Assembly (NCBI GenBank): GCA_017470145.1
Contig: JAFUFB010000030.1
Coordinates: 186,001 to 250,000, forward strand
Origin: Clostridia bacterium
Lineage (GTDB): Bacteria > Bacillota > Clostridia > Christensenellales > Aristaeellaceae
Length of the DNA stretch: 64,000 nucleotides
Direction: 5' to 3'
Shown: in pieces, positions 1-64,000 of the stretch
Numbering within the stretch: position 1 is the stretch's first letter
Layout of the letters: every line of letters starts with the position of its first letter
The notes under the pieces: generated by a model
What the model was told of the DNA's origin: nothing
The model's database searches: none
The model's input: the letters and a program-made list of their open reading frames with translations, nothing else
Position numbers and translations under genes: made by a program

Positions 1-718
1 TCGGAAGACCAAGTTTCGCATGCAAAGGTTTATCAGGGAAATCCTGCTGGATCAAACGGTGGCAATATAGCCGTTCGCTGTGGGCACAGATGTTGCGGAA
101 GAATGTCAGTGCATTCAGATATCTGGCGAGCTCTTTTTCATTCACATTGGAGAACTCTTTGCTGATGGCACTTTGCTCCTGATACCTCAGAAGAGAATAC
201 ATCTTTGATAGCTGACCGAATGTCATCGCGTTTTTAGTAACCCAAAGCGGGACGTTACCATGCGTAATGCGCTGATGGACAATATAGGCATGATCGGTGT
301 CCTGATTCGCTATCTTGTCCAGAATTCTGATCAGTTTGGAAACGGCTACAGATTTCTTCGGGTCTGATGTATAACAAGCAGATGAAAGATAGAAATACTG
401 TTGCTCTCCATAATGAGCACAAAACTTGTCAGAGATCAATTGCCCGATCTTCTGTTCTACTTGAAAAAGGTAGCTCAGTGTAAGTTCCCGCAGAGCCTTG
501 TCAAAATCGTAGAGAGAAACAATATCTTCGAAGGATGTGCTTTTCTCATACCGTCTGGTCATTTTATTGATGAACGGTTCCTTGTATCCGCCGACCAAAG
601 AAAAGTAGCCTATGTTCATCAACTTCTTCTCTGCAAATTTGGCATCGGCGATGATCAGGCCTTTTCTACTGGTCAGCATTGTGATCTGCTGACTGACATT
701 CAGGTAAGGTTTTGCCAT
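1..718 (-). CDS. Abi_2 (AbiD/AbiF-type) HEPN protein, copy 1, 3' end outside window
   Basis: The reading frame is open from an ATG at 718 to the left window edge, giving 239 residues without the C-terminus. It begins MAKPYLNVSQQ and carries the Abi_2 landmarks seen in copy 2: the GGYK.PFIN block, VHQR..HGNVPLWV, and the HEPN RNase motif RNICAHSER (RX4H). GGAG lies about 11 nt before the ATG. Proteins of this family are abortive-infection toxins that are thought to act as RNases; a role in phage defence or toxin-antitoxin function follows from the family, not from this sequence alone. The protein is well diverged from copy 2 (clearly under 60% identical by eye), yet the leader is nearly the same. 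Confidence 0.85.
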   Translation of the reverse strand, partial: MAKPYLNVSQQITMLTSRKGLIIADAKFAEKKLMNIGYFSLVGGYKEPFINKMTRRYEKSTSFEDIVSLYDFDKALRELTLSYLFQVEQKIGQLISDKFCAHYGEQQYFYLSSACYTSDPKKSVAVSKLIRILDKIANQDTDHAYIVHQRITHGNVPLWVTKNAMTFGQLSKMYSLLRYQEQSAISKEFSNVNEKELARYLNALTFFRNICAHSERLYCHRLIQQDFPDKPLHAKLGLP

Positions 719-739
719 GGGGCATATCTCCATCCTGTG

Positions 740-769
740 AAAATTAAAGGAGGGCCCTTAGGTCCTCCC
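740..769 (-). terminator. terminator-like hairpin between RNA 1 and Abi copy 1
   Basis: GGAGG pairs with CCTCC and an inner CC with GG around a UAA-type loop; the stem is followed by TTTAATTTT. It is identical to the copy at 2539-2569 except for one loop base. Read-through would be needed to express the Abi gene from the upstream promoter. Confidence 0.65.
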
Positions 770-808
770 GCAGTCCCAGGCCTCGCGAGTATCTGGAACT
801 AAGTCACT
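740..808 (-). ncRNA. putative structured antitoxin-like RNA 1 upstream of Abi copy 1
   Basis: A predicted transcript of about 69 nt starts roughly 7 nt past the -10 box at 815-820 and ends in a GC hairpin (749-769) with a TTTAATTTT tail (740-748). Inside, arms at 795-800 and 772-777 pair as AGUUCC with GGGACU. The matching arms in RNA 2 read GGUUCC with GGAACC, so at least one base pair changed on both sides. The T-run ends 22 nt before the Abi start codon, the same distance as in copy 2. This layout (strong promoter, short RNA, leaky terminator, HEPN toxin) is that of RNA-antitoxin systems. Function is inferred. Confidence 0.6.
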
Positions 809-814
809 GGCGTA

Positions 815-843
815 AGTATATGCAAAATGGGCTTGCCTGTCAA
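815..843 (-). promoter_or_regulatory. promoter of Abi cassette 1
   Basis: TTGACA (complement of 838-843), a 17-nt spacer and TATACT (complement of 815-820). It lies upstream of the putative RNA, not directly upstream of the Abi start codon. Confidence 0.8.
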
Positions 844-892
844 TAGGCTCTTCGATTTTTCCATCAGCCGAAAAGGCGTCTCTCTGGCTAAC

Positions 893-940
893 GTAACTGT
901 GACGTTTCTGTGTCATTATCCTCCCCTGCACAGTTAAGGA
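893..940. promoter_or_regulatory. conserved box of Abi cassette 1 with nested inverted repeat
   Basis: 29 nt (893-921) are identical to 2702-2730 in cassette 2, followed by a similar stretch ending in CAGTTAAGGA. It holds nested inverted repeats: TAACTGT (894-900) with ACAGTTA (930-936), and TGAC (900-903) with GTCA (912-915). The ~50 nt between this box and the -35 box are not conserved, so the box itself seems to be under constraint. On the minus strand it reads as MTQKRHSY, but the frames diverge at once. It could be an operator or one end of a mobile cassette. Confidence 0.6.
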
Positions 941-1432
941 AATCATAAGCCCACCGGCATTCTGCATCCGTCTCTTGGCGGGCAGAGCACCACAGCGAGT
1001 GAGGAGGACAGCCTTCTGCCGGATGATATCATTGACTTGGTTTACCGGTTGAAGCGGTCTTACTGTGCTAATGCGGCTTTCATCACCGCTGACAGCACGC
1101 TGGAGCAGATCCGGAAGCTGAAGGACGGCAACGGCCTGTATATCTGGCAGCCTGCTTTGACCGCCGGTGAGCCGAATCGTCTCCTGTGTTTCCCTGTGTA
1201 CACCAGCGCCTATATGCCTGCGGTTGAAGCGGGCGAGCCTGTGCTGGCTTTCGGTGATTTCAGTTACTACAATGTGGCTGATCGCGGGAACCGCAGTTTC
1301 CGGGCTTTGACAGAGCTGTATGCCGGAAACGGACAGGTTGGCTTCGTCAGCACTGAGCGTGTCGATGGCAAGCTGGTTCTGCCGGAAGCGGTGCAGGTGC
1401 TGAAGATGGCCGGAACCGTGGCGAACGGTTGA
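938..1432 (+). pseudogene. phage HK97-family major capsid protein, C-terminal fragment
   Basis: The frame opens right after the conserved box (in-frame stop at 935-937) and reads GNHKPTGIL, then a linker, DDIIDLVYRLKRSY, and ends KMAGTVANG before TGA at 1430-1432. GN.KPTGIL followed by LI-LVY-L, QPAL-GEPN-LLCFPVY and VLAFGDFSYYNVADR are hallmarks of the C-terminal half of HK97-fold capsid proteins. About 164 residues are left; the N-terminal scaffold/protease and E-loop parts are missing, and no start codon with a ribosome site is visible. It is a prophage remnant cut at the edge of Abi cassette 1. Confidence 0.8.
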
Positions 1433-1506
1433 TAATCGGTGCTTTTCTTGCCCCGGGGCCTCCACATCCCCTGGGAGCAGGGTTTAAGGGGCAAATAGAA
1501 CTGGAT

Positions 1507-1546
1507 TCTGGATTGTTCTGTCCGAATAGGATGACAACAATCCAGA
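1507..1546. repeat. perfect 11-bp hairpin between capsid remnant and Abi copy 2
   Basis: TCTGGATTGTT (1507-1517) pairs perfectly with AACAATCCAGA (1536-1546) around an 18-nt loop. It sits 33-72 nt past the Abi copy 2 stop codon. There is no T-run on either strand, so it is not a standard terminator. Confidence 0.5.
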
Positions 1547-1578
1547 GCCCAGATCATTCAGTTCTCTCAATGCCAGCC

Positions 1579-2517
1579 TTATAACCTGTAACGGGTAATT
1601 GATTCCCAATTTGCTGGCATACCCATGTAGCCCAGGAGCTCCGCATTTGAGATCCTCTTTGATTTTCGTGTGTAGGATTCGATGCACTTCCTGAGTTGCC
1701 GTTTGAAATTCAGAAACTCTTCTTTTGGAAGGAGATATCGCAGCGTGATTACCAGTCCAAAGTAATCACATTTTCCCAGAATGTATTTATTCCCCTTCTT
1801 GGGGATGCCCAGCTTAGCATGAAGCGGTGTATCGATAAAATCGTGCTGATTTAACCTGTAGCTGTAAAGCCTTTCGTTGTGAGCACAAACGTTGCGGAAC
1901 AGGGTCAAGCAGCACAAAGAGTTTTCCAGCTCCTGCTCAGTAATAGATGGAAAGGCGCTGCAGATTCTGGTTTGCTGCTGAATCTGCAACACAGAATACA
2001 TGATAGAGAGTTCGCCGAAGGTGAGAAGCTTACCTGCAACCCATAACGGAACATTTCCATATGCATTCCGCTGATGAACGATATAGCTGTGGTTATTGTC
2101 ATTTACAGCTTTGAGTAGATGTCTGTTGATCAGATTGCTGATTGTCCCTGCGCACTTTAATCCGGGACGGTAATTCTTCGGATTCAGGAATGCACTTTGC
2201 ATTTCACCGAAGTGGCTGCAGAAAGCATCCGAAATCAGCTGCCGTATTTTCTCTTCGACAGTGTTCAACGCACCGAAAGTCAGCAAGCGAAGATCCTTGT
2301 CGAACAGATATAACTCCAGGATATCTTCGAAGGTCGTTGATCCTTCATACATCCGTGTCATGGGATTGATGAACGGAGTTTTGTATCCGCCGATTAACGA
2401 AGTGTACTCGATATCAGTCAGCTTTCTTTCAGCAAAAGCAGTATCACGAACGATCAGCCCTTTTCTGGTGATTAAGTGCTGAACCTGCTGTCTGGGACTC
2501 AGATAAGGCTTACTCAC
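1579..2517 (-). CDS. Abi_2 (AbiD/AbiF-type) HEPN protein, copy 2
   Basis: 312 residues, the usual length for the Abi_2 family. The start is GTG at 2517 with GGAG about 9 nt upstream; the protein begins MSKPYLSPRQQ. The HEPN RX4H motif is R208-N-V-C-A-H213; VHQRNAYGNVPLWV (about 148-160) is a second family block, and the C-terminus ends in the typical GMPANWESI. Members are phage-defence abortive-infection proteins and are related to the HEPN RNases of Cas13. It has its own promoter-RNA-terminator leader (2539-2641). The intact frame and strong promoter suggest it is functional. Its target and trigger cannot be read from sequence. Confidence 0.9.
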   Translation of the reverse strand: MSKPYLSPRQQVQHLITRKGLIVRDTAFAERKLTDIEYTSLIGGYKTPFINPMTRMYEGSTTFEDILELYLFDKDLRLLTFGALNTVEEKIRQLISDAFCSHFGEMQSAFLNPKNYRPGLKCAGTISNLINRHLLKAVNDNNHSYIVHQRNAYGNVPLWVAGKLLTFGELSIMYSVLQIQQQTRICSAFPSITEQELENSLCCLTLFRNVCAHNERLYSYRLNQHDFIDTPLHAKLGIPKKGNKYILGKCDYFGLVITLRYLLPKEEFLNFKRQLRKCIESYTRKSKRISNAELLGYMGMPANWESITRYRL

Positions 2518-2538
2518 AGCAACGACTCCGATCAGAAC

Positions 2539-2569
2539 AAAATTAAAGGAGGGCCCGTAGGTCCTCCCG
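2539..2569 (-). terminator. terminator-like hairpin between RNA 2 and Abi copy 2
   Basis: GGAGG-A-CC, loop UAC-G, GG then CCTCC, followed by TTTAATTTT. Same as 740-769 apart from one loop base. Confidence 0.65.
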
Positions 2570-2606
2570 CGGTTCCAGTCCCGTAGGTTTCCGGAACCTG
2601 ATCACT
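2539..2606 (-). ncRNA. putative structured antitoxin-like RNA 2 upstream of Abi copy 2
   Basis: About 68 nt from the expected start near 2606 to the T-run at 2539-2547. GGUUCC (complement of 2593-2598) pairs with GGAACC (complement of 2571-2576), followed by the GC terminator stem (2548-2569). Primary sequence and folding match RNA 1, with a compensatory pair change in the first stem. The T-run to start codon distance is 22 nt, the same as in cassette 1. The annotation as antitoxin rests on architecture only. Confidence 0.62.
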
Positions 2607-2612
2607 GGAGTA

Positions 2613-2641
2613 ATTATATGCAAAACCGCCATTGCTGTCAA
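2613..2641 (-). promoter_or_regulatory. consensus promoter of Abi cassette 2
   Basis: TTGACA (complement of 2636-2641), exactly 17 nt, then TATAAT (complement of 2613-2618). A perfect sigma-70/sigma-A match, so constitutive high-level transcription of the RNA is expected. Confidence 0.88.
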
Positions 2642-2701
2642 TGGTTTCACTGTTTTTTCGAAATCCTGCAAAAGCCCAGTGAAGGCGCTAATCAGGTTTC
2701 T

Positions 2702-2746
2702 GTAACTGTGACGTTTCTGTGTCATTATCCCCTGTACAGTTAAGGA
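2702..2746. promoter_or_regulatory. conserved box of Abi cassette 2
   Basis: Same 29 nt as 893-921, then CCTGTACAGTTAAGGA. It starts 61 nt upstream of the -35 box (50 nt in cassette 1). The conserved stretch stops at TTAAGGA, as it does in cassette 1. The next 217 nt (2747-2963) hold nothing I recognise. Confidence 0.6.
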
Positions 2747-2963
2747 AAACGTCCGAGTTTCTACCTACTACAATGCTTGCTTTACGGTCCAAGAAGAGTG
2801 AACATGCGATAAGCCCAGAAGGCCCGATTTTAAAGGAAAGGAGAAGATCCTTCAACCGGGAAACAGACATTTTGCATGTACGAACTGGTGCTATAAGGTA
2901 CGGCATGAATTACCGCACAGTGAAATCTGAGACTGACGGGCAGATCCGGCAAATGATTATGGA

Positions 2964-3314
2964 TCACACTGGAGATACTCCAATAATATAGCAGTTCCCG
3001 ACCGTTCCGCCGCTGTTTCCCAGCAGAGACATCGTCTCTCCGCCGGTCCATGCCCAGTAATAGTTCGATCCCGGCACCTGCACCCGGATCAGCCAGGGTT
3101 GATCGCACTTGCCACGCTCAATATACTCCAGCAGCTTTCTATCTCTTCCCCACTTGAATTCTGTAAAGGTGGAGGAGCCAACATATGGATATAGGCTCTT
3201 CAGCGTTACGATCAGCTTGTAGCCCCTGTATAGCAGCAAGACGCGATCATTGGCTTTCAGCATGTCCATCAGGTCTTCTGCCTTTGACGTACTGGTAATT
3301 TCGAATTCTGGCAT
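2964..3314 (-). CDS. hypothetical protein (116 aa)
   Basis: The start is probably ATG at 3314 with AGGTGA a few nt upstream; a GTG at 3323 would add three residues. The protein (MPEFEITSTSKAEDLMDML...) is soluble, without signal peptide or membrane segment, with tryptophan- and glycine-rich stretches (PWLIRV, NYYWAWTGG) near its end. I do not recognise the family. It lies in the phage/defence island, downstream of the HD hydrolase on the same strand. A 19-codon frame beginning MIRCENL overlaps the HD stop and ends just before this gene (stop about 3324-3326); it may be a scrap of another gene. Confidence 0.5.
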   Translation of the reverse strand: MPEFEITSTSKAEDLMDMLKANDRVLLLYRGYKLIVTLKSLYPYVGSSTFTEFKWGRDRKLLEYIERGKCDQPWLIRVQVPGSNYYWAWTGGETMSLLGNSGGTVGNCYIIGVSPV

Positions 3315-3369
3315 GATCTTCACCTACTCAAGCACCAGGTACTCTGACAGCTCTTCATCGGGCAGATTT

Positions 3370-3963
3370 TCACACCGAATCATTCTCTGTTTTCTGCGGA
3401 ACACCAGCGAGCTGAAGCTCATTCGCATGAGCCTTCATGCCTTCAATCACAATTTCGGAGACATCCCGGATATCCATTCCAAGCATCTCACACCCCTGCA
3501 GAATCAATTCTCTGTTACATTTTGCGGCAAATTTCTTATCCTTCCACTTCTTCATGAAGCTTTTGATTTCCATATCCGTAATTCCTGCGGGACGCATCCG
3601 GGCAGCAGCCTGAACGATTCCAGTCAATTCGTCTGCTGTGAAAAGACTTTTTTCCATCAATGTTTCAGGTTTCACATCCGTACATATTGAATAGCCGTGG
3701 CTGAGAATCGCCCGGATATCATCTTCTGGGATTCCCCATTTTCGCAGAGGCTCCTCTGTGTGGGCAAGATGCTCTTCCGGATACTTTTCATAATCATAGT
3801 CATGCAGCCAGCCAACTGCTGCCCAATGCTCCGGATCTTCACTGAAGTATTTAGCCATGGCTTCCATTGCCGCGGAGACATTTGCCGCGTGCAGCAGCAG
3901 GTGATCCTCATGCACCATGGTTGCATTGATTTCTTTTGCCTTCTCCAATGTCAGTCTGTCCAT
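3370..3963 (-). CDS. HD-domain hydrolase
   Basis: 197 residues beginning MDRLTLEKAKEIN. The HD signature is seen as a histidine in LLLHAANV (about 24), the H-D pair in VGWLHDYDYEK (about 54-55), a further histidine in ILSHGYS and an aspartate in FTADELTG. This is the layout of small HDIG-type metal phosphohydrolases common in clostridia, usually of unknown substrate. Its own promoter and an AAGGAGGG ribosome site lie upstream. It is the only gene in the 1-4227 island with a likely housekeeping-like role; it could belong to the host or to the island. Confidence 0.8.
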   Translation of the reverse strand: MDRLTLEKAKEINATMVHEDHLLLHAANVSAAMEAMAKYFSEDPEHWAAVGWLHDYDYEKYPEEHLAHTEEPLRKWGIPEDDIRAILSHGYSICTDVKPETLMEKSLFTADELTGIVQAAARMRPAGITDMEIKSFMKKWKDKKFAAKCNRELILQGCEMLGMDIRDVSEIVIEGMKAHANELQLAGVPQKTENDSV

Positions 3964-3992
3964 TGTTCAATCCCTCCTTGTTTTACAGGCGG

Positions 3993-4021
3993 ATTATACT
4001 GGAAAGCTATGAAGAGTGCAA
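3993..4021 (-). promoter_or_regulatory. promoter of the HD hydrolase gene
   Basis: TTGCAC (complement of 4016-4021), 17-nt spacer, TATAAT (complement of 3993-3998), about 30 nt before the start codon. Confidence 0.75.
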
Positions 4022-4051
4022 GCGGAATTGCAAGCGGCAGATGCAGGCAGT

Positions 4052-4216
4052 TTATCTGACAAGAAGTGTCTCCCCATCTGAAGGAAAACCAATATGAGCG
4101 TAGGAAACATCAGCGGCATACTTCTGGATGATACTTTTCAGTCCAGGCATAACGATTCCGTTCCATTCTGCTTTATCGGGATGAACATAACTCAGCATAA
4201 GAATCTGGCTGAAAAG
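4052..4216 (-). pseudogene. C-terminal remnant of a third Abi_2 protein
   Basis: The minus-strand frame ending TAA at 4052 reads about 55 residues: RLFSQILMLSYVHPDK, then WNGIVMPGLKSIIQKYA, then SYAHIGFPSDGETLL. This matches the spacing of the Abi copy 2 tail (YFGLVITLRYLLP, a helix, GMPANWESI), except that the usual Trp in the FP.xWE motif has become Gly. No start codon or ribosome site belongs to it, and it begins right after the stop of the trans-sulfuration gene (4228-4230). It therefore marks the right edge of the island. Family assignment is by motif, without a database search. Confidence 0.55.
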
Positions 4217-4227
4217 ACGTTGATCGG

Positions 4228-5370
4228 CTACTTCTCCAGCGCCTGCGTCAAATCCTTTACCAGATCCTCCGCATCCTCCAGGCCCACGGAGAGGCGCAGC
4301 AGCGTCTCGTCGATGCCCAACTTTTCCCGCAGGGGCCCGGGCACCTCGCAATGGGTCTGGGTCAGGGGATAGGTCAGCAGCGATTCCGTGCCCCCCAGGC
4401 TCTCCGCGAAGGTAATCAACCGCACTTTTTTCAGCGCCCGATGGGCGGTTTCCTGGTCCACTGTCCGGAAGGAAATCATGGCCCCGGAACCCGTGGCCTG
4501 GCTTTGGTTTACCTCGTAGCCCGGGTGGCCGGGGCGGCCAATATAGTACACCTCCCGCACCAATGGATGCTTCTCCAGGGTCTCCACGATCTTCTTGGCC
4601 GTTCTTTCCTGATGGCGCACCCGCACATGCAGGGTCTTGAGCCCCCGCAGCACCAGCCAGCAATCGAAGGGCGCCAGGGCCGCGCCGATGGTCTTGGCGA
4701 TGAGCCGCAGCCGATCCGCGATCTCCAGCTCGTTCAGCACCAGAAAGCCGGAAATCGTATCGTTATGGCCGCTGAGGTACTTCGAGCCGCTATGAACCAC
4801 GATATCCGCCCCCAAGGTCAGGGGGCGCTGGAACACCGGGGTCAGGAAGGTATTATCCACGCTGAGCAGCGCCCCATGGGCATGGGCAATCCGGGCGCAG
4901 GCCTGAATGTCCGTCACCTTCATCATGGGATTGCTGGGAGTCTCCACATGCATCAGCCGGGTGTTGGGCCGGATGCTGGCCTCCACCTGGGAAAGGGAGG
5001 TAGTGTCCACATAGGAAACCTCTATGCCGTTTTTCGCGCAGACTTGATCAAACAGGCGGGTGACGCCTCCGTAGAGATCCTCTCCGCAGAGGATATGATC
5101 CCCGGGGCGCAGCAGCTCAACCAGCGCAGAAACGGCTGCCATACCGGAGGAAAAGGCAATCGCCTCCTTCGCTTCTTCCAAAGAAGCGACTACTTCCTCC
5201 AGCTGCAGCCGGGTAGGATTATCCTGTCGGGAATAATTAAATTGTTCATGGCCAATCAAGGAATGTCCAAAGGTTGCCGTCTGATAAATCGGAAAGCTGA
5301 CGGACCGCGCTCCATCCTGATAGGCATGCGCTTCTCCGTGAATACATCGAGTGTCAAAGCTCCATTCCAT
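4228..5370 (-). CDS. PLP-dependent trans-sulfuration enzyme (cystathionine synthase/lyase family)
   Basis: 380 residues, normal for the Cys/Met-metabolism PLP family. Visible landmarks: YSRQDNPTR (46-54, phosphate contact from the neighbouring subunit), SSGMAA (74-79), D172 in VDNTF (pyridine nitrogen contact) and the PLP lysine K197 in HSGSKYLSGHND. The family converts between cysteine, cystathionine and homocysteine or splits C-S bonds, in the cytosol. Gamma-synthase, beta-lyase and gamma-lyase cannot be told apart safely here; the SGHND motif fits lyase-type members. GGAGG precedes the ATG. It stands alone, with a long leader (5371-5559). Confidence 0.9.
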   Translation of the reverse strand: MEWSFDTRCIHGEAHAYQDGARSVSFPIYQTATFGHSLIGHEQFNYSRQDNPTRLQLEEVVASLEEAKEAIAFSSGMAAVSALVELLRPGDHILCGEDLYGGVTRLFDQVCAKNGIEVSYVDTTSLSQVEASIRPNTRLMHVETPSNPMMKVTDIQACARIAHAHGALLSVDNTFLTPVFQRPLTLGADIVVHSGSKYLSGHNDTISGFLVLNELEIADRLRLIAKTIGAALAPFDCWLVLRGLKTLHVRVRHQERTAKKIVETLEKHPLVREVYYIGRPGHPGYEVNQSQATGSGAMISFRTVDQETAHRALKKVRLITFAESLGGTESLLTYPLTQTHCEVPGPLREKLGIDETLLRLSVGLEDAEDLVKDLTQALEK

Positions 5371-5530
5371 CGTTTTTCCTCCATCCTTTTATTTACCAAT
5401 TGCCCCTCCAAAGGCAATAGGAATTGTATATGATTCTGGAGGAAAAGTGAAATACCCTTTTTCCATCGATAGCAATAGATTCAATCTATGGCTTTGCATA
5501 AAAAACAGTTTCTCCTCAGGGCAGAGACAC

Positions 5531-5559
5531 AAGATAATTACTGTACAGTAGCCCTTCAA
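5531..5559 (-). promoter_or_regulatory. possible promoter of the trans-sulfuration gene with palindromic spacer
   Basis: TTGAAG (complement of 5554-5559), 17 nt and TATCTT (complement of 5531-5536). The spacer holds a perfect 12-bp palindrome, TACTGTACAGTA (5539-5550), a plausible repressor site. No SAM or T-box riboswitch core was recognised in the ~160-nt leader. The rest of 5371-5695 holds one palindrome copy (5591-5613) and the M28 3' end. Confidence 0.4.
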
Positions 5560-5590
5560 ACCCAGTTGACTGAGGAAACGACGATGAAAA

Positions 5591-5613
5591 CTCCCCCGCG
5601 GAGCGGGGGAGCG
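5591..5613. repeat. dispersed palindrome, family A
   Basis: CTCCCCCGCGGAGCGGGGGA core between the M28 peptidase and the trans-sulfuration gene. Related copies are at 8374-8477, 19859-19885, 30304-30366, 39426-39516, 48259-48286 and 57298-57520. Confidence 0.75.
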
Positions 5614-5695
5614 AGAAAAACATATCCATGGGCGAAGAAAGCAATGTGCTTTCTCACTGACTTGTATCAATCTTCGTTGTCCCGAATCATCCGAT

Positions 5696-7000
5696 TCAGA
5701 AATGGAAGGGCAGGGAGGGATCCTCATCCGGAGGAAGAGACGCCGCCGCGCTCTGTTCCTTGCCGAAATAGTCAATTAGATCCTTCCGCAGCTTTTCCGG
5801 AATGCGCCGCCGAATGGGGAATACCTCGGCGTCCGCCAGCCGGAGAACCAGCTTCGCCAGAAAAGCCGCTTCCGCCTCCAGCACATCGGCAGAGATCAAA
5901 TCCATGTTGTCATATCGGGTGTGCATGTATCCCCCACCCCGGGGCGCCCCCTGGCCCATGCTGATGCTGGGCACACCATGGTCGCTGAACACCGCGCAAT
6001 CGCTGCTCATCACCCGCTGGGTGGTTACGGCGGCATAGCCCACCTCCCGCAACAGCTGCTTGGCCCAGGTTTCCGCCTCATCCTCCGCGGTGACGAAAAC
6101 AATCTCCTTGCCCAGGATGCTTCCGCCCACGTCCACATTCACCATGCCCTGAATCTGGGGCAACTCCCCTTCATGGGCCTTGACCCAGGCTTTGGACCCC
6201 CGCAGGCCAGTCTCCTCCGATCCGAAGAGAATCGCTTTCACCGTGCGCCTGGGCGGATGCTGCTTCAGAGCAGACAGCAGCTGAACCACCTCCACAGCTC
6301 CAGCGCCGTTATCCCAGGCGCCGAAGGAGAAGGGCACGCTGTCGTAATGGGCACCCACTACCAGAGTTTCCGCCGCCTTGTCCGTGCCAGGCACGGTAAC
6401 CACCAGGTTCTGAGAAGCCACGGTCTTTTCCTCCAGCCGCAGCACCACCCGAAGGGCAACCGGCTTGACCCGCAGCAGCTCCACCGCCTCGATCATCCGA
6501 ATGGTAAAGGCCGGCAGGGGCTGCAGACCATGGGCGCTGAGGCGGAATCGGGCCGTCTCCAGGTCGCTGTTCTCGTAGGTATCCCGAACAGTGCCACTGG
6601 TGGTCAAATAAGCTTTCACCCCCGCCTCCAGCAGCCGGCGATATTCCTTCTGGGACAGCCGATCATGCAGCAGCACGATCTTCCCCCGAACCCGGGAGAG
6701 GCTCACCTCGTCAAAGGATTTCAGGTAGAAAAACTCGCCAGTTTCCCCACTTTCCGTCGTTTCCGCGCTGTCGATCAGCCCCGTCACCGGGAAGGAGCGC
6801 TCGCTTCCGTCGGCCAAAATCGCGGTGACTTCCGCCCGGACCGGGACGCGATGGGTGTACTCAAAGCCTTCTACCTGGGGCTCGAAGCCTGCCTTGCGAA
6901 TCTCCTCCGCCAGGAAAGCAGCCGCTTTCCGCTCCTCCGCCGTTCCACTGGGACGGGTAAAGCTGAGGGTCTGGAGCCGCGTATAGATTTCCGATGCCAT
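5696..7000 (-). CDS. M28-family zinc aminopeptidase with inserted PA-like domain
   Basis: 434 residues. The two-zinc site of M28 peptidases is complete: H218 and D220 in GAHYDS, bridging D230 in WDNGAG, catalytic E262 with ligand E263 in GSEETG, D290 in NVDVGG and H360 in YMHTRYDN. Residues about 65-190 fit the protease-associated insert common in this family. No signal peptide is present, so it probably works in the cytosol on short peptides. It follows the glutathionyl-hydroquinone reductase-like gene by 63 nt, behind an 18-bp hairpin. With the oppABCDF operon upstream it may serve peptide use; this is inference from position. Confidence 0.9.
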   Translation of the reverse strand: MASEIYTRLQTLSFTRPSGTAEERKAAAFLAEEIRKAGFEPQVEGFEYTHRVPVRAEVTAILADGSERSFPVTGLIDSAETTESGETGEFFYLKSFDEVSLSRVRGKIVLLHDRLSQKEYRRLLEAGVKAYLTTSGTVRDTYENSDLETARFRLSAHGLQPLPAFTIRMIEAVELLRVKPVALRVVLRLEEKTVASQNLVVTVPGTDKAAETLVVGAHYDSVPFSFGAWDNGAGAVEVVQLLSALKQHPPRRTVKAILFGSEETGLRGSKAWVKAHEGELPQIQGMVNVDVGGSILGKEIVFVTAEDEAETWAKQLLREVGYAAVTTQRVMSSDCAVFSDHGVPSISMGQGAPRGGGYMHTRYDNMDLISADVLEAEAAFLAKLVLRLADAEVFPIRRRIPEKLRKDLIDYFGKEQSAAASLPPDEDPSLPFHF

Positions 7001-7022
7001 GATGATCTTTTCCTCCTTCCAC

Positions 7023-7062
7023 CTTAGATTGCTCTCCCCCAGGAGGGGGAGAGCAATCTAAG
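7023..7062. repeat. perfect 18-bp hairpin after the stop codon of the GST-like gene
   Basis: Arms 7023-7040 and 7045-7062 are exact inverses (on the minus strand CTTAGATTGCTCTCCCCC, loop TCCT). The hairpin begins one base after the TAA at 7064-7066 and ends just before the M28 ribosome site. There is no T-run; it may protect the upstream mRNA or dampen read-through. Confidence 0.7.
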
Positions 7063-7063
7063 C

Positions 7064-8323
7064 TTAGGTATACGCTTCATGCAGGTCAATGGGATTGATG
7101 GAGGCGTCGGCCCGCAGGGGGCTGTTTTCCGGCAGGGAGGGATCCCGATCCTTCCAATCCGGCCGATTCCAGGGAGAGGGCGTAATCTCGCTCTGATATT
7201 CCTCCGCCGTCTCACCCGCGGGATGCCGCAGGAACTTCTCCTCCGGCGTCCGGCTCAAGGCCGCCCGAGCGCCGTCCGTGGCATACAGGGCCTGATAATC
7301 CACCTGCCAGGCCAACCGGCTGTTGAAATCCCGGAAGAGACGTCCGTCGGTGCTGGCCGGCTTCTTCGGGAAGAAGGTGGTCTTGGCAAAGGCAGGAATG
7401 GCATACAGATCCCGGACATAGCCCCAGATGTTGGGATAATCCACAATGCGATGCTTCGTGGGGCCAATGTTGCGATAATAGCCCGTGTCCCAGCGAACCA
7501 GGGTCACATAGAAGCGGATGTCCGCGTCCGTCACGTAATCGCCAAAGAGGAAGCGGTTCGTGGCCAGGCGCTGCTCCAGCTTGTCCAGGGATTCATAGAA
7601 ATCCGCGTAGGCTTCGTTATACGCCTCGATGGAGGAGCAGAAGGCCATGCGATAATGGCCGTTGTTCACATGGGGGAACAGCCAGTCATTGAATTCATCG
7701 ATGACATCCCGGAACTTCTTGGGATACAGGTCCGGCGCGTCCGCCGGCTGGAAGGGCCGGAACTGCACCTCGATATAGTTGCTCAGGCGATGATAATCAT
7801 TGTTCACCGCTTTCTTCTCAATGATGTCCACAAAGGTGGGGGTGGTGGCGCGGCCCTTATAATCCGGATTTCCCCGCTTGTAGAATTCCGAGAGGAAATA
7901 GGCTCCGGTAGCCTGGTCCCGATGGCCTGGCTGGTCGCCGAAGCCATGGCCATATTTGTTGGTCTCGCCGCTGTGGGTGGTCTTCGTATCGCCGATGACG
8001 TCCTGCAGGCCCAGCAGATCCCGGGCGATGACCGGGCGATTGGACCAGTTGCAGCCCTCGGCCCAGTAGATTGCGTAGCGACCGGCCTCCGCCTTCAGGG
8101 TTCCCGGCGCGCTGCCAAAGGGCTGAATAAAGGAATTCGCCTGGCGCACGAAGGCGCCCCGTTCATCCAGTTCGTTCCGGGTTTCCGCCGGACGAGGCAC
8201 TACACCTACTTCCTGGGCATGCTCCTCTGCCTCCGCGTCGGTGTATCCGGGAATGGAGGGGAAGCCGTTCAGGCCACTACGGCCGGGCTGGGGACGAGCG
8301 TTCAGATCACATGCGTTAGACAT
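7064..8323 (-). CDS. glutathionyl-hydroquinone reductase-like protein (Xi-class GST fold)
   Basis: 419 residues. The N-terminal thioredoxin-like part has the active-site cysteine C91 in AEGCNWSNR, followed by the GST alpha-helical C-terminal domain (FGDYVTDADIRFYVTLVRWD, PNIWGYVRDLY). Xi-class enzymes (YqjG/Ecm4) reduce glutathionyl-hydroquinones with a CPWA motif; here proline is replaced by asparagine while the cysteine is kept. Clostridia often lack glutathione, so the natural thiol partner is unknown. It sits between oppF and the M28 peptidase on the same strand, with palindromes on both sides, and GGAGG precedes the ATG. Confidence 0.85.
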   Translation of the reverse strand: MSNACDLNARPQPGRSGLNGFPSIPGYTDAEAEEHAQEVGVVPRPAETRNELDERGAFVRQANSFIQPFGSAPGTLKAEAGRYAIYWAEGCNWSNRPVIARDLLGLQDVIGDTKTTHSGETNKYGHGFGDQPGHRDQATGAYFLSEFYKRGNPDYKGRATTPTFVDIIEKKAVNNDYHRLSNYIEVQFRPFQPADAPDLYPKKFRDVIDEFNDWLFPHVNNGHYRMAFCSSIEAYNEAYADFYESLDKLEQRLATNRFLFGDYVTDADIRFYVTLVRWDTGYYRNIGPTKHRIVDYPNIWGYVRDLYAIPAFAKTTFFPKKPASTDGRLFRDFNSRLAWQVDYQALYATDGARAALSRTPEEKFLRHPAGETAEEYQSEITPSPWNRPDWKDRDPSLPENSPLRADASINPIDLHEAYT

Positions 8324-8373
8324 TTTCTTTTTCCTCCTTTTTGATAGGTATCATTCTGCAAGTTTTTTTAATC

Positions 8374-8477
8374 CTCCCCCCGCGGAGAGGGGGGGACTTT
8401 CCTTTACGTCTCTCGCTCCCCCGCTCCGCGGGGGAGCGTATCTCTACGGTTCTTTTGTTCCCCTGCTCCGCGGGGGT
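8374..8477. repeat. three family A palindromes after oppF
   Basis: Three GC-rich palindromes (about 8374-8398, 8414-8438 and 8458-8477) with cores such as CTCCCCCGCTCCGCGGGGGA fill the gap between oppF and the GST-like gene. Confidence 0.7.
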
Positions 8478-8483
8478 ACTTAT

Positions 8484-9584
8484 TTATTGTTCGTTCTCCT
8501 TTTTTCTTTGAAACAACACACTGTTTTCATTTCGAACTCGGTTCAGGTTCTTTCCTGCCTCCGCCCGCACATCGCAGAAGAAGCAGGCGGGATCGTTCTT
8601 TCCGTAATCATTGGTCACCAGCTCCCGCCACCGGAGGCAGGCCACGGTGTGCCCTGGACTGATCTCCTCCTGCACAGGGGCTGTGGATCGGCACAGATCC
8701 GTGGCATAGGGGCACCGCTCCGCGAATCGGCATCCCCGGGCCCGGCCGATGGGGCTGGGCACGTCCCCCTGGAGAATGGAATTCTCGCAGAAGGGCTTGT
8801 CCGAGGGGGCAGGATCCGGGATGGCGGACAGCAGCGCCCGGGTATAGGGGTGCACCGGCATTTCGTATAGTTCCTCCGCCGGGGCAATTTCCACCAACCT
8901 TCCCAGATACATGACCCCCACCCGATCCGAGATATACCGCACCATGGACAGGTCATGGGCGATGAACAGATAGGTCAGGTTCAGCTCCTTTTGCAGCTGG
9001 CGCAGCAGATTTACGATCTGTGCCTGAATGGACACATCCAGAGCCGAGATGGGCTCGTCGCAGACGATGAACTCCGGATTCACCGCCAGGGCCCGGGCAA
9101 TACCCGCCCGCTGACGCTGTCCGCCAGAAAACTCATAGGAAAAACGGTTCGCGTGCTCCCGATTGAGCCCCACCAGGCCCAGCAGCTCGTACATTCGATC
9201 GTTGATCTCCTGCTCCGACCCCAGGTGATGAATCCGCATGCCCTCCTTGATAATATCGCCGATGGTCATCCTCGGATTCAGGGAGGCGTAGGGATCCTGA
9301 AAGATCATCTGCACCGCGCTGGCATATTCCTTCTGCTCCCGACGGTTCAGGCGGGCAATGGGCTTTCCCTTGAAGCGAATCTCGCCCCCGTCCGGCTCAT
9401 GGAGGCGGACGATGCATCGGCCGCAGGTGGTCTTGCCGCAGCCGCTTTCCCCCACCAGCCCGAAGGTTTCGCCCCGGTGGATGGCGAAGGACACATCGTC
9501 CACCGCCCATAGCGCCTCTGGCTCCGTGCCGAAGGTCTTGGTCAGGGATCGCACCTCCAGCAGCGCTTCCTCATGTTGCGGCAT
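8484..9584 (-). CDS. oppF: oligopeptide ABC importer ATPase OppF
   Basis: 366 residues. Walker A GESGCGKTT, the ABC signature FSGGQRQR and Walker B FIVCDEP are all present, and the oligo/dipeptide C-terminal cysteine module (GCRFAERCPYATDLC) is seen. One of the two ATPases that drive peptide uptake on the inner face of the membrane. A tail of about 40 residues after the cysteine module, with two more cysteines (ACFFCDV) and a charged end, is longer than usual. The start overlaps the 3' end of oppD by 14 nt, so translation is probably coupled. Confidence 0.92.
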   Translation of the reverse strand: MPQHEEALLEVRSLTKTFGTEPEALWAVDDVSFAIHRGETFGLVGESGCGKTTCGRCIVRLHEPDGGEIRFKGKPIARLNRREQKEYASAVQMIFQDPYASLNPRMTIGDIIKEGMRIHHLGSEQEINDRMYELLGLVGLNREHANRFSYEFSGGQRQRAGIARALAVNPEFIVCDEPISALDVSIQAQIVNLLRQLQKELNLTYLFIAHDLSMVRYISDRVGVMYLGRLVEIAPAEELYEMPVHPYTRALLSAIPDPAPSDKPFCENSILQGDVPSPIGRARGCRFAERCPYATDLCRSTAPVQEEISPGHTVACLRWRELVTNDYGKNDPACFFCDVRAEAGKNLNRVRNENSVLFQRKKENEQ

Positions 9585-10611
9585 CCTCGATATCCCTCCT
9601 TTTCTCCCGCAGCTCCCGGGGGCAGTCCGGATCCAGCAGCCAGCACCGGCAGCTGTGGCCCGCCTCCATCTCGAAATCCGGCGGCAGATGGGCCTTGCAT
9701 ACCCGCATGGCGCAGGGGCACCGATCCGCGAAGGGGCAGCCCTCCGGGGGCTTCACCAGATCCGGCGGCACCCCCTCGATCACCGTCAGCTCCCGCTTTT
9801 TGTCCATGCCCTTGGTGGGAATGGCCCGCAGCAGCGCGTGGGTGTAAGGATGCTCCGGATGCTCAAAGATCTGACGGGTTTCCCCGCTTTCCACAATCAT
9901 GCCGCCATACATGACGGACACATGCCGGGCGAAATTGGCCACCACCCCCAGATCGTGGGTAATAATGATGATAGAGGCCTGCCGCTGCTGCTGCATGTTC
10001 CGCATCAGCTCCAGAATCTGGGCCTGCACAGTCACGTCCAGGGCCGTGGTAGGCTCGTCGGCAATCAGCAGCTTGGGATGGCAAGCCATGGCAATGGCAA
10101 TCATGATCCGCTGGCGCTGTCCGCCGGAAAACTCGTGGGGATACTGGCGGATGCGTTTTTCCGGGTCCGGCAGCTTTACCTCCCGCAGCAGCTGCTCCGC
10201 CTGCTCCATGGCCTGGCTTCGGGTGATGGTCCGCTTTCCCTGGGCATCCCGCTCCGCGTGCTGCCAGATGACTTCCGCGATCTGGGCGCCTACGGTCATG
10301 GTCGGGTTCAGGGAGGTCATGGGATCCTGGAAGATCATGCCCACCTCTTTGCCTCGAACCTGCTGCATCTCCCGATCGCTGAGCTGGAGCACATCCACCC
10401 CGTCCAGCAGAATCTGGCCGGATTTAATCTCCGTAATTGCGGGGTCGTGCAGCCGGACGATGGTCTGGGCCGTCATGGATTTGCCGCATCCGCTCTCCCC
10501 CACCAGGGCGGTAATATCATGGTCCGGCACCGTCAGGTTCACGCCGCGAACGGCCTGCACCTCGCCGGAATAGGTATGGAAGGACACCCGTAAATCTTTT
10601 ATTTCCAGCAT
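9571..10611 (-). CDS. oppD: oligopeptide ABC importer ATPase OppD
   Basis: 346 residues. Walker A GESGCGKSM, signature SGGQRQR, Walker B LLIADEPTTALD and the C-terminal cysteine module GCPFADRCPCAMRVC. It pairs with OppF. The gene lies 4 nt from oppC and overlaps oppF, inside the oppABCDF operon. Confidence 0.92.
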   Translation of the reverse strand: MLEIKDLRVSFHTYSGEVQAVRGVNLTVPDHDITALVGESGCGKSMTAQTIVRLHDPAITEIKSGQILLDGVDVLQLSDREMQQVRGKEVGMIFQDPMTSLNPTMTVGAQIAEVIWQHAERDAQGKRTITRSQAMEQAEQLLREVKLPDPEKRIRQYPHEFSGGQRQRIMIAIAMACHPKLLIADEPTTALDVTVQAQILELMRNMQQQRQASIIIITHDLGVVANFARHVSVMYGGMIVESGETRQIFEHPEHPYTHALLRAIPTKGMDKKRELTVIEGVPPDLVKPPEGCPFADRCPCAMRVCKAHLPPDFEMEAGHSCRCWLLDPDCPRELREKRRDIEDAAT

Positions 10612-10615
10612 GTGT

Positions 10616-11560
10616 TCACTTCCTCATCTTAGGATCCAGCGCATCCCGCAGCCCATCACCGAAAAGGTTGAAAGCCAGAATGGTCAGCGCGAAGATGATG
10701 GCCGGGGAGAAGAACAGCCACAGGGACCCGGGGAACTGGTTGGCCCCCTCCTGCAGCATGTTGCCCCAGCTGGCCGCCGGCACCGGGATGCCCAGGCCGA
10801 TATAGCTCAGGAAGGCCTCCGCGCCGATGGCCCCGGGGATGCTCATGGTGTAGTTCACCAGGATGGGTCCCACGGTGTTGGGCAGCAGATGCCGCCGCAG
10901 AATCTCCCACCGGCTGGCTCCCAGCACCTGGGCCGCGAAAACATACTCGTTTTCCCGCAGGGCCATGACCTGACCCCGCACCATGCGAGCCAGGCCCGCC
11001 CAGCCCGTGACGCACAGGGAGAAGATCAGCGTGCCCACCCCGTTGGACATCACGGTTTGCAGCAGGATGAGGATAATCATCTGGGGAATGGAAACGATGA
11101 CATCGATGATGCGCATCATGATGACGTCCACTTTCCCACCCACGTATCCGGAGATGCCGCCATAAAGGATGCCCAGCACCAGGTTGATGGTCTCCGCCAC
11201 AAAGCCGATCATCAGGGAGGTGCGGGTGCCCCACAGCAGGCGCGTAAAGGTATCCCGGCCCAGCAAGTCCGTCCCCAGCCAATGCTTTTCCGAGGGGGCC
11301 TGGAGGGTGGCCAGCAGATTTGTTTTCTGATAATTGGGATACAGGATGGGCCCGATGATGCCTACCAGCACCACCAGGATGATAAACACCAGCCCCGTCA
11401 TGGCCGCCTTGTTCTTCCGCAGGGTCATCATGGCCCCTTGCCAATAGGTCAGGGACAGGCGGTTGATTCGCTGGCTGGCGGCCAGATCCCGGGGCACGGG
11501 GGTGAAATCCTTCACCAGCTCCTTCTCCCCGGGAAGGGAACGCTCCTGAAGTACCGACAT
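10616..11560 (-). CDS. oppC: oligopeptide ABC importer permease OppC
   Basis: 314 residues with the N-terminal cytosolic segment and about six membrane helices of OppC/DppC. The EAA-type loop is seen around residues 205-225 (FAAQVLGASRWEILRRHLLPN). It forms the membrane channel with OppB. 12 nt follow oppB, 4 nt precede oppD. Confidence 0.92.
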   Translation of the reverse strand: MSVLQERSLPGEKELVKDFTPVPRDLAASQRINRLSLTYWQGAMMTLRKNKAAMTGLVFIILVVLVGIIGPILYPNYQKTNLLATLQAPSEKHWLGTDLLGRDTFTRLLWGTRTSLMIGFVAETINLVLGILYGGISGYVGGKVDVIMMRIIDVIVSIPQMIILILLQTVMSNGVGTLIFSLCVTGWAGLARMVRGQVMALRENEYVFAAQVLGASRWEILRRHLLPNTVGPILVNYTMSIPGAIGAEAFLSYIGLGIPVPAASWGNMLQEGANQFPGSLWLFFSPAIIFALTILAFNLFGDGLRDALDPKMRK

Positions 11561-11572
11561 GAACCTTCCCTC

Positions 11573-12544
11573 CTATCTCTTGCGCCGCCCGGTGAGGCTG
11601 ATTCGCGGATCCACAAAGCAATAGACGATATCCACCAGCAGCGTGCTGCTGACGATAAATATGGCATAGAAAATGGTCAGGCCCATGGTGAGGGTATAAT
11701 CCCTGGCGGTGACCGAATTGACGTAATACTTTCCCAGGCCGGGGATGGCGAACAGGTTTTCCACCACGAAGGAGCCGGTGCACAGCCCGCCCACCATGCG
11801 GCCGATGATGGTTACCACCGGCAGCAGCGCGTTGCGAATTTCGTGCTTCCACACCACCGTGCGCTCGCTGATGCCCTTGCTGCGGGCGGTTTTTACATAG
11901 TCCTGAGAGATCACGTCCAGCATGGAGGAGCGCATCATCCGGGTGATGGAAGCGATGGAGCCCAGGGCCAGCACGAAGGAGGGCAGAATCGTGTAGCGGA
12001 AGCTTTCCCACCGGGCCAGGGGAAACAGCTGGAAATCCGTGTGAAAAATATCCTTGATCCATCCGGAGAACCAGACCCCAAGCACCAGCTGCAGCAGGGT
12101 TCCCAGCACAAAGGAGGGCACGGAGATGCCGACGATGGCCACCACGGTAGAGAAGCGGTCGATGAACTGGTTGTGATGCAGCGCCGCCTCAATGCCCAGC
12201 AGCAGCCCCGCCACCACGCCGAAGATCATGGCCCGCAGGCCCAGATCCAGCGACACGGGGAAGGAGCGGAGAATGATCTCTGTCACGCTGCGGTTGGTAT
12301 AGGTGATGGAGGTGCCAAAGTTTCCGTGCAGCAGGTTGTTCAGATAGATCAGATACTGCCGGAAAATCGGCTGATCCAGCCCATAGTTCGCCTCCAGCTG
12401 CGCCAGGGCCTCCGGATCCATGTTGGTGTTCCCCGTGTTGAAGGGGGTGCCCGGGATCAGCCGCATCAGGATGAAGGTCAGGGTGATGACCACGAAGATC
12501 GTCACGAAGGCCACCAGCACGCGGCCCAGGATATATTTCTTCAA
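11573..12544 (-). CDS. oppB: oligopeptide ABC importer permease OppB
   Basis: 323 residues with about six membrane helices and the EAA-type loop (YVKTARSKGISERTVVWKH). The start is TTG at 12544 (MKKYILGRVL), the usual beginning of OppB. A strong hairpin lies between oppA and this gene. Confidence 0.92.
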   Translation of the reverse strand: MKKYILGRVLVAFVTIFVVITLTFILMRLIPGTPFNTGNTNMDPEALAQLEANYGLDQPIFRQYLIYLNNLLHGNFGTSITYTNRSVTEIILRSFPVSLDLGLRAMIFGVVAGLLLGIEAALHHNQFIDRFSTVVAIVGISVPSFVLGTLLQLVLGVWFSGWIKDIFHTDFQLFPLARWESFRYTILPSFVLALGSIASITRMMRSSMLDVISQDYVKTARSKGISERTVVWKHEIRNALLPVVTIIGRMVGGLCTGSFVVENLFAIPGLGKYYVNSVTARDYTLTMGLTIFYAIFIVSSTLLVDIVYCFVDPRISLTGRRKR

Positions 12545-12566
12545 ATTCCACCACGCTCCCAGCTTT

Positions 12567-12598
12567 GGGCGGCAGGAGCTTCCTCGCCCCTGCCGCCC
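12567..12598 (-). promoter_or_regulatory. oppA-oppB intercistronic hairpin
   Basis: GGGCGGCAGG pairs with CCTGCCGCCC around a short loop in the 80-nt gap, without a T-run. Such hairpins after a binding-protein gene often protect its mRNA so that it is made in excess over the permease; that role is inferred. Confidence 0.6.
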
Positions 12599-12624
12599 GG
12601 GTTTGCTTTTCTTGAAGAGAAGGA

Positions 12625-14226
12625 TTACTTCACATCGGCGAAGTAGAAATCCTCATAGGGGATTACCGCGCGGCGCTCCGTGCCCGTGAGCCGGGAGGAG
12701 GTGGCGTAGTACTGAGAGGTGTAGTACAGCGGGATGATGGCGGCATCCTCCAGCAGGATGGCTTCCGCCTCGCCCAGATCGCTGACCCGCGCCACGACGT
12801 CCGTGTTGTATACACCCCGCAGATAGGCCTCGTTGAATGCTTCGCTGTAATAGGCGGCGGGGTTGTGATCCTCCGTCTGCTCATAGCCGGAGAGGAAATT
12901 GGTGGCATCGTTCCAGTCCGCGCCCCAGGAGTTGAACACGAAGTCGTATTCGTAATTGGTGCGCTTGGTGCGGTAGGAAGCGGATTCCAGCACGTCCACG
13001 GTGACGGTGATGCCGAAGGTTTCCTCCCAGATCTGCTGAATGGCGGCGGAAACGGTGGCGTTCTCGGTGGCATTGGAGGTCAGCAGCACCAGGTTGATGT
13101 CGGAGGCCTGGATGCCTTCCTCCGCCAGGCCTTCCTCAAACAGGGCCTTGGCCTTGGCTTCGTCGTAGGAATAGGAGAGAGTGGGGCCCACGATCTCCCG
13201 GAAGGACCGGGTGTCGTCGCCTGCCAGGCCTACCGGCACAAAGCCGTCCGCGGGGGTGGAACCGTTCTTCACCACGCCAGCCACCAGCAGCTCCCGGTCG
13301 ATGGCGGAGGACAGGGCCTGGCGAATCTTCTGGTTCTTCACCACGTCGTGCTCCAGGTTCGCGCTGAGATAGGTGGTGCGGCCGTTGTTGAAGGTCTGGG
13401 CTTCAAAGCCGGCGGCGGTAATGGCGGAGAGGCGTGAGGCGTCGAAGTCCACCAGATCCAGCTCACCGTTCAGGAACAGGTTCACCCGGGTGCTTTCGTC
13501 GGGGATAATCAGCACGGTGATTTCGTCGATGGCAATGTTCTCCGCGTTCCAGTAATTGGCGTTCTTCTTGAACACCAGCTTGTCGTCATGAACCCACTCG
13601 TCGATGTAGTAGGGGCCATTGGAGATGAAGTATTCCGGCTCCAGGCCAATGTTAGCGTAGCCCACCTGCTCCGCGTTGGCCCGGCTATAACCAAAGTGCA
13701 TGGGGTGGGTAATCAGCTGGGGGAAATAGGTCACGGGGTATTCGGTTTCGAACACCACGGTCTTGTCATTGATGGCCCGCACGCCCAGTTCCTCCACGGA
13801 CGCCGTTCCGCGAACCACGCCCCGGGCGTTCTTGATTTCGTACAGGAAGTCAGGGTAGCTGACCTCCACCGTGCCGTCCAGCTGAGCAGCGATGGCGAAC
13901 ACGAAATCGTCTGCCGTCACGGGGGTGCCATCCTGATAGGCCGCGTCCCGCAGATGGAAGGTCCACTGGGTGTAATCCTCGTTGTGCTCATAGCTTTCCG
14001 CCACGCCGTTGGGGCTTAGCACGCCGCCCTGGCCCTGGCGGGTCAATCCTTCCCGAACCAGGTTGATGGTCAGGCCGTTGGAATCGCCGATGGCGTCCAC
14101 AGTGAAGGAAGGATCGCTGGGGATGGCCACGGTAATGGATTTTCCGCTGCCCTCCGCCCCGGCGGAAACCACAAATACGCTCAGCAGCAGCGCTGCTGTC
14201 AAAATCAAACTGATAATCCGTTTCAT
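12625..14226 (-). CDS. oppA: oligopeptide-binding protein OppA (family 5 solute-binding protein)
   Basis: 533 residues. A Sec signal peptide (MKRIISLILTAALLLSVFVV) is followed by SAGAEGSGKS. There is no lipobox cysteine, which is unusual for a Gram-positive binding protein. Family 5 features include VREGLTRQGQGG, YTQWTFHLRDAAYQDGTPV and QKIRQALSSAIDRELL. It captures extracellular peptides for OppBCDF. First gene of the opp set, 80 nt after the GNAT gene. Confidence 0.92.
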   Translation of the reverse strand: MKRIISLILTAALLLSVFVVSAGAEGSGKSITVAIPSDPSFTVDAIGDSNGLTINLVREGLTRQGQGGVLSPNGVAESYEHNEDYTQWTFHLRDAAYQDGTPVTADDFVFAIAAQLDGTVEVSYPDFLYEIKNARGVVRGTASVEELGVRAINDKTVVFETEYPVTYFPQLITHPMHFGYSRANAEQVGYANIGLEPEYFISNGPYYIDEWVHDDKLVFKKNANYWNAENIAIDEITVLIIPDESTRVNLFLNGELDLVDFDASRLSAITAAGFEAQTFNNGRTTYLSANLEHDVVKNQKIRQALSSAIDRELLVAGVVKNGSTPADGFVPVGLAGDDTRSFREIVGPTLSYSYDEAKAKALFEEGLAEEGIQASDINLVLLTSNATENATVSAAIQQIWEETFGITVTVDVLESASYRTKRTNYEYDFVFNSWGADWNDATNFLSGYEQTEDHNPAAYYSEAFNEAYLRGVYNTDVVARVSDLGEAEAILLEDAAIIPLYYTSQYYATSSRLTGTERRAVIPYEDFYFADVK

Positions 14227-14306
14227 TTTCTTTACTCTCCTTTTATCTCTATCCTGCTTTCGTCCCCCGGAGGAATCCCCTTCCGCAAGGCGAAGCCATT
14301 GATTTT

Positions 14307-14831
14307 TTATACTTCCAATACTTTCTCCACCAGGATGATGGAGAAACCCAGCTTGGGGAAGGCGTCGGGATTTTTCTTCCGCTCCTCCTCCCGCCGGCGG
14401 CGGCGCTCCGCGTCCTCGGGGAAATATTGATCCAGGGCCTCCTGGGGCAGCCGCCGATAACCATTGGCCTCATAGAAGCCCACGGACCGATCCTGGCTGG
14501 TGATCAGGATGCGCTGGAATCCCTTCTCCGCGATCCAATTCTCCGCCTCTTTCATCAGGATGGAACCGTAGCCGCCCCGCTGCTTTTCCCGCACGGTGGC
14601 CACCCGCTGAATCTGGGCGAATTCGCCCCGGGGATAAACGATCCGGAGGCCGGCCACCGGCTTGTGATCCTCCACCAGCAGTACCGCTTCCAACTCCTCC
14701 GCCGGGCCGTCCCCGTCAAACTCCCTTTCCACAGGGATTCCCTGGCCTACCACGAAAGCATCCGTCCGGATATAGTCATACGCGATCCGCTGCCATGCGG
14801 GGGATTCTCCGGTTACACGATACAGTTCCAT
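14307..14831 (-). CDS. GNAT-family N-acetyltransferase
   Basis: 174 residues. The acetyl-CoA loop is in the QRGGYGSILMKEAENW region (about 100-115), followed by GFQRILITSQDRSVGFYEANGY, the standard end of the GNAT fold. A charged tail (AERRRRREEERKK) follows. The substrate is unknown. It lies directly upstream of oppA on the same strand and could be its operon leader gene. Confidence 0.82.
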   Translation of the reverse strand: MELYRVTGESPAWQRIAYDYIRTDAFVVGQGIPVEREFDGDGPAEELEAVLLVEDHKPVAGLRIVYPRGEFAQIQRVATVREKQRGGYGSILMKEAENWIAEKGFQRILITSQDRSVGFYEANGYRRLPQEALDQYFPEDAERRRRREEERKKNPDAFPKLGFSIILVEKVLEV

Positions 14832-15322
14832 CTGTCCTTCCTCTCCTTTGATGATTGATCAACATCGCGTCTTCCCGTGAAGGGAGCACATTCGAGCAAG
14901 TACACTGCCGACTTGAAGGCGATTTTTCATCATCGATCTTCCTTTCCCGCGCAAAAGAAAATGAGCGACCCCTGCGAGCCGCTCCCCTTGCGCATTGTAA
15001 CCCAAACTAAGCGCGACAAAGCAGACCGCATGCTTCCGAATTATGCATACAGATACACATACAGGTACACATGCCCTTGCCCATCCGGCCTGCCATCGTT
15101 TCCTGAACCTTCCGCATCCTGGTCCGCTCCTTTCCTTTCGTTTGGTTCGGAGAGAGCATACTCCTCCTCTATCGATTTGTCCAATATGCATATTCTATGT
15201 GATCTCATAAGCAGAGTATATCGCTCCTCCAAAATATTACCATAGAAGATCTCTGATTCGCTTTGCGTGCCAGCCTTTCGCAGCATTTTTCTTCCAACGA
15301 AACTTTCTGAGTCTCGGCACAG
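14832..15322. other. intergenic stretch, one weak small ORF
   Basis: About 490 bases between the pgsA terminator and the GNAT start. It is less GC-rich than its surroundings. I see no tRNA, riboswitch core or convincing promoter. A GTRTMCTGTATG-like near-repeat at about 15047-15072 gives low-complexity peptides in all frames. One 36-codon frame with a good ribosome site is listed separately. Confidence 0.5.
15007..15117 (-). CDS. possible cysteine-rich small peptide (36 aa)
   Basis: ATG at 15117 has AAAGGAG nine nt upstream. The peptide MRKVQETMAGRMGKGMCTCM continues CICMHNSEACGLLCRA and ends in TAG. The clustered cysteines partly come from a TGTATG-like repeat in the DNA, so this may be chance. 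No partner genes for a modified peptide are nearby. Confidence 0.2.
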   Translation of the reverse strand: MRKVQETMAGRMGKGMCTCMCICMHNSEACGLLCRA

Positions 15323-15352
15323 AAAAAAAGCCCCGGCAAGCTTTGCCGAGGC
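15323..15352 (-). terminator. terminator of pgsA
   Basis: On the minus strand CCTCGGCAA pairs with TTGCCGGGG (one mismatch), followed by CTTTTTTT; 30 nt past the pgsA stop. Confidence 0.85.
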
Positions 15353-15380
15353 GATCATTTTACAATGAATAAAGGGTTTC

Positions 15381-16001
15381 TTATTTCTTTGCTTTCCGAA
15401 TCTGTCGCCAGGCCCGGAAGGTGTACACCACCATGGCCACGATGGCCAGCCCCACGGACAGCCACAGCAGCATCAAGTCCAACTGCACCCCCCAACTGCC
15501 CAGCTCCTCATGGAAGAAGCTCAGGATCAGACTCAGGATAAAGCACACGGTGGCCGTTTTGCCAAAGTAATTGGCATAAACAACTACGCCCTTGCCCAGC
15601 ATGAACACGCCCCCCAGCACCATGAACAGCTCCTTCCCCAGGACGATGAAAATCGCCGACCAGGGAAAAACGCCTGCATTACCCTGGCAAAACAGGGCCG
15701 TCATCACCATCAGCTTATCCGCCAAGGGGTCGAAAAGCTTGCCGAAATCCGTAATTTGCCCTAACTTCCGGGCCAGATAACCATCCACCGCGTCGGTCAG
15801 GCTGGCCAGGCAAAAAATCGCCAGAGCCCACCGGTTATACCCGGCGTTGAACACGAGCACGAACACCGGCACCAGGGCCAACCGGATCATGGTCAGCACA
15901 TTGGGCACATTCCAGACATTGGTAAACAGTTTTCGGATTTTTTCCTTCAAAAGGGTCCCGCCTCTCTGGCTTTTCCTCCGCTTTGCGAAAGAAAACACCA
16001 A
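15381..16001 (-). CDS. pgsA: CDP-diacylglycerol--glycerol-3-phosphate 3-phosphatidyltransferase
   Basis: CDP-alcohol phosphotransferase with the full signature D-G-x2-A-R-x8-G-x3-D-x3-D (AVDGYLARKLGQITDFGKLFDPLADK, quoted here as its key residues D, G, AR, G, D and D, about 85-110) and four to five membrane helices. It makes phosphatidylglycerol phosphate in the membrane. The longest frame starts at TTG 16001; a second TTG at about 15953 (giving MKEKIRKLFTNVWNVPN-like start) with GGCGGG upstream is closer to the usual family N-terminus. Terminator at 15323. Confidence 0.88.
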   Translation of the reverse strand: MVFSFAKRRKSQRGGTLLKEKIRKLFTNVWNVPNVLTMIRLALVPVFVLVFNAGYNRWALAIFCLASLTDAVDGYLARKLGQITDFGKLFDPLADKLMVMTALFCQGNAGVFPWSAIFIVLGKELFMVLGGVFMLGKGVVVYANYFGKTATVCFILSLILSFFHEELGSWGVQLDLMLLWLSVGLAIVAMVVYTFRAWRQIRKAKK

Positions 16002-16040
16002 ATGGTTATATTCTCCCTGCCGGCCCCTTTTCCCTGCTTT

Positions 16041-16895
16041 TTATCTCCGTTTCAGGCGATATTGTCCAGGGGTAATCTCCATGATGCGCTTAAAGTTCTT
16101 GATCATGTGGCTGCAATCCGCGTATCCCGTGGCTTCGCTGATCCGAGTCAGGTCCATCTCCGTAAACAGCAGGAACCTTTCCACCTGAGCCACGCGGATC
16201 TGCTCGATATAGTCCTTGCAGCTGATGCCATAAATCTCGCGGAATTTCTTGGCAAACCAGGGATAGCTCAGGCCGCAGTAGGCCGCCAGATCCTCCACCC
16301 GCAGACTTTCCCGCAGATGGCGCTGGATATACCCGGACAGGCTGTAGATCGGATCGATCTGCGGATCCCGCTCTCCCAGGCGCAGCCCATGAGCCAGCCA
16401 GAAGCGCACCAGCGCCATGCAGATCAGGCTCAAACGGGCGCTGACGCTCAGATCAAAGCCATAGGGCCGATCGGTCGCCTCCTGAACGCACAGGGCGCTC
16501 AGCTCCGGCAGGGCCATCTCTTGTACTTCGGGGGCGGGCACCACCATGGGCAGCTTATCCCGCCAGGCCTCGCAGAAAATCGCCTTCAGGCTGGGCGCGT
16601 ATTCCGGCATTTCGGGCAGGCGATCCGGATCCATCCGCAACAGATCCATCCGCACGCTCTCCCCTTCCGGGGCCAGACGATGACGCACGCCGGGGCAGAG
16701 CAGAATCGCCTCCCCGGGGGACACCAGCAGCTCCTCCCGATCCAGGGTCACGCGGAGCTGCCCTTCCCGAATCAGGGCCAGCTCCGCAAAGTAATGGGTA
16801 ACCGCTTCCTCCGGCAGGGGAGAGCGATTGGAATCAATTCCGTAACAGTCAAAGGGCAAACACAAGGGAAGACACATTACCTTGGAGTTTTTCAT
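16041..16895 (-). CDS. AraC-family transcriptional regulator
   Basis: 284 residues. An N-terminal cupin-type sensing domain (LREEELLVSPGEAILLCPGVRH region, about 45-75) and a C-terminal double helix-turn-helix (about 185-284) with YCGLSYPWFAKKFREIYG and TRISEATGYADCSHMIKNFKR, ending in the typical TPGQYRLKR. It probably responds to a sugar or another small molecule. It has its own promoter. No target gene is evident beside it. Confidence 0.88.
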   Translation of the reverse strand: MKNSKVMCLPLCLPFDCYGIDSNRSPLPEEAVTHYFAELALIREGQLRVTLDREELLVSPGEAILLCPGVRHRLAPEGESVRMDLLRMDPDRLPEMPEYAPSLKAIFCEAWRDKLPMVVPAPEVQEMALPELSALCVQEATDRPYGFDLSVSARLSLICMALVRFWLAHGLRLGERDPQIDPIYSLSGYIQRHLRESLRVEDLAAYCGLSYPWFAKKFREIYGISCKDYIEQIRVAQVERFLLFTEMDLTRISEATGYADCSHMIKNFKRIMEITPGQYRLKRR

Positions 16896-16939
16896 GGACG
16901 CCTCCAGTCAGTGCCAAATCAATATTTTGAACAGGGATT

Positions 16940-16968
16940 ATTATACCCGGTAATTAACAAAAATTCAA
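16940..16968 (-). promoter_or_regulatory. promoter of the AraC-family gene
   Basis: TTGAAT (complement of 16963-16968), 17-nt AT-rich spacer, TATAAT (complement of 16940-16945), in the gap after queA. Confidence 0.75.
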
Positions 16969-17006
16969 CGATATTTTTCGACAATCCGGTATTTATGTTA
17001 GCCCTT

Positions 17007-18035
17007 TTATTCTATCAGCATAGCATCGCCAAAAGAAAAAAATCGATATTTTTCCTGTACGGCCTGCCTGTAAACGCGCAGGGCCTCCTCCCGGCCCAGG
17101 AAAGCGCTGACCAGCATCAGTAGTGTGCTCTGGGGCAGATGGAAATTGGTGATCAGGGCATCCACTGCCTTGATCTTCACCCCGGGATAAATAAAGATCT
17201 GGGTTTCCCCGGCCCCGGCGTGGATGATTCCATCCTCCGTAGCCATGGTTTCCAGGGTACGGACGGAGGTGGTGCCCACGCAGACGATGCGCCCGCCGGC
17301 TTTCCGAATCCGATTCAGGGTGTCCGCCGCCTCCGGCGTTACCTGGCAGAACTCGCTGTGCATCACGTGGGTTTCCACATCCTCCACCTTCACTGGGCGG
17401 AAGGTGCCCAGCCCTACATGCAGCAGCACAGGCACGATGGTAATCCCCTTCTGCCGAATCCGCTCCAGCAGCTCCGGGGTAAAATGCAGCCCCGCCGTGG
17501 GCGCGGCCGCGGAGCCCTCCTCCCGGGCATAGACCGTTTGATACCGCTCCGGATCCGCCAGCTTTTCATGAATGTAAGGAGGCAGGGGCATCTCCCCCAG
17601 CCGGTCCAGCAATTCCTCAAAGACGCCCTCGTAATGGAACCGCACCTTCCGGCCGCCGGTTTCATTCACATTCTCCAACATTTCGCACCGCAACAGCCCC
17701 TCCCCAAAGGAGCAAAACGTCCCCGGCTTCAGCCGCCGCCCAGGCCGCACCAGGGCTTCCCAGTCCGTGGCATTTTCCCGGCGCAGCAGCAGCACCTCCA
17801 CCGGCACCCCCGTGTCCTCCTTCACGCCCAGCAGCCTGGCGGGAATGACCCGGGTTTCGTTCACCACCAGGGCGTCCCCGGGGTGCAGATATTCAATGAT
17901 GTCGTAGAAATGCCGATGCTCGATTCGTCCCTCCGCCCGATGCACCACCAGCAGCCGGGAATGGTCCCGGGGCTCCATGGGGGTCTGGGCGATCAGCTCC
18001 TCCGGGAGCTTATAATCAAAATCCGCCGTTCTCAT
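17007..18035 (-). CDS. queA: S-adenosylmethionine:tRNA ribosyltransferase-isomerase
   Basis: 342 residues, full length. Begins [19 protein letters not shown] and contains [29 protein letters not shown] and [17 protein letters not shown], all QueA hallmarks. It transfers and isomerises the ribosyl part of SAM onto preQ1-tRNA in queuosine synthesis. It starts 5 nt after ruvB, a common clostridial ruvB-queA pair. Confidence 0.96.
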
Positions 18036-18040
18036 GCTCG

Positions 18041-19081
18041 TTATTCTATCTCCATTTTCAATTGCTCCTGGGCCGCAGCGGGCATCTGCTTTTTCATATG
18101 GGCCCAGGCCAGGGGCGTGCAGATGCGGCCCCGAGGGGTCCGCTGCAGGAAGCCCAGCTGCATCAGGTAGGGCTCGTACACATCCTCAATGGTCACCGCG
18201 TCCTCCCCAGTGGTGGCCGCCAGGGTATCCAGCCCCACCGGCCCGCCGCCGAACTTTTCCATCATGCAGGTCAGCATATTTCGGTCCACCTTGTCCAGCC
18301 CCAGCTCGTCCACCTCCAGCAGGGTCAGGGCCTCCCGGGCCACCTCCCGGCTGATATGGCCGCCGGCTTTGACCTGGGCGTAGTCCCGCACCCGTTTCAG
18401 CATTCGGTTGGCGATTCGGGGCGTGCCCCGGCTGCGGCGGGCAATCTCCAGCATGCCCTCCGCGTCTGCGTCCACCCCCAGGATGCCGGCGCTACGCTGA
18501 ACGATCTTGCTCAAATCCTCCGGGGAATACATCTCCAGCCGGAACAGCATGCCGAACCGATCCCGCAGGGGGGCGGAAAGCTGCCCCGCCCGGGTGGTAG
18601 CCCCCACCAGAGTGAACTTGGGCAGATCCACCCGAATGCTGCGGGCGGTGGGCCCCTTGCCGATCATGATATCGATGGCATAATCCTCCATGGCGGGATA
18701 CAGCACCTCCTCCACCTGACGGGAGAGGCGGTGAATTTCGTCAATGAACAGCACATCCCCGGCGTTCAGGTTGCTGAGGATGGAGGCCAGATCCCCCGGC
18801 CGCTCGATGGCCGGCCCGCTGGTGACCCGGATACTCTGGCCCATCTCCGCCGCCACGATGCAGGCCAGGGTGGTTTTCCCCAGCCCGGGAGGGCCATACA
18901 ACAGCATATGATCCAGGGCGTCGTGGCGGGACAGGGCGGCCTGAATGTAGATATTCAAGCTGTCCTTCACCGCCTGCTGTCCCACGTAATCCTTGAGTGT
19001 ATGGGGGCGGAGCGTCTGCTCCACCGCGCTGTCCTCCGGCTGGAATCCGGAGGTTACAAAACGTTCATCATCCATCTGCAA
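18041..19081 (-). CDS. ruvB: Holliday junction branch migration ATPase RuvB
   Basis: 346 residues. Walker [12 protein letters not shown], Walker [11 protein letters not shown], sensor 1 [19 protein letters not shown] and the C-terminal winged-helix DNA-binding part ([10 protein letters not shown]). Hexameric motor that works with RuvA and RuvC. ruvA lies upstream, with a 120-nt gap holding a degenerate element B. Confidence 0.97.
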
Positions 19082-19120
19082 ACCCTTTTCCTACTCGTCT
19101 TCTCCGTCTATTGAGTTCTC

Positions 19121-19207
19121 CGCAAGCTTGATCGTCGCGACAGCGTTCCTTAAAGCTTGAGATTTGATTTTTTGAAACGCCCGCCATCGGCGGTCGAAAA
19201 ATCAAAT
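19121..19207 (-). repeat. element B at the ruvA stop codon (degenerate second hairpin)
   Basis: Hairpin I: ATTTGATTTTT (19162-19172) is the exact inverse of 19197-19207, which includes the ruvA stop TGA (19202-19204) and the preceding codon; the core is CCGCC-GAT-GGCGG. Hairpin II is reduced: CAAGCTT (19123-19129) with AAGCTTG (19153-19159), enclosing the conserved CGCGAC motif. Confidence 0.65.
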
Positions 19208-19813
19208 TCCCGCCATGTTCCGCAGCGCCAGGCGGATCAGCTCCTCCGCCTTGTCGCTCTGGTCCTTCACCTTGGACACGGCGTTCCGGGCCTCCATGGC
19301 AGAGTAGCCCAAAGCCGTCAAGGCTTCGATGGCTTCCATCACATGGTCCGCCTGCCCGGCCATCACTGGCGCGGCGCCGGCTCCACCCTCCGCCTGCAAA
19401 GAAACATCCGCCTGGGTCACCTTCTCCTTCAGCTCCAGGGCGATGCGCTGGGCCGTCTTCTTGCCGATACCCGGCGCCCGGGACATGGCATTCACATCCC
19501 CCAGCAGAATCGCCAGGTTCAAGTCCCGCAGGGGCATGGCTCCCAGGAGCCCCAGGGCGGTTTTCGCCCCCACGCCGGAGACGGAGGTCAGCTGCAGAAA
19601 CATCTGCTTCTCCTCCTTCGTGGCAAAGCCGTACAGCTCCATGGCGTCATCCCGCACATTCAGCACGGTGTAGCACCGCATGGTCTCCCCCTGGGCGGGA
19701 GCGGCCTGCAGGGTGTTGTTGGAACAGCTCAGCTGCCAGCCCACCCCCGCCGCCAGCAGCACCAGGCTGCCGTTGGCCTTTTCGCAAACCTGGCCTTCAA
19801 TAAAAGCGTACAT
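19202..19813 (-). CDS. ruvA: Holliday junction DNA-binding protein RuvA
   Basis: 203 residues from ATG 19813 (MYAFIEGQVCEK), chosen because AAGGAG lies 7 nt upstream and family members begin here; an upstream in-frame ATG only adds palindrome-derived sequence. Contains the N-terminal OB fold, two helix-hairpin-helix motifs (LTSVSGVGAKTALGLL and APGIGKKTAQRIALEL) and the C-terminal RuvB-binding domain (ALTALGYSAMEARNAV). It tetramerises on Holliday junctions. Confidence 0.95.
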   Translation of the reverse strand: MYAFIEGQVCEKANGSLVLLAAGVGWQLSCSNNTLQAAPAQGETMRCYTVLNVRDDAMELYGFATKEEKQMFLQLTSVSGVGAKTALGLLGAMPLRDLNLAILLGDVNAMSRAPGIGKKTAQRIALELKEKVTQADVSLQAEGGAGAAPVMAGQADHVMEAIEALTALGYSAMEARNAVSKVKDQSDKAEELIRLALRNMAGI

Positions 19814-19858
19814 GATTTCTCCTTGATTTGTTTCATCCGGGTGTGAAGAAAACCCTCT

Positions 19859-19885
19859 CACTCCCCCGCTCCGTGGAGGAGCTTT
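19859..19885. repeat. family A palindrome upstream of ruvA
   Basis: CTCCCCCGCTCCGTGGAGGA-type copy with mismatches, between the rph-rdgB gene and ruvA. In the minus frame it is translated APPRSGG, as are several other copies. Confidence 0.6.
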
Positions 19886-19956
19886 GATCATTTTTTCAGC
19901 CAGCACAGGTTGATTCAACCAGCACGGAGGCGAAGCCCTTTCGCTCCCTGTTTTCC

Positions 19957-21267
19957 TTACAGCTGCTTCATCTTTTCCTTCATGATTTCACAGGCCCGGG
20001 CCCGGTGGCTGATGGCGTTCTTCTCCTCCTCATTCACCTGGGCAAAGGTCTTTCCCAGGGGCTCGTACAGGAAGAGGGGATCATATCCGAAGCCCCCGTT
20101 CCCCCGGCGCTCCCGCAGGATCACCCCGGGGCATTTCCCTTCCGCCAGGATGGGCTCCTGCCCCGGCAGCTTCAAGGCCAGGGCACAGACGAAGTGAGCC
20201 TCCCGATCCTCGACCTGCTCCATCTTCCGCAGCAGCAGATCGTTGTTGGCCTCGTCGTCCCCATGGACGCCTGCATACCGGGCGGAATAGACCCCCGGCT
20301 CGCCGCCCAGGGCAGTGACCATGAGGCCGCTGTCATCCGCGATGGCGGGCAGCCCTGTGGCGGCGCAAACCGCCTCCGCCTTGATGATAGCGTTGGCCGC
20401 GAAGGTATCCCCATCCTCCACGATGTCCTCCGTAAACCCGGCGGCGCTCATGGGCAGAATGGTGTAATAATCCTGGAAGATGTGGCTCAGCTCCTTCAGC
20501 TTGTGGGCGTTGCCCGTGGCCGCCAACAGCACCGGCTTGGCGCACAGATGCCGCGCCCGGTCTCCCAGGGCTTCCCGTTGGGCAGCCATCAGCTCCCGAA
20601 TGCCCTTTTCGCCATAAGCCAGCAGCTGCTCCAGCTCCTTTCGGCTAAAGGCCCGACCCTCGCCGGTGCCCTGCAGTTCGATCATCTCGCCCTGCTCGTT
20701 CATGACGAAGTTCATGTCCACCTGGGCCCGGCTGTCCTCCTGATAGCACAAATCCAGGCTGGGCACGTTCTCCACGATGCCGGCGGAGATGGCCGCCACC
20801 TGATGGCGCAGGGGGGAGGCCAGCAGCTTCCCCTCCTGGATCAGCCGGTCCACGGCGCAGGTCAGGGCCACCATGGCCCCGGTAATGGAGGCCGTCCGGG
20901 TTCCGCCGTCCGCCTCCAGCACGTCGCAGTCCAGGGTGATGGTTCGCTCCCCCAGGGCCTTTAGGTCAATGGCCTGGCGCAGGGCCCGGCCGATAAGCCG
21001 CTGGATCTCCACCCCGCGGCCGTCCTTCTTGATGCCGTCCCGCTTTTTCCGGGTCCCGGTGGAGGCGGGGAGCATGGCGTATTCCGCTGTCACCCAGCCC
21101 TGGCCCTTTCCCTTCAGGAAGGGGGGCACAACCTCCTCCACGCTGGCGGTACAAATCACCCGGGTCCCCCCGGTGGCGATGAGGCAGCTGCCTGCCGCCG
21201 TTTTTACAAAATCGGTCTGAATGGAAATCTCCCGCTGCTGATCCGGCTCTCTTCCGTCAAAACGCAT
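19957..21267 (-). CDS. rph-rdgB: RNase PH - RdgB (XTP/dITP pyrophosphatase) fusion protein
   Basis: 436 residues. Residues 1-240 are RNase PH ([32 protein letters not shown]...[35 protein letters not shown] quoted in part), which trims tRNA 3' ends. Residues about 246-436 are the Ham1/RdgB house-cleaning NTPase ([52 protein letters not shown]), which removes inosine and xanthosine triphosphates. No stop or frameshift separates them; the linker is only a few residues. The two genes are often neighbours in Firmicutes, so a fusion is plausible. Own promoter at 21318. Confidence 0.95.
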
Positions 21268-21317
21268 CTCGCTTTTATCTCCTCAATATCGTCCTTATCC
21301 CGCTTTCGGAACACTTC

Positions 21318-21346
21318 ATTTTATCGAAACCACCATAGCCTGTCAA
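21318..21346 (-). promoter_or_regulatory. promoter of rph-rdgB
   Basis: TTGACA (complement of 21341-21346), 17-nt spacer, TAAAAT (complement of 21318-21323). Its -35 box lies next to the -35 box of the ruvC promoter (21348-21353), so the two are back to back. Confidence 0.8.
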
Positions 21347-21347
21347 C

Positions 21348-21376
21348 TTGACTTTTCCCCCTGTTCCAGGTACCAT
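21348..21376 (+). promoter_or_regulatory. promoter of ruvC
   Basis: TTGACT (21348-21353), 17-nt spacer, TACCAT (21371-21376). Confidence 0.6.
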
Positions 21377-21396
21377 GATGGACAGTTACCTATATC

Positions 21397-21460
21397 TGTT
21401 TCGTCGTATGCGCGCGGGAGTTCCCCTCCTGAGTGAAACTTCCCTTCGCACGACGAAACA
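21397..21460 (+). promoter_or_regulatory. large inverted repeat in the ruvC leader
   Basis: TGTTTCGTCGT (21397-21407) pairs perfectly with ACGACGAAACA (21450-21460). A smaller GGGAG/CTCC pairing lies in the loop. It falls between the promoter and the start codon, so it would be in the ruvC 5' UTR. Confidence 0.5.
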
Positions 21461-21495
21461 GCGCCATAATATTGCATAGAAACGAGGCAAACAGA

Positions 21496-21990
21496 TTGAT
21501 CGTTCTTGGCATTGACCCGGGATATGCCCTGATGGGATGGGGCGTGGTGGAAAGCGTCGGCAGCCGCATGCGGCTGATTAACTATGGCTGCGTGGAGACG
21601 AAGGCCGGGGCGCCGATGCAAACCCGGCTGCGGACGCTGCAGCTGGGGGTGCGGGATCTGCTGCAAATCTACAAACCAGACGACGTGGCTTTTGAAGAGC
21701 TGTTTTTCGCCCGCAATGTAACCACCGCCCTCATGGTGGGTGCGGCCCGGGGCGCCGCCATCATCGCCGCGGCGGAGTATACGGAAAACCTGTACGAATA
21801 TACCCCCATGCAGATCAAGCAGGCCGTTACCGGATATGGCAAGGCGGATAAGAAGCAGGTGCAGCAGATGGTGAAGCTGCTGCTGAAGATGGACACCATT
21901 CCCAAGCCGGACGACGCAGCGGACGCCATCGCCTGCGCCATCACCCACTGCCAGACTGGCCCCGCCAAATCTCAGTTTTTGATGAAATGA
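21496..21990 (+). CDS. ruvC: Holliday junction resolvase RuvC
   Basis: 164 residues from TTG 21496 (MIVLGIDPGYALMGWGV), chosen because GAGG lies 8 nt upstream and RuvC begins this way; an upstream in-frame start adds about 20 unrelated residues. Catalytic acids: D7 in IDPG, a glutamate in FEELFF, and the C-terminal pair in DDAADAIACAITH. It cuts the junctions moved by RuvAB. It is transcribed away from ruvAB and alone, convergent with ftsH. Confidence 0.95.
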   Translation: MIVLGIDPGYALMGWGVVESVGSRMRLINYGCVETKAGAPMQTRLRTLQLGVRDLLQIYKPDDVAFEELFFARNVTTALMVGAARGAAIIAAAEYTENLYEYTPMQIKQAVTGYGKADKKQVQQMVKLLLKMDTIPKPDDAADAIACAITHCQTGPAKSQFLMK

Positions 21991-22031
21991 TATATGTATG
22001 CCTCTCCCTTCAGGAAACATTTGTTGGACTG

Positions 22032-22057
22032 AAAAACCCGGCCGAAGCCGGGTTTTT
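22032..22057. terminator. bidirectional terminator between ruvC and ftsH
   Basis: AAAAACCCGGC, loop CGAA, GCCGGGTTTTT: a symmetric stem with A and T runs that serves both convergent genes. Confidence 0.9.
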
Positions 22058-22061
22058 CTCT

Positions 22062-23924
22062 TTATGCCAGGGCGGTTTCCTCCGGTTGGGCGTTCAGAAT
22101 CCTCATGAACTCCTCCCCCGTGATGGTTTCCTGTTTCAGCAGGTACGCCGCCAACTCGTGGAGCTTTGCCTCGTTTTCCCGCAGAATCTGGTCCGCCTTG
22201 CTCCGGGCCTGCTTCACCAGGCTCACCACCTGATCGTCGATCTTCTCGGAATAGGCCGGGCTGCAGGCCAGGGAAGTATCCCCGCCCAGATACTGATTGG
22301 TCACCGTTTCCATGGCTACCATGCCAAATTCGCCCATGCCGTATCGGGTAATCATCCCCCGGGCCAGCTTGGTGGCCTTCTCAATATCGTTGGAGGCGCC
22401 GGTGGTAATGGAATGGAAGATCAGCTGCTCCGCCGCCTGGCCCCCTGTCAGGGTGACGATCTTATTCAGCAGCTCCTCCCGGCTCATCAAGTAGTGCTCA
22501 TCCTCGTCCACCTGCATGGTGTATCCCAGGGCGCCAGAGGTCCGGGGGATGATGGTGATCTTGGTCACCGGAGCGGAATGGGTCTGCATGGCCGCCACCA
22601 GGGCATGGCCGATCTCATGGTAGGAAACGATTCGCTTTTCATTTTCCGACATCACGGCGTTCTTCCGCTGATAGCCGGCAATGACCGTCTCCACGCTTTC
22701 CATCAGGTCCCCCTGGCTGACCTCGCTGCGTCCCAGCCGAACCGCCCGCAGGGCTGCCTCGTTGATAATGTTGGCCAATTCCGCGCCGGAAGCGCCAGAG
22801 GTAGCCCGGGCAATCTCCTTCAGGTCGATGCCGCTTTCGCATTTCACGTTCTTCGCGTGCACCCGCAGAATCGCCTCCCGGCCCTGCAGGTCCGGCAGCT
22901 CCACCGGTACCCGCCGGTCAAAGCGCCCCGGCCGCAGCAGAGCGGGATCCAGGCTCTCCGGCCGGTTGGTGGCCGCCAGAATCACCACGCCCTTCTTGCC
23001 GTCGAAGCCGTCCATCTCCGTCAACAGTTGGTTCAGGGTCTGCTCCCGTTCGTCGTTGCCGCCAATGGCGCCGGCCCCGTCCCGCTTCTTGCCGATGGTA
23101 TCAATTTCGTCGATAAACACAATGCAGGGCGCCTTTTCATTGGCCTGCTTGAATAGATCCCGCACCTTGGCGGCGCCCATGCCCACAAACATCTCCACAA
23201 ACTCCGACCCGGAGATGGAGAAGAAGGGCACCTTCGCCTCCCCGGCCACCGCCTTGGCCAGCAGCGTCTTGCCCGTGCCGGGAGGGCCCACCAGCAGTGC
23301 CCCCTTTGGCAGCTTCGCGCCGATGCCGGCGTACTTGTCCGGATGCTCCAGGAAGTCCACGATTTCCTTCAGAGCGTCCTTGGCTTCTTCCTCCCCCGCC
23401 ACGTCCGCGAAGGTGACGCCGGTTTCCTTGTCCGCCACGATCTTGGCGTTGGCCTTGCCGAAAGACAGGGCGTTCATGCCCCCGCCCATGCGCTTCGTCA
23501 GCTGATTGCTCAGCAGATGGCCCAGGCCCCAGAAGATGGCGATGGGCAAAATCCAGCTGAACACGAAGGACAGCAGGGTGTTATTCTGGGTCGGAATCGA
23601 TGCGCTGAACCGGACTCCCGCATTCTGCAGCCGGGTGATCAGCCCGTCATCCGGGAAAACCGCCGTCTTGTACAACTCCTCCTGTCCCTGGTCGTTGATG
23701 GCCACAAAGATAATCTGGTCCGCCTCCTGTTCCAGGGAAACCTCGCTGACCCGGCCCGCGTCCACCCAGGTCAGAAAATCGCTGTATCCAACAACCTGAA
23801 TCTGCCGCGCCATCATCGTGGGAAAGATGAAGGCGTTCAGCAGCAGCACGATCGTCGTTACGATCACCACGTAGAAGATCAACGGCCTTTTCGCATTGTG
23901 ATCTCCATCATTGTTTTCAAACAT
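22062..23924 (-). CDS. ftsH: ATP-dependent membrane zinc metalloprotease FtsH
   Basis: 620 residues. Two membrane helices near the N-terminus (about 15-35 and 108-130) enclose an external domain; AAA+ domain with Walker [12 protein letters not shown], Walker B IVFIDEID and the second region of homology ([20 protein letters not shown]-like); then the zinc site HEIGH (usually HEAGH). It degrades misassembled membrane proteins and short-lived regulators. Monocistronic. Confidence 0.96.
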
Positions 23925-23980
23925 ATGCTTCCTCTCCTGCCCTCCCTCGTTTCCAATCGTTTTGCGGAAAGGGCATGGGT

Positions 23981-24008
23981 ATTATATCCTGTTTTTCAGG
24001 GAAATAAA
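23981..24008 (-). promoter_or_regulatory. possible promoter of ftsH
   Basis: TATAAT (complement of 23981-23986) with a weak TTTATT -35 box 16 nt upstream. A better TTGACT is 22 nt upstream, too far for a normal spacer. Confidence 0.4.
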
Positions 24009-24090
24009 AGTCAATTTGACTATCTTTCACCAAATGTTCATCTTTCGCACCCCTTCGGGGGGAAGAGGCTTTCGCCAACGTTTTCTCTCG

Positions 24091-24125
24091 AAAAAAACCG
24101 GAGAGAAGAACAGGCTTCTCTCCGG
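24091..24125 (-). terminator. terminator of the DtxR-family gene
   Basis: CCGGAGAGAAG pairs perfectly with CTTCTCTCCGG and is followed by seven T on the minus strand. Confidence 0.92.
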
Positions 24126-24138
24126 CTCATCCCAGCGA

Positions 24139-24501
24139 TCATTTCAGCTTCTTTTCGCAGGCCTTCAGCGCCGCGAAGGTCTCATCGCTGATGACATGCT
24201 CAATGCGGCAGGCGTCCTCCGTGGCGTTCTCCTCGGAAACCCCCAGCTTCTCGAACAGGCTGCTCAGCACCTGATGGCGCTCATAGATTTTCTCCGCGAT
24301 GGCCTGCCCCTTCTCGGTGAAGGCCAGGTTGCCGTCCTCCTCCACGATGATGCAGTCATCCTCCCGCAGCTTGGCCATGCCCCGGCTGACAGAGGGGCGG
24401 GAAAGCTCCATCTCCTCCGCCACGTCGATGGCCCGCACGGTGTGCTTTTTCTTCTTCAGGACCAGGATAGTCTCCAGGTACATTTCGCCGGATTCGCGCA
24501 T
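24139..24501 (-). CDS. DtxR/MntR-family metal-dependent repressor
   Basis: 120 residues: an N-terminal winged helix (IDVAEEMELSRPSVSRGMAKLREDDCI, key positions about 24-50) followed by the metal-binding dimerisation helices (ERHQVLSSLFEKLGVSEENATEDACRIEHVIS). The short form without the SH3-like domain resembles MntR more than DtxR. It would sense manganese or iron. It has its own promoter and terminator, and no transporter is adjacent. Confidence 0.88.
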   Translation of the reverse strand: MRESGEMYLETILVLKKKKHTVRAIDVAEEMELSRPSVSRGMAKLREDDCIIVEEDGNLAFTEKGQAIAEKIYERHQVLSSLFEKLGVSEENATEDACRIEHVISDETFAALKACEKKLK

Positions 24502-24552
24502 GATGATTCACGCTCCTTCCAGATTTCGCTCTACTTCTTTCGCGTTGGCGTC

Positions 24553-24581
24553 ATTATACTTTGTTTTTCTCTTTGACGCAA
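24553..24581 (-). promoter_or_regulatory. promoter of the DtxR-family gene
   Basis: TTGCGT (complement of 24576-24581), 17-nt spacer, TATAAT (complement of 24553-24558). Confidence 0.75.
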
Positions 24582-24605
24582 GGTATTTTTTAATGTTCTT
24601 TTCCG

Positions 24606-24705
24606 CAACCTCAATTGTCGGAACTCCCAACTGGGGAGATTCCTCTGTTTCGGTTGAGCAGAGCATGGACGAAATTTCCGCCACTGGCGGTCGTCAATGC
24701 TCTGC
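24606..24705 (-). repeat. element B at the glpK stop codon
   Basis: Hairpin I: 24658-24672 (GCAGAGCATGGACGA) is the inverse of 24691-24705 in 14 of 15 positions; the latter holds the last three codons of glpK and its stop TGA (24694-24696). Core CCGCC-AGT-GGCGG. Hairpin II: CAACC/GGTTG outer arms (24652-24656 and 24606-24610), inner CTCCC/GGGAG, with the conserved CAGAG and CGACAA motifs between. Confidence 0.75.
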
Positions 24706-26184
24706 CCACCCCATTGCCCGCTCCACTGCCTTGTGCCATCCCCGCAGGTTCAGCAGGCGGGTTGCTTCATCCATCCGGGGCGTGAACTCCAGATCCTTCT
24801 GCCACAAGCTGGCCAGCTCCTCCGTGCCGCTATACAGCCCGCAGCCCAGCCCCGCCAGCAGCGCAGCTCCCAGAGCGGTGGTTTCCAATACCTGGGGCCG
24901 AACCACCGGCACATGGCTGATGTCCGCCTGGAACTGCATCAGGAAGGCATTGGCGCTGGCGCCGCCGTCCACCTGCAGCCGCTCCGGCTTCCGACCGGAA
25001 TCCTTGATCATCGCCTGCATCAGATCCTCGCTCTGGTAGGCAATAGCCTCCAGCGCCGCCCGCACAATATGGGCCCGGCCTGTGCCCCGGGTCATGCCCA
25101 CCAGGGTGCCCCGGGAATACATATCCCACCAGGGGGCCCCCAGCCCCGTCATGGCGGGCACCAGGTAAACCCCGCCGGTGCTCTGAACGCTTTCCGCCAG
25201 GCCCTCGCTCTCGGAGGCCCGGGTGATCATTTTCATCTCATCCCGCAACCACTGGATGGTGGCGCCCCCCATGAACACGCTGCCCTCCAGGGCATAGGTG
25301 GGCTTGCCGCCGATGCGCCAGGCCATGGTGGTCAAAAGGCCATTCTGGCTCTGCACCGGCTGATCCCCGGTGTTCATCAGCATGAAGCACCCCGTGCCAT
25401 AGGTGTTTTTCACATCCCCCACCTGCCAGCAGGCCTGGCCGAAGAGGCTGGCGTGCTGATCACCAGCCATGCCGGTGACCGGGATGGGCCGGCCCAGGAT
25501 CGCCGGGTCCAGCATGCCGATGAACCCGGAAGAGTCCACCACCTGGGGCAGGCAAGCCCGGGGAATCCCCAGCAGCTTCAGCAGCTCCTCGTCCCAGTCC
25601 TGAGTTTTCAGGTTAAACAGCATGGTCCGCCCGGCGTTGGTGGCGTCCGTCACATGGGGCCGGCCCGTCAGCAGATTCCAGCACAGGAAGCTGTCCACCG
25701 TGCCGAAGCAGAGCTCCCCTTTTTCCGCCCGGTCATGCAGCTGATAGTAATCCAGCATCCATTTCAGCTTCGTGCCAGAAAAATACGCGTCCGGAATCAG
25801 GCCCGTTTTTTCCCGAATCATGTCCCCATGCCCCGCGGCCACCAGATCCTCCACGATCTGCGCGGTGCGCCGGCATTGCCAGACGATGGCGTTGCCCACG
25901 CATTTCCCCGTCTGCCGATCCCACAGGAAGGTGGTTTCCCGCTGGTTGGTAATGCCGATGGCGGCGATGTCTCCCACGTCCACCCCACTGAGATGCACCG
26001 CTTCCTTCAGCGCGGTGATCTGGGTGTCCAGAATATCCTCGGGGTCATGCTCCACCCAGCCGGGGTGGGGATAATGCTGCGGAAATTCCACCGCGTGGGA
26101 TGCCACGATGGCCCCTTCCGCGCTGAAGACGATGGCCCGGGAACTGGTGGTTCCCTGGTCCAGCGCAACCAGATATTTCGCCAT
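24694..26184 (-). CDS. glpK: glycerol kinase
   Basis: 496 residues from ATG 26184 (MAKYLVALDQGTTSSRAIVF); GGAGG lies 7 nt upstream, and the in-frame ATG at 26220 would only add 12 unrelated residues. FGGY-family marks: DQGTTSSR, TNQRETT, GTVDSFLCWNLL, GMAGDQHASLFGQ, VDGGASANAFLMQFQAD-like stretch. It makes glycerol-3-phosphate from glycerol, which also feeds PgsA. It lies 16 nt past the beta-propeller gene and is probably co-transcribed with it. Its stop codon is inside an element B. Confidence 0.96.
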   Translation of the reverse strand: MAKYLVALDQGTTSSRAIVFSAEGAIVASHAVEFPQHYPHPGWVEHDPEDILDTQITALKEAVHLSGVDVGDIAAIGITNQRETTFLWDRQTGKCVGNAIVWQCRRTAQIVEDLVAAGHGDMIREKTGLIPDAYFSGTKLKWMLDYYQLHDRAEKGELCFGTVDSFLCWNLLTGRPHVTDATNAGRTMLFNLKTQDWDEELLKLLGIPRACLPQVVDSSGFIGMLDPAILGRPIPVTGMAGDQHASLFGQACWQVGDVKNTYGTGCFMLMNTGDQPVQSQNGLLTTMAWRIGGKPTYALEGSVFMGGATIQWLRDEMKMITRASESEGLAESVQSTGGVYLVPAMTGLGAPWWDMYSRGTLVGMTRGTGRAHIVRAALEAIAYQSEDLMQAMIKDSGRKPERLQVDGGASANAFLMQFQADISHVPVVRPQVLETTALGAALLAGLGCGLYSGTEELASLWQKDLEFTPRMDEATRLLNLRGWHKAVERAMGWAEH

Positions 26185-26200
26185 GATGTTTCCTCCGATC

Positions 26201-29155
26201 TTACTCAATCCAGATTCCATAAATATTATTCTTGTTCTTCTCCGTGGTGCCGATCACCATCATGCTGTCGAACACCGCCGGGCTGGCTTCGATGGTGCCG
26301 TCGATCTGCAGGGCGGCCCGCTCCCGGCCCGTCACGCCGTCCAGCATCAGGATGCTGCCATCCCCGGCGCACTGAATGATGGCGCCGTTGCCGGCTTCGT
26401 CATACACCGCCACGGGGGAGGAATAGCCCCGGCCGCTGAGACCCCGGGTCCAGACCACTTCGCCATCCGCCTTGCGCAGGCAGATCAGGGCCGCGGTTTC
26501 GCTGCCCAGGCCCAACTGCTCCTGACCCGCGTCGCTCAGGTTGTTCACCGTGTAGTACACATATTCGCTCAGGCCGTTCTGTCCCACCACCGGGGAAGCC
26601 CGGAAGCCGCTAACGGTCTTGTTTTTCGTATCCTTCTTGACCCCAAAGGCCGCGGTCCACCGCTCCTCGCCGGTCAGGGCGTCGAAGCACTTGATCTCCG
26701 CGTCCCCCTTCTTGCGGGTGGCCAGCTCCGTGGCGGTATAAAGATCCAGGCCATCCTCCCCATGCCAATCCAAGGCTGGGGTGGATTCCACCGTGTCTCC
26801 CAGGGAAACCGCCCACACCGGGGTCAGGCTGTTGGTATCCACGCACCGCAGGAAACCGCCCACGTCCGCGTAGTACACGTACCGATCGTACATGGCGATG
26901 GAGGCTTCTACCGCCGTAGAGGCTTCTTTTTCCCCCTTGGCCTTGCTCTTCATGACCACGGTGCTGGGGCTCTGGGTGTAGGTGCCCGCGTTGTAGTCAA
27001 ACTCCGAATTCAGGTTGATCAAATACAGCATGCCGTTGGTGCCCGCCGTGATCATGCATCCCGTGGTCCGGTCGATGAGGGCGGAGGTTTCAAAGGAGCC
27101 CACCGTGTTGTAGGGCCGGTTGTTCTTCCCGTCCAGCCCATCGATGAGGCTCAGTTCCTTCAGCATGTACAGGTTATATTGCCGCAGGCCGATGGTGCCC
27201 TGCTTGCCAGCCATCTTCCGGGCGAACTGGCCCACCGTCATATAGGGCGCGCCGCCGGGATGCACGCTGGGGCTGGCCTTCATGGGGAAGCCCAGCTTGA
27301 TGGAATTCCGGGTGGCGGAGCCATCGGACAGGTCCAGGAAATAGATGCGCCCATCCAGGCCGCCGACGATGACCTCCTTCAAGCCGGATTTCTCCTTCTT
27401 GGAGTCGTACATCTCGCTCTGTTCCCGGACTTCCTTGCTCCATTTCACGATGGCGGGCTGGCCCACCCAGCCAATGCCATAATAGGTCTGGCTGGCGCCC
27501 TTGATACTGCCCGCCTCCGCTGTCCAGGCCATCTCCAGGCTGTCCATGCCCTTCACCGTGCCCACCGCCGCGTTCTGGCGGAAGGCATCATTCCGGAAAG
27601 TCAGGACGCCGATCTTCTGCTTGGTGTATTCTCCCAGGGTCGGCATATGGATCTTCTCCTTATCCGACCGGGCGTATTCCACCACCTTCTTGGTACCGTT
27701 ATAGACCACCGTGGTGGCGATGAGGGAGGGATCTGCATTCTCCCCGGCGCTGGCGGTCAGCAGTCGCCGCTCCGGCGCAGGTTCCTCCGCCGCGGTAGCC
27801 ACAGGCTCCGCCGTCGGCAGCGCCTCCGCAGCAGCAGCCGTTTCTTCCTCAGGCTGGCTCGCCGCCTCGATCGCTTCTGTCTCTTCCGCTTCCGTCTTGC
27901 TTTCTATGTCCTCCCACTGTTCCTGGGCGGTCAAGGGCGCAGCATCCTCGTCCGCCGCTTCCGCCGTCGCTTCCGTGTCCCATTCATCCCCTGGATCGTC
28001 CGGATCCAGCACGCCGACAAAATCCTCTCCCAGGCCTTCCTTCTCCGCGTCCAGCTCCTCTTCCTCCAGAGGCTCCTCCTCCGGGCTTGGCAGGGCCGTA
28101 AGCGTCGGCGTAGCGGTGGGAACTGGCGTCGCCGTAGGCGCTTCCGTCATAAAGGCCACCGGCAGCTCTGTCACCTCCGGCTCCGGCGTCGGCCGCAGGG
28201 TCAGGGCAACCTGCACCCGGGCCTCCGTCTCCATCCATTGATCCTGGGCCAGAGTCTGCAGCCGAACCTCTCCAATATACGCCTCCTCCGTGTACCAGCT
28301 CATGGCCCAGCGGATTTCCTCCTCCGCCTCCACCACGTTCTCCTCGCAGGGCAGCACGTTTCCGTTTTCATCCAGCAGGCGCACATCCGCCACGCCCTTG
28401 CCCGTCACCGCCAGGAAATCCACATATCCCGGCGCTTCCCGGCCGCTGTTTTCCGCCAAGGAGAGGGTTGTATTCACCGGCGCAGGGGTCGGCGCGCCGC
28501 CCAGCATGCCCATCACATTCTGCCTCAGGCCGCCAAGGGCGCTATCCTCCGGCATCACCAGCATCGCCACCAGGCAGGCCACGATCACCAGCAGCACCAC
28601 TACCAGCACCTTGAGCCCCTTATGGCTGCGGCCCTCGTCCGTCTTTTTCTCCGCAATCACTGGCCGCCCGGCGTATCTACTGTCCTGTCCCCGGGAGGTC
28701 TCCGCCCCGGGATAAGCCATCCGCTGGCGCTTCTGGCTTTCCTCCGCCAGCCGTGCCCGGCCATTCTCGCTCATTCGGGCCCGCTGCGTGGCATCCATGC
28801 CCATGCGCCCAGCAGGGTATCCCACCCTTTCCGTGGGAGCACTCCCCTGCCGGGGTCGGGCCTCTCCCGTCAGAGCTCGCGCCGGCTGAATCATGGTCCG
28901 CCCCATGTCCTCCTGAGCCGCGGTCTGCCGCTGACGGTAGCGATTCGCCACCTCTCGGGCGGTTTCGCTGCTGGAGCTCAGGGTCGGCTGCGCCGTGTAA
29001 TTTGGCGCGGCGCTCTCCCCACTGTCCTCCGCGTATTTTTCCGCCCGTCTTCTCCGCCGGGGCGCATCCTCCATCGCGGCCGTTTCCGTCGGCTGGCTGC
29101 TATTATCCTCTTCCACAGGCGTGCTGGCCTGCAGCTTCTCTTCTCTTTCGCTCAA
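26201..29155 (-). CDS. membrane-anchored PQQ-type beta-propeller protein
   Basis: About 984 residues. The start is set at TTG 29155 (MSEREEKLQAS) because AAGGAG lies 8-9 nt upstream and the promoter at 29215-29243 should start transcripts near 29208, too close for the ATG at 29197. Domains: a charged, low-complexity cytosolic N-terminus (RRRRRAEKY), one membrane helix (LKVLVVVLLVIVACLVAMLV, about 180-200), a beta-rich part (to ~300), a long PT/EA-rich linker (~310-465), then a C-terminal beta-propeller of PQQ-like repeats (GGLDGRIYFLDLSDG, YYADVGGFLRCVDTNSL, AGDGSILMLDGVTGRER). Probably an extracytoplasmic sensor or scaffold. Function unknown. Confidence 0.8.
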   Translation of the reverse strand: MSEREEKLQASTPVEEDNSSQPTETAAMEDAPRRRRRAEKYAEDSGESAAPNYTAQPTLSSSSETAREVANRYRQRQTAAQEDMGRTMIQPARALTGEARPRQGSAPTERVGYPAGRMGMDATQRARMSENGRARLAEESQKRQRMAYPGAETSRGQDSRYAGRPVIAEKKTDEGRSHKGLKVLVVVLLVIVACLVAMLVMPEDSALGGLRQNVMGMLGGAPTPAPVNTTLSLAENSGREAPGYVDFLAVTGKGVADVRLLDENGNVLPCEENVVEAEEEIRWAMSWYTEEAYIGEVRLQTLAQDQWMETEARVQVALTLRPTPEPEVTELPVAFMTEAPTATPVPTATPTLTALPSPEEEPLEEEELDAEKEGLGEDFVGVLDPDDPGDEWDTEATAEAADEDAAPLTAQEQWEDIESKTEAEETEAIEAASQPEEETAAAAEALPTAEPVATAAEEPAPERRLLTASAGENADPSLIATTVVYNGTKKVVEYARSDKEKIHMPTLGEYTKQKIGVLTFRNDAFRQNAAVGTVKGMDSLEMAWTAEAGSIKGASQTYYGIGWVGQPAIVKWSKEVREQSEMYDSKKEKSGLKEVIVGGLDGRIYFLDLSDGSATRNSIKLGFPMKASPSVHPGGAPYMTVGQFARKMAGKQGTIGLRQYNLYMLKELSLIDGLDGKNNRPYNTVGSFETSALIDRTTGCMITAGTNGMLYLINLNSEFDYNAGTYTQSPSTVVMKSKAKGEKEASTAVEASIAMYDRYVYYADVGGFLRCVDTNSLTPVWAVSLGDTVESTPALDWHGEDGLDLYTATELATRKKGDAEIKCFDALTGEERWTAAFGVKKDTKNKTVSGFRASPVVGQNGLSEYVYYTVNNLSDAGQEQLGLGSETAALICLRKADGEVVWTRGLSGRGYSSPVAVYDEAGNGAIIQCAGDGSILMLDGVTGRERAALQIDGTIEASPAVFDSMMVIGTTEKNKNNIYGIWIE

Positions 29156-29214
29156 GGTTCCGTCTCCTTCTGTCTTTCCTCTGCTATGCAAAAACATTCC
29201 TCTATACCGATTCT

Positions 29215-29243
29215 ATTATATACCCAAATCGTCCCCCTCACAA
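29215..29243 (-). promoter_or_regulatory. promoter of the beta-propeller/glpK operon
   Basis: TTGTGA (complement of 29238-29243), 17-nt spacer, TATAAT (complement of 29215-29220). Confidence 0.78.
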
Positions 29244-29267
29244 GTCTGTTTCTTTCCAGGAAATCCC

Positions 29268-29296
29268 TTGCTCCCCCGGGAATGGATGGGTATAAT
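29268..29296 (+). promoter_or_regulatory. promoter of the PflX-like radical SAM gene
   Basis: TTGCTC (29268-29273), 17-nt spacer, TATAAT (29291-29296). Divergent from the promoter at 29215-29243. Confidence 0.72.
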
Positions 29297-29370
29297 ACCT
29301 CCATATCGTTTCACCACGCTTCGCTTTTCCCCAGCGATGACGAAGCAATAAATGAGAGGAGCCCTATTTC

Positions 29371-30243
29371 TTGATCTGTACCCTTTGTCCCCGGCGCTGC
29401 GGGGTTGATCGCAGCCAGCAAACCGGCTTTTGCGGCCTGGGGGAACAAATGCTCATCGCCCGCATCGCGCCCCATCTGTGGGAGGAGCCGCCCATCTCCG
29501 GGCAGCGGGGCACCGGCGCCGTGTTCTTCTCCGGCTGCACCCTTCGCTGCGCCTATTGCCAGAATGGGGATATCTCCCATCGGAATCAGGGCCAACCCTT
29601 TACGCCCCGGCAGCTGGCGGACAGCCTGCGACGCCTGGAGGAGATGGGCATGCAGTCCATCTCCTTCATCACCGCCACCCCCTTCCTGCCCCAGATTCTG
29701 GAGGCCCTGGCGCTTTATCGCCCCGCCCTGCCCCTGGTGTGGAACAGCTCCGGGTATGAGCGGGCGGAAACCCTGCGGCACCTGGAGGGCGTCATAGACG
29801 TCTATCTGCCGGACCTGAAGCACTATTCCTCCCGGATGGGGGCCCTCTGCGCCAAGGCGCCGGATTATTTTGAAGTCGCCTCCGCCACCCTCCAGGAGAT
29901 GTGCCGTCAAACTGGGGACCCTATATATAACGAGGAGGGGATCATGACCCGAGGTACCCTGATTCGGCATCTGATTTTGCCCTCTCTCACCGGGGAAAGC
30001 CTGAAGCTGCTCACCTGGGTGAAGGATACCCTACCCCCAGGCACTCCCGTCAGCCTCATGCGCCAGTATATCCCCTACAATGGGGTGTCGATTCCGGGGC
30101 TGGATCGCCGGGTGACGGAGAAGGAATACCGCCGGGTGCGGGACCACATGCTGGCCCTGGATCTCCCCGGCTTCCTGCAGGAGCCGGAGGCTGCCGACCC
30201 CAATTTCGTCCCCGTCTTTAACCAGCCAGAGAGTTTTGTGTGA
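29371..30243 (+). CDS. radical SAM protein, PflX/pyruvate formate-lyase-activase-like
   Basis: 290 residues from TTG 29371 with GAGGAG 10 nt upstream. The radical SAM cluster motif is C56-TLR-C60-AY-C63. An N-terminal cysteine set (C3, C6, C10, C21: CTLCPRRC...FCG) is typical of the PflX branch and probably holds a second iron-sulfur cluster. SAM-binding and barrel segments (WNSSGYE, IDVYLPDLK) follow. Members resemble activases of glycyl-radical enzymes, but no such enzyme is adjacent; the target is unknown. Confidence 0.88.
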   Translation: MICTLCPRRCGVDRSQQTGFCGLGEQMLIARIAPHLWEEPPISGQRGTGAVFFSGCTLRCAYCQNGDISHRNQGQPFTPRQLADSLRRLEEMGMQSISFITATPFLPQILEALALYRPALPLVWNSSGYERAETLRHLEGVIDVYLPDLKHYSSRMGALCAKAPDYFEVASATLQEMCRQTGDPIYNEEGIMTRGTLIRHLILPSLTGESLKLLTWVKDTLPPGTPVSLMRQYIPYNGVSIPGLDRRVTEKEYRRVRDHMLALDLPGFLQEPEAADPNFVPVFNQPESFV

Positions 30244-30253
30244 AATCGAAAAA

Positions 30254-30292
30254 GCCCCAGGAGGTCAGCCTCTCCTGGGGTTCTGCGTTTTA
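30254..30292 (+). terminator. terminator of the PflX-like gene
   Basis: CCCCAGGAG pairs with CTCCTGGGG around an 8-nt loop, followed by TTCTGCGTTTT. Confidence 0.7.
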
Positions 30293-30303
30293 AACGATAG
30301 TAA

Positions 30304-30366
30304 AGCTTCCCGCGGAGCGGGGGAATAAGAAGCACTGAACGAAGCTCCCCCGCGGAGCGGGGGAGC
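30304..30366. repeat. two family A palindromes
   Basis: About 30304-30326 and 30340-30366; the second reads GCTCCCCCGCGGAGCGGGGG. They lie between the convergent PflX-like and acyltransferase-like genes. Confidence 0.75.
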
Positions 30367-30416
30367 GAAAAAAATCAACAGAACAACGAAAACACTTTCC
30401 TGCTGATTTGAACAAA

Positions 30417-31316
30417 TCAGCTCTTCAGCTTGGGCACATGGTATTCCACATCCGGATCATACCGCACCGTCTCCGGCGCCGTTTCCAGCAGTTCCGGATG
30501 GTTCAGACTCCGCACCACGTCCGCGAAGAAAGCGGCGTAATGGGCCCCGGAGGTGATCCGCTCATCCACCGTCACGCCGATGGGCAGCCACCGCTTCATC
30601 CGGGCCTTGCCCTCCGCGTCCACCGTGGCTTCCTTCAAAATGCTGCCCATGCCGAAGAAGGCGCCCACATTGCCAAAGTTGTAAATGTGGTGCCACACAT
30701 GGTGCAGGCCGATGGAGGCATTGTTGGTAATAAACATGCTGCTGTAGAAGGGCAGCTCCTTCAGGAAGGCGCCGGGAACCAGCCCATAGCGATCCAGCAG
30801 CCGCACCAGCCCGACGATGATGCTGGCCAGGCCCGGCACCGCCAGCACGCCCTTGGCCAGCTTGTCGATGAACACATCTCCGCCTTCCCCCGTTCCCTCG
30901 CCCCGGTTGGCCTCGATGGCGGCGATCATCCGATCCCGCACGTCGAACAGGGTGTCGGTAGGGTCGAACTCAATCCGCACCACCGATTCCTGGCTATCGT
31001 GGTTCTGGCTGTCCTTCAGCAGAGTGAAGGACACGGAAAGGTTATTCCGGGAGAAATATTGCTTATTCTTGATGAAGCGGTTGATCTCCGGATGCTGGCT
31101 CACGCCCCGCACATAGGCCGCGATGATGATCTGCATGAAGGTGATCTTCTCCCCTTCTACCCCCTTCTTGGCAATGTAGCGGGAGAGCATTTCATAATCC
31201 AGCTTGTGCTCCAGGAAAACCTGGGCGTCGCATCGCATGGGCATCAGATAGGGAGTAATCTGCACGACCGGGTCAACATCTTTCAGTCTCCGTCCATCGG
31301 GTCTGCGTCCGAACAT
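30417..31316 (-). CDS. 2-oxoacid dehydrogenase E2 / CAT-fold acyltransferase-like protein
   Basis: 299 residues matching the catalytic domain of dihydrolipoamide acyltransferases, without lipoyl or peripheral-subunit-binding domains. The usual catalytic motif DHRVxDG near the C-terminus reads DERITSG (251-257): the histidine is Glu252 and the aspartate is Ser. A hydrophobic stretch (VPGLASIIVGLVRLLD) and a histidine-rich IGLHHVWHHIYNFG lie in the middle. Stand-alone proteins of this kind are frequent in clostridia and of unknown function; CoA-dependent acyl transfer by the normal mechanism is unlikely here. Confidence 0.72.
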   Translation of the reverse strand: MFGRRPDGRRLKDVDPVVQITPYLMPMRCDAQVFLEHKLDYEMLSRYIAKKGVEGEKITFMQIIIAAYVRGVSQHPEINRFIKNKQYFSRNNLSVSFTLLKDSQNHDSQESVVRIEFDPTDTLFDVRDRMIAAIEANRGEGTGEGGDVFIDKLAKGVLAVPGLASIIVGLVRLLDRYGLVPGAFLKELPFYSSMFITNNASIGLHHVWHHIYNFGNVGAFFGMGSILKEATVDAEGKARMKRWLPIGVTVDERITSGAHYAAFFADVVRSLNHPELLETAPETVRYDPDVEYHVPKLKS

Positions 31317-31392
31317 GGTTCTTCTTTCTCCTTACTTTTCAGGAAAAGCCGCTTGATTATCAGCTTTTCCCGAAGGGATGCATAGGGGCGAA

Positions 31393-31878
31393 TTAAAACA
31401 GCTCCGTCGCCTTTTCCAGGGCTTCCTGCTGGGCAGCCAGCAGCTGCTCAAACTGCTGCCGATAGCTGGCGGCGGTGGCCTTCAGCTCGGTGATCTGCCG
31501 GGTCAGGGCGTCCCGCTCCTCGCTCAGGCCGTCCAGCCGCTCGGTAGCTTCCGCCTCCGCCTTGGCCCGAATGGCCTCCGCATCCTCCTTGGCCTTGCGG
31601 ATGGTTTCATCCTTCACCTGCTGGGCCGTGGTCAGAATCTCCCGGAACTGGTTGGTAATCTCCTCGCTGGGCACTGCGGTAGCATTCTCCTCCGCAGCCA
31701 CAGGCGCCGCCGGATGAACCGCCGTGGTCTTCTGGCGCAGATCCTTAATCTCCGCCTCCATCCGCTCCATTTCGTCGCAGATGTCGTCCAGGAACTCGTC
31801 CACTTCCTTGGGGTTGTATCCCTTATTTACGTGGGAAAACTCCTTGGTGCTGATCAGATCTACTGTGACTCTTTCCAT
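31393..31878 (-). CDS. divIVA: DivIVA-domain cell division protein
   Basis: 161 residues. The N-terminal DivIVA membrane-binding motif is clear (STKEFSHVNKGYNPKEVDEFLDDI quoted by its key residues F, G, Y and VD-FL), followed by two coiled-coil stretches (about 28-45 and 70-160) separated by an Ala/Pro-rich linker. It marks curved membrane at poles and septa. It follows sepF by 63 nt, as in the ylm-sepF-divIVA cluster of Firmicutes. Confidence 0.9.
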   Translation of the reverse strand: MERVTVDLISTKEFSHVNKGYNPKEVDEFLDDICDEMERMEAEIKDLRQKTTAVHPAAPVAAEENATAVPSEEITNQFREILTTAQQVKDETIRKAKEDAEAIRAKAEAEATERLDGLSEERDALTRQITELKATAASYRQQFEQLLAAQQEALEKATELF

Positions 31879-31941
31879 TTTACTGTTGCTCCTTTCCCAT
31901 TTTGGGTTTCTTCAATGCCCTTTTCGGGCCAACTTCCTTGC

Positions 31942-32820
31942 TCAATATCCGCCAAAGGCCCCATAGGCCCCCGCGGCGGCGGGCATGCTTCCGGTGTAAG
32001 GATTCACTCCCTGGTTCCCTGCCTGGGCGGCGTTTTCCCATCCCATGGCGTTCTGGCTCATCCGGCGCTCCCTCCTTGGGGGATAGCTTTCCTCCCCGTA
32101 GGGCTGCACCTGGGGAACGTAGCTTTCCGGCGCCTCATATCTCCGGACCTGCTGCTCCGGCAAAATCTTCACCCCCGGAGGCGCGATGACCACCACGCCT
32201 ACGCTGGCCAGATTCCGCACTGTGCAATGCAGGGTGAAGGCCGCTCCCGCCAGCATATCCTGGCATCGGAGGCTTTCCCCCTCGCTGCCCAGCACATCCA
32301 GGGTCACCACCAGGGTCTCCCCGTTCTTCATGCACTCGATGGCTTCATAGCAGCTTTGCAGCGAGGTGATGGCCATAATGTGCTCCACATGGGTGAAGCT
32401 GTTGCCAGCGTCCGGCGCGAACACTCCGGGCATGTAAGAGATGTTATCCGCTGGCGGCTGTTCCTGAAAAGCGGGCACATACCCGCTGGGGACCTCCATC
32501 TGCCCATTGCCGCGGAACCCCTGCTGCGCCGCCTGAGCCGCGCCGTATCCATAGGGATCGCCGGCAAAGGTACTCTGCACCGGGGCCCGCCCCGTCATGG
32601 GCGGGTTCATCCCCGTGAAGCCCGTGTGGGCGTAGGGAATTTGGGGCTGGGCGGCCGCGTACTCCGCTGCCTTCTCCCGGGCTAATTCCTCCTCCCGCCG
32701 GTCTCGCCGCTGCACAGGCCGAAAGCAGCTGGTCCCCCCGTCCGGCCGTCGGGAGGAGGCTTCCCCTCCCCGGCCGCTCAGCAGACCTCTGATGCGGGCC
32801 TGTACATCCTTCCATGCCAT
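31942..32820 (-). CDS. sepF: SepF-like cell division protein with long disordered ends
   Basis: 292 residues. A short amphipathic N-terminus (MAWKDVQARIRGLLSG) could bind membrane. Residues about 140-220 match the SepF core (HIMAITSLQSCYEAIECMKN, then VVTLDVLG, then QDMLAGAAFTLHCTVRNLASVGVVVIAP). Arg/Pro/Gly/Tyr-rich disordered segments before and after it are longer than in typical SepF (~150 residues). SepF links FtsZ to the membrane. The position next to divIVA supports the call. Confidence 0.78.
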   Translation of the reverse strand: MAWKDVQARIRGLLSGRGGEASSRRPDGGTSCFRPVQRRDRREEELAREKAAEYAAAQPQIPYAHTGFTGMNPPMTGRAPVQSTFAGDPYGYGAAQAAQQGFRGNGQMEVPSGYVPAFQEQPPADNISYMPGVFAPDAGNSFTHVEHIMAITSLQSCYEAIECMKNGETLVVTLDVLGSEGESLRCQDMLAGAAFTLHCTVRNLASVGVVVIAPPGVKILPEQQVRRYEAPESYVPQVQPYGEESYPPRRERRMSQNAMGWENAAQAGNQGVNPYTGSMPAAAGAYGAFGGY

Positions 32821-32919
32821 AACTGAAATTGCCTCCTTTTTTCTGGCTTTCTCGGAAACCGCTGATGGCGTGCTCCTTCCCCGGATGCCTCCGGGTTGTG
32901 CTGCCGTCCACCATTTCCT

Positions 32920-34158
32920 TTAGAACAGGCGCACGGTCTGTCCTTCCGCCAGCACCCCCTGCTGAATCGCGGAGATGTAAACCTCCCCTTCCCGCCGGTC
33001 CAGAATGTTCACCGGGATGAAGGTCTGATATTGTCCGTCCACCACCACGACCCCCGCCATGTTATCCTGATAATAAATCGCCCGGGCGGGCACCGTCAGG
33101 GTGGATACATTGTCCCCCAGCTCACCGGTACAGGTACGGATATACAGGATGGGGCTCACCTTGGCCTGCACCGCCAGGCGTACCACCATCTCCCCGCCGC
33201 TGCGGGTAAAGGAAACCACCCGGGCCTTCACCGTCGTATCCTGGAAACTTTCCAGCTTCAGCTCGTATTCCGCGCCCTCCACTGGGTTCCAGTTGCTGTC
33301 CCGAACCATCATCAGCACGTACCAGTAATCATCCCGAATCATGCGATAAATGGTGGTCTTCCCCTTCTGCAGGGCGCTCTGCTCCGGCTTGTTGCCGTTG
33401 AGCATGGATCGTACCTGGGCCGGGGTGAACTGGTCATAATTGTTCACCGTCAAGCCATATTCGTATCCATCGGAATAGAAGCTGACGATGCCCTCCGTCA
33501 AGGCGGCATATTGCTTCGTCCAGGAGCTGATGCGCTGCATCTGGCTCTGCTCATCGTCGTAGAGCCGGGTCATGCGCTGATCCTCGCTGTACTTCTGCTT
33601 CAGGTAGCTCTGCCGGGCCTGGATGGCCGTATCCAGCAGGCTTTCCTGGTTGTTCATATTGCCCCGGGCGCCGCCCACAATGGCCCGCACCTCCCGGGCT
33701 CGGGTCATAACCTCGCTTTCCAGCTTCTCCATCCGGGCGTCCGTCGCCACCTCGGAGCGCAGCAGCTTCAGCTGATATTCCTTAATCTGGTCTCGATAAT
33801 CCTGCAGGGTGGCCATCTCCCGGGTGCTGAATCCGGAGGAGTAGACATTGCAGATGGTGGTCCCCCGGAACACGGCGGCCCCTTCCTCCGCGATATATTC
33901 AATGCTGGTCAGGCCCTCCGCGTCGTAGGGTGTTTCATCCCGAACCAGCAGACAATCCCCCGCATATCGGGCTCCCAGCGTCCCGGAGCTGATCTGCCCA
34001 TAGGGCTCTGCCTCCGGGGTCAGGGCTGTCACCAGATACCACACCACAAAACCCAGCACCACCACGATCAGCGCGATCTGCGTCACGCTCATGCGCTTGG
34101 GCTCCTCCGGCCGCGGCGCTACGGGCTGCACCGGCTGCGGCGGCGTCATCTGATACAA
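32920..34158 (-). CDS. HlyD-family (membrane-fusion) adaptor-like protein
   Basis: 412 residues. One N-terminal membrane helix (IALIVVVLGFVVWYLVTAL, about 27-45), a biotinyl-lipoyl-like half motif (RDETPYDAEGLTSIEYIAEEGAAV), a coiled coil of about 105-215, and a C-terminal beta-barrel region (TLTVPARAIYY, TFIPVNILDRREGEVYI). Such proteins occur beside sepF in clostridia without a transporter partner; their role there is not established. It precedes sepF by 99 nt on the same strand. Confidence 0.75.
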   Translation of the reverse strand: MYQMTPPQPVQPVAPRPEEPKRMSVTQIALIVVVLGFVVWYLVTALTPEAEPYGQISSGTLGARYAGDCLLVRDETPYDAEGLTSIEYIAEEGAAVFRGTTICNVYSSGFSTREMATLQDYRDQIKEYQLKLLRSEVATDARMEKLESEVMTRAREVRAIVGGARGNMNNQESLLDTAIQARQSYLKQKYSEDQRMTRLYDDEQSQMQRISSWTKQYAALTEGIVSFYSDGYEYGLTVNNYDQFTPAQVRSMLNGNKPEQSALQKGKTTIYRMIRDDYWYVLMMVRDSNWNPVEGAEYELKLESFQDTTVKARVVSFTRSGGEMVVRLAVQAKVSPILYIRTCTGELGDNVSTLTVPARAIYYQDNMAGVVVVDGQYQTFIPVNILDRREGEVYISAIQQGVLAEGQTVRLF

Positions 34159-34266
34159 GGCATCCCTCTCCTTCCCCGGAAATAATCACCCTTTATCTTA
34201 TCACATCCCGCAGGGGTTTGCAAATTTGAGGAATTGAGAACTCCCGTGCGTTCACGGACAGACAAA

Positions 34267-35085
34267 TTACCCGTTCAACCAGGACGCGGGCCGGACGATG
34301 GCTTCGGGGGTCTCGCCGGAGAGCACCTCCAGGGTCATGAGGCTTCTTTCCCCTACTACCCGCTTCTTCTCCGGGTTCACCGTGGCCATCACAAATCCCA
34401 TGCCGACCACCGCCACGTTGAATTCCCGCATCAGCTCTACCATGCCCCGGGCCGTGCCGCCTCCCTTCAGGAAATCATCCACAATCAGGGCCCGCTGGTT
34501 CTCCTTCACTGCCCGGCGGCTCAGGCTCATGGTCTCGATATTTCCGGAGCCAGAGACATAGTTGATGTTCACCGCGGACCCTTCGTACACCTTGGAGGAA
34601 TGCCGGGCGATGACCAGCGGTACCCCCAGGGCGTTGGCCGTGGCGAAGGCCACGGGGATCCCCTTGGTCTCCATGGTCAGCACAAAATCCGCCCGCTTGT
34701 TTTCAAACTCCGTGGCCAAAATCTCCCCCATGCGGTTCACAATCTCCGGCGTGGAAAGAATATCCGAATAATAAAGGAAATCCCCCGGCAGCACCCGCTC
34801 CGTGCCACTGAGCTGGCGGCCCAGATCGGCGATGAAGGTTCGGGCAGATTCCCGGCTATGCTGCGGGCGATAGAGCACGCCCCCCGCCGCCCCGGTGATG
34901 GTTTCAATCTCCCCCAGGTCAAATTCCTTCGCCACCCGGCGCAGGGCGTCAATATCCTCGCTGATCGTGGATTTCGCCGCACCAAAAAGCTCGCAGAATT
35001 GGTTCAGGGTAAACATCTTCCCCGGCGCGCCGGAAAGAATCTTCATCATTACGCTCATTCGCTCGTTGCGGCGAATCTTCTCCAT
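34267..35085 (-). CDS. purR: pur operon repressor PurR (Bacillus type)
   Basis: 272 residues. N-terminal winged helix (FTLNQFCELFGAAKSTISED) and a C-terminal type I phosphoribosyltransferase fold with the PRPP loop VDDFLKGGGTARGM. It represses purine genes, with PRPP as the inducer. The divergence from lacI-type PurR supports a Firmicutes host. A terminator upstream (35127) separates it from the HPr-like gene. Confidence 0.95.
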   Translation of the reverse strand: MEKIRRNERMSVMMKILSGAPGKMFTLNQFCELFGAAKSTISEDIDALRRVAKEFDLGEIETITGAAGGVLYRPQHSRESARTFIADLGRQLSGTERVLPGDFLYYSDILSTPEIVNRMGEILATEFENKRADFVLTMETKGIPVAFATANALGVPLVIARHSSKVYEGSAVNINYVSGSGNIETMSLSRRAVKENQRALIVDDFLKGGGTARGMVELMREFNVAVVGMGFVMATVNPEKKRVVGERSLMTLEVLSGETPEAIVRPASWLNG

Positions 35086-35126
35086 GGGTGGCTCCTCCTT
35101 CCTGCCCTGCCGGCTTTCCAGGCAGC

Positions 35127-35162
35127 AAAAAACCTCCGGCTTTGACAGTCGGAGGCTATTTT
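35127..35162 (-). terminator. terminator of the HPr-like gene
   Basis: CCTCCG, loop and CGGAGG on the minus strand followed by TTTTTT, 40 nt before the purR start. Confidence 0.85.
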
Positions 35163-35200
35163 ACCACAATTTGCGAATATTGCAAGCAATCATCCCAGGA

Positions 35201-35263
35201 AAGTTCGTCTTTTTGCCGTCCTTTCCCCATTTCGTCCGCCTCAATGTGCGGAAATGGGATGCT
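35201..35263. repeat. hairpin after the HPr-like gene
   Basis: CCCATTTC and GAAATGGG arms enclose a GC core just past the stop codon at 35263-35265. It resembles hairpin I of element B but the arms do not include the stop codon and no second hairpin is seen. Confidence 0.4.
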
Positions 35264-35499
35264 TACTCTTGCGCCACCACGAAGGGTTGAATCTCCTTCA
35301 GCAGGTCGTCACAATCGTCGCTGTAAATCTCCAGGGTAATGGCTCTGCTCAGATCCAGGGAAAAGATCCCTAAAATCGACTTGGCGTCCACCACGTGGCG
35401 GCCCGCCCGCAGATCCATGTCGAAGGGGTACCGGCCCACAATGTTCACAAATTTGTTCACGTTCTCCACCAGGCTGAGCCGAATCTGCACTGTTTTCAT
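35263..35499 (-). CDS. HPr-fold protein without His15 (Crh-like)
   Basis: 78 residues from ATG 35499 (MKTVQIRLSLVENVNKFVNI) with GAGG 9 nt upstream. The HPr fold is recognised by the VDAKSILGIFSLDL segment, in which S41 matches the regulatory Ser46 of HPr (KSIMG.MSL). The phosphocarrier histidine is absent from the N-terminal helix, where VNKFVNIV is found. This is the pattern of Crh, a carbon-regulation cofactor that cannot pass phosphate in the PTS. Role by analogy. Confidence 0.75.
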   Translation of the reverse strand: MKTVQIRLSLVENVNKFVNIVGRYPFDMDLRAGRHVVDAKSILGIFSLDLSRAITLEIYSDDCDDLLKEIQPFVVAQE

Positions 35500-35534
35500 C
35501 CGGATGCACCTCACTTTCTTGTCCGGCTGAAACC

Positions 35535-35563
35535 ATCATACAATATTTTTCCGGTTTTCGCAA
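35535..35563 (-). promoter_or_regulatory. promoter of the HPr-like gene
   Basis: TTGCGA (complement of 35558-35563), 17-nt spacer, TATGAT (complement of 35535-35540). Confidence 0.72.
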
Positions 35564-35578
35564 GATGGCTGCAGGCCT

Positions 35579-37018
35579 TTAATCTGAATAGAGGGCGGGA
35601 TTTTTCTCCGGAATCCGCAGCATCAGCGTCTCCTCCTCCTCGTCCCACTCCCAGGAGCCGTCCAGCGCCCGGGTCAGGAAGTCCACGCGGATAAAATGCC
35701 CCTCGGCGAACTCGAAATCGATGTTCTCCGTCACCATTTCCAGCCCATCCACTGTGGACACGAAGCCCGCGTCCTCGTTCAGCAGCGCCAGGGTGAATCC
35801 CTGGGCCTCCAGAATCAGGGAATCCCCTTCATCCGTCAGCTGCCAGCCTTCCACCGCGCTACACAGGTCGTCCAGGCTGACTCGAATATCCTCCTCAAAC
35901 CGCTGCAGCCGGGGAGAGCGCACCACGGGCACCCCATCCTCCAGCGCGGTCCACTGCATGCTTTCGCCGCTGTCGTTCAGCACGATCCAACCCGCCAGAT
36001 CCTCATAGACGGCGGCTGCCTCCGGCTCCGCCGTCGGGACGGGGGAGGGCGTTTGCTCCACCTCGTCCAGGTCGATCTCCTCAATCACCTCCGGCACCTC
36101 GGTCGGCGTTTCTGTCGGCTCCGCTGTCGGTTCCGCTGTTGGCGCTTCCGTGGGTTGCTCTGTAGGCTCCTCTGTCGGGGCAGCGGTAGGTGCTTCGGTT
36201 GGCGCTTCCGTCGGTTCTGTTGTGGGCGCTGCGGTTACCGTCTGGATCACCGTGCTCTTCGCTGACTCTGTTGCCGCCAAAGTGGATTCCTGATTTTCTT
36301 CCGCAGTCTCCGCAATAGCTGCCCCTGTCGGAGCCTCCGTGGGTACTGCTGTTGGTTCCGCAGTCGGCGCCTCTGTCGGTTCTGCCGTAGGGACTTCTGT
36401 AGGCTCAGCCGTCGGTTCCGCGGTCGGAGCCTCCGTGGGTTTCGCGGTGGGCTCCACGGTAGGTGTTGCCGTCGGCGCTTCCGTGGGCTCCGCTGTCGGC
36501 GCTGCCGTCTCCGGCACAGGAGTTTCCGTCACTTCCGGCGTCGCCGTCTCCTCTCCCGGGTAAGGCGCAGCGTCCGGATTTTCAAACAAATTGGTCTGGG
36601 TGGCCCGGCCGGCGATGCCATCCACCGTCAAGCCATTATAATATTGGAAGCGACGCACCGCGTTCCGCGTCTGTCCGCCGTAGGCGCCGTCCGCCGCCCC
36701 TTCCGGCAGATAGCCCATCTCGATCAACCGCTCCTGCAGCCGCTTAACCTCCTCCCCCTTATCCCCCTGGGTCAGGTTGTGATAGGCCTTGGTGTTAGGG
36801 GTAATGGTGGGCACAGGCGCCGGCGTCACAGACACGGTCGGCGCCGGAGTGGCCGTCTCTTCCAGCAGCGGCGTTACTTCCATCTCTTCCGCCACCTCCA
36901 CCGCCGTAACCACGGGGGAAGGAGTCGGCACCGGGGTCACAGAAGGCGTAGACGTGCTTTCCACCGCCACCACCAGGGTTGTGGCCATATAGGCCAGCAG
37001 GGTCTTCAGAAAATCCAT
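35579..37018 (-). CDS. secreted peptidoglycan-binding protein with PT-repeat linker
   Basis: 479 residues from ATG 37018. A short hydrophobic signal or anchor (LLAYMATTLVVAV), a Pro/Thr linker, a PG_binding_1 domain (about 76-135: LTQGDKGEEVKRLQERLIEMGYLPEG...YGGQTRNAVRRFQ in part), then about 180 residues of PTEAPTAEP-type repeats in two blocks. The C-terminus (about 345-479) resembles the copper-amine-oxidase N-terminal-type beta domain (RVSLDDLCSAVEGWQLTDEG, FIRVDFLTRALDGSW). A surface protein bound to the cell wall. Its promoter overlaps that of recD2. Confidence 0.82.
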   Translation of the reverse strand: MDFLKTLLAYMATTLVVAVESTSTPSVTPVPTPSPVVTAVEVAEEMEVTPLLEETATPAPTVSVTPAPVPTITPNTKAYHNLTQGDKGEEVKRLQERLIEMGYLPEGAADGAYGGQTRNAVRRFQYYNGLTVDGIAGRATQTNLFENPDAAPYPGEETATPEVTETPVPETAAPTAEPTEAPTATPTVEPTAKPTEAPTAEPTAEPTEVPTAEPTEAPTAEPTAVPTEAPTGAAIAETAEENQESTLAATESAKSTVIQTVTAAPTTEPTEAPTEAPTAAPTEEPTEQPTEAPTAEPTAEPTETPTEVPEVIEEIDLDEVEQTPSPVPTAEPEAAAVYEDLAGWIVLNDSGESMQWTALEDGVPVVRSPRLQRFEEDIRVSLDDLCSAVEGWQLTDEGDSLILEAQGFTLALLNEDAGFVSTVDGLEMVTENIDFEFAEGHFIRVDFLTRALDGSWEWDEEEETLMLRIPEKNPALYSD

Positions 37019-37053
37019 CTTAAACACACTTCCTCCCCGAAAAAACTGCCCCA

Positions 37054-37082
37054 ATTATACCAAACCTTTTCCTCCATGACAA
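37054..37082 (-). promoter_or_regulatory. promoter of the peptidoglycan-binding protein gene
   Basis: TTGTCA (complement of 37077-37082), 17-nt spacer, TATAAT (complement of 37054-37059). Its -35 box shares six bases with the recD2 -35 box. Confidence 0.8.
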
Positions 37083-37104
37083 TACAGGAATTTTATGGTA
37101 AAAT
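37076..37104 (+). promoter_or_regulatory. promoter of recD2
   Basis: ATGACA (37076-37081), 17-nt spacer, TAAAAT (37099-37104). Overlaps the divergent promoter, so the two are probably in competition for RNA polymerase. Confidence 0.7.
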
Positions 37105-37144
37105 GGCCTCCATCCAAGTCCATGACCCCTGCAGGAGAGACGCT

Positions 37145-39376
37145 ATGGAAAAGCTCGAAGCAAGCATTCTCGGTACCATTTTCCGCAATGAGGAAAATGG
37201 TTATTCCGTGCTGACCGTTCGCGCCGGGCGCAGCGAGCATACCGTCATCGGCGTTCTGCCGGAATTGAACCCTGGCGAACAGGCCATCTTCTCCGGCGAA
37301 TGGGTGGAGCATAAATCCTATGGCCGCCAGTTCAAATGCACCTCCTGCGAAATTCAAATGCCTACTACCCTGCTGGGCATCGAGCGCTATCTGGCCAGCG
37401 GCGCCATTCGGGGCATCGGCCCCAGCACCGCCCGGCAGCTGGTGGAACACTTTGGCGAGGAAACCATGGAGATCCTGGCTGAGCATCCCCATCGGCTGAC
37501 GGAGTTACCCGGCATCGGGAAAAAGCGGGCCGCCATGATCGCGGAAAGCTTCGCCTCCCAGCAAGGGGCCCGCCAGGCCATCATCTTTCTCCAATCTTAT
37601 GGCATTCCCGCCTCCCTGGCCCTCAAAATCAGCCAGCGCTATGGCGAAGGGGCTAAAGAGGTGGTTCAAACCAACCCCTATCAGCTCTGCGACGATCTGG
37701 AGGGCGTCGGCTTTCAGACTGCCGATCGCATCGGCATCGCCCTGGGCGTTGCCCCCGAAGGCACGGATCGGATCCGCTGCGCGCTGAAATATCTGATGCG
37801 AGAGGCTGCTGCCGGCGCTGGCCATTGCTATCTGCCGGAGGCGGAGCTGCAGCGCCAGGCTGCCAGCCTGCTGCAGATTTCCCCCGCGCTCTGCGCCGAG
37901 GGCATGACCCGGCTGCTGCTCTCCCGGGAGCTGGTGGCAGAGATGGAGGAAGGCGGCTCCTCCCGCCGGTTCTATCTGCCGGAATATTACCGCGCCGAGC
38001 AGGAGGTGGCCCTGCGAATTCAGGAGCTCATGGCTGCCATCCATCCCGGCGCATTTCGCCGGGCCGCCCGGGCCATTGCCCAGTTTGAGGCCTCCCATAG
38101 CATTCACTTTTCTCCCCGCCAGAAGGAAGCCATCACCCAGGCGCTGGAAACCGGTGTCTTTGTGATCACCGGCGGTCCGGGTACCGGGAAAACCACCATC
38201 ATCAATTGCATTCTGTCCCTCCTGAGCCAGGAGAACGAGGTGCTTCTCTGCGCTCCCACCGGCCGGGCGGCCAAGCGCATGACCGAAGCCACCGGCGCCG
38301 AGGCGAAAACCATTCATCGGCTGTTGGAGTTCAATGGGGAGGAGGGCGTCTTCGCCCGGAATGTGGAAAATCCCCTGGAGGCGGACTGCGTCATCGCCGA
38401 CGAGGCCTCCATGATCGATCTGAGCCTGATGAAATCCCTCCTGCGGGCCATTTCTCCCGGCGCCCGGCTGATCCTGGTGGGGGACGCGGATCAGCTGCCC
38501 TCCGTGGGGGCGGGCAACGTGCTGGGGGATATACTCGCCAGCGGCGCGGTGCCCTGCGCCCGGCTGACGGATATCTATCGTCAAAGCGAGCAGAGCCGCA
38601 TCGTACTCAATGCCCATCTGATCAACCGGGGAGAAATGCCCCTGCTGAATGAAAAGGGCACGGATTTCTTCTTCGAGCGCAAGCCCCTCCTGCGGGAGGC
38701 GGCCGCCACCGTCGTCTCCCTGGTGAAGGACCGGCTGCCCGGATATTTGGGTTATCCCCCGGCGGAAGCCACCGCCCTGGCCACCCGGAACATCCAGGTG
38801 CTGGCTCCCGCCAAGAAGGGGGAATGCGGCGTGCTGAACCTGAACGTTCTGCTGCAGGAGGCCCTGAATCCTCCCTCCCGCACCTCCCTGCAGCTGACCT
38901 GGGGGGAGAACACCTTCCGCCTGGGGGATAAGGTGATTCAGACCCGGAACAACTATGATCTGGTCTGGCATAAAAAAACCGCCGCCGGATGGGAGGATGG
39001 CAGCGGGATTTTCAATGGGGATATCGGCTTTATCATTCAGGTGGACCCCGGGGAGCATACCCTGGTGGTGCGCTTTGATGAGGATCGGGATGTGCTGTAC
39101 GAATCCAGCGACCTGGAGGATCTGAGCCTGGCCTATTGTCTCTCCGTCCATAAGAGCCAGGGCAGCGAATTCCCGGTGGTGATTATGCCTGTCACCGGCG
39201 GCCCGCCCATGCTCCTGACCCGGAATCTGTTTTATACCGCCCTCACCCGGGCCAAGGCCCTGGTGGTGCTGGTGGGTACGGAGAGCGTCATTCAGACCAT
39301 GGTGCAAAATGATCACATTGCCAAGCGCTATACTACCCTGGCCCTTCGGCTATCAGCGGGAATGTATGATTTATAA
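37145..39376 (+). CDS. recD2: ATP-dependent DNA helicase RecD2
   Basis: 743 residues from ATG 37145 (MEKLEASILGTIFRNEENGY), with AGGAGAG upstream; the open frame further left is an overlap with the PT-rich gene. N-terminal OB-like part, tandem helix-hairpin-helix (IRGIGPSTARQLVEHFG, LPGIGKKRAAMIA), then SF1B helicase motifs: FSPRQKEAI, Walker A GGPGTGKTTI, motif II DEASMID, and LAYCLSVHKSQGSEFPVV near the C-terminus. It unwinds 5'-3' and acts without RecBC. Confidence 0.95.
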   Translation: MEKLEASILGTIFRNEENGYSVLTVRAGRSEHTVIGVLPELNPGEQAIFSGEWVEHKSYGRQFKCTSCEIQMPTTLLGIERYLASGAIRGIGPSTARQLVEHFGEETMEILAEHPHRLTELPGIGKKRAAMIAESFASQQGARQAIIFLQSYGIPASLALKISQRYGEGAKEVVQTNPYQLCDDLEGVGFQTADRIGIALGVAPEGTDRIRCALKYLMREAAAGAGHCYLPEAELQRQAASLLQISPALCAEGMTRLLLSRELVAEMEEGGSSRRFYLPEYYRAEQEVALRIQELMAAIHPGAFRRAARAIAQFEASHSIHFSPRQKEAITQALETGVFVITGGPGTGKTTIINCILSLLSQENEVLLCAPTGRAAKRMTEATGAEAKTIHRLLEFNGEEGVFARNVENPLEADCVIADEASMIDLSLMKSLLRAISPGARLILVGDADQLPSVGAGNVLGDILASGAVPCARLTDIYRQSEQSRIVLNAHLINRGEMPLLNEKGTDFFFERKPLLREAAATVVSLVKDRLPGYLGYPPAEATALATRNIQVLAPAKKGECGVLNLNVLLQEALNPPSRTSLQLTWGENTFRLGDKVIQTRNNYDLVWHKKTAAGWEDGSGIFNGDIGFIIQVDPGEHTLVVRFDEDRDVLYESSDLEDLSLAYCLSVHKSQGSEFPVVIMPVTGGPPMLLTRNLFYTALTRAKALVVLVGTESVIQTMVQNDHIAKRYTTLALRLSAGMYDL

Positions 39377-39425
39377 TCTATAGCCTGTGATGCGAGCCCC
39401 TGCATGCCCTCGAAGAAGCACAAAA

Positions 39426-39516
39426 AAAGCTCCCCCACGAAGTGGAGGAACAGAAATAGCTCTTGTCAATCAGCAAAGAAAACCTGAGGAATGCGCCCCC
39501 GCGAAGTGGGGGCGCA
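39426..39516. repeat. two family A palindromes after recD2
   Basis: About 39428-39453 (GCTCCCCCACGAAGTGGAGG) and 39490-39515 (GCGCCCCCGCGAAGTGGGGG). Confidence 0.65.
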
Positions 39517-39534
39517 AAATCATATTCTTGCAAA

Positions 39535-40875
39535 TCAATCAGCGTTTTTCTCGAATGTAAAGGCCTCACAGTCTTCCACATCCGCCTCCACGGAGATATA
39601 CCTCTCCATGAACTCATCCATCGTTACGCTGCTTTGAACCTTCAATCCCTTCACGCCCCGGGCATAGAGCCAGGAAAGGGCATGGGGATACACGCCACGG
39701 GCCGAAGGCTGCTCGTCATAGTATTCCGGGGAGTGTTCACTCTGCCGCCGCAGGAACAGGTCGCAATCCGTCAGGGATACATGCTCAATGACCCCGCCGT
39801 CCCTCGCCGCCAGGAAATAGCCCAGCTCGGCGTCCAATTGCAGATGATCTATCGAAATCCTGCGGATGGTTCCCGGGGCCGGGTGGGTCTCACTCCGAGG
39901 CGCGGCGGATAGGAAAATTGCCTCGCCCTTGCCCCACCATCCGGTGGGCTTTCCCTCCCGGAAATGCTCCGCGTATCTGCGGGTGGAGCCTGTCAGGTGA
40001 TGAATGTTGATCCGTTCCACGCATCCCCCGTCCCGCACCCAGACGCCTACCGCCCGGGAGCAGCGGTCAATCACGCAATCGGAGAAGACCACATTTCGAA
40101 TATCTCCCCAGGTTTCCGTGCCAATCTTCAGCGCGGAATCCCGGGAGTGCAGCACACAACCCGAGATGGTCACATTCTCACAGTTGCCATATTTCGCCGC
40201 GATGGGCCGGGTCGCCTTCAGCACGATGGCGTCATCCCCGGTGGAGACGATGCAGTTCCGAATCACCACATTCTGGCAGCCGTCCGGATCAATACCGTCG
40301 TTATTGGGCCCCCGGTCATTGTTCAGAATGCGGATGCCCTCCACCATCACGTTTCGACAACCCGCCATGTGCAACGTCCAGAAGCAGGAATCGTAAAATG
40401 TAATCCCCTGCACGGTCAGCCCGTTCACATCCTCCAGATAGGAGGTTCTGGGGCGGAAGCCCCGCACCGCCAAGGGTGCCTCGTGGAAGCCGTTGTCGTT
40501 CTCCGCGTCATAATACACGTTCCTGCCACCGCCGTCGATCTTCCCCTCTCCACAAATGGTGATTCCTTCCGCGTGACAGGCATACAGGAAGCAGCCGTCC
40601 TTGGAGCCGTCCAGGCCCGTGGCGGCGTCCCCGCTGTCCTCCGCGGCGAAGTCAATCATATCCTCTGGCCGGTGGCTGGCCGTCAAGGTAGCTCCCGGGG
40701 CCAAATATAGCCGGGTGTGAGAATAGATCCGCAGGCTGCCGGAGAGAAAATTCCCTGCCGGAATTTCCACCGTGCCCCCCGTGCGGGCGCAGGCATCCAG
40801 CGCCGCCTGAATCGCCGCGCCGTTATTGGTCGTCCCGTCCGCCACCGCGCCAAAGTCCAAAATAGAATAAACCAT
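39535..40875 (-). CDS. glycoside hydrolase family 28 (polygalacturonase-like)
   Basis: 446 residues from ATG 40875 (MVYSILDFGAVADGTTNNGAAI) with GGAGG 8 nt upstream; the longer frame to 41037 lacks a ribosome site. N-terminal pectate-lyase-3-like start, then parallel beta-helix with GH28 acids in NNDGIDPDGC and STGDDAI. No signal peptide, so it probably acts on imported galacturonides in the cytosol. It may work with the importer and esterase further on; this is inference. Confidence 0.88.
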   Translation of the reverse strand: MVYSILDFGAVADGTTNNGAAIQAALDACARTGGTVEIPAGNFLSGSLRIYSHTRLYLAPGATLTASHRPEDMIDFAAEDSGDAATGLDGSKDGCFLYACHAEGITICGEGKIDGGGRNVYYDAENDNGFHEAPLAVRGFRPRTSYLEDVNGLTVQGITFYDSCFWTLHMAGCRNVMVEGIRILNNDRGPNNDGIDPDGCQNVVIRNCIVSTGDDAIVLKATRPIAAKYGNCENVTISGCVLHSRDSALKIGTETWGDIRNVVFSDCVIDRCSRAVGVWVRDGGCVERINIHHLTGSTRRYAEHFREGKPTGWWGKGEAIFLSAAPRSETHPAPGTIRRISIDHLQLDAELGYFLAARDGGVIEHVSLTDCDLFLRRQSEHSPEYYDEQPSARGVYPHALSWLYARGVKGLKVQSSVTMDEFMERYISVEADVEDCEAFTFEKNAD

Positions 40876-40908
40876 CGTTAATTCCTCCCACCTGTGATCA
40901 ACAGCTCG

Positions 40909-40937
40909 ATTATATTCGATTTCAGCGTCCCTGTAAA
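40909..40937 (-). promoter_or_regulatory. promoter of the GH28 gene
   Basis: TTTACA (complement of 40932-40937), 17-nt spacer, TATAAT (complement of 40909-40914). Confidence 0.75.
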
Positions 40938-40983
40938 TGGGAGGATTTGAAACTGATGATCCATGTAGCGCTATCAATACCTG

Positions 40984-41012
40984 TTGAAAATGCAAGCCGT
41001 CTATGGTAGACT
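40984..41012 (+). promoter_or_regulatory. promoter of the GTPase remnant
   Basis: TTGAAA (40984-40989), 17-nt spacer, TAGACT (41007-41012). Confidence 0.6.
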
Positions 41013-41078
41013 GGTCCGGCCAAAGGGGCCCATACAAGTGTCACGCGTTACAAAAGGTCACGATGGAGAGGATATCGC

Positions 41079-41303
41079 ATGCGAAACATTGGCATTTTCG
41101 CTCATGTGGATGCTGGAAAGACCACGCTTTCTGAGCAGCTGCTTTTGAAGGCGGGCAGCATGAGCGTGCGGTTGCAGGGATATCGGGAATGCCCCCGCGA
41201 ATTGGGCGCTGTCATGCCGCGAAGGGGGATTGATCCCTTGGATACCAGCCGGTACATTCTCAGCGCTAGAAGCGCTCTGGAAAATGGGATCTTCGATGCG
41301 TGA
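41079..41303 (+). pseudogene. ribosome-protection-type (Tet/EF-G-like) GTPase with in-frame internal deletion
   Basis: 74 residues. The first ~26 (MRNIGIFAHVDAGKTTLSEQ and so on) are the exact N-terminus of EF-G-like ribosome-protection GTPases with the P-loop HVDAGKTT. They run straight into a C-terminal end, about residues 27-74: MSVRLQGYRECPRELGA, then PRRGIDPLDTSRYILSARSALE. These parts normally lie several hundred residues apart; the GTPase switch regions and domains II-V are missing. Promoter, GGAGAGG ribosome site and frame are intact, so a short peptide may still be made. It cannot be a working resistance or translation factor. Confidence 0.75.
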
Positions 41304-41350
41304 ATGCGGTTTCTCAGATGACTGTAATAAATTTGAGGAGGAGTTTCAAA

Positions 41351-42916
41351 ATGCATCAGTTTCAGCATGACACGAACACCGCCCTGGTCGCCACGGCCAA
41401 GGGCAAGATTCAAGGCTACCGACACGACGGGCTGTCTATCTTTAAGGGAATACCCTATGCGAAGGCGGCTCGCTTCCATGCACCCCAGCCCCTGGCGCCC
41501 TGGGAAGGGGTGCTGGACGCCTGCAGCTATGGATACGTTTGCCCCCTCATGACCAATGACGCGCCTCGGGGCGAGCTCTATGTGCCTCATCGCTTCTGGC
41601 CCATGGACGAGAACTGCCAGAATCTGAACATCTGGACGCCGGATACGGACGACGCCAAACGGCCGGTGCTGGTTTGGCTCCATGGCGGCGGTTTCTCTGC
41701 AGGCTCCGCCATTGAGCATATCGCCTACGACGGCGCGGCCATGAGCCAGATGGGAAATGTGGTAGTGGTGACCATCAATCACCGACTGAACGTGCTGGGT
41801 TATTTCGATCTCTCGGATTTCGGCGAAGAATATGAAAACTCCGGCAATGCCGGCGGGGATGACATCATCGCGGCACTGGCCTGGATTCAGGAAAACATCC
41901 AGCATTTCGGCGGGGATCCGGAGAACGTGACCGTCTTCGGCCAGTCCGGCGGCGGCGCGAAGGTGACAACGCTGCTGCAATCCCCCGCTGCGGATGGCCT
42001 TTATCACAAAGGCATCGTCATGAGCGGGGTCATCGGGCCGGTGCTGGCGGACGCCCAGGGCAGCGGGAAGGAACTGGCGGAAGCCATCATGCAGGAATTG
42101 GGCGTCCAGACTGTTCAGGAGCTGGAGACCGTGGACTATTCCGCCCTGGCTCGGGCTTATCTAAAGGTCAGCCCTCAGCTCAAGACGGAAGGGAAATACA
42201 CCGGCAATTGTCCTCATCCCAATCAGCACTATGCAGGTGAGCCCGTCCGAAACGGCTTCCGGCCAGAGACCAGCCAGGTTCCCCTGATGGTGGGCAGCGT
42301 GTTCGGCGAATTCACCTCTTTCAGCCCCCTGCCCTGGCCCCGGGAAGGGCTTTCCGAGGAGGCACAGGTGGAGATCATTCGCAAGGCCTGGGGGGAGGAG
42401 CCGGCCGAAAAGCTGATTCCTCTGTTCCGGGCGGCTTATCCGGACCGTCCTCTCACCGATCTGCTGCGGCTGGATTTCATCTTCCGTCTGCCCGAAATCG
42501 ATTATATTGCGGAGAGAAGCAAGCTGAACCAGTGCACCTGGTCCTATCTGTTCAACATGGATCAGCCCATCGATGGCGGGAACACCCCCTGGCACTGCAG
42601 CGACATCCCCTATGTTTTCCACAACATCGACCTGGTGGAGTATCCCCATGGGCCCCAGGCGGAGGAAGGCCTGTCGGAGAAAATCCAGGAGCAGGTTTTC
42701 CAGGCGGTCATCGCCTTCGCCAGAACTGGCAATCCGGCCTGTGATGAAATTCCAACCTGGCCCGCCAGCACGGCGAAAAAGGAGCATGTGCTGGTGGTGG
42801 ACGGAAGCACCCGGGTGCTGACGAACTATGATCACGAGCTGATCCGCACCCTGGGCGTCTACGCGGAAACAATCACGCGCAAGATGCGGGAGGCAGCCGG
42901 ACAGATTCAGCACTGA
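41351..42916 (+). CDS. type B carboxylesterase
   Basis: 521 residues from ATG 41351 (MHQFQHDTNTALVATAKGKI), GAGGAGG 10 nt upstream. Family marks: GIPYAKAARFHAPQPLAPW, oxyanion hole LHGGGFSAGS, nucleophile serine in FGQSGGGAKV (usually GESAG), candidate catalytic histidine in NTPWHCSDIPYVF. No signal peptide, so a cytosolic esterase. The surroundings (GH28, sugar importer) suggest de-esterification of plant glycans or lignin-linked esters; the substrate is not known. Confidence 0.9.
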   Translation: MHQFQHDTNTALVATAKGKIQGYRHDGLSIFKGIPYAKAARFHAPQPLAPWEGVLDACSYGYVCPLMTNDAPRGELYVPHRFWPMDENCQNLNIWTPDTDDAKRPVLVWLHGGGFSAGSAIEHIAYDGAAMSQMGNVVVVTINHRLNVLGYFDLSDFGEEYENSGNAGGDDIIAALAWIQENIQHFGGDPENVTVFGQSGGGAKVTTLLQSPAADGLYHKGIVMSGVIGPVLADAQGSGKELAEAIMQELGVQTVQELETVDYSALARAYLKVSPQLKTEGKYTGNCPHPNQHYAGEPVRNGFRPETSQVPLMVGSVFGEFTSFSPLPWPREGLSEEAQVEIIRKAWGEEPAEKLIPLFRAAYPDRPLTDLLRLDFIFRLPEIDYIAERSKLNQCTWSYLFNMDQPIDGGNTPWHCSDIPYVFHNIDLVEYPHGPQAEEGLSEKIQEQVFQAVIAFARTGNPACDEIPTWPASTAKKEHVLVVDGSTRVLTNYDHELIRTLGVYAETITRKMREAAGQIQH

Positions 42917-42926
42917 GGAGATTCTA

Positions 42927-42955
42927 TTGACGTAAAAGTCATTTTCAGGTAGAAT
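42927..42955 (+). promoter_or_regulatory. promoter of the sugar ABC importer operon
   Basis: TTGACG (42927-42932), 17-nt spacer, TAGAAT (42950-42955), 79 nt before the first permease. Confidence 0.75.
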
Positions 42956-43033
42956 ACATGCCAGATTCAACAGACGCAATTCCTGTGTCTGTCTTTGTGG
43001 AAATGCATATACATAAGGAAGGATGAGGGAAAG

Positions 43034-43984
43034 ATGAGCGCGAAGTCGGTCAAAGCGCCCAGCCTGCGGGAAAGCACCAGCTGGAAGAAGGCGCTGCAGC
43101 GGGACTGGCATCTATATCTGATGCTGCTGGTTCCAGTGGCCCTGGTCATCGTTTTCAACTACGCAGCCTATCCCGGGCTGCGGATGGTCTTTATGGACTA
43201 TAAGCCCGCCAAGGGCTATGCCGGGTCTAAATGGGTAGGGTGGGAAACCTTTGCCAAGGTGTTCCGGGATAAGGATTTTAACCGGGCGCTGAAGAACTCC
43301 ATCGTCTTCAACCTGCTGGATCTGCTGATCAGCTTCCCCATGCCCATCATCCTGGCCTTGATGCTGAACGAGCTGCGCTTCCCCCGGTTCAAGAAGGTGA
43401 CGCAGACCATTCTGTATCTGCCTCACTTCCTCAGCTGGGTCATCGTGGGCTCCGTGGCCTATCAGCTGTTTAAGCCCAGCAGCGGCATCGTTAACGTGCT
43501 GATGAAAAACTGGGGCTGGATCGAGGAGGGCATTCCCTTCCTGACGGAGAAGAATCACTGGGCCGTGACCTATCTGCTCATCGGCGTTTGGCAGGGCATG
43601 GGCTGGGGCACCATCATTTATCTGGCAGCCATCACCGGCATCAGCGGCGAGCTGTATGAGGCCGCCATGATCGACGGGGCCAGCCGCATGCAGCGCATCT
43701 GGCACATCACTCTGCCCGGCATCCGCTCCACCATCGTGGTGCTGCTGATCATGAATCTGGGCAAGATCATGGGCAGCAACTTCGAGCGGCTGGACGTTTT
43801 CGCCAATACCCAGGTTCGAGATTATCAATACCAATTGGCCATCTATATCTACGAAAAAGGTCTGGCCAACAGCAAGTTCAGCATGGCCACTGCCGTGGGT
43901 CTGTTCCAGTCCCTGGTAGGGCTGATGCTGGTGTTGATCAGCGACCGCTTCTCCAAAGCCCTTGGAGAAGACGGGCTTCTGTAA
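43034..43984 (+). CDS. sugar ABC importer permease, LplB type
   Basis: 316 residues from ATG 43034 (MSAKSVKAPSLRES), GAGGG upstream. Six membrane helices and the EAA loop EAAMIDGASRMQRIWHITLPG. LplB/LipO-type systems import oligosaccharides in gut Firmicutes and use an ATPase encoded elsewhere. 13 nt before the second permease. Confidence 0.9.
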   Translation: MSAKSVKAPSLRESTSWKKALQRDWHLYLMLLVPVALVIVFNYAAYPGLRMVFMDYKPAKGYAGSKWVGWETFAKVFRDKDFNRALKNSIVFNLLDLLISFPMPIILALMLNELRFPRFKKVTQTILYLPHFLSWVIVGSVAYQLFKPSSGIVNVLMKNWGWIEEGIPFLTEKNHWAVTYLLIGVWQGMGWGTIIYLAAITGISGELYEAAMIDGASRMQRIWHITLPGIRSTIVVLLIMNLGKIMGSNFERLDVFANTQVRDYQYQLAIYIYEKGLANSKFSMATAVGLFQSLVGLMLVLISDRFSKALGEDGLL

Positions 43985-43997
43985 GGAGGTGGGAAAG

Positions 43998-44918
43998 ATG
44001 GCAAGAAATAAGGAAAAAGAATTTGACACCATCAATGACGGTTCCCACGCGATCCGCAAATTCTCCATCGGCGATTTTATCATCATCCTGGTGCTGGTGA
44101 TTCTGTGCGCCACCTGCATACTGCCCTTCATTCACCTGGCGGCCAAGTCCATTTCCAGCAACACGGCGGTCATGCAGAAATCCGTGGTGCTGCTGCCCAA
44201 GGGTGTCAATTTTGACGCCTACGCCTCCATCTTCCAGGATGGTACCCTGGTGCACTCCTTTGTGTACAGCGTAGGGGTGGTGGCGCTGTTCACCCTGCTG
44301 GGCATGATCGCCTGCACCTGCGCAGCCTATCCCCTGTCCAAAAAGCGCCTGAAGGGCCGGACCTTCTTCACCATCCTGCTGATGATCCCCATGTACTTCA
44401 ACGCTGGGCTGATTCCGACCTACCTGCTGTACAAGAATCTGGGCATGCTGAACACCATGTGGGTGCTGATTCTGCCGCTGATTTATTCCTCCTATAATAT
44501 GCTGATCATGAAGAACTACTTCCAGAGCAATATTCCAGACAGCCTGGAGGAAGCGGCTTTCCTGGATGGGGCCTCTAATTTCCAGATTCTTTTCCAGATC
44601 GTGCTGCCCCTGTCTCTGCCCATCATCGCGACCCTGAGCCTGTTCTACGCCGTGGGCCGGTGGAATGCCTATGCGGACAATAAGTATTACATCACCAAGG
44701 AAGCCCTGAAGATGATCCAGTACAAGCTGTATCAGCTGGTTTCCTCGGCGACGGAGGCCCAGACCGCCACCCTGTCCGAGGCCATCGAGGTCACCAGCAC
44801 CCCCGAGGTGCTCCAGGCCGCCTGCATCATGTTCGCCACATTGCCGATCATTTGCATCTATCCCTTCCTGCAGAAATACTTTGTGAAGGGTGTAATGGTT
44901 GGAGCTGTAAAGGGTTAA
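43998..44918 (+). CDS. sugar ABC importer permease, YtcP type
   Basis: 306 residues from ATG 43998 (MARNKEKEFDTIND), AAGGAGG upstream. Six membrane helices, EAA loop EAAFLDGASNFQILFQIVLP, and the characteristic end LPIICIYPFLQKYFVKGVMVG. Partner of the LplB-type permease. Its stop codon (44916-44918) is inside hairpin I of an element B. Confidence 0.92.
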   Translation: MARNKEKEFDTINDGSHAIRKFSIGDFIIILVLVILCATCILPFIHLAAKSISSNTAVMQKSVVLLPKGVNFDAYASIFQDGTLVHSFVYSVGVVALFTLLGMIACTCAAYPLSKKRLKGRTFFTILLMIPMYFNAGLIPTYLLYKNLGMLNTMWVLILPLIYSSYNMLIMKNYFQSNIPDSLEEAAFLDGASNFQILFQIVLPLSLPIIATLSLFYAVGRWNAYADNKYYITKEALKMIQYKLYQLVSSATEAQTATLSEAIEVTSTPEVLQAACIMFATLPIICIYPFLQKYFVKGVMVGAVKG

Positions 44919-45020
44919 AATTTCGCGACCGCCTGCGGCGGAAATTTCGCGAAATTTTAACAGAGTCCGCACAGAGCAGTCTCCCCTGTGGGGAGCCGCG
45001 ACAATGCGGACGACCGGGTG
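44914..45020 (+). repeat. element B copy 1 at the YtcP-type permease stop codon
   Basis: Hairpin I: GTTAAAATTTCGCGA (44914-44928), which includes the stop TAA, is the exact inverse of 44947-44961; core CCGCC-TGC-GGCGG (44929-44941). Hairpin II: GTCCGCA and TGCGGAC outer arms, CTCCCC/GGGGAG inner arms, with CAGAGC and CGCGACAA between; it ends in CGACCGG. Confidence 0.85.
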
Positions 45021-45118
45021 AGAAATCTGCGACCGCCAGTGACGGAAATCTCGCAGATTTCTCACAGAGCCAACAAGGAGCGAGCTCGCCAGTGGCGAGT
45101 CGCGACTATGTTAGCGAC
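45018..45118 (+). repeat. element B copy 2, tandem
   Basis: Hairpin I: GTGAGAAATCTGCG (45018-45031) is the exact inverse of 45052-45065; its core CCGCCAGTGACGG has one changed base. Hairpin II: CTCGCC/GGCGAG inner arms, GC-AACA/TGTT-GC outer arms, same unpaired motifs. The arms differ in sequence from copy 1, although the two are adjacent. The rest of the 333-nt gap (45119-45251) holds only a small GC hairpin and the ribosome site of the next gene. Confidence 0.8.
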
Positions 45119-45251
45119 CGGGACCCTGCTGGGATGTACGCAGAAAAAAACTAACTTCGCGGCGAAGCCGCCAAAACAAATCGCCAAGTGAACCTAACCA
45201 ATTGTGTTATTCGGAGCTATGCTCTGAAAATAAAAAAGGAGGAGATCCCCT

Positions 45252-46889
45252 ATGAAAAAGATCCTTGCCCTGGTGCTGACAGCCATCATGATGCTGTCCG
45301 TGCTGCCCCTGGCTTCCGCGGAAAGCGCGACGGCCTGGGAACCCTTCGCGGAGAACGTGTCCATCACGATCCCGGTCTATGACCGTGGTCAGGCGGGCGT
45401 ACCCAACGTGGAGGACAACTACTGGACCAAGTGGATCCAGGAAAACTTCGGCGACAAGTACAACATCACCGTGAATTTCGTCGCCATTCCCCGGACGGAC
45501 GTTATGACCAAGTACTCCATGCTGGCGGCGGCGGATGATCTGCCCACCGTCCTGATGGAATACGACTATCCCAAGGTTTCTCAGTGGGCCGCTGATGGCT
45601 ACCTGACCACCTTCAACATGGATGATTTCGCGGCTGTGGCCCCCACCTATTACAATCGCATGGTGGAAAACAACCAGCTGTCCTTCACCCAGCTGAATGG
45701 CGAGACCTTCCTGGTAGCGGCCCTTCGCCCCTACTATGACACCGCCTACACCTTCCAGACCTTCGTCCGCATGGACTGGCTACGGCAGGTGGGCTATGAC
45801 TACGTGCCCGTGAAGACCTCTGAGTGGAACGAAGCCATGCAGAAGATCAAGGATGCCGGCATCGCGGAGCATCCCGCTGGCGGCGTCATGGTGACCGGCG
45901 TTGGTTCCGACCAGAACTACGCTTGGCGCACCTGGCCCCTGGATGAGAAAGAATGGGCCATGTATGGCGATTACAACATTCCTTCCCTGTCCTGGGAACC
46001 CAACAAGAACCTGCTGAAGAACGAAAACTACAAGTACAACGCGGGCCTGCTGAATCCGGAATATTATCTGACCGGCACCGAGGATGAGAAGACCAACTTC
46101 ATCAACGGCGAGTATTATCAGTACGCGGCTTACATCTCCTCCAGCATGGATTGGCTGAATGCTTTCTATGAAGCCAACCCCGACGCCGAGCTGGCCATCG
46201 CGCCCGTGGGCGGCGAGATTGACGAAGCCAGTGGCACCAACCCCGGCTATCGTACGGACAACCCCTTCGGCATGATGGTTGGCTTCTCCAAGGACGCCAC
46301 CGAAGATCAGCTGAAGGCTGCCTGGATGTACATGGAATGGCTGACCCAGGATGAAAACCTGTTCACCTTCCAGTGGGGCATCGAAGGCGAGAACTTCAAC
46401 TATGACGAGAACGGTCTGCCTGTGGCCATCAGCGATTATGATGGCGAATACAAGCAGGGCTTCAGCAACAACAAGGACTACTGGTGCATCACCATCGAAG
46501 CTCGCCAGGCCGGTACCATTGAGGACATGATCAAAAACAATCTGCCTCATGACCTGCCCCAGGACTTCACGGATGAAATCGTCAAGTGGTACAACGACAA
46601 GGTGCAGGTGAAGGACGCTGGCTGGGCCATCGACAACGCCAAGTGGGGCGTGACCATGGAAGCGGAAGCCGAGTATCAGACCGTCCTGACCAACCTGTAC
46701 AAGGAATATCGCGACAAGCTGACCATGTGCGCTCCCGAAGAATTCGACGCGCTGTATGATCAGTTCGCCCAGGAATATCTGGACGCCGGTTATCAGGAAG
46801 TTATCGACGAGCGCGCGGAAGCCTATGAGGCGGGTTATTCTACTCATATGCTGAACACCGAAGCGACCGAAGTCGAGCTGGCGAAGTAA
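45252..46889 (+). CDS. extracellular solute-binding protein of the sugar importer
   Basis: 545 residues. Sec signal MKKILALVLTAIMMLSVLPL followed by ASAESATAW: a type I cleavage site, no lipobox cysteine. LipO-type family 1 binding protein of the LplB/YtcP systems (KYNITVNFVAIPRTDVMTKY, LAAADDLPTVLM, then aromatic-rich sugar-binding segments). GGAGGAG precedes the ATG. It is third in the operon, behind two element B copies. Two terminators follow. Confidence 0.9.
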   Translation: MKKILALVLTAIMMLSVLPLASAESATAWEPFAENVSITIPVYDRGQAGVPNVEDNYWTKWIQENFGDKYNITVNFVAIPRTDVMTKYSMLAAADDLPTVLMEYDYPKVSQWAADGYLTTFNMDDFAAVAPTYYNRMVENNQLSFTQLNGETFLVAALRPYYDTAYTFQTFVRMDWLRQVGYDYVPVKTSEWNEAMQKIKDAGIAEHPAGGVMVTGVGSDQNYAWRTWPLDEKEWAMYGDYNIPSLSWEPNKNLLKNENYKYNAGLLNPEYYLTGTEDEKTNFINGEYYQYAAYISSSMDWLNAFYEANPDAELAIAPVGGEIDEASGTNPGYRTDNPFGMMVGFSKDATEDQLKAAWMYMEWLTQDENLFTFQWGIEGENFNYDENGLPVAISDYDGEYKQGFSNNKDYWCITIEARQAGTIEDMIKNNLPHDLPQDFTDEIVKWYNDKVQVKDAGWAIDNAKWGVTMEAEAEYQTVLTNLYKEYRDKLTMCAPEEFDALYDQFAQEYLDAGYQEVIDERAEAYEAGYSTHMLNTEATEVELAK

Positions 46890-46941
46890 TTTCGGTAGAT
46901 CAAGCGAACGAGAGGAATTCTCCTTTCGCCGCTGAAAAAAG

Positions 46942-46975
46942 GGGAGGGCGGCTGAGCCACCCTCCCTGTTTTTTT
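46942..46975 (+). terminator. first terminator of the sugar importer operon
   Basis: GGGAGGG-C-GG, loop, CC-A-CCCTCCC, then TGTTTTTTT. Confidence 0.9.
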
Positions 46976-46977
46976 CA

Positions 46978-47005
46978 CCCACCCTTTGGGGGTGGGTTTT
47001 ATTTT
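46978..47005 (+). terminator. second terminator of the sugar importer operon
   Basis: CCCACCC, loop, GGGTGGG, then TTTTATTTT, directly behind the first. Confidence 0.75.
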
Positions 47006-47047
47006 ACTCTGAAAATGGTGTGCCAAGTAAAATCATCAAATTCCATC

Positions 47048-47075
47048 TTGAAAGATCCTGGTTTTTATATATAAT
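47048..47075 (+). promoter_or_regulatory. promoter of the radical SAM/SPASM-like gene
   Basis: TTGAAA (47048-47053), 16-nt spacer, TATAAT (47070-47075). Confidence 0.7.
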
Positions 47076-47082
47076 GAAACTA

Positions 47083-47113
47083 TATCTGAAACGATATAAA
47101 CATCGTTCAGATA
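47083..47113 (+). promoter_or_regulatory. dyad operator at the transcription start
   Basis: TATCTGAAACGAT (47083-47095) and ATCGTTCAGATA (47102-47113) are inverse apart from one extra A. The dyad covers the expected +1 region, where a bound repressor would block transcription. No regulator gene is adjacent. Confidence 0.6.
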
Positions 47114-47143
47114 GAATACGAAGAATCGCAGAAGGACACGAGG

Positions 47144-48247
47144 ATGGAAAATAATCAGACATTTGATATTCAGGATTACATGACCAAAGGGGTGGAACGG
47201 GTGGTGTCCGACGCCATCAAGGCCACGCTGAAGGATCCCCGGGAGAGCGCCTTCATGGCCCGGTTCGCCCTGGCCAGCAAAAAGGCCTCCAACAAGCGCC
47301 GCAAGGCAGAGGACGCGGGAGAGCATATCCCGCCCTTCCTCATCGCCAGCATTACCAGCCAGTGCAATTTGCACTGCGCGGGCTGCTATTCCCGTTGCAA
47401 TCACGCCACGGTGGACAGCGCGCCGGTGAAGCAAATGACCAGCGAGGAATGGTTCCGGCTGTTCGACGAGGCGGATGACCTGGGCATCAGCTTTATCCTA
47501 CTGGCCGGGGGCGAGCCCATGCTGCGCCGGGATATCATCGAAGCCGCGGGGCAGAAGCCCAATATCCTGTTCCCGATCTTTACCAATGGCACTTTTATGG
47601 ACAGCAAGTATTTCGATCTCTTCGACCAGCATCGGAATCTGATTCCCATCATGAGCATCGAAGGGGAAAAGGAAATCACGGATGCCCGCCGGGGAACCGG
47701 CATTTACGACCGCCTGATTGCCAACATGGATGAACTGCACCGCCGGGGCCTGATCTTTGGCGCGTCGGTCACGGTGACGACGGAGAACCTGCGGGAGGTC
47801 TCCTCCCCCGCTTTCCTAAAGAGCCTTTCGGATCGGGGCTGCAAGGCGGTCATTTTTGTGGAGTTCGTCCCTGTGACGGAGGATAGCCAGGAGCTGGCCC
47901 CCGGGGATGCGGATCGGGAATATCTGGCGACGGAGATTCAGCGTCTCCGGGCGGAGCATCCCGAGATGGTGTATATCTCCTTCCCTGGGGATGAAAAGAG
48001 CTCCGGCGGCTGCGTGGCGGCCGGGCGGGGTTTCTTCCACATCAATTCCCATGGCGGCGCGGAGCCCTGCCCCTTCTCCCCCTATTCGGACATCAACGTT
48101 CGGGATACCTCGCTGAAAGAGGCCATCAATTCCCGGCTGTTCCGCACCCTGCGGGAGAATGGCCATCTGCTGGAGGATCATGCCGGCGGCTGCGTACTGT
48201 ATGAGAAGCGGGAGCTGGTGGAGCAGATTCTGGCAGGACAAAGATAA
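47144..48247 (+). CDS. radical SAM protein with C-terminal SPASM-like cysteines
   Basis: 367 residues. Cluster motif C74-NLH-C78-AG-C81 in SQCNLHCAGCYSRCNHA, with a further C85. Downstream barrel segments LLAGGEPMLR and the C-terminal cysteines in SGGCVAAGR, EPCPFSPY and GGCVLYEKRE, which probably hold an auxiliary cluster. Similar proteins act in peptide or cofactor maturation; no precursor peptide is visible nearby. It has its own promoter and a dyad operator. Confidence 0.85.
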   Translation: MENNQTFDIQDYMTKGVERVVSDAIKATLKDPRESAFMARFALASKKASNKRRKAEDAGEHIPPFLIASITSQCNLHCAGCYSRCNHATVDSAPVKQMTSEEWFRLFDEADDLGISFILLAGGEPMLRRDIIEAAGQKPNILFPIFTNGTFMDSKYFDLFDQHRNLIPIMSIEGEKEITDARRGTGIYDRLIANMDELHRRGLIFGASVTVTTENLREVSSPAFLKSLSDRGCKAVIFVEFVPVTEDSQELAPGDADREYLATEIQRLRAEHPEMVYISFPGDEKSSGGCVAAGRGFFHINSHGGAEPCPFSPYSDINVRDTSLKEAINSRLFRTLRENGHLLEDHAGGCVLYEKRELVEQILAGQR

Positions 48248-48258
48248 GCGATCAGGCA

Positions 48259-48286
48259 AGCTCCCCGCGGATCGGGGGAGCGAGGC
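48259..48286. repeat. family A palindrome
   Basis: AAGCTCCCCGCGGATCGGGG-type copy after the radical SAM gene. Confidence 0.65.
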
Positions 48287-48364
48287 AACGCTTGTTACGT
48301 ACAAAATCAACAGGTTTTATTTGCGCTGATTGACACAAATCAGCGCTTTCTTCAAGAAAACGGA

Positions 48365-48394
48365 TTTACATGGCGCAGAGGCGCATGATATAAT
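48365..48394 (+). promoter_or_regulatory. promoter of the ABC exporter
   Basis: TTTACA (48365-48370), 18-nt spacer, TATAAT (48389-48394). Confidence 0.68.
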
Positions 48395-48423
48395 TCCTGC
48401 AAAGCACGGGAGGGGGCGATTTC

Positions 48424-50268
48424 ATGCCAGGACCGGGCGGCCCGAGGGGGCGCACACAGTTTCTGACGGAGGAGGAGAAGCAGAATTCTCCCCGAATCAC
48501 AAAGGCGCTGCTAACGAGAGTTTTTTCCTATCTGAAACCCTATTGGCGGCAGCTGGCGCTGGTGCTGATCTGCATCATCGTCTCTTCCGTCTGCGCTATT
48601 TTTCCTTCCATCCTGACCGGTAACATCATTGATGTGCTGACGGGGAAGGATCTGGGCGGCTGGTTCGGGGCCGGGGTTTCCGCGCTGATCCGGCTGATTC
48701 TGTTTTCCCTGGCTCTGAATCTGGCCTCGAACCTCATTGGCGTGGGCGAAGCTTACCTGAACAACTGGATTGCCCAGCATATCTCCTTCGATATGCGGAA
48801 TCAGATGTATCGTCACCTGCAGAAGATGTCTCAGCGGTTCTTTACCTCGGAAAACCAAGGGGATATCATCACCCGCATGACCAGCGACATCTCCGGGGTG
48901 GAGTCCGTCATTACCAATACCTTTACCAGCATTCTTTCCAATGTCATCACCCTGGCGGTGGCGGTCATTGCCATGTTCCAGAAGAACTGGATTCTGGCGC
49001 TGGTGGGCATCGCAGTGGTGCCGCTGTTCACCCTGCCCACCCGCCTGGCGGGAAAGGCCAGCTGGAAGCTGGCGGGCGAGGCCCAGGCCTGCAACGACGA
49101 AATCAACGGCATCCTGAATGAAACCCTTTCCGTCAGCGGCCAGCTGCTGGTGAAGCTTTTCAGCCGGGAAGAAAAAGAATATCAGCGCTATGAAGACGCC
49201 AACGCTCGTATGATCGGGCTGAACATCCGGGCGCGGATGGCCGGCCGATGGTTCTTCATGCTGCTGAATACCCTGACCACCATTGGCCCCATGCTGCTGT
49301 ATCTGGTGGGCGGAATCCTGATCATGCAGCGGGATAGCAGCCTCAGCGTGGGCGATATCACCGTGCTGGTGGCGCTGCTGGGGCGGATGTACGGTCCGGT
49401 GAACAGCCTGCTGAATATCCAGGTGGACTGGATTCGGTCCATGGCCATGTTTACCCGTATCTTTGAATATTATGATATGCAGCCGGAGATCGACGATCGG
49501 CCGGACGCAAAAATCCTCACCGGGGCCAAGGGCGAAATCACCTTCGAGCATGTGGATTTCAGCTATGATGGAGATCGGAAGATCCTGAAGGATATCAATT
49601 TCACGCTGCACAGCGGGGACTGCATCGCCATCGTCGGCCCCAGCGGCAGCGGAAAGAGCACCATCGTCAATCTGATCCCTCGGCTCTGGGATGTATCCGC
49701 CGGGCGGGTTACCTTCGATGGCCGGGATGTACGGGATTGGACCCTGCATTCCCTGCGGGATGAGGTAGGTGTGGTGACCCAGGAAACCTATCTGTTCAAT
49801 GGCACCATTCGGGATAATCTGCTGTACGCGAAGCCAGAGGCCACGGAGCAGGAGATGATCGAAGCCTGCAAGCAAGCGAATATATATGATTTTATCCAGA
49901 AGCAGCCGGAGGGCTTGGATACCCTGGTGGGCAATCGAGGCTTGAAGCTTTCCGGCGGGGAAAAGCAGCGCATTTCCATCGCCCGAGCCCTGCTGAAGGA
50001 TCCGGCCCTGCTGATCTTTGACGAGGCCACCTCCGCCCTGGATTCCATCTCAGAGGCAGCCATCCAGGCGGCCATCAATCCCCTGATTGAGGAGCGAACC
50101 TCCATCCTGATCGCCCATCGGCTGTCCACCATCCTGGCCGCGGACGAAATTTTAGTGGTGCGGGATGGCGAAATTGTAGAACGCGGAACCCATAAGGAGC
50201 TGGTCCACGCCGGCGGCACCTATCAGGAGCTGTACGAAACCCAGTTCAGCAAAGCCATGGAAGAATAA
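48424..50268 (+). CDS. ABC exporter, fused membrane and ATPase domains
   Basis: 614 residues. Type IV exporter fold: six membrane helices (about 35-330), then the nucleotide-binding domain with Walker A GPSGSGKST, signature LSGGEKQR, Walker B LLIFDEATSALD and the H-loop IAHRLST. MsbA/LmrA-type, usually drug or lipid export. Clostridia often encode two such half-transporters side by side; only one is present here, so it may be a homodimer or have a distant partner. Confidence 0.92.
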   Translation: MPGPGGPRGRTQFLTEEEKQNSPRITKALLTRVFSYLKPYWRQLALVLICIIVSSVCAIFPSILTGNIIDVLTGKDLGGWFGAGVSALIRLILFSLALNLASNLIGVGEAYLNNWIAQHISFDMRNQMYRHLQKMSQRFFTSENQGDIITRMTSDISGVESVITNTFTSILSNVITLAVAVIAMFQKNWILALVGIAVVPLFTLPTRLAGKASWKLAGEAQACNDEINGILNETLSVSGQLLVKLFSREEKEYQRYEDANARMIGLNIRARMAGRWFFMLLNTLTTIGPMLLYLVGGILIMQRDSSLSVGDITVLVALLGRMYGPVNSLLNIQVDWIRSMAMFTRIFEYYDMQPEIDDRPDAKILTGAKGEITFEHVDFSYDGDRKILKDINFTLHSGDCIAIVGPSGSGKSTIVNLIPRLWDVSAGRVTFDGRDVRDWTLHSLRDEVGVVTQETYLFNGTIRDNLLYAKPEATEQEMIEACKQANIYDFIQKQPEGLDTLVGNRGLKLSGGEKQRISIARALLKDPALLIFDEATSALDSISEAAIQAAINPLIEERTSILIAHRLSTILAADEILVVRDGEIVERGTHKELVHAGGTYQELYETQFSKAMEE

Positions 50269-50320
50269 GGCGAAATAACATTATCCCCGTGTTTTTTCTG
50301 CAAAGGCGTGCTCATTTCTC

Positions 50321-51130
50321 TTACCCAATTCGAATCGGCTCCATATACCGCGGAATCCGCACCGGTACGAGGGAGCCATATTTCACCTTGACGTAATTCT
50401 CGAATTGCTTGGGATCCTCGCTGTTGCCGGCGAACATATCCCAGTGGCCGGGGATGGCCAGGTTGGGCTGCAGCTCGCCTGCCAAGTCAGCTGCCTCCTG
50501 GAAGGTCATGTTTCCGATGCAGTTTCTGCTGTATCTCGCCGCGTCCCGGCCATTGATGGGCAGCAGGGCCGCATTGATCTTTCCCATTCCCTTCAGCTTC
50601 GGCAGCATGCCCTCATACCGCAGGGTATCCCCGGCGTGATACACCCGGACGCCGTTGCCCTCGATGATGTACTGCAGGCAAGGATAGAGCCTGGTCGCAG
50701 GATCCTGGTCCAGGAATTCATGGGCCGCAGCGATGGCGCGAATGGTTACCTCCCTAACCTGGCAGCTTTCCCCCTCATTGAGGCCCAGGCAATTCTGCTC
50801 GGGAACCTCATCCGCCAGGATGGCAGCCTGATGCATCCGGGGGAAGATGAATTTTGCTCCCGGACAGGTTCTGGCCCAGACACGCCAAGCCTCGTGGTCA
50901 ATATGGTCCAGGTGATCATGGGTGCCCAGGAAAGCGCGAATTCCCTCCATCTCTTCCATAGGGACGGGTGGCGGCACCTGCCGATCCTCCCGCAGGGAGG
51001 CAAAATAATCCACGCAAAGCAGGGTATCCCCCATCTTGATCAGCAGGCCCATCTGCCCCATCCACCAGAGAACTGCTTCCCCCGGCGCGACCCGGGTTTC
51101 CTGAACGGACTGTAAAAATGGATGCATCAT
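50321..51130 (-). CDS. metallo-beta-lactamase-fold hydrolase, UlaG-like
   Basis: 269 residues. Metal motif THDHLDHID (HxHxDH), later metal histidines in AAAHEFLDQ, and VYHAGDTL (aspartate bridge). The VSFKM... region typical of UlaG lactonases reads VLWWMGQMGLLIKMGDTLLCVDY here. Probably a cytosolic lactonase or phosphoesterase in sugar use. It precedes nothing on its strand and lies 3' of the GH20-like gene; convergent with the exporter. Confidence 0.85.
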   Translation of the reverse strand: MMHPFLQSVQETRVAPGEAVLWWMGQMGLLIKMGDTLLCVDYFASLREDRQVPPPVPMEEMEGIRAFLGTHDHLDHIDHEAWRVWARTCPGAKFIFPRMHQAAILADEVPEQNCLGLNEGESCQVREVTIRAIAAAHEFLDQDPATRLYPCLQYIIEGNGVRVYHAGDTLRYEGMLPKLKGMGKINAALLPINGRDAARYSRNCIGNMTFQEAADLAGELQPNLAIPGHWDMFAGNSEDPKQFENYVKVKYGSLVPVRIPRYMEPIRIG

Positions 51131-51164
51131 ATCCCCCCATCCGTCACGTAACGTCTCGGCTTTT

Positions 51165-51192
51165 TCCTCCCCCTTCGGGGGTGGGATTTCCT
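51165..51192. repeat. GC hairpin between the MBL and GH20-like genes
   Basis: CTCCCCCTTCGGGGGTG, a short palindrome similar in style to the other intergenic hairpins. Confidence 0.5.
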
Positions 51193-51220
51193 TTATTCTT
51201 TCTTTTCCAACTGCCTGGCC

Positions 51221-53029
51221 TTATACAATCACGCTGGCGCTGATGAGCCGTTGATAGAATTGATACCGATCATTGGGCAGGGGCTCTGCCTCCAGCTCCT
51301 CTATCACATCAATCTCACCCTTGAGCCAGCTTTCCAGTTTAGCAGCTGTTTCCTCCAATCGATAGATAGCCCCGCCATACCGATGGCCCATGACCTCCCA
51401 GCCAAAGGCCCGATAGCTTCTTTCCCACAGGGCCCGATGGGTTTCAGCCAGGGAGCGGTAGCGGGCGATAAGATCGGGAATCAGCTCCTCCAGCAGCCAG
51501 GAGAGCTTTCCCCGATCCTTGGCCAGATAGGCAGGCCGCAGCTGCTGCGCCAGTTCCGCCTTGCCCAGAGCAGCCTCGAACAGCGCGCCGGCATAGCGGC
51601 AATCCAACCGCTCCTCCCAGGGCCGCAGCGTCCGCAACGCCTGTGCATATCTCTCCGTCAGGCTTTCCCAGGTGTCCCCCTCCAGGGTAACGAGCGGCAG
51701 CAATGGATCGCCCCAGATCAGGGCTTTTCCGTTCCGATGATCCTCCGGGCTGGGATAGAAATCTCCCCAGGCGTCGATGACCTCCCGGGGCAAGCCCGTC
51801 AGGCATTCACCCATGGCCTGGATTTCGGTCTCAGCCGCCTCCGGCCCCTGCCAGCAGGTTTCGGAGAACAGCGGCAGCAGCCCATCCGCCAGAAAAAGAT
51901 CCGTCTCCGCCCCATCATCCCCCCACAGGGTGGCAAAAACGGTATCCAGCCGATGCTTCGCCGCCTGGCGCAGGGCCGGGCGCATGGTTGCCTCCGTGCG
52001 CTTTACATGGGGCAGGAAGCCGGACCAGGTCCAGTTTCCGCCGGCGAACACCGTTCCCCGGCCCATCCGTGCATGCTCCTTCAGCATCAGGTCGTAGGTT
52101 TCCTCCTCCTGATGATAATAATCCCAATAGACCATCTCCACCTGGGGCAGCTGGGCGATCACTTCTTCTGGCACATGGGCTTCCGGGTCATAATAATTCC
52201 CGGTCTTGGAGCCCAGGCGGAAGAACATATCGCTCCACATCATGGGCTGCAGGCCATTCTTTTCACAGATTTCCGTCACCCGGGCCAAATGCTGATTCAA
52301 CAGCTGGAAGCGGTTGGTTTCCCCATGCAGGTCGTGATATCTGCCCAGGCCCACCATATGGGCTTCATCCATGCCGATATGAATCCGGCGGGAGCGCACC
52401 GTCTTCGCCAGGGCGGCAATCTCCGTCTCCAGCAGCTGATAGACCTTCTCCTCCCCGATCAGATAAATATCATCAATATCCCCCATGCCTGCGGCCGCCG
52501 GCCATTGCAGGAACTGCTTCATATGGGCCAGGGTCTGGATGCAGGGGATCAGCTCCACGCCCATGGCGGCGGCATAATCATCCATCTGCTGCATCTCCTG
52601 CAGGGTATAGCGCCCCCGCAGATAGCCGAAATAGGGTTGCCCCGGCACCTCCACGGTATCCTCCGTGTAAAGCATCAACAGATTCATGCCCAGGGCCGCC
52701 AGGTGATCAATATAGCGGCAAACAGCTTCCGGCTTCATCACCGCGTTTCGGGACATATCGATCATGGCCCCACAATGGGCATAATGCCGGTTCTCCTGCA
52801 ATGTCAGCTCCGTCTTCCCTTCCCGCAGGGCTCGACTCAACCGGAAGAGCCCCCGAGCCGCCGCGGAAGCATCCCCCGCCGCGATGCGGGCAGCTTCTCC
52901 CTGCCGCCAGGAGATTTCCAGCCCTGGGCCTTCCGCCAATTCCACGGAAAAAGGCAGATGAACCCCCGTGGTTTCTTCCACCCGCTGCTGCAGGAATGCC
53001 AGATTGATCTTCTCTACTTCTGCCGCCAT
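51221..53029 (-). CDS. GH20-like beta-N-acetylhexosaminidase
   Basis: 602 residues. N-terminal alpha/beta domain, then a TIM barrel with the GH20 acid pair in HIGMDEAHMVG; MIDMSRNAVMKPEAVCRYID and LLMLYTEDTVEVPGQPYFG mark the start of the barrel. A helical C-terminal domain follows. No signal peptide, so it acts in the cytosol on imported amino-sugar oligosaccharides. Upstream of the MBL hydrolase gene. Confidence 0.85.
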   Translation of the reverse strand: MAAEVEKINLAFLQQRVEETTGVHLPFSVELAEGPGLEISWRQGEAARIAAGDASAAARGLFRLSRALREGKTELTLQENRHYAHCGAMIDMSRNAVMKPEAVCRYIDHLAALGMNLLMLYTEDTVEVPGQPYFGYLRGRYTLQEMQQMDDYAAAMGVELIPCIQTLAHMKQFLQWPAAAGMGDIDDIYLIGEEKVYQLLETEIAALAKTVRSRRIHIGMDEAHMVGLGRYHDLHGETNRFQLLNQHLARVTEICEKNGLQPMMWSDMFFRLGSKTGNYYDPEAHVPEEVIAQLPQVEMVYWDYYHQEEETYDLMLKEHARMGRGTVFAGGNWTWSGFLPHVKRTEATMRPALRQAAKHRLDTVFATLWGDDGAETDLFLADGLLPLFSETCWQGPEAAETEIQAMGECLTGLPREVIDAWGDFYPSPEDHRNGKALIWGDPLLPLVTLEGDTWESLTERYAQALRTLRPWEERLDCRYAGALFEAALGKAELAQQLRPAYLAKDRGKLSWLLEELIPDLIARYRSLAETHRALWERSYRAFGWEVMGHRYGGAIYRLEETAAKLESWLKGEIDVIEELEAEPLPNDRYQFYQRLISASVIV

Positions 53030-53107
53030 TTTACTTGCCTCCTGAGACCGTTCTGTTTTATCGTTTCATCCCTTGGATGCTTGTATTGCCTTCCCAGTTG
53101 CAAACCG

Positions 53108-54019
53108 TCACTCCTGCTTCACAATTCCCGCAATTCTCAATCCCTTTTGAAAATCCTCCGGCAGGGGGGCCTGGAAGAATAATTTCTCCCCTGTGCGGGG
53201 ATGAGTGAAGCGCAGGGACCAGGCATGGAGCATGAGGCAGGGAACCTTCACACCCTTTTCCCAGCCATAGAGGGGATCCCCGCAAACGGGGTGATGAAGG
53301 GCCTTCATGTGCACCCGAATCTGATGGGTTCGGCCGGTCAGGATATGTACATCCAGCAGAGTAGCCTCCCGCCCCTCCGCCAGCACCTGCCATTCGGTGA
53401 CGGCCTCCCGGCCCTCCGGGTCCACCGCCATTTTTTTGCGATCCTTCTTGCTGCGGTCGATGGGCAATTCTACCCTGCCCGCCGGCTCCTTCATCCGGCC
53501 CTCCACCAGGGCCCGATAATGCTTTTCAATTTCCCGATCCGCCAGCATCCGGCTCAGGGCCAGCTGGCTTTCATCATTCTTAGCCACGATCATTAATCCG
53601 GAGGTATCTTTATCCAGCCGATGCACAATGCCAGGCCGCAGCTCTCCGCCAATGCCCCCCAGGGAATCCAGATGATGCATCAGAGCATTGACCAAGGTCC
53701 CCTCCGCGTGGCCCGCCGCGGGATGGGTCACCATGCCCCGGGGCTTCACCACCACCGCCAGATCCGTATCCTGATAAAGAATCTGCAGGGGCAGATCCTC
53801 CGCCTGGGGCAGGGCGGGCTTCGGTTCCGGCACCGTCAATTCCAGCTCTTGTCCAGCGGGAGCCTTGGTTCCTGCTTTCGTGCAGGGCTTTCCAGCCAGG
53901 GTGCAGCAGCCTTCCGCCATCAGCGTTGCCACCCGGCTGCGACTGAGGCCAGAGACCTCGCTCAAAATCACATCCGTCCGCCGGCCGTCCCCGGCGGCCT
54001 TCCAAATCATTTCAGCCAT
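53108..54019 (-). CDS. rluD: RluA/RluD-family 23S rRNA pseudouridine synthase
   Basis: 303 residues from ATG 54019 (MAEMIWKAAGDGRRTDVIL); GGGGAGAGG lies just upstream and the start overlaps lspA by 8 nt. N-terminal S4 domain (LSRSRVATLMAEGCC), catalytic aspartate in VHRLDKDTSGLMIVAKN, then THQIRVHMKALHHPVCGDPLYG. lspA-rluD is a conserved Firmicutes pair. The exact rRNA site is not shown by sequence, so the symbol is by family. Confidence 0.92.
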   Translation of the reverse strand: MAEMIWKAAGDGRRTDVILSEVSGLSRSRVATLMAEGCCTLAGKPCTKAGTKAPAGQELELTVPEPKPALPQAEDLPLQILYQDTDLAVVVKPRGMVTHPAAGHAEGTLVNALMHHLDSLGGIGGELRPGIVHRLDKDTSGLMIVAKNDESQLALSRMLADREIEKHYRALVEGRMKEPAGRVELPIDRSKKDRKKMAVDPEGREAVTEWQVLAEGREATLLDVHILTGRTHQIRVHMKALHHPVCGDPLYGWEKGVKVPCLMLHAWSLRFTHPRTGEKLFFQAPLPEDFQKGLRIAGIVKQE

Positions 54020-54452
54020 GTTCCTCTCCCCTGAACAGATCAATCATCACCAACAGGCAACCCACCACCAAGGCCACATCCGCCAGATTAAAGATGGCAA
54101 AGCGCACAAAAAGCAGCTCGATCATGTCTGGCACAAAGCCGGTGATCAGCCGGTCCGCCAGATTGCCTACTGCGCCTCCCAGCATCATCATGAGCCCCAC
54201 CCAGCACAGGGGCCGGAGCGCTTTCCTTCGCAGGAAGAAGAAGGCGCCAACGATGACCCCCAGGCTCAGCAGGCCAAGGAGCCAGGGCCGCCCGGACAGC
54301 AGGGAAAAGGCCATGCCCGTGTTCCGGGCGGGATACAGGTCCAGGACGCCTGGGATCAGGAGGAAGCCTGAAGGCGGGATTCTGGGCCAGAGAAGCTTGC
54401 TGGCCCGGTCCAGCAGGAATACCAGCAGCGCAATCCATCCATATTTTTTCAT
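54012..54452 (-). CDS. lspA: signal peptidase II
   Basis: 146 residues with four membrane helices. NTGMAFSLL, GGAVGNLADRL and FNLADVALVVG carry the conserved asparagines and the catalytic aspartates. It removes signal peptides from prolipoproteins, so lipoproteins are made even though the two solute-binding proteins in this window lack a lipobox. Confidence 0.95.
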   Translation of the reverse strand: MKKYGWIALLVFLLDRASKLLWPRIPPSGFLLIPGVLDLYPARNTGMAFSLLSGRPWLLGLLSLGVIVGAFFFLRRKALRPLCWVGLMMMLGGAVGNLADRLITGFVPDMIELLFVRFAIFNLADVALVVGCLLVMIDLFRGEEHG

Positions 54453-54466
54453 TCGTTATACTCTAT

Positions 54467-54620
54467 CTGTTCTCCCATTCGCAGGAGAATTTCTTTTTTC
54501 CTCCCCTTTCAGGGGAGGATTCCTTATTTTTTCCCCCTCTGAGGAGAAATTTCTCGATTTTCTCCCCCTTCAAGGGAGGATTTCTTTGTCCTTCCTCCCT
54601 TTTTTAGGGGGAGGATTTTT
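54467..54620. repeat. array of five GC hairpins with T-rich spacers
   Basis: Five palindromes at a spacing of about 31-34 nt, for instance CCTCCCCTTTCAGGGGAGG, TTCTCCCCCTTCAAGGGAGG and CCTCCCTTTTTTAGGGGGAGG. On the plus strand each is followed by T-rich sequence. They lie upstream of lspA, next to the rmlD terminator. Confidence 0.75.
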
Positions 54621-54621
54621 T

Positions 54622-54648
54622 GAAAACAGGGGAGCCTGACGGCTCCCC
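54622..54648 (-). terminator. terminator of rmlD
   Basis: GGGGAGCC, loop GTCA, GGCTCCCC then TGTTTTC on the minus strand, just past the stop codon. Confidence 0.75.
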
Positions 54649-54657
54649 TAACAGTCA

Positions 54658-55518
54658 TTATTGTTCCATCTTTTCCAGCGCCAGCTCCTGCATGAATCGG
54701 CCCAGGGCATTTTCCACCGTCGGCATGGGCGCCACGCCAGCCTCCCGCAGCTTCTGGGAAGACAGGCGGGAATTCAGCGGCCGATGCGCGGGGGTAGGAT
54801 AATCGCTGGAAGGCACGGGGATTACCCGGCATTTCAGCCCCTGTCCAGCCAGGATCAGCCGGGCAAAATGGGCCCAGGACATGTATCCCTCGTTGGCCAC
54901 ATGATAAATGCCAAACTTCTCTGTCGGAATCAGGTCACAGATGACCCGGGCCAGATCCGCCGCATAGGTGGGGGAACCGATCTGATCATCCACCACTCGA
55001 ATTTCGGATTTTTCCGCCCCCAGGCGCAGCATGGTCCGGACAAAGTTCTTGCCATGGATACCATAGACCCAGGAGGTCCGCAGCAGGAAATAGCGCTTCA
55101 TCAAGCTGCGAACGGCAATCTCCCCTTGCACCTTGCTGAGGCCATACACGTTCTGCGGATCGTAGGGCGCATCCTCCGTCCAGGGCTCTTCCCCTTTTCC
55201 GGAGAACACATAGTCCGTAGAAATATAGACCATCTTCGCGCCAACGCTGAGGGCGGCTCGCACCATGTTCATGGTGCCATCTCCGTTCACCGCCGCGCAG
55301 ACCTCCGGCTCGCTTTCCGCCTTATCCACGGCGGTATAAGCAGCGCAATGAACCACCACATCCGGCGCATATTCCTGGACGCAGGCCTTCACCGCCGGGC
55401 CATCCGTCAGGTCAAAATCCTGCACGTCCACGCCCTTGCAGGGCACGCCTCGCTGATTCAGCAGCTGCACCACTTCCCAGCCCAGCTGGCCGTTAACTCC
55501 GGTCACCAGTACCCTCAT
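54658..55518 (-). CDS. rmlD: dTDP-4-dehydrorhamnose reductase family protein
   Basis: 286 residues from ATG 55518 (MRVLVTGVNGQLGWEVVQLL), GGAGG upstream. Extended short-chain dehydrogenase: Rossmann TGVNGQLG, STDYVFSG, catalytic YGLSK. It makes dTDP-rhamnose for surface polysaccharide. No other rml genes are in the window. Element B copies separate it from lysC. Confidence 0.92.
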   Translation of the reverse strand: MRVLVTGVNGQLGWEVVQLLNQRGVPCKGVDVQDFDLTDGPAVKACVQEYAPDVVVHCAAYTAVDKAESEPEVCAAVNGDGTMNMVRAALSVGAKMVYISTDYVFSGKGEEPWTEDAPYDPQNVYGLSKVQGEIAVRSLMKRYFLLRTSWVYGIHGKNFVRTMLRLGAEKSEIRVVDDQIGSPTYAADLARVICDLIPTEKFGIYHVANEGYMSWAHFARLILAGQGLKCRVIPVPSSDYPTPAHRPLNSRLSSQKLREAGVAPMPTVENALGRFMQELALEKMEQ

Positions 55519-55543
55519 GGGTTTTTCCTCCATTCATTATCCG

Positions 55544-55905
55544 GTCGCCCGCATTGTCGCGACTCCACACTGTGGATCGGATTCGCACGCGCACCGCGGG
55601 CGCAAGCGCCTCACGCACCGCGCGCGACATGATCGCTCTGTGCGGGCTCTGTAAGAATTTTTCGCAATTCCCGCCACTGGCGGGCGAAATTCTTTGTCCG
55701 GTCGCCCGCATTGTCGCGACTCCACACTGTGGAGCTCGCTCTGTGCGGGCTCTGTAAGAATTTTTCGCAATTCCCGCCACTGGCGGGCGAAAAATTCTTT
55801 GTCCGGTCGCCCGCATTGTCGCGACTCCACACTGTGGAGCTCGCTCTGTGCGGGCTCTGTAAGAATTTTTCGCAATTCCCGCCACTGGCGGGCGAAAAAT
55901 TCTTA
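55544..55905 (-). repeat. element B, three tandem copies at the lysC stop codon
   Basis: Copies 1 and 2 (counted from lysC) have a 105-bp period; copy 3 has about 52 extra bases in its second hairpin. Hairpin I: CGAAAAATTCTTA (55893-55905), which includes the lysC stop (55903-55905), is the exact inverse of 55860-55872; core CCCGCC-AGT-GGCGGG. Hairpin II on the minus strand: GCCCGCA/TGCGGGC and CTCCAC/GTGGAG with CAGAGC and CGCGACAA between. This fills the 384-nt rmlD-lysC gap. Confidence 0.85.
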
Positions 55906-57225
55906 CCCAACAAACTCATGATAGATCGCACGAATCGTGGCTTCAAAGTCGCTGTCGTTGACACCGACGATGATGCTCAGCTCGCTGGAGCCCTGGTCGA
56001 TCATGCGGACATTGATCCGGGCCCGGCTCATGGCGGAGAACAGCCGCGCCGCGGTGCCGCAGTTGCGCACCATGCCCCGGCCTACCGTCGCGATGATGGA
56101 CAAATTGTCGTTCACCGCGACGGAACCGCTGCCCCGGACCATCTCCTCCAGGCGGGCCATGATCTCCTCCCGATGAGGGGCTAGCAGCTCACTCTTCACC
56201 ACCACGCACATGGAATCGATGCCCGTGGGCATATGCTCAAAGGAAATGCCGTATTCCTCCAGCACGGAGAGCACCTTCCGGCCAAAGCCCACCTCGCTGT
56301 TCATCATGTTCTTCTCCACATAGATGACGCTATAACCCTTGTGGCCGGCGATGCCGGTAATGGTGGGCACGGACACCTCGTTGGGGGCGTTCTTGGTAAT
56401 CAGGGTGCCGGGATGATAGGGCTTATTGGTGTTGCGGATGTTGGTGGGAATCCCCGCCTGATGCACCGGGAACATAGCGTCCTCATGCAGCACGGAGGCG
56501 CCCATATGGCTCAGCTCCCGCAGCTCCTTATAGGTAATGGCGGAGATTTCGGAAGGGCCGTCCACAATCCGGGGATCCGCCATCAGGAAGCCGGACACAT
56601 CCGTCCAGTTTTCATACACATCGGCATTCACCGCCCGGGACACCAAGGCCCCTGTAATATCGCTGCCGCCCCGGGAGAAGGTCACCACCTCGCCGTTTTC
56701 CAGCGCGCCGTAGAAACCGGGCACCACGGCGGACTGCCCATCCGCCAGCAGGGCGGAAAGCAGCTCCTGGGTCTTCTCATCATCCAATGTGCCGTCAGCG
56801 TGAAAACGAATCCCCTCCGCGGCATCCACAAACTTCCAGCCCAGATAATCCGCCATCAGCAGGCCGCAGAGATATTCCCCGCGGCTGGCGCACCAATCCC
56901 GATTCTTCCCGCTTTCGATGCCCTCCGCCACCTGATTCAGGGCGGACTCGATATCCACCTTCAAATGCAGGGCCTGGGCGATGGAAAGATAGCGCTCCCG
57001 AATCATCCCAAAAGGCTCCTGGATGGGTTTCCCTTCCGCTGCCAGGGCATGACAGGCGTACAGCAGATCCGTCACCTTGTCATCGGAGGCAAACCTTTTT
57101 CCCGGCGCACTGGGCACCAGATATCTACGCGTGGGCTCCAGCTCCAGGATGCTGCGAACCTTGCGGAATTGTTCATCATTGGCCAAACTGCTGCCGCCAA
57201 ACTTGGTGACAATACATTCAAGCAC
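55903..57225 (-). CDS. lysC: aspartate kinase
   Basis: 440 residues from GTG 57225 (MLECIVTKFGGSSLANDEQF), chosen because GGGGAGG lies 9 nt upstream and the promoter at 57260-57288 starts transcripts near 57253; the longer open frame to 57480 is only the translated tandem repeat. Kinase motifs KFGGSS, FYGALENGEVVTFSRGGSD in part, and two C-terminal ACT domains (MCVVVKSELL, NLSIIATVGRGM, SSELSIIVGVNDSD) that probably bind lysine or threonine. First step from aspartate to lysine, methionine and threonine. Confidence 0.93.
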   Translation of the reverse strand: MLECIVTKFGGSSLANDEQFRKVRSILELEPTRRYLVPSAPGKRFASDDKVTDLLYACHALAAEGKPIQEPFGMIRERYLSIAQALHLKVDIESALNQVAEGIESGKNRDWCASRGEYLCGLLMADYLGWKFVDAAEGIRFHADGTLDDEKTQELLSALLADGQSAVVPGFYGALENGEVVTFSRGGSDITGALVSRAVNADVYENWTDVSGFLMADPRIVDGPSEISAITYKELRELSHMGASVLHEDAMFPVHQAGIPTNIRNTNKPYHPGTLITKNAPNEVSVPTITGIAGHKGYSVIYVEKNMMNSEVGFGRKVLSVLEEYGISFEHMPTGIDSMCVVVKSELLAPHREEIMARLEEMVRGSGSVAVNDNLSIIATVGRGMVRNCGTAARLFSAMSRARINVRMIDQGSSELSIIVGVNDSDFEATIRAIYHEFVG

Positions 57226-57259
57226 GAAGACAGTCCTCCCCATCATGTGATACGAGGCT

Positions 57260-57288
57260 ATTCTACCGCCCAGTTTCTGGGCTGTCAA
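57260..57288 (-). promoter_or_regulatory. promoter of lysC with palindromic spacer
   Basis: TTGACA (complement of 57283-57288), 17-nt spacer, TAGAAT (complement of 57260-57265). The spacer is the palindrome GCCCAGAAACTGGGC plus GG, derived from the neighbouring tandem repeat. Confidence 0.82.
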
Positions 57289-57297
57289 TCTTTTTCT

Positions 57298-57520
57298 CGC
57301 ACCCCCGCTCCGCGGGGGTGCTTCGATCACATTCTTTTTCCGCCCAGCTCTTGGGCCATCAAGCTTTTTTTCGCACTCCCCGCTCCGCGGGGGTGCTTCG
57401 ATCACATTCTTTTTCCGCCCAGCTCTTGGGCCATCAAGCTTTTTTTCGCACTCCCCGCTCCGCGGGGGTGCTTCGATCACGTTCTTTTCCCGCCCAGCTC
57501 TTGGGCTGTTAATCAGTTTT
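57298..57520. repeat. 75-bp tandem repeat array (about three units) with family A palindromes
   Basis: The units are in register at 57325, 57400 and 57475 (GATCAC). Each holds a family A palindrome (CCCCGCTCCGCGGGGGTGC) and a second palindrome CCGCCCAGCTCTTGGGCC. Since 75 nt is 25 codons, the minus frame stays open through all units (IEAPPRSGECEKKLDGPRAG). It fills the comF-lysC gap. Confidence 0.9.
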
Positions 57521-57529
57521 TCGCTCCAC

Positions 57530-58192
57530 CTATTCCACCGCTCGGGTGCAGGTCAGGACGGTGATGTCCTTTGCTCCGCCCTGCCTTAAGGCGGCGATGC
57601 AGCGCAGGGCGGTGGTGCCCGTAGTCAGCACATCGTCCACCAGCAGCACCGGGCTTTCCACCTTTCCCAGGGGAATAAATGCCTTCTTCAGGTTTCGCTG
57701 CCGGCGCTCCCGGTCCAGCCGGGCCTGGGGCGTATCGTTTCCCCGGCGGGCCAGCAGAGGTTGGCAAGTCAAGCCTAATTGCCGTGCCACCGCTTCCGCC
57801 AGCAGCTGCCCATGATCCACGCACCGCTCCCGCAGGCGGGGCCGGGGGATAGGCACCCAGGTCACCACCGTGTCCGGGGGAAACTCCGGAAAGAAGGCCG
57901 GCCGGGTTTGCAACACGCCGGCCAACTCCGCCGCAGCCCGGGCTTCCGCTCCGTATTTCAGCCGCAGCACCAGCTCCCGGCTCAGCCCCCGATGAGGCCG
58001 CATGCTCCAGGCAGGCACTCCCTGCAGCTCCCGAAACTCCCAGGATTCCAGGCTGTCGCTATAAAACAACTGCTCCCGGCAGGCAGGACACAGGCACTCC
58101 CCGCGAGCGGTTTTTCCGCAGCCCAGGCACACCGCGCCCTCGGGATACAGCACCTCCTGCAGGCATCTTTTGATCTCCCGCCAGACCCTCAT
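57530..58192 (-). CDS. comF: ComF-family phosphoribosyltransferase-like protein
   Basis: 220 residues. N-terminal zinc-finger cysteines (CLGCGK...CLCPACREQ) and the C-terminal PRTase loop VLLVDDVLTTGTTALRC. ComF is needed for DNA uptake in competent bacteria; many Firmicutes keep it without known competence. Its start overlaps the mfd stop by 4 nt (ATGA). Confidence 0.92.
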   Translation of the reverse strand: MRVWREIKRCLQEVLYPEGAVCLGCGKTARGECLCPACREQLFYSDSLESWEFRELQGVPAWSMRPHRGLSRELVLRLKYGAEARAAAELAGVLQTRPAFFPEFPPDTVVTWVPIPRPRLRERCVDHGQLLAEAVARQLGLTCQPLLARRGNDTPQARLDRERRQRNLKKAFIPLGKVESPVLLVDDVLTTGTTALRCIAALRQGGAKDITVLTCTRAVE

Positions 58193-61100
58193 GCGGCGGG
58201 CTCCTTTTCGATTTCCGCCGTCAGGCGGCGCACCAGCTTCAGCAAGGTCTTCATCAACTCCCGATCCGAGGACAGCTGGGTGCGATACACCATGGCGGGG
58301 CGGCTGTCCCGGGCGAAGTTCAGATCCGGGCTGACCCGCACCATGGCCTGCATCAGCTTCGCCGGATCGGGAATATACTTCTCGTCCAGGCGGAACACCG
58401 CGCCGCCCTTGCCCCGGCTAACCTGGCTGACCCCCAGCCGGTTGCTCATGGCCCGCAGCTGGCTGACATCCAGCAGGGTTTCCACCACCGCCGGCACATC
58501 CCCATAGCGGTCGATGAGCTCGTCTGTCACCTCCGCCCGATCCTGATCCGTCAGGATGGAGGCGATGCGCTTATAGATCTCCATGCGCTGCTTTTCATCA
58601 GCAATATAATCCCCAGGCAGGAAGGCGTCCACCCGTAAATCCACCCGGGTTTCCAGATCCCGCCGGGGGGCCCCCTCGTTCACCTCCGCCAGGGTTTCCT
58701 CAATCAGCTTACAATACATATCATAGCCCACGGTGGCCAGATGACCATGCTGCTCCGGGCCCAGGATGTTGCCTGCGCCCCGAATCTCCAGATCCCGCAT
58801 GGCGATGCGGAAGCCCGCGCCGAATTCCGTAAACTCCCGAATGGCCTCCAGCCGCTGCTGAGCGGTTTCGCTGAGAATCTTATCCATCCGTACCGTGAAA
58901 TAGGCATAGGCCTGGCGATTGCTGCGGCCCACCCGGCCCCGCAGCTGATACAGCTGGCTGAGGCCGAAGCGCTCCGCATCATAGACGATGAGGGTATTGG
59001 CGCTGGGCACGTCCAGGCCGCTCTCGATGATGGTGGTGCACAGCAGCACATCATAGCTGCCGGCATAGAAATCCATCATCACATCCTCCAGGGCGTGCTC
59101 CTTCATCTGCCCGTGGGCCACGCCTATCCGGGCCTCGGGCACCAGGGCCCGCAGCCGGGCATAGAAGCTCTCGATGCTGCGCACCCGATTGTACAGAAAA
59201 TAGACCTGACCGCCTCGGCCCAGCTCCCGCAGGATGGCGTCCCGAATCACGGCGTCGGAATATTCCATCACCATGGTCTGGACGGGCATCCGCTCCTCCG
59301 GCGGGGTTTCCAGCACGCTCATATCCCGAATGCCCGTCATGGACATATGCAGCGTCCGGGGAATGGGGGTGGCGCTGAGGGTCAGCACGTCCACCTGGCG
59401 CTTCAGGTTCTTGATGGCCTCCTTATGGGCCACGCCGAAGCGCTGCTCCTCGTCCACGATCAGGAGCCCCAGATCCTTAAACTTCACATCCTTCGCCAGC
59501 AGCCGATGGGTGCCCACCAGAATATCGATCTTTCCCTCCGCCAGGTCCGCAAGCACCTGCTTTTGCTCCTTGGCGGTGCGGAAACGGCTGAGGAAATCCA
59601 CTCGGGCCCCGGTGTTCCGGAAGCGCTTCAGGATGGTATTGTAATGCTGCTGCACCAGGATGGTGGTAGGTGCCAGCAGGGCCACCTGCTTCCCGTCTAC
59701 AACGGCCTTGAAAGCCGCCCGCAGGCTGACCTCCGTCTTGCCATAGCCCACGTCGCCACACAGCAGCCGGTCCATACTGCGGTCGCTTTCCATGTCAGCC
59801 TCGATCTCCCGGACGCTCTCCCTTTGGTCCGGGGTCAGCTCCCAGGGGAATTCATCCTCGAACTCCCGCTGCCAGGGGGTGGCCTTGCTGAAGGCATAGC
59901 CCGTCCGCTGGCTGCGCTCCGCATAGAGCTTTTTCAGGTCGAAGGCCAGGTGCTTCAGCCCCTCCTTCACCTTGCCCTTCTGCTTCGCCCACTCGCCTCC
60001 GCCCAGGCTGTTCAGCTTCGGGGGCTGAGAAGGATTTCCAATGTACCGCTGGACCCGCTCCAGCTGCTCCACGGGCACATAGAGCTTATCGTTGCCGTTA
60101 TATTGAATCAGCAAATAATCCCGCCAGGTGCCCTCGCTCTGCAGCCGGGTAATGCCCTTATAGATGCCGACGCCGTGATCCTCGTGCACGACAAAATCCC
60201 CCACCTTCAGCTCCGTAAAGGTGGAGATGCGCTCTCCCGTACGTTTTTTGCTCTTGCTCTTCCGATACCCCTCGCCCCAGATATCCGCATCGCTGACCAG
60301 GGCCAGGTTGCCGCCGGGCATCAGGAAGCCCCGGCTCAGGGTCAGGGGCAGAATCACCGCCCCCTCCTTTGGTAGCGGCGCCTCCGGGTTTTCCAGGAAG
60401 GAGGCTTTCTCCTCCAGCTCCGCCAGATTCTCCGCCAGGCGGCGGCCCCGGGCTTCGCCGCCGCTGAGCAGCAGCATCCGATAGCCCTTTTCCCGCCAGG
60501 CCGCCAGATCGTTTTTCAGCAGGCGAATCTGCCCCTGATAGCCCACCAGACCGCCAGCCCCCAGGTCCACGCTATCCACCGGGCGAACGCCCCCCAGGCC
60601 CTGCAGCATCTCCGTCAGCACCAGCAGGGGCAGGGTTTCCATCTTTCGCCGGAGGGTCTCCCAATCCTGCAGCAGCTCCTCCTGAGGCTGCACCGCCTCG
60701 CCCCGGGCGATGGCGCTCTGCAAATCCTCGCCAAAGCCGGCCAGGCGCTCCTCCGTGCGGCTGCGAATCCGGTCCGGCTCCCACAGCAGCACCACATCCG
60801 GCTGCATCCAGTCCAGGAGGTCCGCGGTGTCCTCCGTCAGCACCGAAATCCAGCTGCGCATCCGCCGAAAGGGGACGCCGCTTTCCACCAGATCCGCGTC
60901 TGCCCGCAAGCGGGCCCGCCGGCGCTCCATCTCGTTGCTTTCCCGGCTCTGATAGGCCGCCTCCCGGGCTTTAGGGGCAATCTGGGTGTCGAAATATTCC
61001 TCGTCCTCGTCGTCCTCCGGCAGGGGCGGCAAATCCGCCAGCAGCCTGGGCGCCTCCTTCGGGGCCACTCCTGCCTCCCGCAGGGCGTTCCGCATCCTTT

Positions 61101-61797
61101 CCGCCGCGGCAGGGCCCTCCTCCGGCGTCAGCAGGGCTTCACAGGCCGGGGTGATTCGAGCTTCCTCCAATCGATCCTGGCTGCGCTGGCTGATGCAGTC
61201 AAAGGAGCGCAGGGAGTCCACCTCGTCATCGAAAAACTCGATGCGGATGCCCTCCTTGCCGGCAGGGGGATACAGATCCAGAATGGCGCCCCGCAGGGCA
61301 AACTGGCCCTTGCCCTCCACCATGTTCACCCGCTCGTATCCCATCCGCGTCAGGCGGGACACCAGGCTGCTGAGGCTCATCCGATCCCCGGGGCGCAGGG
61401 TGAAGCAGGCCTGCCGGAAGGGCTCCGGCCGGCCCATGCGCTGCATGAGCGCCTCGCCGCTGGTGACCAGCAAGCGGGCCCCCTGGGTCATGGCGGAGAG
61501 GGCTTCCAGCCGCCGCCAGCTGCTTTCCAGGCTGCCAGCGGCTCGGGTCAGGTCGATTTCGCCCCCGGGGAGGCAGGGGCAATCCAGCCCCGTCCACTGG
61601 CGGGCGTCATCCGCCAGGCGGCTGGCCTTCAGGTCGTGCTCCGCCACCAAGAATACTTTTTTTCCCTCCCCGGCCAGCCGGGCGGCCACCGCCGCCGCCA
61701 AAGCCTGGGTGACGCCGGAAAGGGCCAGGGGCTGGCCGGCGGAAGCGCCGCCGATCTTCTCCCACGCCGGGATCGGAATCAAATCTAATAATTTCAA
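58189..61797 (-). CDS. mfd: transcription-repair coupling factor
   Basis: 1202 residues, full length, from TTG 61797. N-terminal UvrB-like part (to ~330), RNA polymerase-interacting CarD-like domain (about 505-600, LKVGDFVVHEDHGVGIYKGI), RecG-like translocase with Walker A GDVGYGKTE and motif II DEEQR, and the C-terminal TRCF domain. It frees stalled RNA polymerase and calls in UvrA. Followed by comF; pth lies 43 nt upstream. Confidence 0.97.
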   Translation of the reverse strand: MKLLDLIPIPAWEKIGGASAGQPLALSGVTQALAAAVAARLAGEGKKVFLVAEHDLKASRLADDARQWTGLDCPCLPGGEIDLTRAAGSLESSWRRLEALSAMTQGARLLVTSGEALMQRMGRPEPFRQACFTLRPGDRMSLSSLVSRLTRMGYERVNMVEGKGQFALRGAILDLYPPAGKEGIRIEFFDDEVDSLRSFDCISQRSQDRLEEARITPACEALLTPEEGPAAAERMRNALREAGVAPKEAPRLLADLPPLPEDDEDEEYFDTQIAPKAREAAYQSRESNEMERRRARLRADADLVESGVPFRRMRSWISVLTEDTADLLDWMQPDVVLLWEPDRIRSRTEERLAGFGEDLQSAIARGEAVQPQEELLQDWETLRRKMETLPLLVLTEMLQGLGGVRPVDSVDLGAGGLVGYQGQIRLLKNDLAAWREKGYRMLLLSGGEARGRRLAENLAELEEKASFLENPEAPLPKEGAVILPLTLSRGFLMPGGNLALVSDADIWGEGYRKSKSKKRTGERISTFTELKVGDFVVHEDHGVGIYKGITRLQSEGTWRDYLLIQYNGNDKLYVPVEQLERVQRYIGNPSQPPKLNSLGGGEWAKQKGKVKEGLKHLAFDLKKLYAERSQRTGYAFSKATPWQREFEDEFPWELTPDQRESVREIEADMESDRSMDRLLCGDVGYGKTEVSLRAAFKAVVDGKQVALLAPTTILVQQHYNTILKRFRNTGARVDFLSRFRTAKEQKQVLADLAEGKIDILVGTHRLLAKDVKFKDLGLLIVDEEQRFGVAHKEAIKNLKRQVDVLTLSATPIPRTLHMSMTGIRDMSVLETPPEERMPVQTMVMEYSDAVIRDAILRELGRGGQVYFLYNRVRSIESFYARLRALVPEARIGVAHGQMKEHALEDVMMDFYAGSYDVLLCTTIIESGLDVPSANTLIVYDAERFGLSQLYQLRGRVGRSNRQAYAYFTVRMDKILSETAQQRLEAIREFTEFGAGFRIAMRDLEIRGAGNILGPEQHGHLATVGYDMYCKLIEETLAEVNEGAPRRDLETRVDLRVDAFLPGDYIADEKQRMEIYKRIASILTDQDRAEVTDELIDRYGDVPAVVETLLDVSQLRAMSNRLGVSQVSRGKGGAVFRLDEKYIPDPAKLMQAMVRVSPDLNFARDSRPAMVYRTQLSSDRELMKTLLKLVRRLTAEIEKEPAA

Positions 61798-61840
61798 TGT
61801 ATTTTTCCCTACAATTACGCGTATTTATCTTTATACCAGC

Positions 61841-62416
61841 TTACTTCTGATTGCCCAGCTGCATGGCATGATCAATGCCATGGGCCACCCAATCGACGGC
61901 GGCCTCCGCCGCCTTCTGGAAGGCGGCTTCCATCACGGGGCGATCCTCCACCCCCGGCCGGCCCAGCACCCAGTCCGCCAAGTCCTGCCCGGCGGGGCGA
62001 TCCCCCACGCCGACCCGGATCCGGGGGAAATCCTGTACCCCCAGATGCTCCACGATGCTGCGCATGCCATTATGGGTACCCGGGCCGCCGCCCCGCCGCA
62101 CCCGAACCCGCCCCGGGGGCAGGTCGATATCGTCATAGATCACCAGCAGGTGATCCGGCGTGCAGTGATACCAGCGCATCAGCTTCGCCACGCACTCTCC
62201 GCTGGCGTTCATGAAGGTCTGGGGGGCGCAAAGGACCACCTTCCGGTCCTCCTGGGGGATTTCAGTCAAAAGGCCCTGGAGCATCTTTCGCCCCAGGGTA
62301 ACCTGATAATGCTTTTCCAGCAGGGCCATGGTATCGAACCCTGCGTTATGGCGGGTGTGAGCATATTCCTCTCCGGGGTTGCCCAATCCAACTATGAGGT
62401 ATACTTCTTTACTCAT
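61841..62416 (-). CDS. pth: peptidyl-tRNA hydrolase
   Basis: 191 residues. GLGNPGEEYAHTRHNAGFD carries the catalytic histidine; PQTFMNASGECV and DDIDLPPGRVRVRRGGGPGTHN (in part) carry the remaining site. It frees tRNA from peptides dropped by the ribosome. pth-mfd is a common clostridial pair. Confidence 0.96.
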   Translation of the reverse strand: MSKEVYLIVGLGNPGEEYAHTRHNAGFDTMALLEKHYQVTLGRKMLQGLLTEIPQEDRKVVLCAPQTFMNASGECVAKLMRWYHCTPDHLLVIYDDIDLPPGRVRVRRGGGPGTHNGMRSIVEHLGVQDFPRIRVGVGDRPAGQDLADWVLGRPGVEDRPVMEAAFQKAAEAAVDWVAHGIDHAMQLGNQK

Positions 62417-62447
62417 TTTTAACTTTTCTTTTTTGTCATTTTTTCCT

Positions 62448-62506
62448 GTCCCCCTCCTGGGGACGCTTTTATGAGATTTTCAACTCCCCCTCCGGGGGAG
62501 TTGACT
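62448..62506. repeat. two GC hairpins between the Lgt-like gene and pth
   Basis: CAACTCCCCC with GGGGGAGTTG around GGA (about 62481-62503) and GTCCCC with GGGGAC (about 62449-62466). Confidence 0.6.
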
Positions 62507-62516
62507 CATTAGGGTT

Positions 62517-63485
62517 TTAGTTTTTCATCGCCAGGTTCCAGGAAGTAACGCCCATGCCTATGCAGCAAATTGTTTCCAGCAGGTAGGCCATGCCCACGCT
62601 GAGGGTGGGGCTCTTGTCCACGGCAAATTCCAGAATCACGATGATGGGCACCATCAGGAGGAAGATCACCCCGTTCCCGATCAGCTTTTTCTGGGACATG
62701 CGCTGCCCCTCCGGCCTTTTCATCCACCGCAGGATCCCGAAGACCACCAGCCCCAGCAGCACCACAGCCGCCGTCACCTGGCTAACCCGCACGAACAGCC
62801 ACCTTAGGAAATTATCCCGCCGCAGGGCCTCCAGAATGATCTGGGCGCTGCTGTACAGCACCAGGAACATCCGGGCCCGATACCCTTGAGCCAGCCTGCG
62901 TCCATAAGTAATCAAAAGGACGAAGATAATCAGCCCCACCAGGCCTTCCAGCATGAACAGGGCGTAGTTCCATTCTTCCCATTCATTGACCACCGAAAGG
63001 GGGAAGAACTGCAGGGCTTCCACGTCCACCTCCGGGCCGATGCCCTCCCCGATGGAGAATTCTCCAAAGCGGGAAAGAGCAATTCCCAGGGCTCCTGCCG
63101 GGGCCAGGGCATCCAGCAGATCAGCCGTCTTCACCCGGGTCAGCTTTCCCGCCAGCAGCGCCCCCAGGGCCACGCCGCCCACCGCGCCCCAGAAGGCCGC
63201 GCCAGTGGCCGCGCCCCAGATTCGCAGCTCCTCATCCTCAATGTAAAAGAAGTTTTGCAGCCCAATATCCAGGAACAGCTCCCACCGGGCCGCCACATAG
63301 AACAGCCGCGCCCCCAGGAGCCCCAACACAGCGCTCAGCACCACTGTGGCCAGGCGGGCGCTGGTTTTCAGCCTCCGCCCCTGCCACAGAAAGACGCCCA
63401 GGGCCGCCAGACAGGCAACCCACACGGCCACCGCGTAGGGCGTCATGGGCCGCCCCAGGATATTCCACATCACCGTTTCTTCCAA
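62517..63485 (-). CDS. Lgt-like integral membrane protein
   Basis: 322 residues from TTG 63485, with AAAGGAG 10 nt upstream. Seven or more membrane helices in the prolipoprotein diacylglyceryl transferase pattern: GARLFYVAARWE, FWGAVGG (usually HGG-IGG), SRFGEFSIGE (usually R-GN-NGE). The conserved histidine and both asparagines of those motifs are replaced, so normal Lgt activity is doubtful. It may be a diverged paralogue; a standard lgt would then lie elsewhere. Confidence 0.75.
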   Translation of the reverse strand: MEETVMWNILGRPMTPYAVAVWVACLAALGVFLWQGRRLKTSARLATVVLSAVLGLLGARLFYVAARWELFLDIGLQNFFYIEDEELRIWGAATGAAFWGAVGGVALGALLAGKLTRVKTADLLDALAPAGALGIALSRFGEFSIGEGIGPEVDVEALQFFPLSVVNEWEEWNYALFMLEGLVGLIIFVLLITYGRRLAQGYRARMFLVLYSSAQIILEALRRDNFLRWLFVRVSQVTAAVVLLGLVVFGILRWMKRPEGQRMSQKKLIGNGVIFLLMVPIIVILEFAVDKSPTLSVGMAYLLETICCIGMGVTSWNLAMKN

Positions 63486-63524
63486 AGCTTTGTTACTCCT
63501 TTCCCGCGCCCACAGGGGCCGCCA

Positions 63525-64000
63525 TCAATCCGGCAGCCAGGCATCGGCGAAATAGATCAGATCCCGCAGCTGCCGCTTCTTGCCGCTCTTGGGGCAATTC
63601 ACCTTGGCCCAGGTTTCCGTTCCTTTCCGGAACACCAGGGTAGAGGAGGCGCCGCCGTCCAGATTATAAGCGGTTTCGATATCCGGGAAGGAAGCCAGCA
63701 ATTCCACGAACTGGTCCAGCTTCAGCCCAGTGCTGCCCGGATCCTCCGGCCCCTCGCTGGTGATCAGCAGATATTCCAGGGGCCCGGTTTGGCAAATGGC
63801 CATCCGCTGCGCCGGGCGGTTGGAGGACATCTGGCGGCTGTCATAGCCATAGCGAGGTTCCCCCTCCACCACCAGGGCAGGGCCAAAGGCGAAGGCGTTC
63901 ACTGCGCTGTCGCCCATGTCCAGAATCTTACTATAAATCTCTCCCCAGCTTTCCGCCTCCAGCACCACCAGATTTCCCTGATCGTCAATCACCAGGGTAT
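63525..64000 (-). CDS. NAGPA-domain (phosphodiester glycosidase) protein, 5' end outside window
   Basis: At least 158 residues, open to the right window edge. The C-terminal NAGPA part is clear: VNAFAFGPALVVEG, RMAICQTGPLEYLLITSEG, TGLKLDQFVELL and AYNLDGGASSTLVF. Such domains split phosphodiester-linked sugars, usually on cell-surface glycans. The N-terminus, signal and start are not in the window. Confidence 0.82.
   Translation of the reverse strand, partial: TLVIDDQGNLVVLEAESWGEIYSKILDMGDSAVNAFAFGPALVVEGEPRYGYDSRQMSSNRPAQRMAICQTGPLEYLLITSEGPEDPGSTGLKLDQFVELLASFPDIETAYNLDGGASSTLVFRKGTETWAKVNCPKSGKKRQLRDLIYFADAWLPD

Follow-up and report, generated by a model that had tools for sequence, protein, structure and literature searches.

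The 64,000-nt stretch of DNA analysed here (the window) contains copies of a two-hairpin repeat whose first hairpin, in part of the family, pairs the last codons and stop codon of the adjacent gene with an inverted copy of them. The reading we prefer, at a probability of about 0.48, is that of a genus-specific, non-autonomous repeat in which the gene end was duplicated, the right arm of hairpin 1 was written by fold-back, and hairpin 1 later spread as a block. The first-pass annotation of this DNA had described one and the same arrangement behind a permease gene, lysC, ruvA and glpK, and all four sites are as described, so that the observation itself is real. Its account of an inverted copy of the gene end also stands, with the correction that arm 1 is 15 nt long and begins right after a GG dinucleotide; to its layout of two hairpins we add a 5-nt bulge behind the core and frequent tandem units. 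The units in the window are the following.

44914-45121, plus strand: permease array of two tandem units
44914..45017, plus strand: permease unit 1, behind a YtcP/LplB-type permease gene (name from the first-pass annotation)
44914-44928, plus strand: left arm of permease unit 1, with a Gly base, the wobble position and then the TAA stop at 44916-44918
44929-44941, 44942-44946 and 44947-44961, plus strand: core, bulge and right arm of permease unit 1
about 44965-45011, plus strand: hairpin 2 of permease unit 1, followed by the GG end
45018..45121, plus strand: permease unit 2 (tandem), with arm GTGAGAAATCTGCGA and a TGA inside it although no gene ends here
55541-55906, minus strand: lysC array of three units
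55803..55906, minus strand: lysC unit 1 at the gene end, stop complement at 55903-55905, arms paired 15/15
55698..55801, minus strand: lysC unit 2, outermost left arm now mismatched, right arm still complementary to the lysC end
55541..55696, minus strand: lysC unit 3, with a second palindromic repeat nested inside hairpin 2
24602..24705, minus strand: glpK-end unit, left arm coding the native Ala-Glu-His-stop, stop complement at 24694-24696, one arm mismatch
24590..24598, minus strand: apparent displaced native glpK end GAACATTAA, directly behind the glpK unit
19119..19208, minus strand: ruvA-end unit, stop complement at 19202-19204, hairpin 2 shortened

In several second units of the wider collection (L041, L043, L153 and L248), too, the left arm does not pair with the right arm's outer end. 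Palindromic repeats nested in hairpin 2, as at 55541-55696, also occur at L004, L009, L010 and L014; one example is CCAAATCTTTGATTTGG, with outer arms GAGCTGT/ACAGCTC, another a GCGCGGTGCGTGAGGCGC repeat, and at all of these places the outer arms of the nested repeats look site-matched too. Other repeats in the window are one with a 12-nt period (36086-36504), three 75-nt tandem copies adjoining the lysC start (57303-57527), and a G+C-rich hairpin family CCCCGCTCCGCGGGG at 5588, 8409, 19854, 30302 and 30342.

Architecture of the unit

The unit is about 104 nt long and consists of GG, a 15-nt left arm, a 5-bp core with a 3-nt loop, a bulge, a 15-nt right arm and hairpin 2, which is made of two stem parts and an internal loop. 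The core of hairpin 1 is mostly CCGCC-NNN-GGCGG, and the 5-nt bulge behind it is mostly AAATT. Two types are told apart by their tails, which begin with TCAACC and end with TTGCGG in type II, and begin with AGAGCC and end with GACCGG in type I. Tandem arrangement is frequent, chiefly among type I units behind sugar-permease genes. No terminal inverted repeats of the unit are visible by eye.

Twenty-one units of the host genome align over about 100 columns nearly without gaps, the exceptions being four one-base gaps and the ruvA unit, in which hairpin 2 is 14 columns short. In this alignment, a structure of 37 pairs has standard pairs in 95.8% of 768 cells, with both sides changed in 149 pair cells (39.7 in shuffles); the covariation score is 0.535, compared with 0.149 for shuffles and at most 0.084 for the slid structure. 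Three copies from the window have RNA and DNA fold z-scores of -4.4 to -8.9.

An ordinary intrinsic terminator is excluded, in agreement with the first-pass annotation, by the 184 of 195 copies without a T-run behind the stem; only 11 have one within 14 nt. Known RNA families of Rfam are likewise excluded, as no covariance model reaches its gathering score anywhere in the window, and the single match in a search of 44860-45180 (E 0.39) lies under the cut-off of its own family. A general repeat search of the window returned mostly codon-biased matches.

Distribution and sampling

When genomes are searched with a covariance model, the unit is present in 37 of 37 genomes of the genus, with 1-41 matches each, and in none of 24 genomes that belong to the order's other families; the genus-wide copy numbers are lower bounds because only 65 candidates per genome were scored. 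The host genome (2.45 Mb in 30 contigs, assembly 84% complete) has 30 good copies. A pattern scan of GTDB species contigs, which detects part of type II only and perhaps leaves the host genome and its near relatives outside, found 20 stretches in assemblies titled Clostridia, Clostridiales or Christensenellaceae, the named sources being goat, roe deer and red deer. The repeat is thus known from one group of gut bacteria and, among the genomes searched, is specific to the genus.

For statistics, 208 copies were gathered (192, plus 16 from a second collection), mainly from the best-scoring model matches, which biases the sample towards well-paired copies. Arm and GG statistics use the 179 copies kept after removal of duplicates, odd lengths and poorly paired inner arms, and gene-end statistics the 195 kept after removal of duplicates and poorly paired inner arms. 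Copies with a paired outer arm form class P; counts of class M include class A, with outer ends ATGAA/TGAAT, which makes up 10 of the 85 class-M copies. GG lies immediately 5' of hairpin 1 in 174 of 179 copies.

Arms complementary to native gene ends

The stop codon of an open frame of at least 90 codons lies inside the left arm in 64 of the 195 non-redundant copies, 49 of class P and 15 of class M/A. The other 131, without a detected gene stop in the arm, include tandem units, short contig ends and some true gene ends on short stretches (L079, L279). Within the 49 class-P copies, of which L039 is a tandem unit with a frame through it and no gene and L208, with a 90-codon frame, is doubtful, 287 of the 292 pairs between GG and the end of the stop are Watson-Crick, with complete pairing in 44 copies. 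Swapping right arms between copies, a control that preserves arm composition and not phylogeny, leaves a mean of 138 pairs (maximum 162) and 1.7 complete copies (maximum 6). The stops are 24 TAA, 21 TGA and 4 TAG. The first-pass annotation had proposed counting the arms that match the adjacent stop and had held that arms follow the host gene; by this count, the statement applies to the 49 paired gene-end copies and is not general.

Orthologues with and without the element agree in several of these ends. In every row listed, including orthologues without the element, guaA ends in IEWE and a second gene in DGI; the usual lysC end is HEFVG (EFVE or EFVA in some), whether the element is present or not, and ruvA in unfilled species ends in MAGI, MAGM, MAGF or MAGV, with one MATQI. 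Seven of the nine glpK genes most similar to the host's, which is itself counted, end in W(A/V)EH, the exceptions being WAEA in filled G007 and WAERG in G027. Two of five unfilled orthologues of the gene at L040 end in WDNN (G010, G062), and the gene at L258 ends in PLWD in G026 and has a variable last residue in other unfilled orthologues. Judged by these comparisons, the gene end in the left arm is native for guaA, glpK, lysC, ruvA and the DGI gene, and the earlier claim that one arm of the first hairpin matches the native end, with the other arm its inverted copy, is borne out. For permeases ending in KG, a scan of such ends found 46, with 37 scored as filled and 9 as empty, although the element is in fact present at three or more of the nine (L214, L252, L392); because only KG ends were covered, the scan demonstrates the existence of unfilled KG ends rather than their generality.

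The possibility that orthologous genes already ended in a plain ancestral stem, which the first-pass annotation had named as an outcome that would tell against its reading, is rejected. Among 163 orthologues in eight gene sets, 22 have an intact core and 141 do not, and an inverted partner of at least 9 nt was found in 7 of the 141. Four of these seven (L361, L362, L271, L167) are elements overlooked by the core filter, which leaves three plain partners (L348, L350, L316), none in the element's register. Decayed or interrupted copies are recognizable by eye at L160, L163, L165, L313, L319, L331, L360, L363 and L431, and a rough motif scan flagged element pieces, some falsely, in 22 of the 141.

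Two further features of guaA ends are recorded here. In G023, G001, G002 and G036 (L321, L323, L314, L316), the guaA end is followed immediately by an inverted copy of the last codons, with neither core nor hairpin 2; at L316 it reads ATCGAATGGGAG-TAA-TCCCATTCGAT, and the other three have a mismatch. Units at L072, L076, L250 and L274 stand at apparent duplicated guaA 3' ends and have a GAATGA arm, mostly behind GAGTGG; these guaA-like ends are possibly attachment sites of integrated islands.

Native ends behind the element

In guaA, glpK and the gene at L040, the native end persists behind the element as well, so that the target is present three times: direct, inverted and direct. Unfilled guaA of G005 reads GAATGATTGCCAAAAACCCGG after TGG, and in both L262 (guaA, G030) and L279 (guaA-like gene, G035) GAATGA precedes the element and AATGATT(G/A)C..AAAACCCGG follows it. 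L256 (guaA) and L250 (guaA-like end) match the guaA sequence of G007 likewise, L256 from the stop onward, and the direct repeat at L040 is clear. At glpK, AGAGCATTGA precedes the element and AGAACATTAA follows it, the native sequence in the close genome G063 being GAACATTAG; taken alone, only the right border is significant (1.8%), since 25% of shuffles match the native end of G063 as well as the left arm does.

Twenty-one class-P copies of type II, picked by hand, give a direct-repeat score of 103, compared with a mean of 77.5 (maximum 98 of 5000) when sequences are permuted between gene families, and a direct repeat of about 5-14 nt is present in part of them. Six of the 21 score only 2 and one scores 3; no clear repeat is seen by this score at L056, L069, L263, L256, L071, L079 and L271, and the reading as target duplication is weakened by L067 and other copies that are followed by another partial unit. 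The 72 class-M copies have no clear direct repeat (p 0.07). In a set of 171 copies, 23 score at least 7 (5.9 expected), an excess largely due to tandem units because arrays and single copies are mixed there.

At L258, the target matches 14/14 in direct and 15/15 in inverted orientation. The second unit at L272 has the same inner arm, GGTTTTGC beside GCGCC, so that the right repeat of L258 may be a decayed second unit; some right-border repeats, L258 among them, may thus be left-overs of decayed tandem units. For lysC, the host arm is unlike the native sequence of G063. For the permease at L055, the G063 native sequence resembles the host left arm over its length (score 11; 0 of 500 shuffles); there is no second copy within 120 nt, and GGATAAGTTTTCC is seen by eye farther on.

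Copies that carry their own arms

Another part of the family, judged from the arm sequences, carries its own arms. The outer ends GCGAA/TGAGG recur in 61 of the 85 class-M copies, at many different sites; the tandem units L036, L039 and L042 have stops in the arm without a gene; and four G009 units, at three permease ends and in one tandem position, share one identical arm. Sets from G022 and G029, spread over many sites, also have fixed arms. The contention of the first-pass annotation that arms cannot come from transposition of a fixed sequence finds support at class-P gene ends and fails for these class-M copies and for others that bring their own stop.

In some genes, the element seems to have changed the protein end. 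Six copies of GCGAA/ACGAA type have a gene stop in the arm, and five of them end in WAKN, WAKD or an added-Q form (L388 ends in WTNL); as the genes differ, the element probably wrote most of the WAKN/WAKD-type ends, a counter-case being glpK, where a WAKD end is also found in unfilled G002 and G005. At the element, pyrE gained WAKN, and ruvA of G005 lost its last Phe; in both, the new last codons seem to be supplied by the element. L047, L048 and several places in G063 have a longer, composite repeat in which GGGATGTTTCACTC...GGAACGG precedes a class-M unit; in G063 its copy number is high (more than 15 matches).

How the arms change

Hairpin 1 shows no preference for G·T among its non-Watson-Crick arm pairs, with 5 G·T versus 23 mismatches in class P (5/28) and 9 versus 30 in class M (9/39), the small class U being the exception (5 versus 3, 5/8). 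The apical stem of hairpin 2 has 10 versus 7 (10/17 departures), and the two hairpins differ with a Fisher p of 0.005 without class U and 0.018 with it. Arm changes also tend to come on both sides: 17 same-genome class-P pairs with tails at least 90% alike, which are not independent of one another, have 35 double versus 6 single changes, and sets matched by C-terminal sequence similarity rather than by trees have 154 versus 28.

The genome G063, in which the last 120 nt of genes are 91-99% identical to those of the host, has 47 matches listed, of which the loci of 30 were examined. Orthologous sites differ in blocks. At the L035 permease, hairpin 1 is wholly different between the two genomes (arms, core, and TGA versus TAA), while hairpin 2 and the flanks are alike, and the G063 orthologue of L034 has its left and right arms from two different copies. 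Such a natural chimera in G063, L429, in which the left arm of one unit is joined to the right arm of another, is evidence of recombination inside hairpin 1. Left arms are kept in G063 at L005, L008 and L057, and single-arm changes in the ruvA elements of both genomes have been left uncopied. In G063, lysC and the L055 permease are unfilled, and at glpK this unit is missing and other repeat DNA is present. Arms with no relation to a gene end, which the first-pass annotation had named as an outcome that would refute it, thus do occur in part of the family: 131 copies have no detected gene stop in the arm, the class-M ends GCGAA/TGAGG are fixed, and in one permease orthologue pair the entire first hairpin differs, stop codon included.

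The low share of G·T, together with double and block changes of the arms, favours inverted copying at the DNA level with cassette exchange over selection at the RNA level. Since class M keeps unmatched outer ends, fold-back copying would not be steadily active on every copy.

Proposed mechanism and alternatives

In the reading we prefer, the element would insert directly behind GG, often within the last codons of a gene. In some of the type-II copies that are fully paired and lie at gene ends, the end of the gene would be duplicated, the upstream duplicate, with its native codons and stop, becoming the left arm and the native end staying behind the element. The right arm would then be written, at the DNA level, as an inverted copy of the left arm by fold-back synthesis, that is, by a short template switch of a replication or repair polymerase on hairpin 1, probably at or soon after insertion. 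Later, hairpin 1 with its stop codon would spread as a block between copies by recombination, which would explain the block differences between orthologous sites. Template switching is known to give rise to hairpins or to make them perfect (PMC8794818; PMC7202029). Insertion behind GG, a duplicated end, fold-back and cassette exchange together account for most of the facts; RNA selection alone and carriage of fixed arms alone each leave a set of them unexplained. Of the two explanations offered by the first-pass annotation, copying of the target and selection for a stop-codon hairpin, the former is favoured by pairing unlike RNA drift and by the direct second copy, the copying step itself being what we infer from them.

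Copying might instead belong to a dedicated, undescribed transposition step, in which the target strand, once cut, folds back onto the hairpin coming in and serves a single time as template, leaving target, inverted target and target. The target present three times at L258 (14 and 15 nt) and at L040 has the order that such a step would leave, and so does the native sequence that follows the element at guaA and, less strongly, at glpK; the persistence of unmatched class M speaks against slow later correction. With the uncorrected ruvA arms and the bulge, that persistence argues against steady later correction in general and makes copying at insertion a close rival. We nevertheless regard it as unlikely: no enzyme was found, with no Y1 match in the host assembly and no unit near the 20 Y1 loci checked; the widely spread copies (class M and the G022 and G029 sets) have fixed arms; and the AAATT bulge is unexpected from plain fold-back copying.

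Selection at the RNA level, under which the mRNA needs a 3'-end hairpin around the stop for stability, termination or translation end and the arms are selected to match, is in our view improbable. It would account for the almost perfect pairing of the gene-end copies, the stable RNA folds and the tolerance of hairpin 2 for G-U. Such selection should, however, favour G-U in hairpin 1 as well, where class U is the only class with more G·T than mismatches; near-identical copies differ by double changes (35 versus 6); 184 of 195 copies have no T-run; and 131 of 195 do not lie at a detected gene stop. The remaining alternative, that nothing is copied and an element bringing its arms and own stop lands behind GG, with arms swapped as cassettes and trivial matches to gene ends, agrees with classes M and A, the gene-less stops at L036, L042 and L039, the arm shared in G009, the altered ruvA (G005) and pyrE ends and the exchanged and chimeric hairpins of G063, but is very improbable, as it fails on the native Glu-stop of guaA, Ala-Glu-His-stop of glpK and Ile-stop of two genes with the native end behind, and already cannot accommodate the type-II copies with full pairing.

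Relation to known systems

REP/BIME sequences with RAYT (Y1) transposases (PMC2817692, PMC3733652) are similarly short, interspersed, hairpin-forming and often composite. Unlike them, the element has variable arms that follow the host gene end in part of the copies, and it is preceded by GG rather than by a tag of the GTAG/CGTC type (tag names from PMC3733652). The element is inferred to be mobile; no transposase was found for it. Y1 transposases occur in 24 of 39 genomes, with no match in the host assembly (84% complete), and a REP/RAYT partnership is rejected because no unit lies within about 1.5 kb on either side of 20 Y1 loci (of 50 matches). Strand bias as a sign of single-strand transposition is also rejected, the 43 co-directional versus 32 head-on copies being no significant departure (p 0.25); with weaker matches added, the counts are 62 versus 42 (p 0.06).

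RUP, Correia and RPE are examples of small mobile or MITE-like bacterial repeats. The element is MITE-like in being interspersed and non-autonomous, with both filled and empty orthologous sites, and such repeats are small and non-autonomous, some of them lying within genes or at gene ends (PMC2229807). The element differs from them by its internal inverted copy of the target and by having no terminal inverted repeats by eye.

Quasipalindrome correction and template-switch mutation share with it inverted copies and double changes that perfect arms (PMC8794818, PMC7202029); they are known as a mutation process and are not known to be tied to a repeat family at gene ends. Joint arm changes prevail here and G·T is not favoured, yet the ruvA and L034-orthologue arms are uncorrected, class M is unmatched and some exchanges are of blocks. 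Inverted-repeat-replacing transposition by IS1272 likewise involves mobile DNA that targets inverted repeats, but IS1272 has its own transposase gene, targets existing inverted repeats and makes no target duplication (PMC5678879); here, a plain inverted partner of at least 9 nt was seen in just 3 of the 141 core-less orthologues. Integron attC sites were dropped, no matching box motifs being visible by eye.

No described family was matched, and the first-pass annotation had likewise known of none: among the papers listed by literature searches over titles and partial abstracts, with most subscription journals outside their scope, there is no description of the element, and none of a target-templated, scar-hiding insertion. 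By this we mean the bolder claim that a mobile element duplicates a gene end and writes an inverted copy of it into itself, giving a target-matched stop-codon hairpin with the host protein unchanged, which we consider rather unlikely as it stands.

The family carries a warning that strong covariation of a stem is by itself no proof that the RNA has a function, since DNA copying is the better fit to the pattern in hairpin 1. If our reading is right, conserved genes can receive a small repeat in their coding end and keep the protein unchanged, and the family would offer a natural system, with dozens of replicates, for the origin of perfect inverted repeats by template switching, transposition chemistry or selection.
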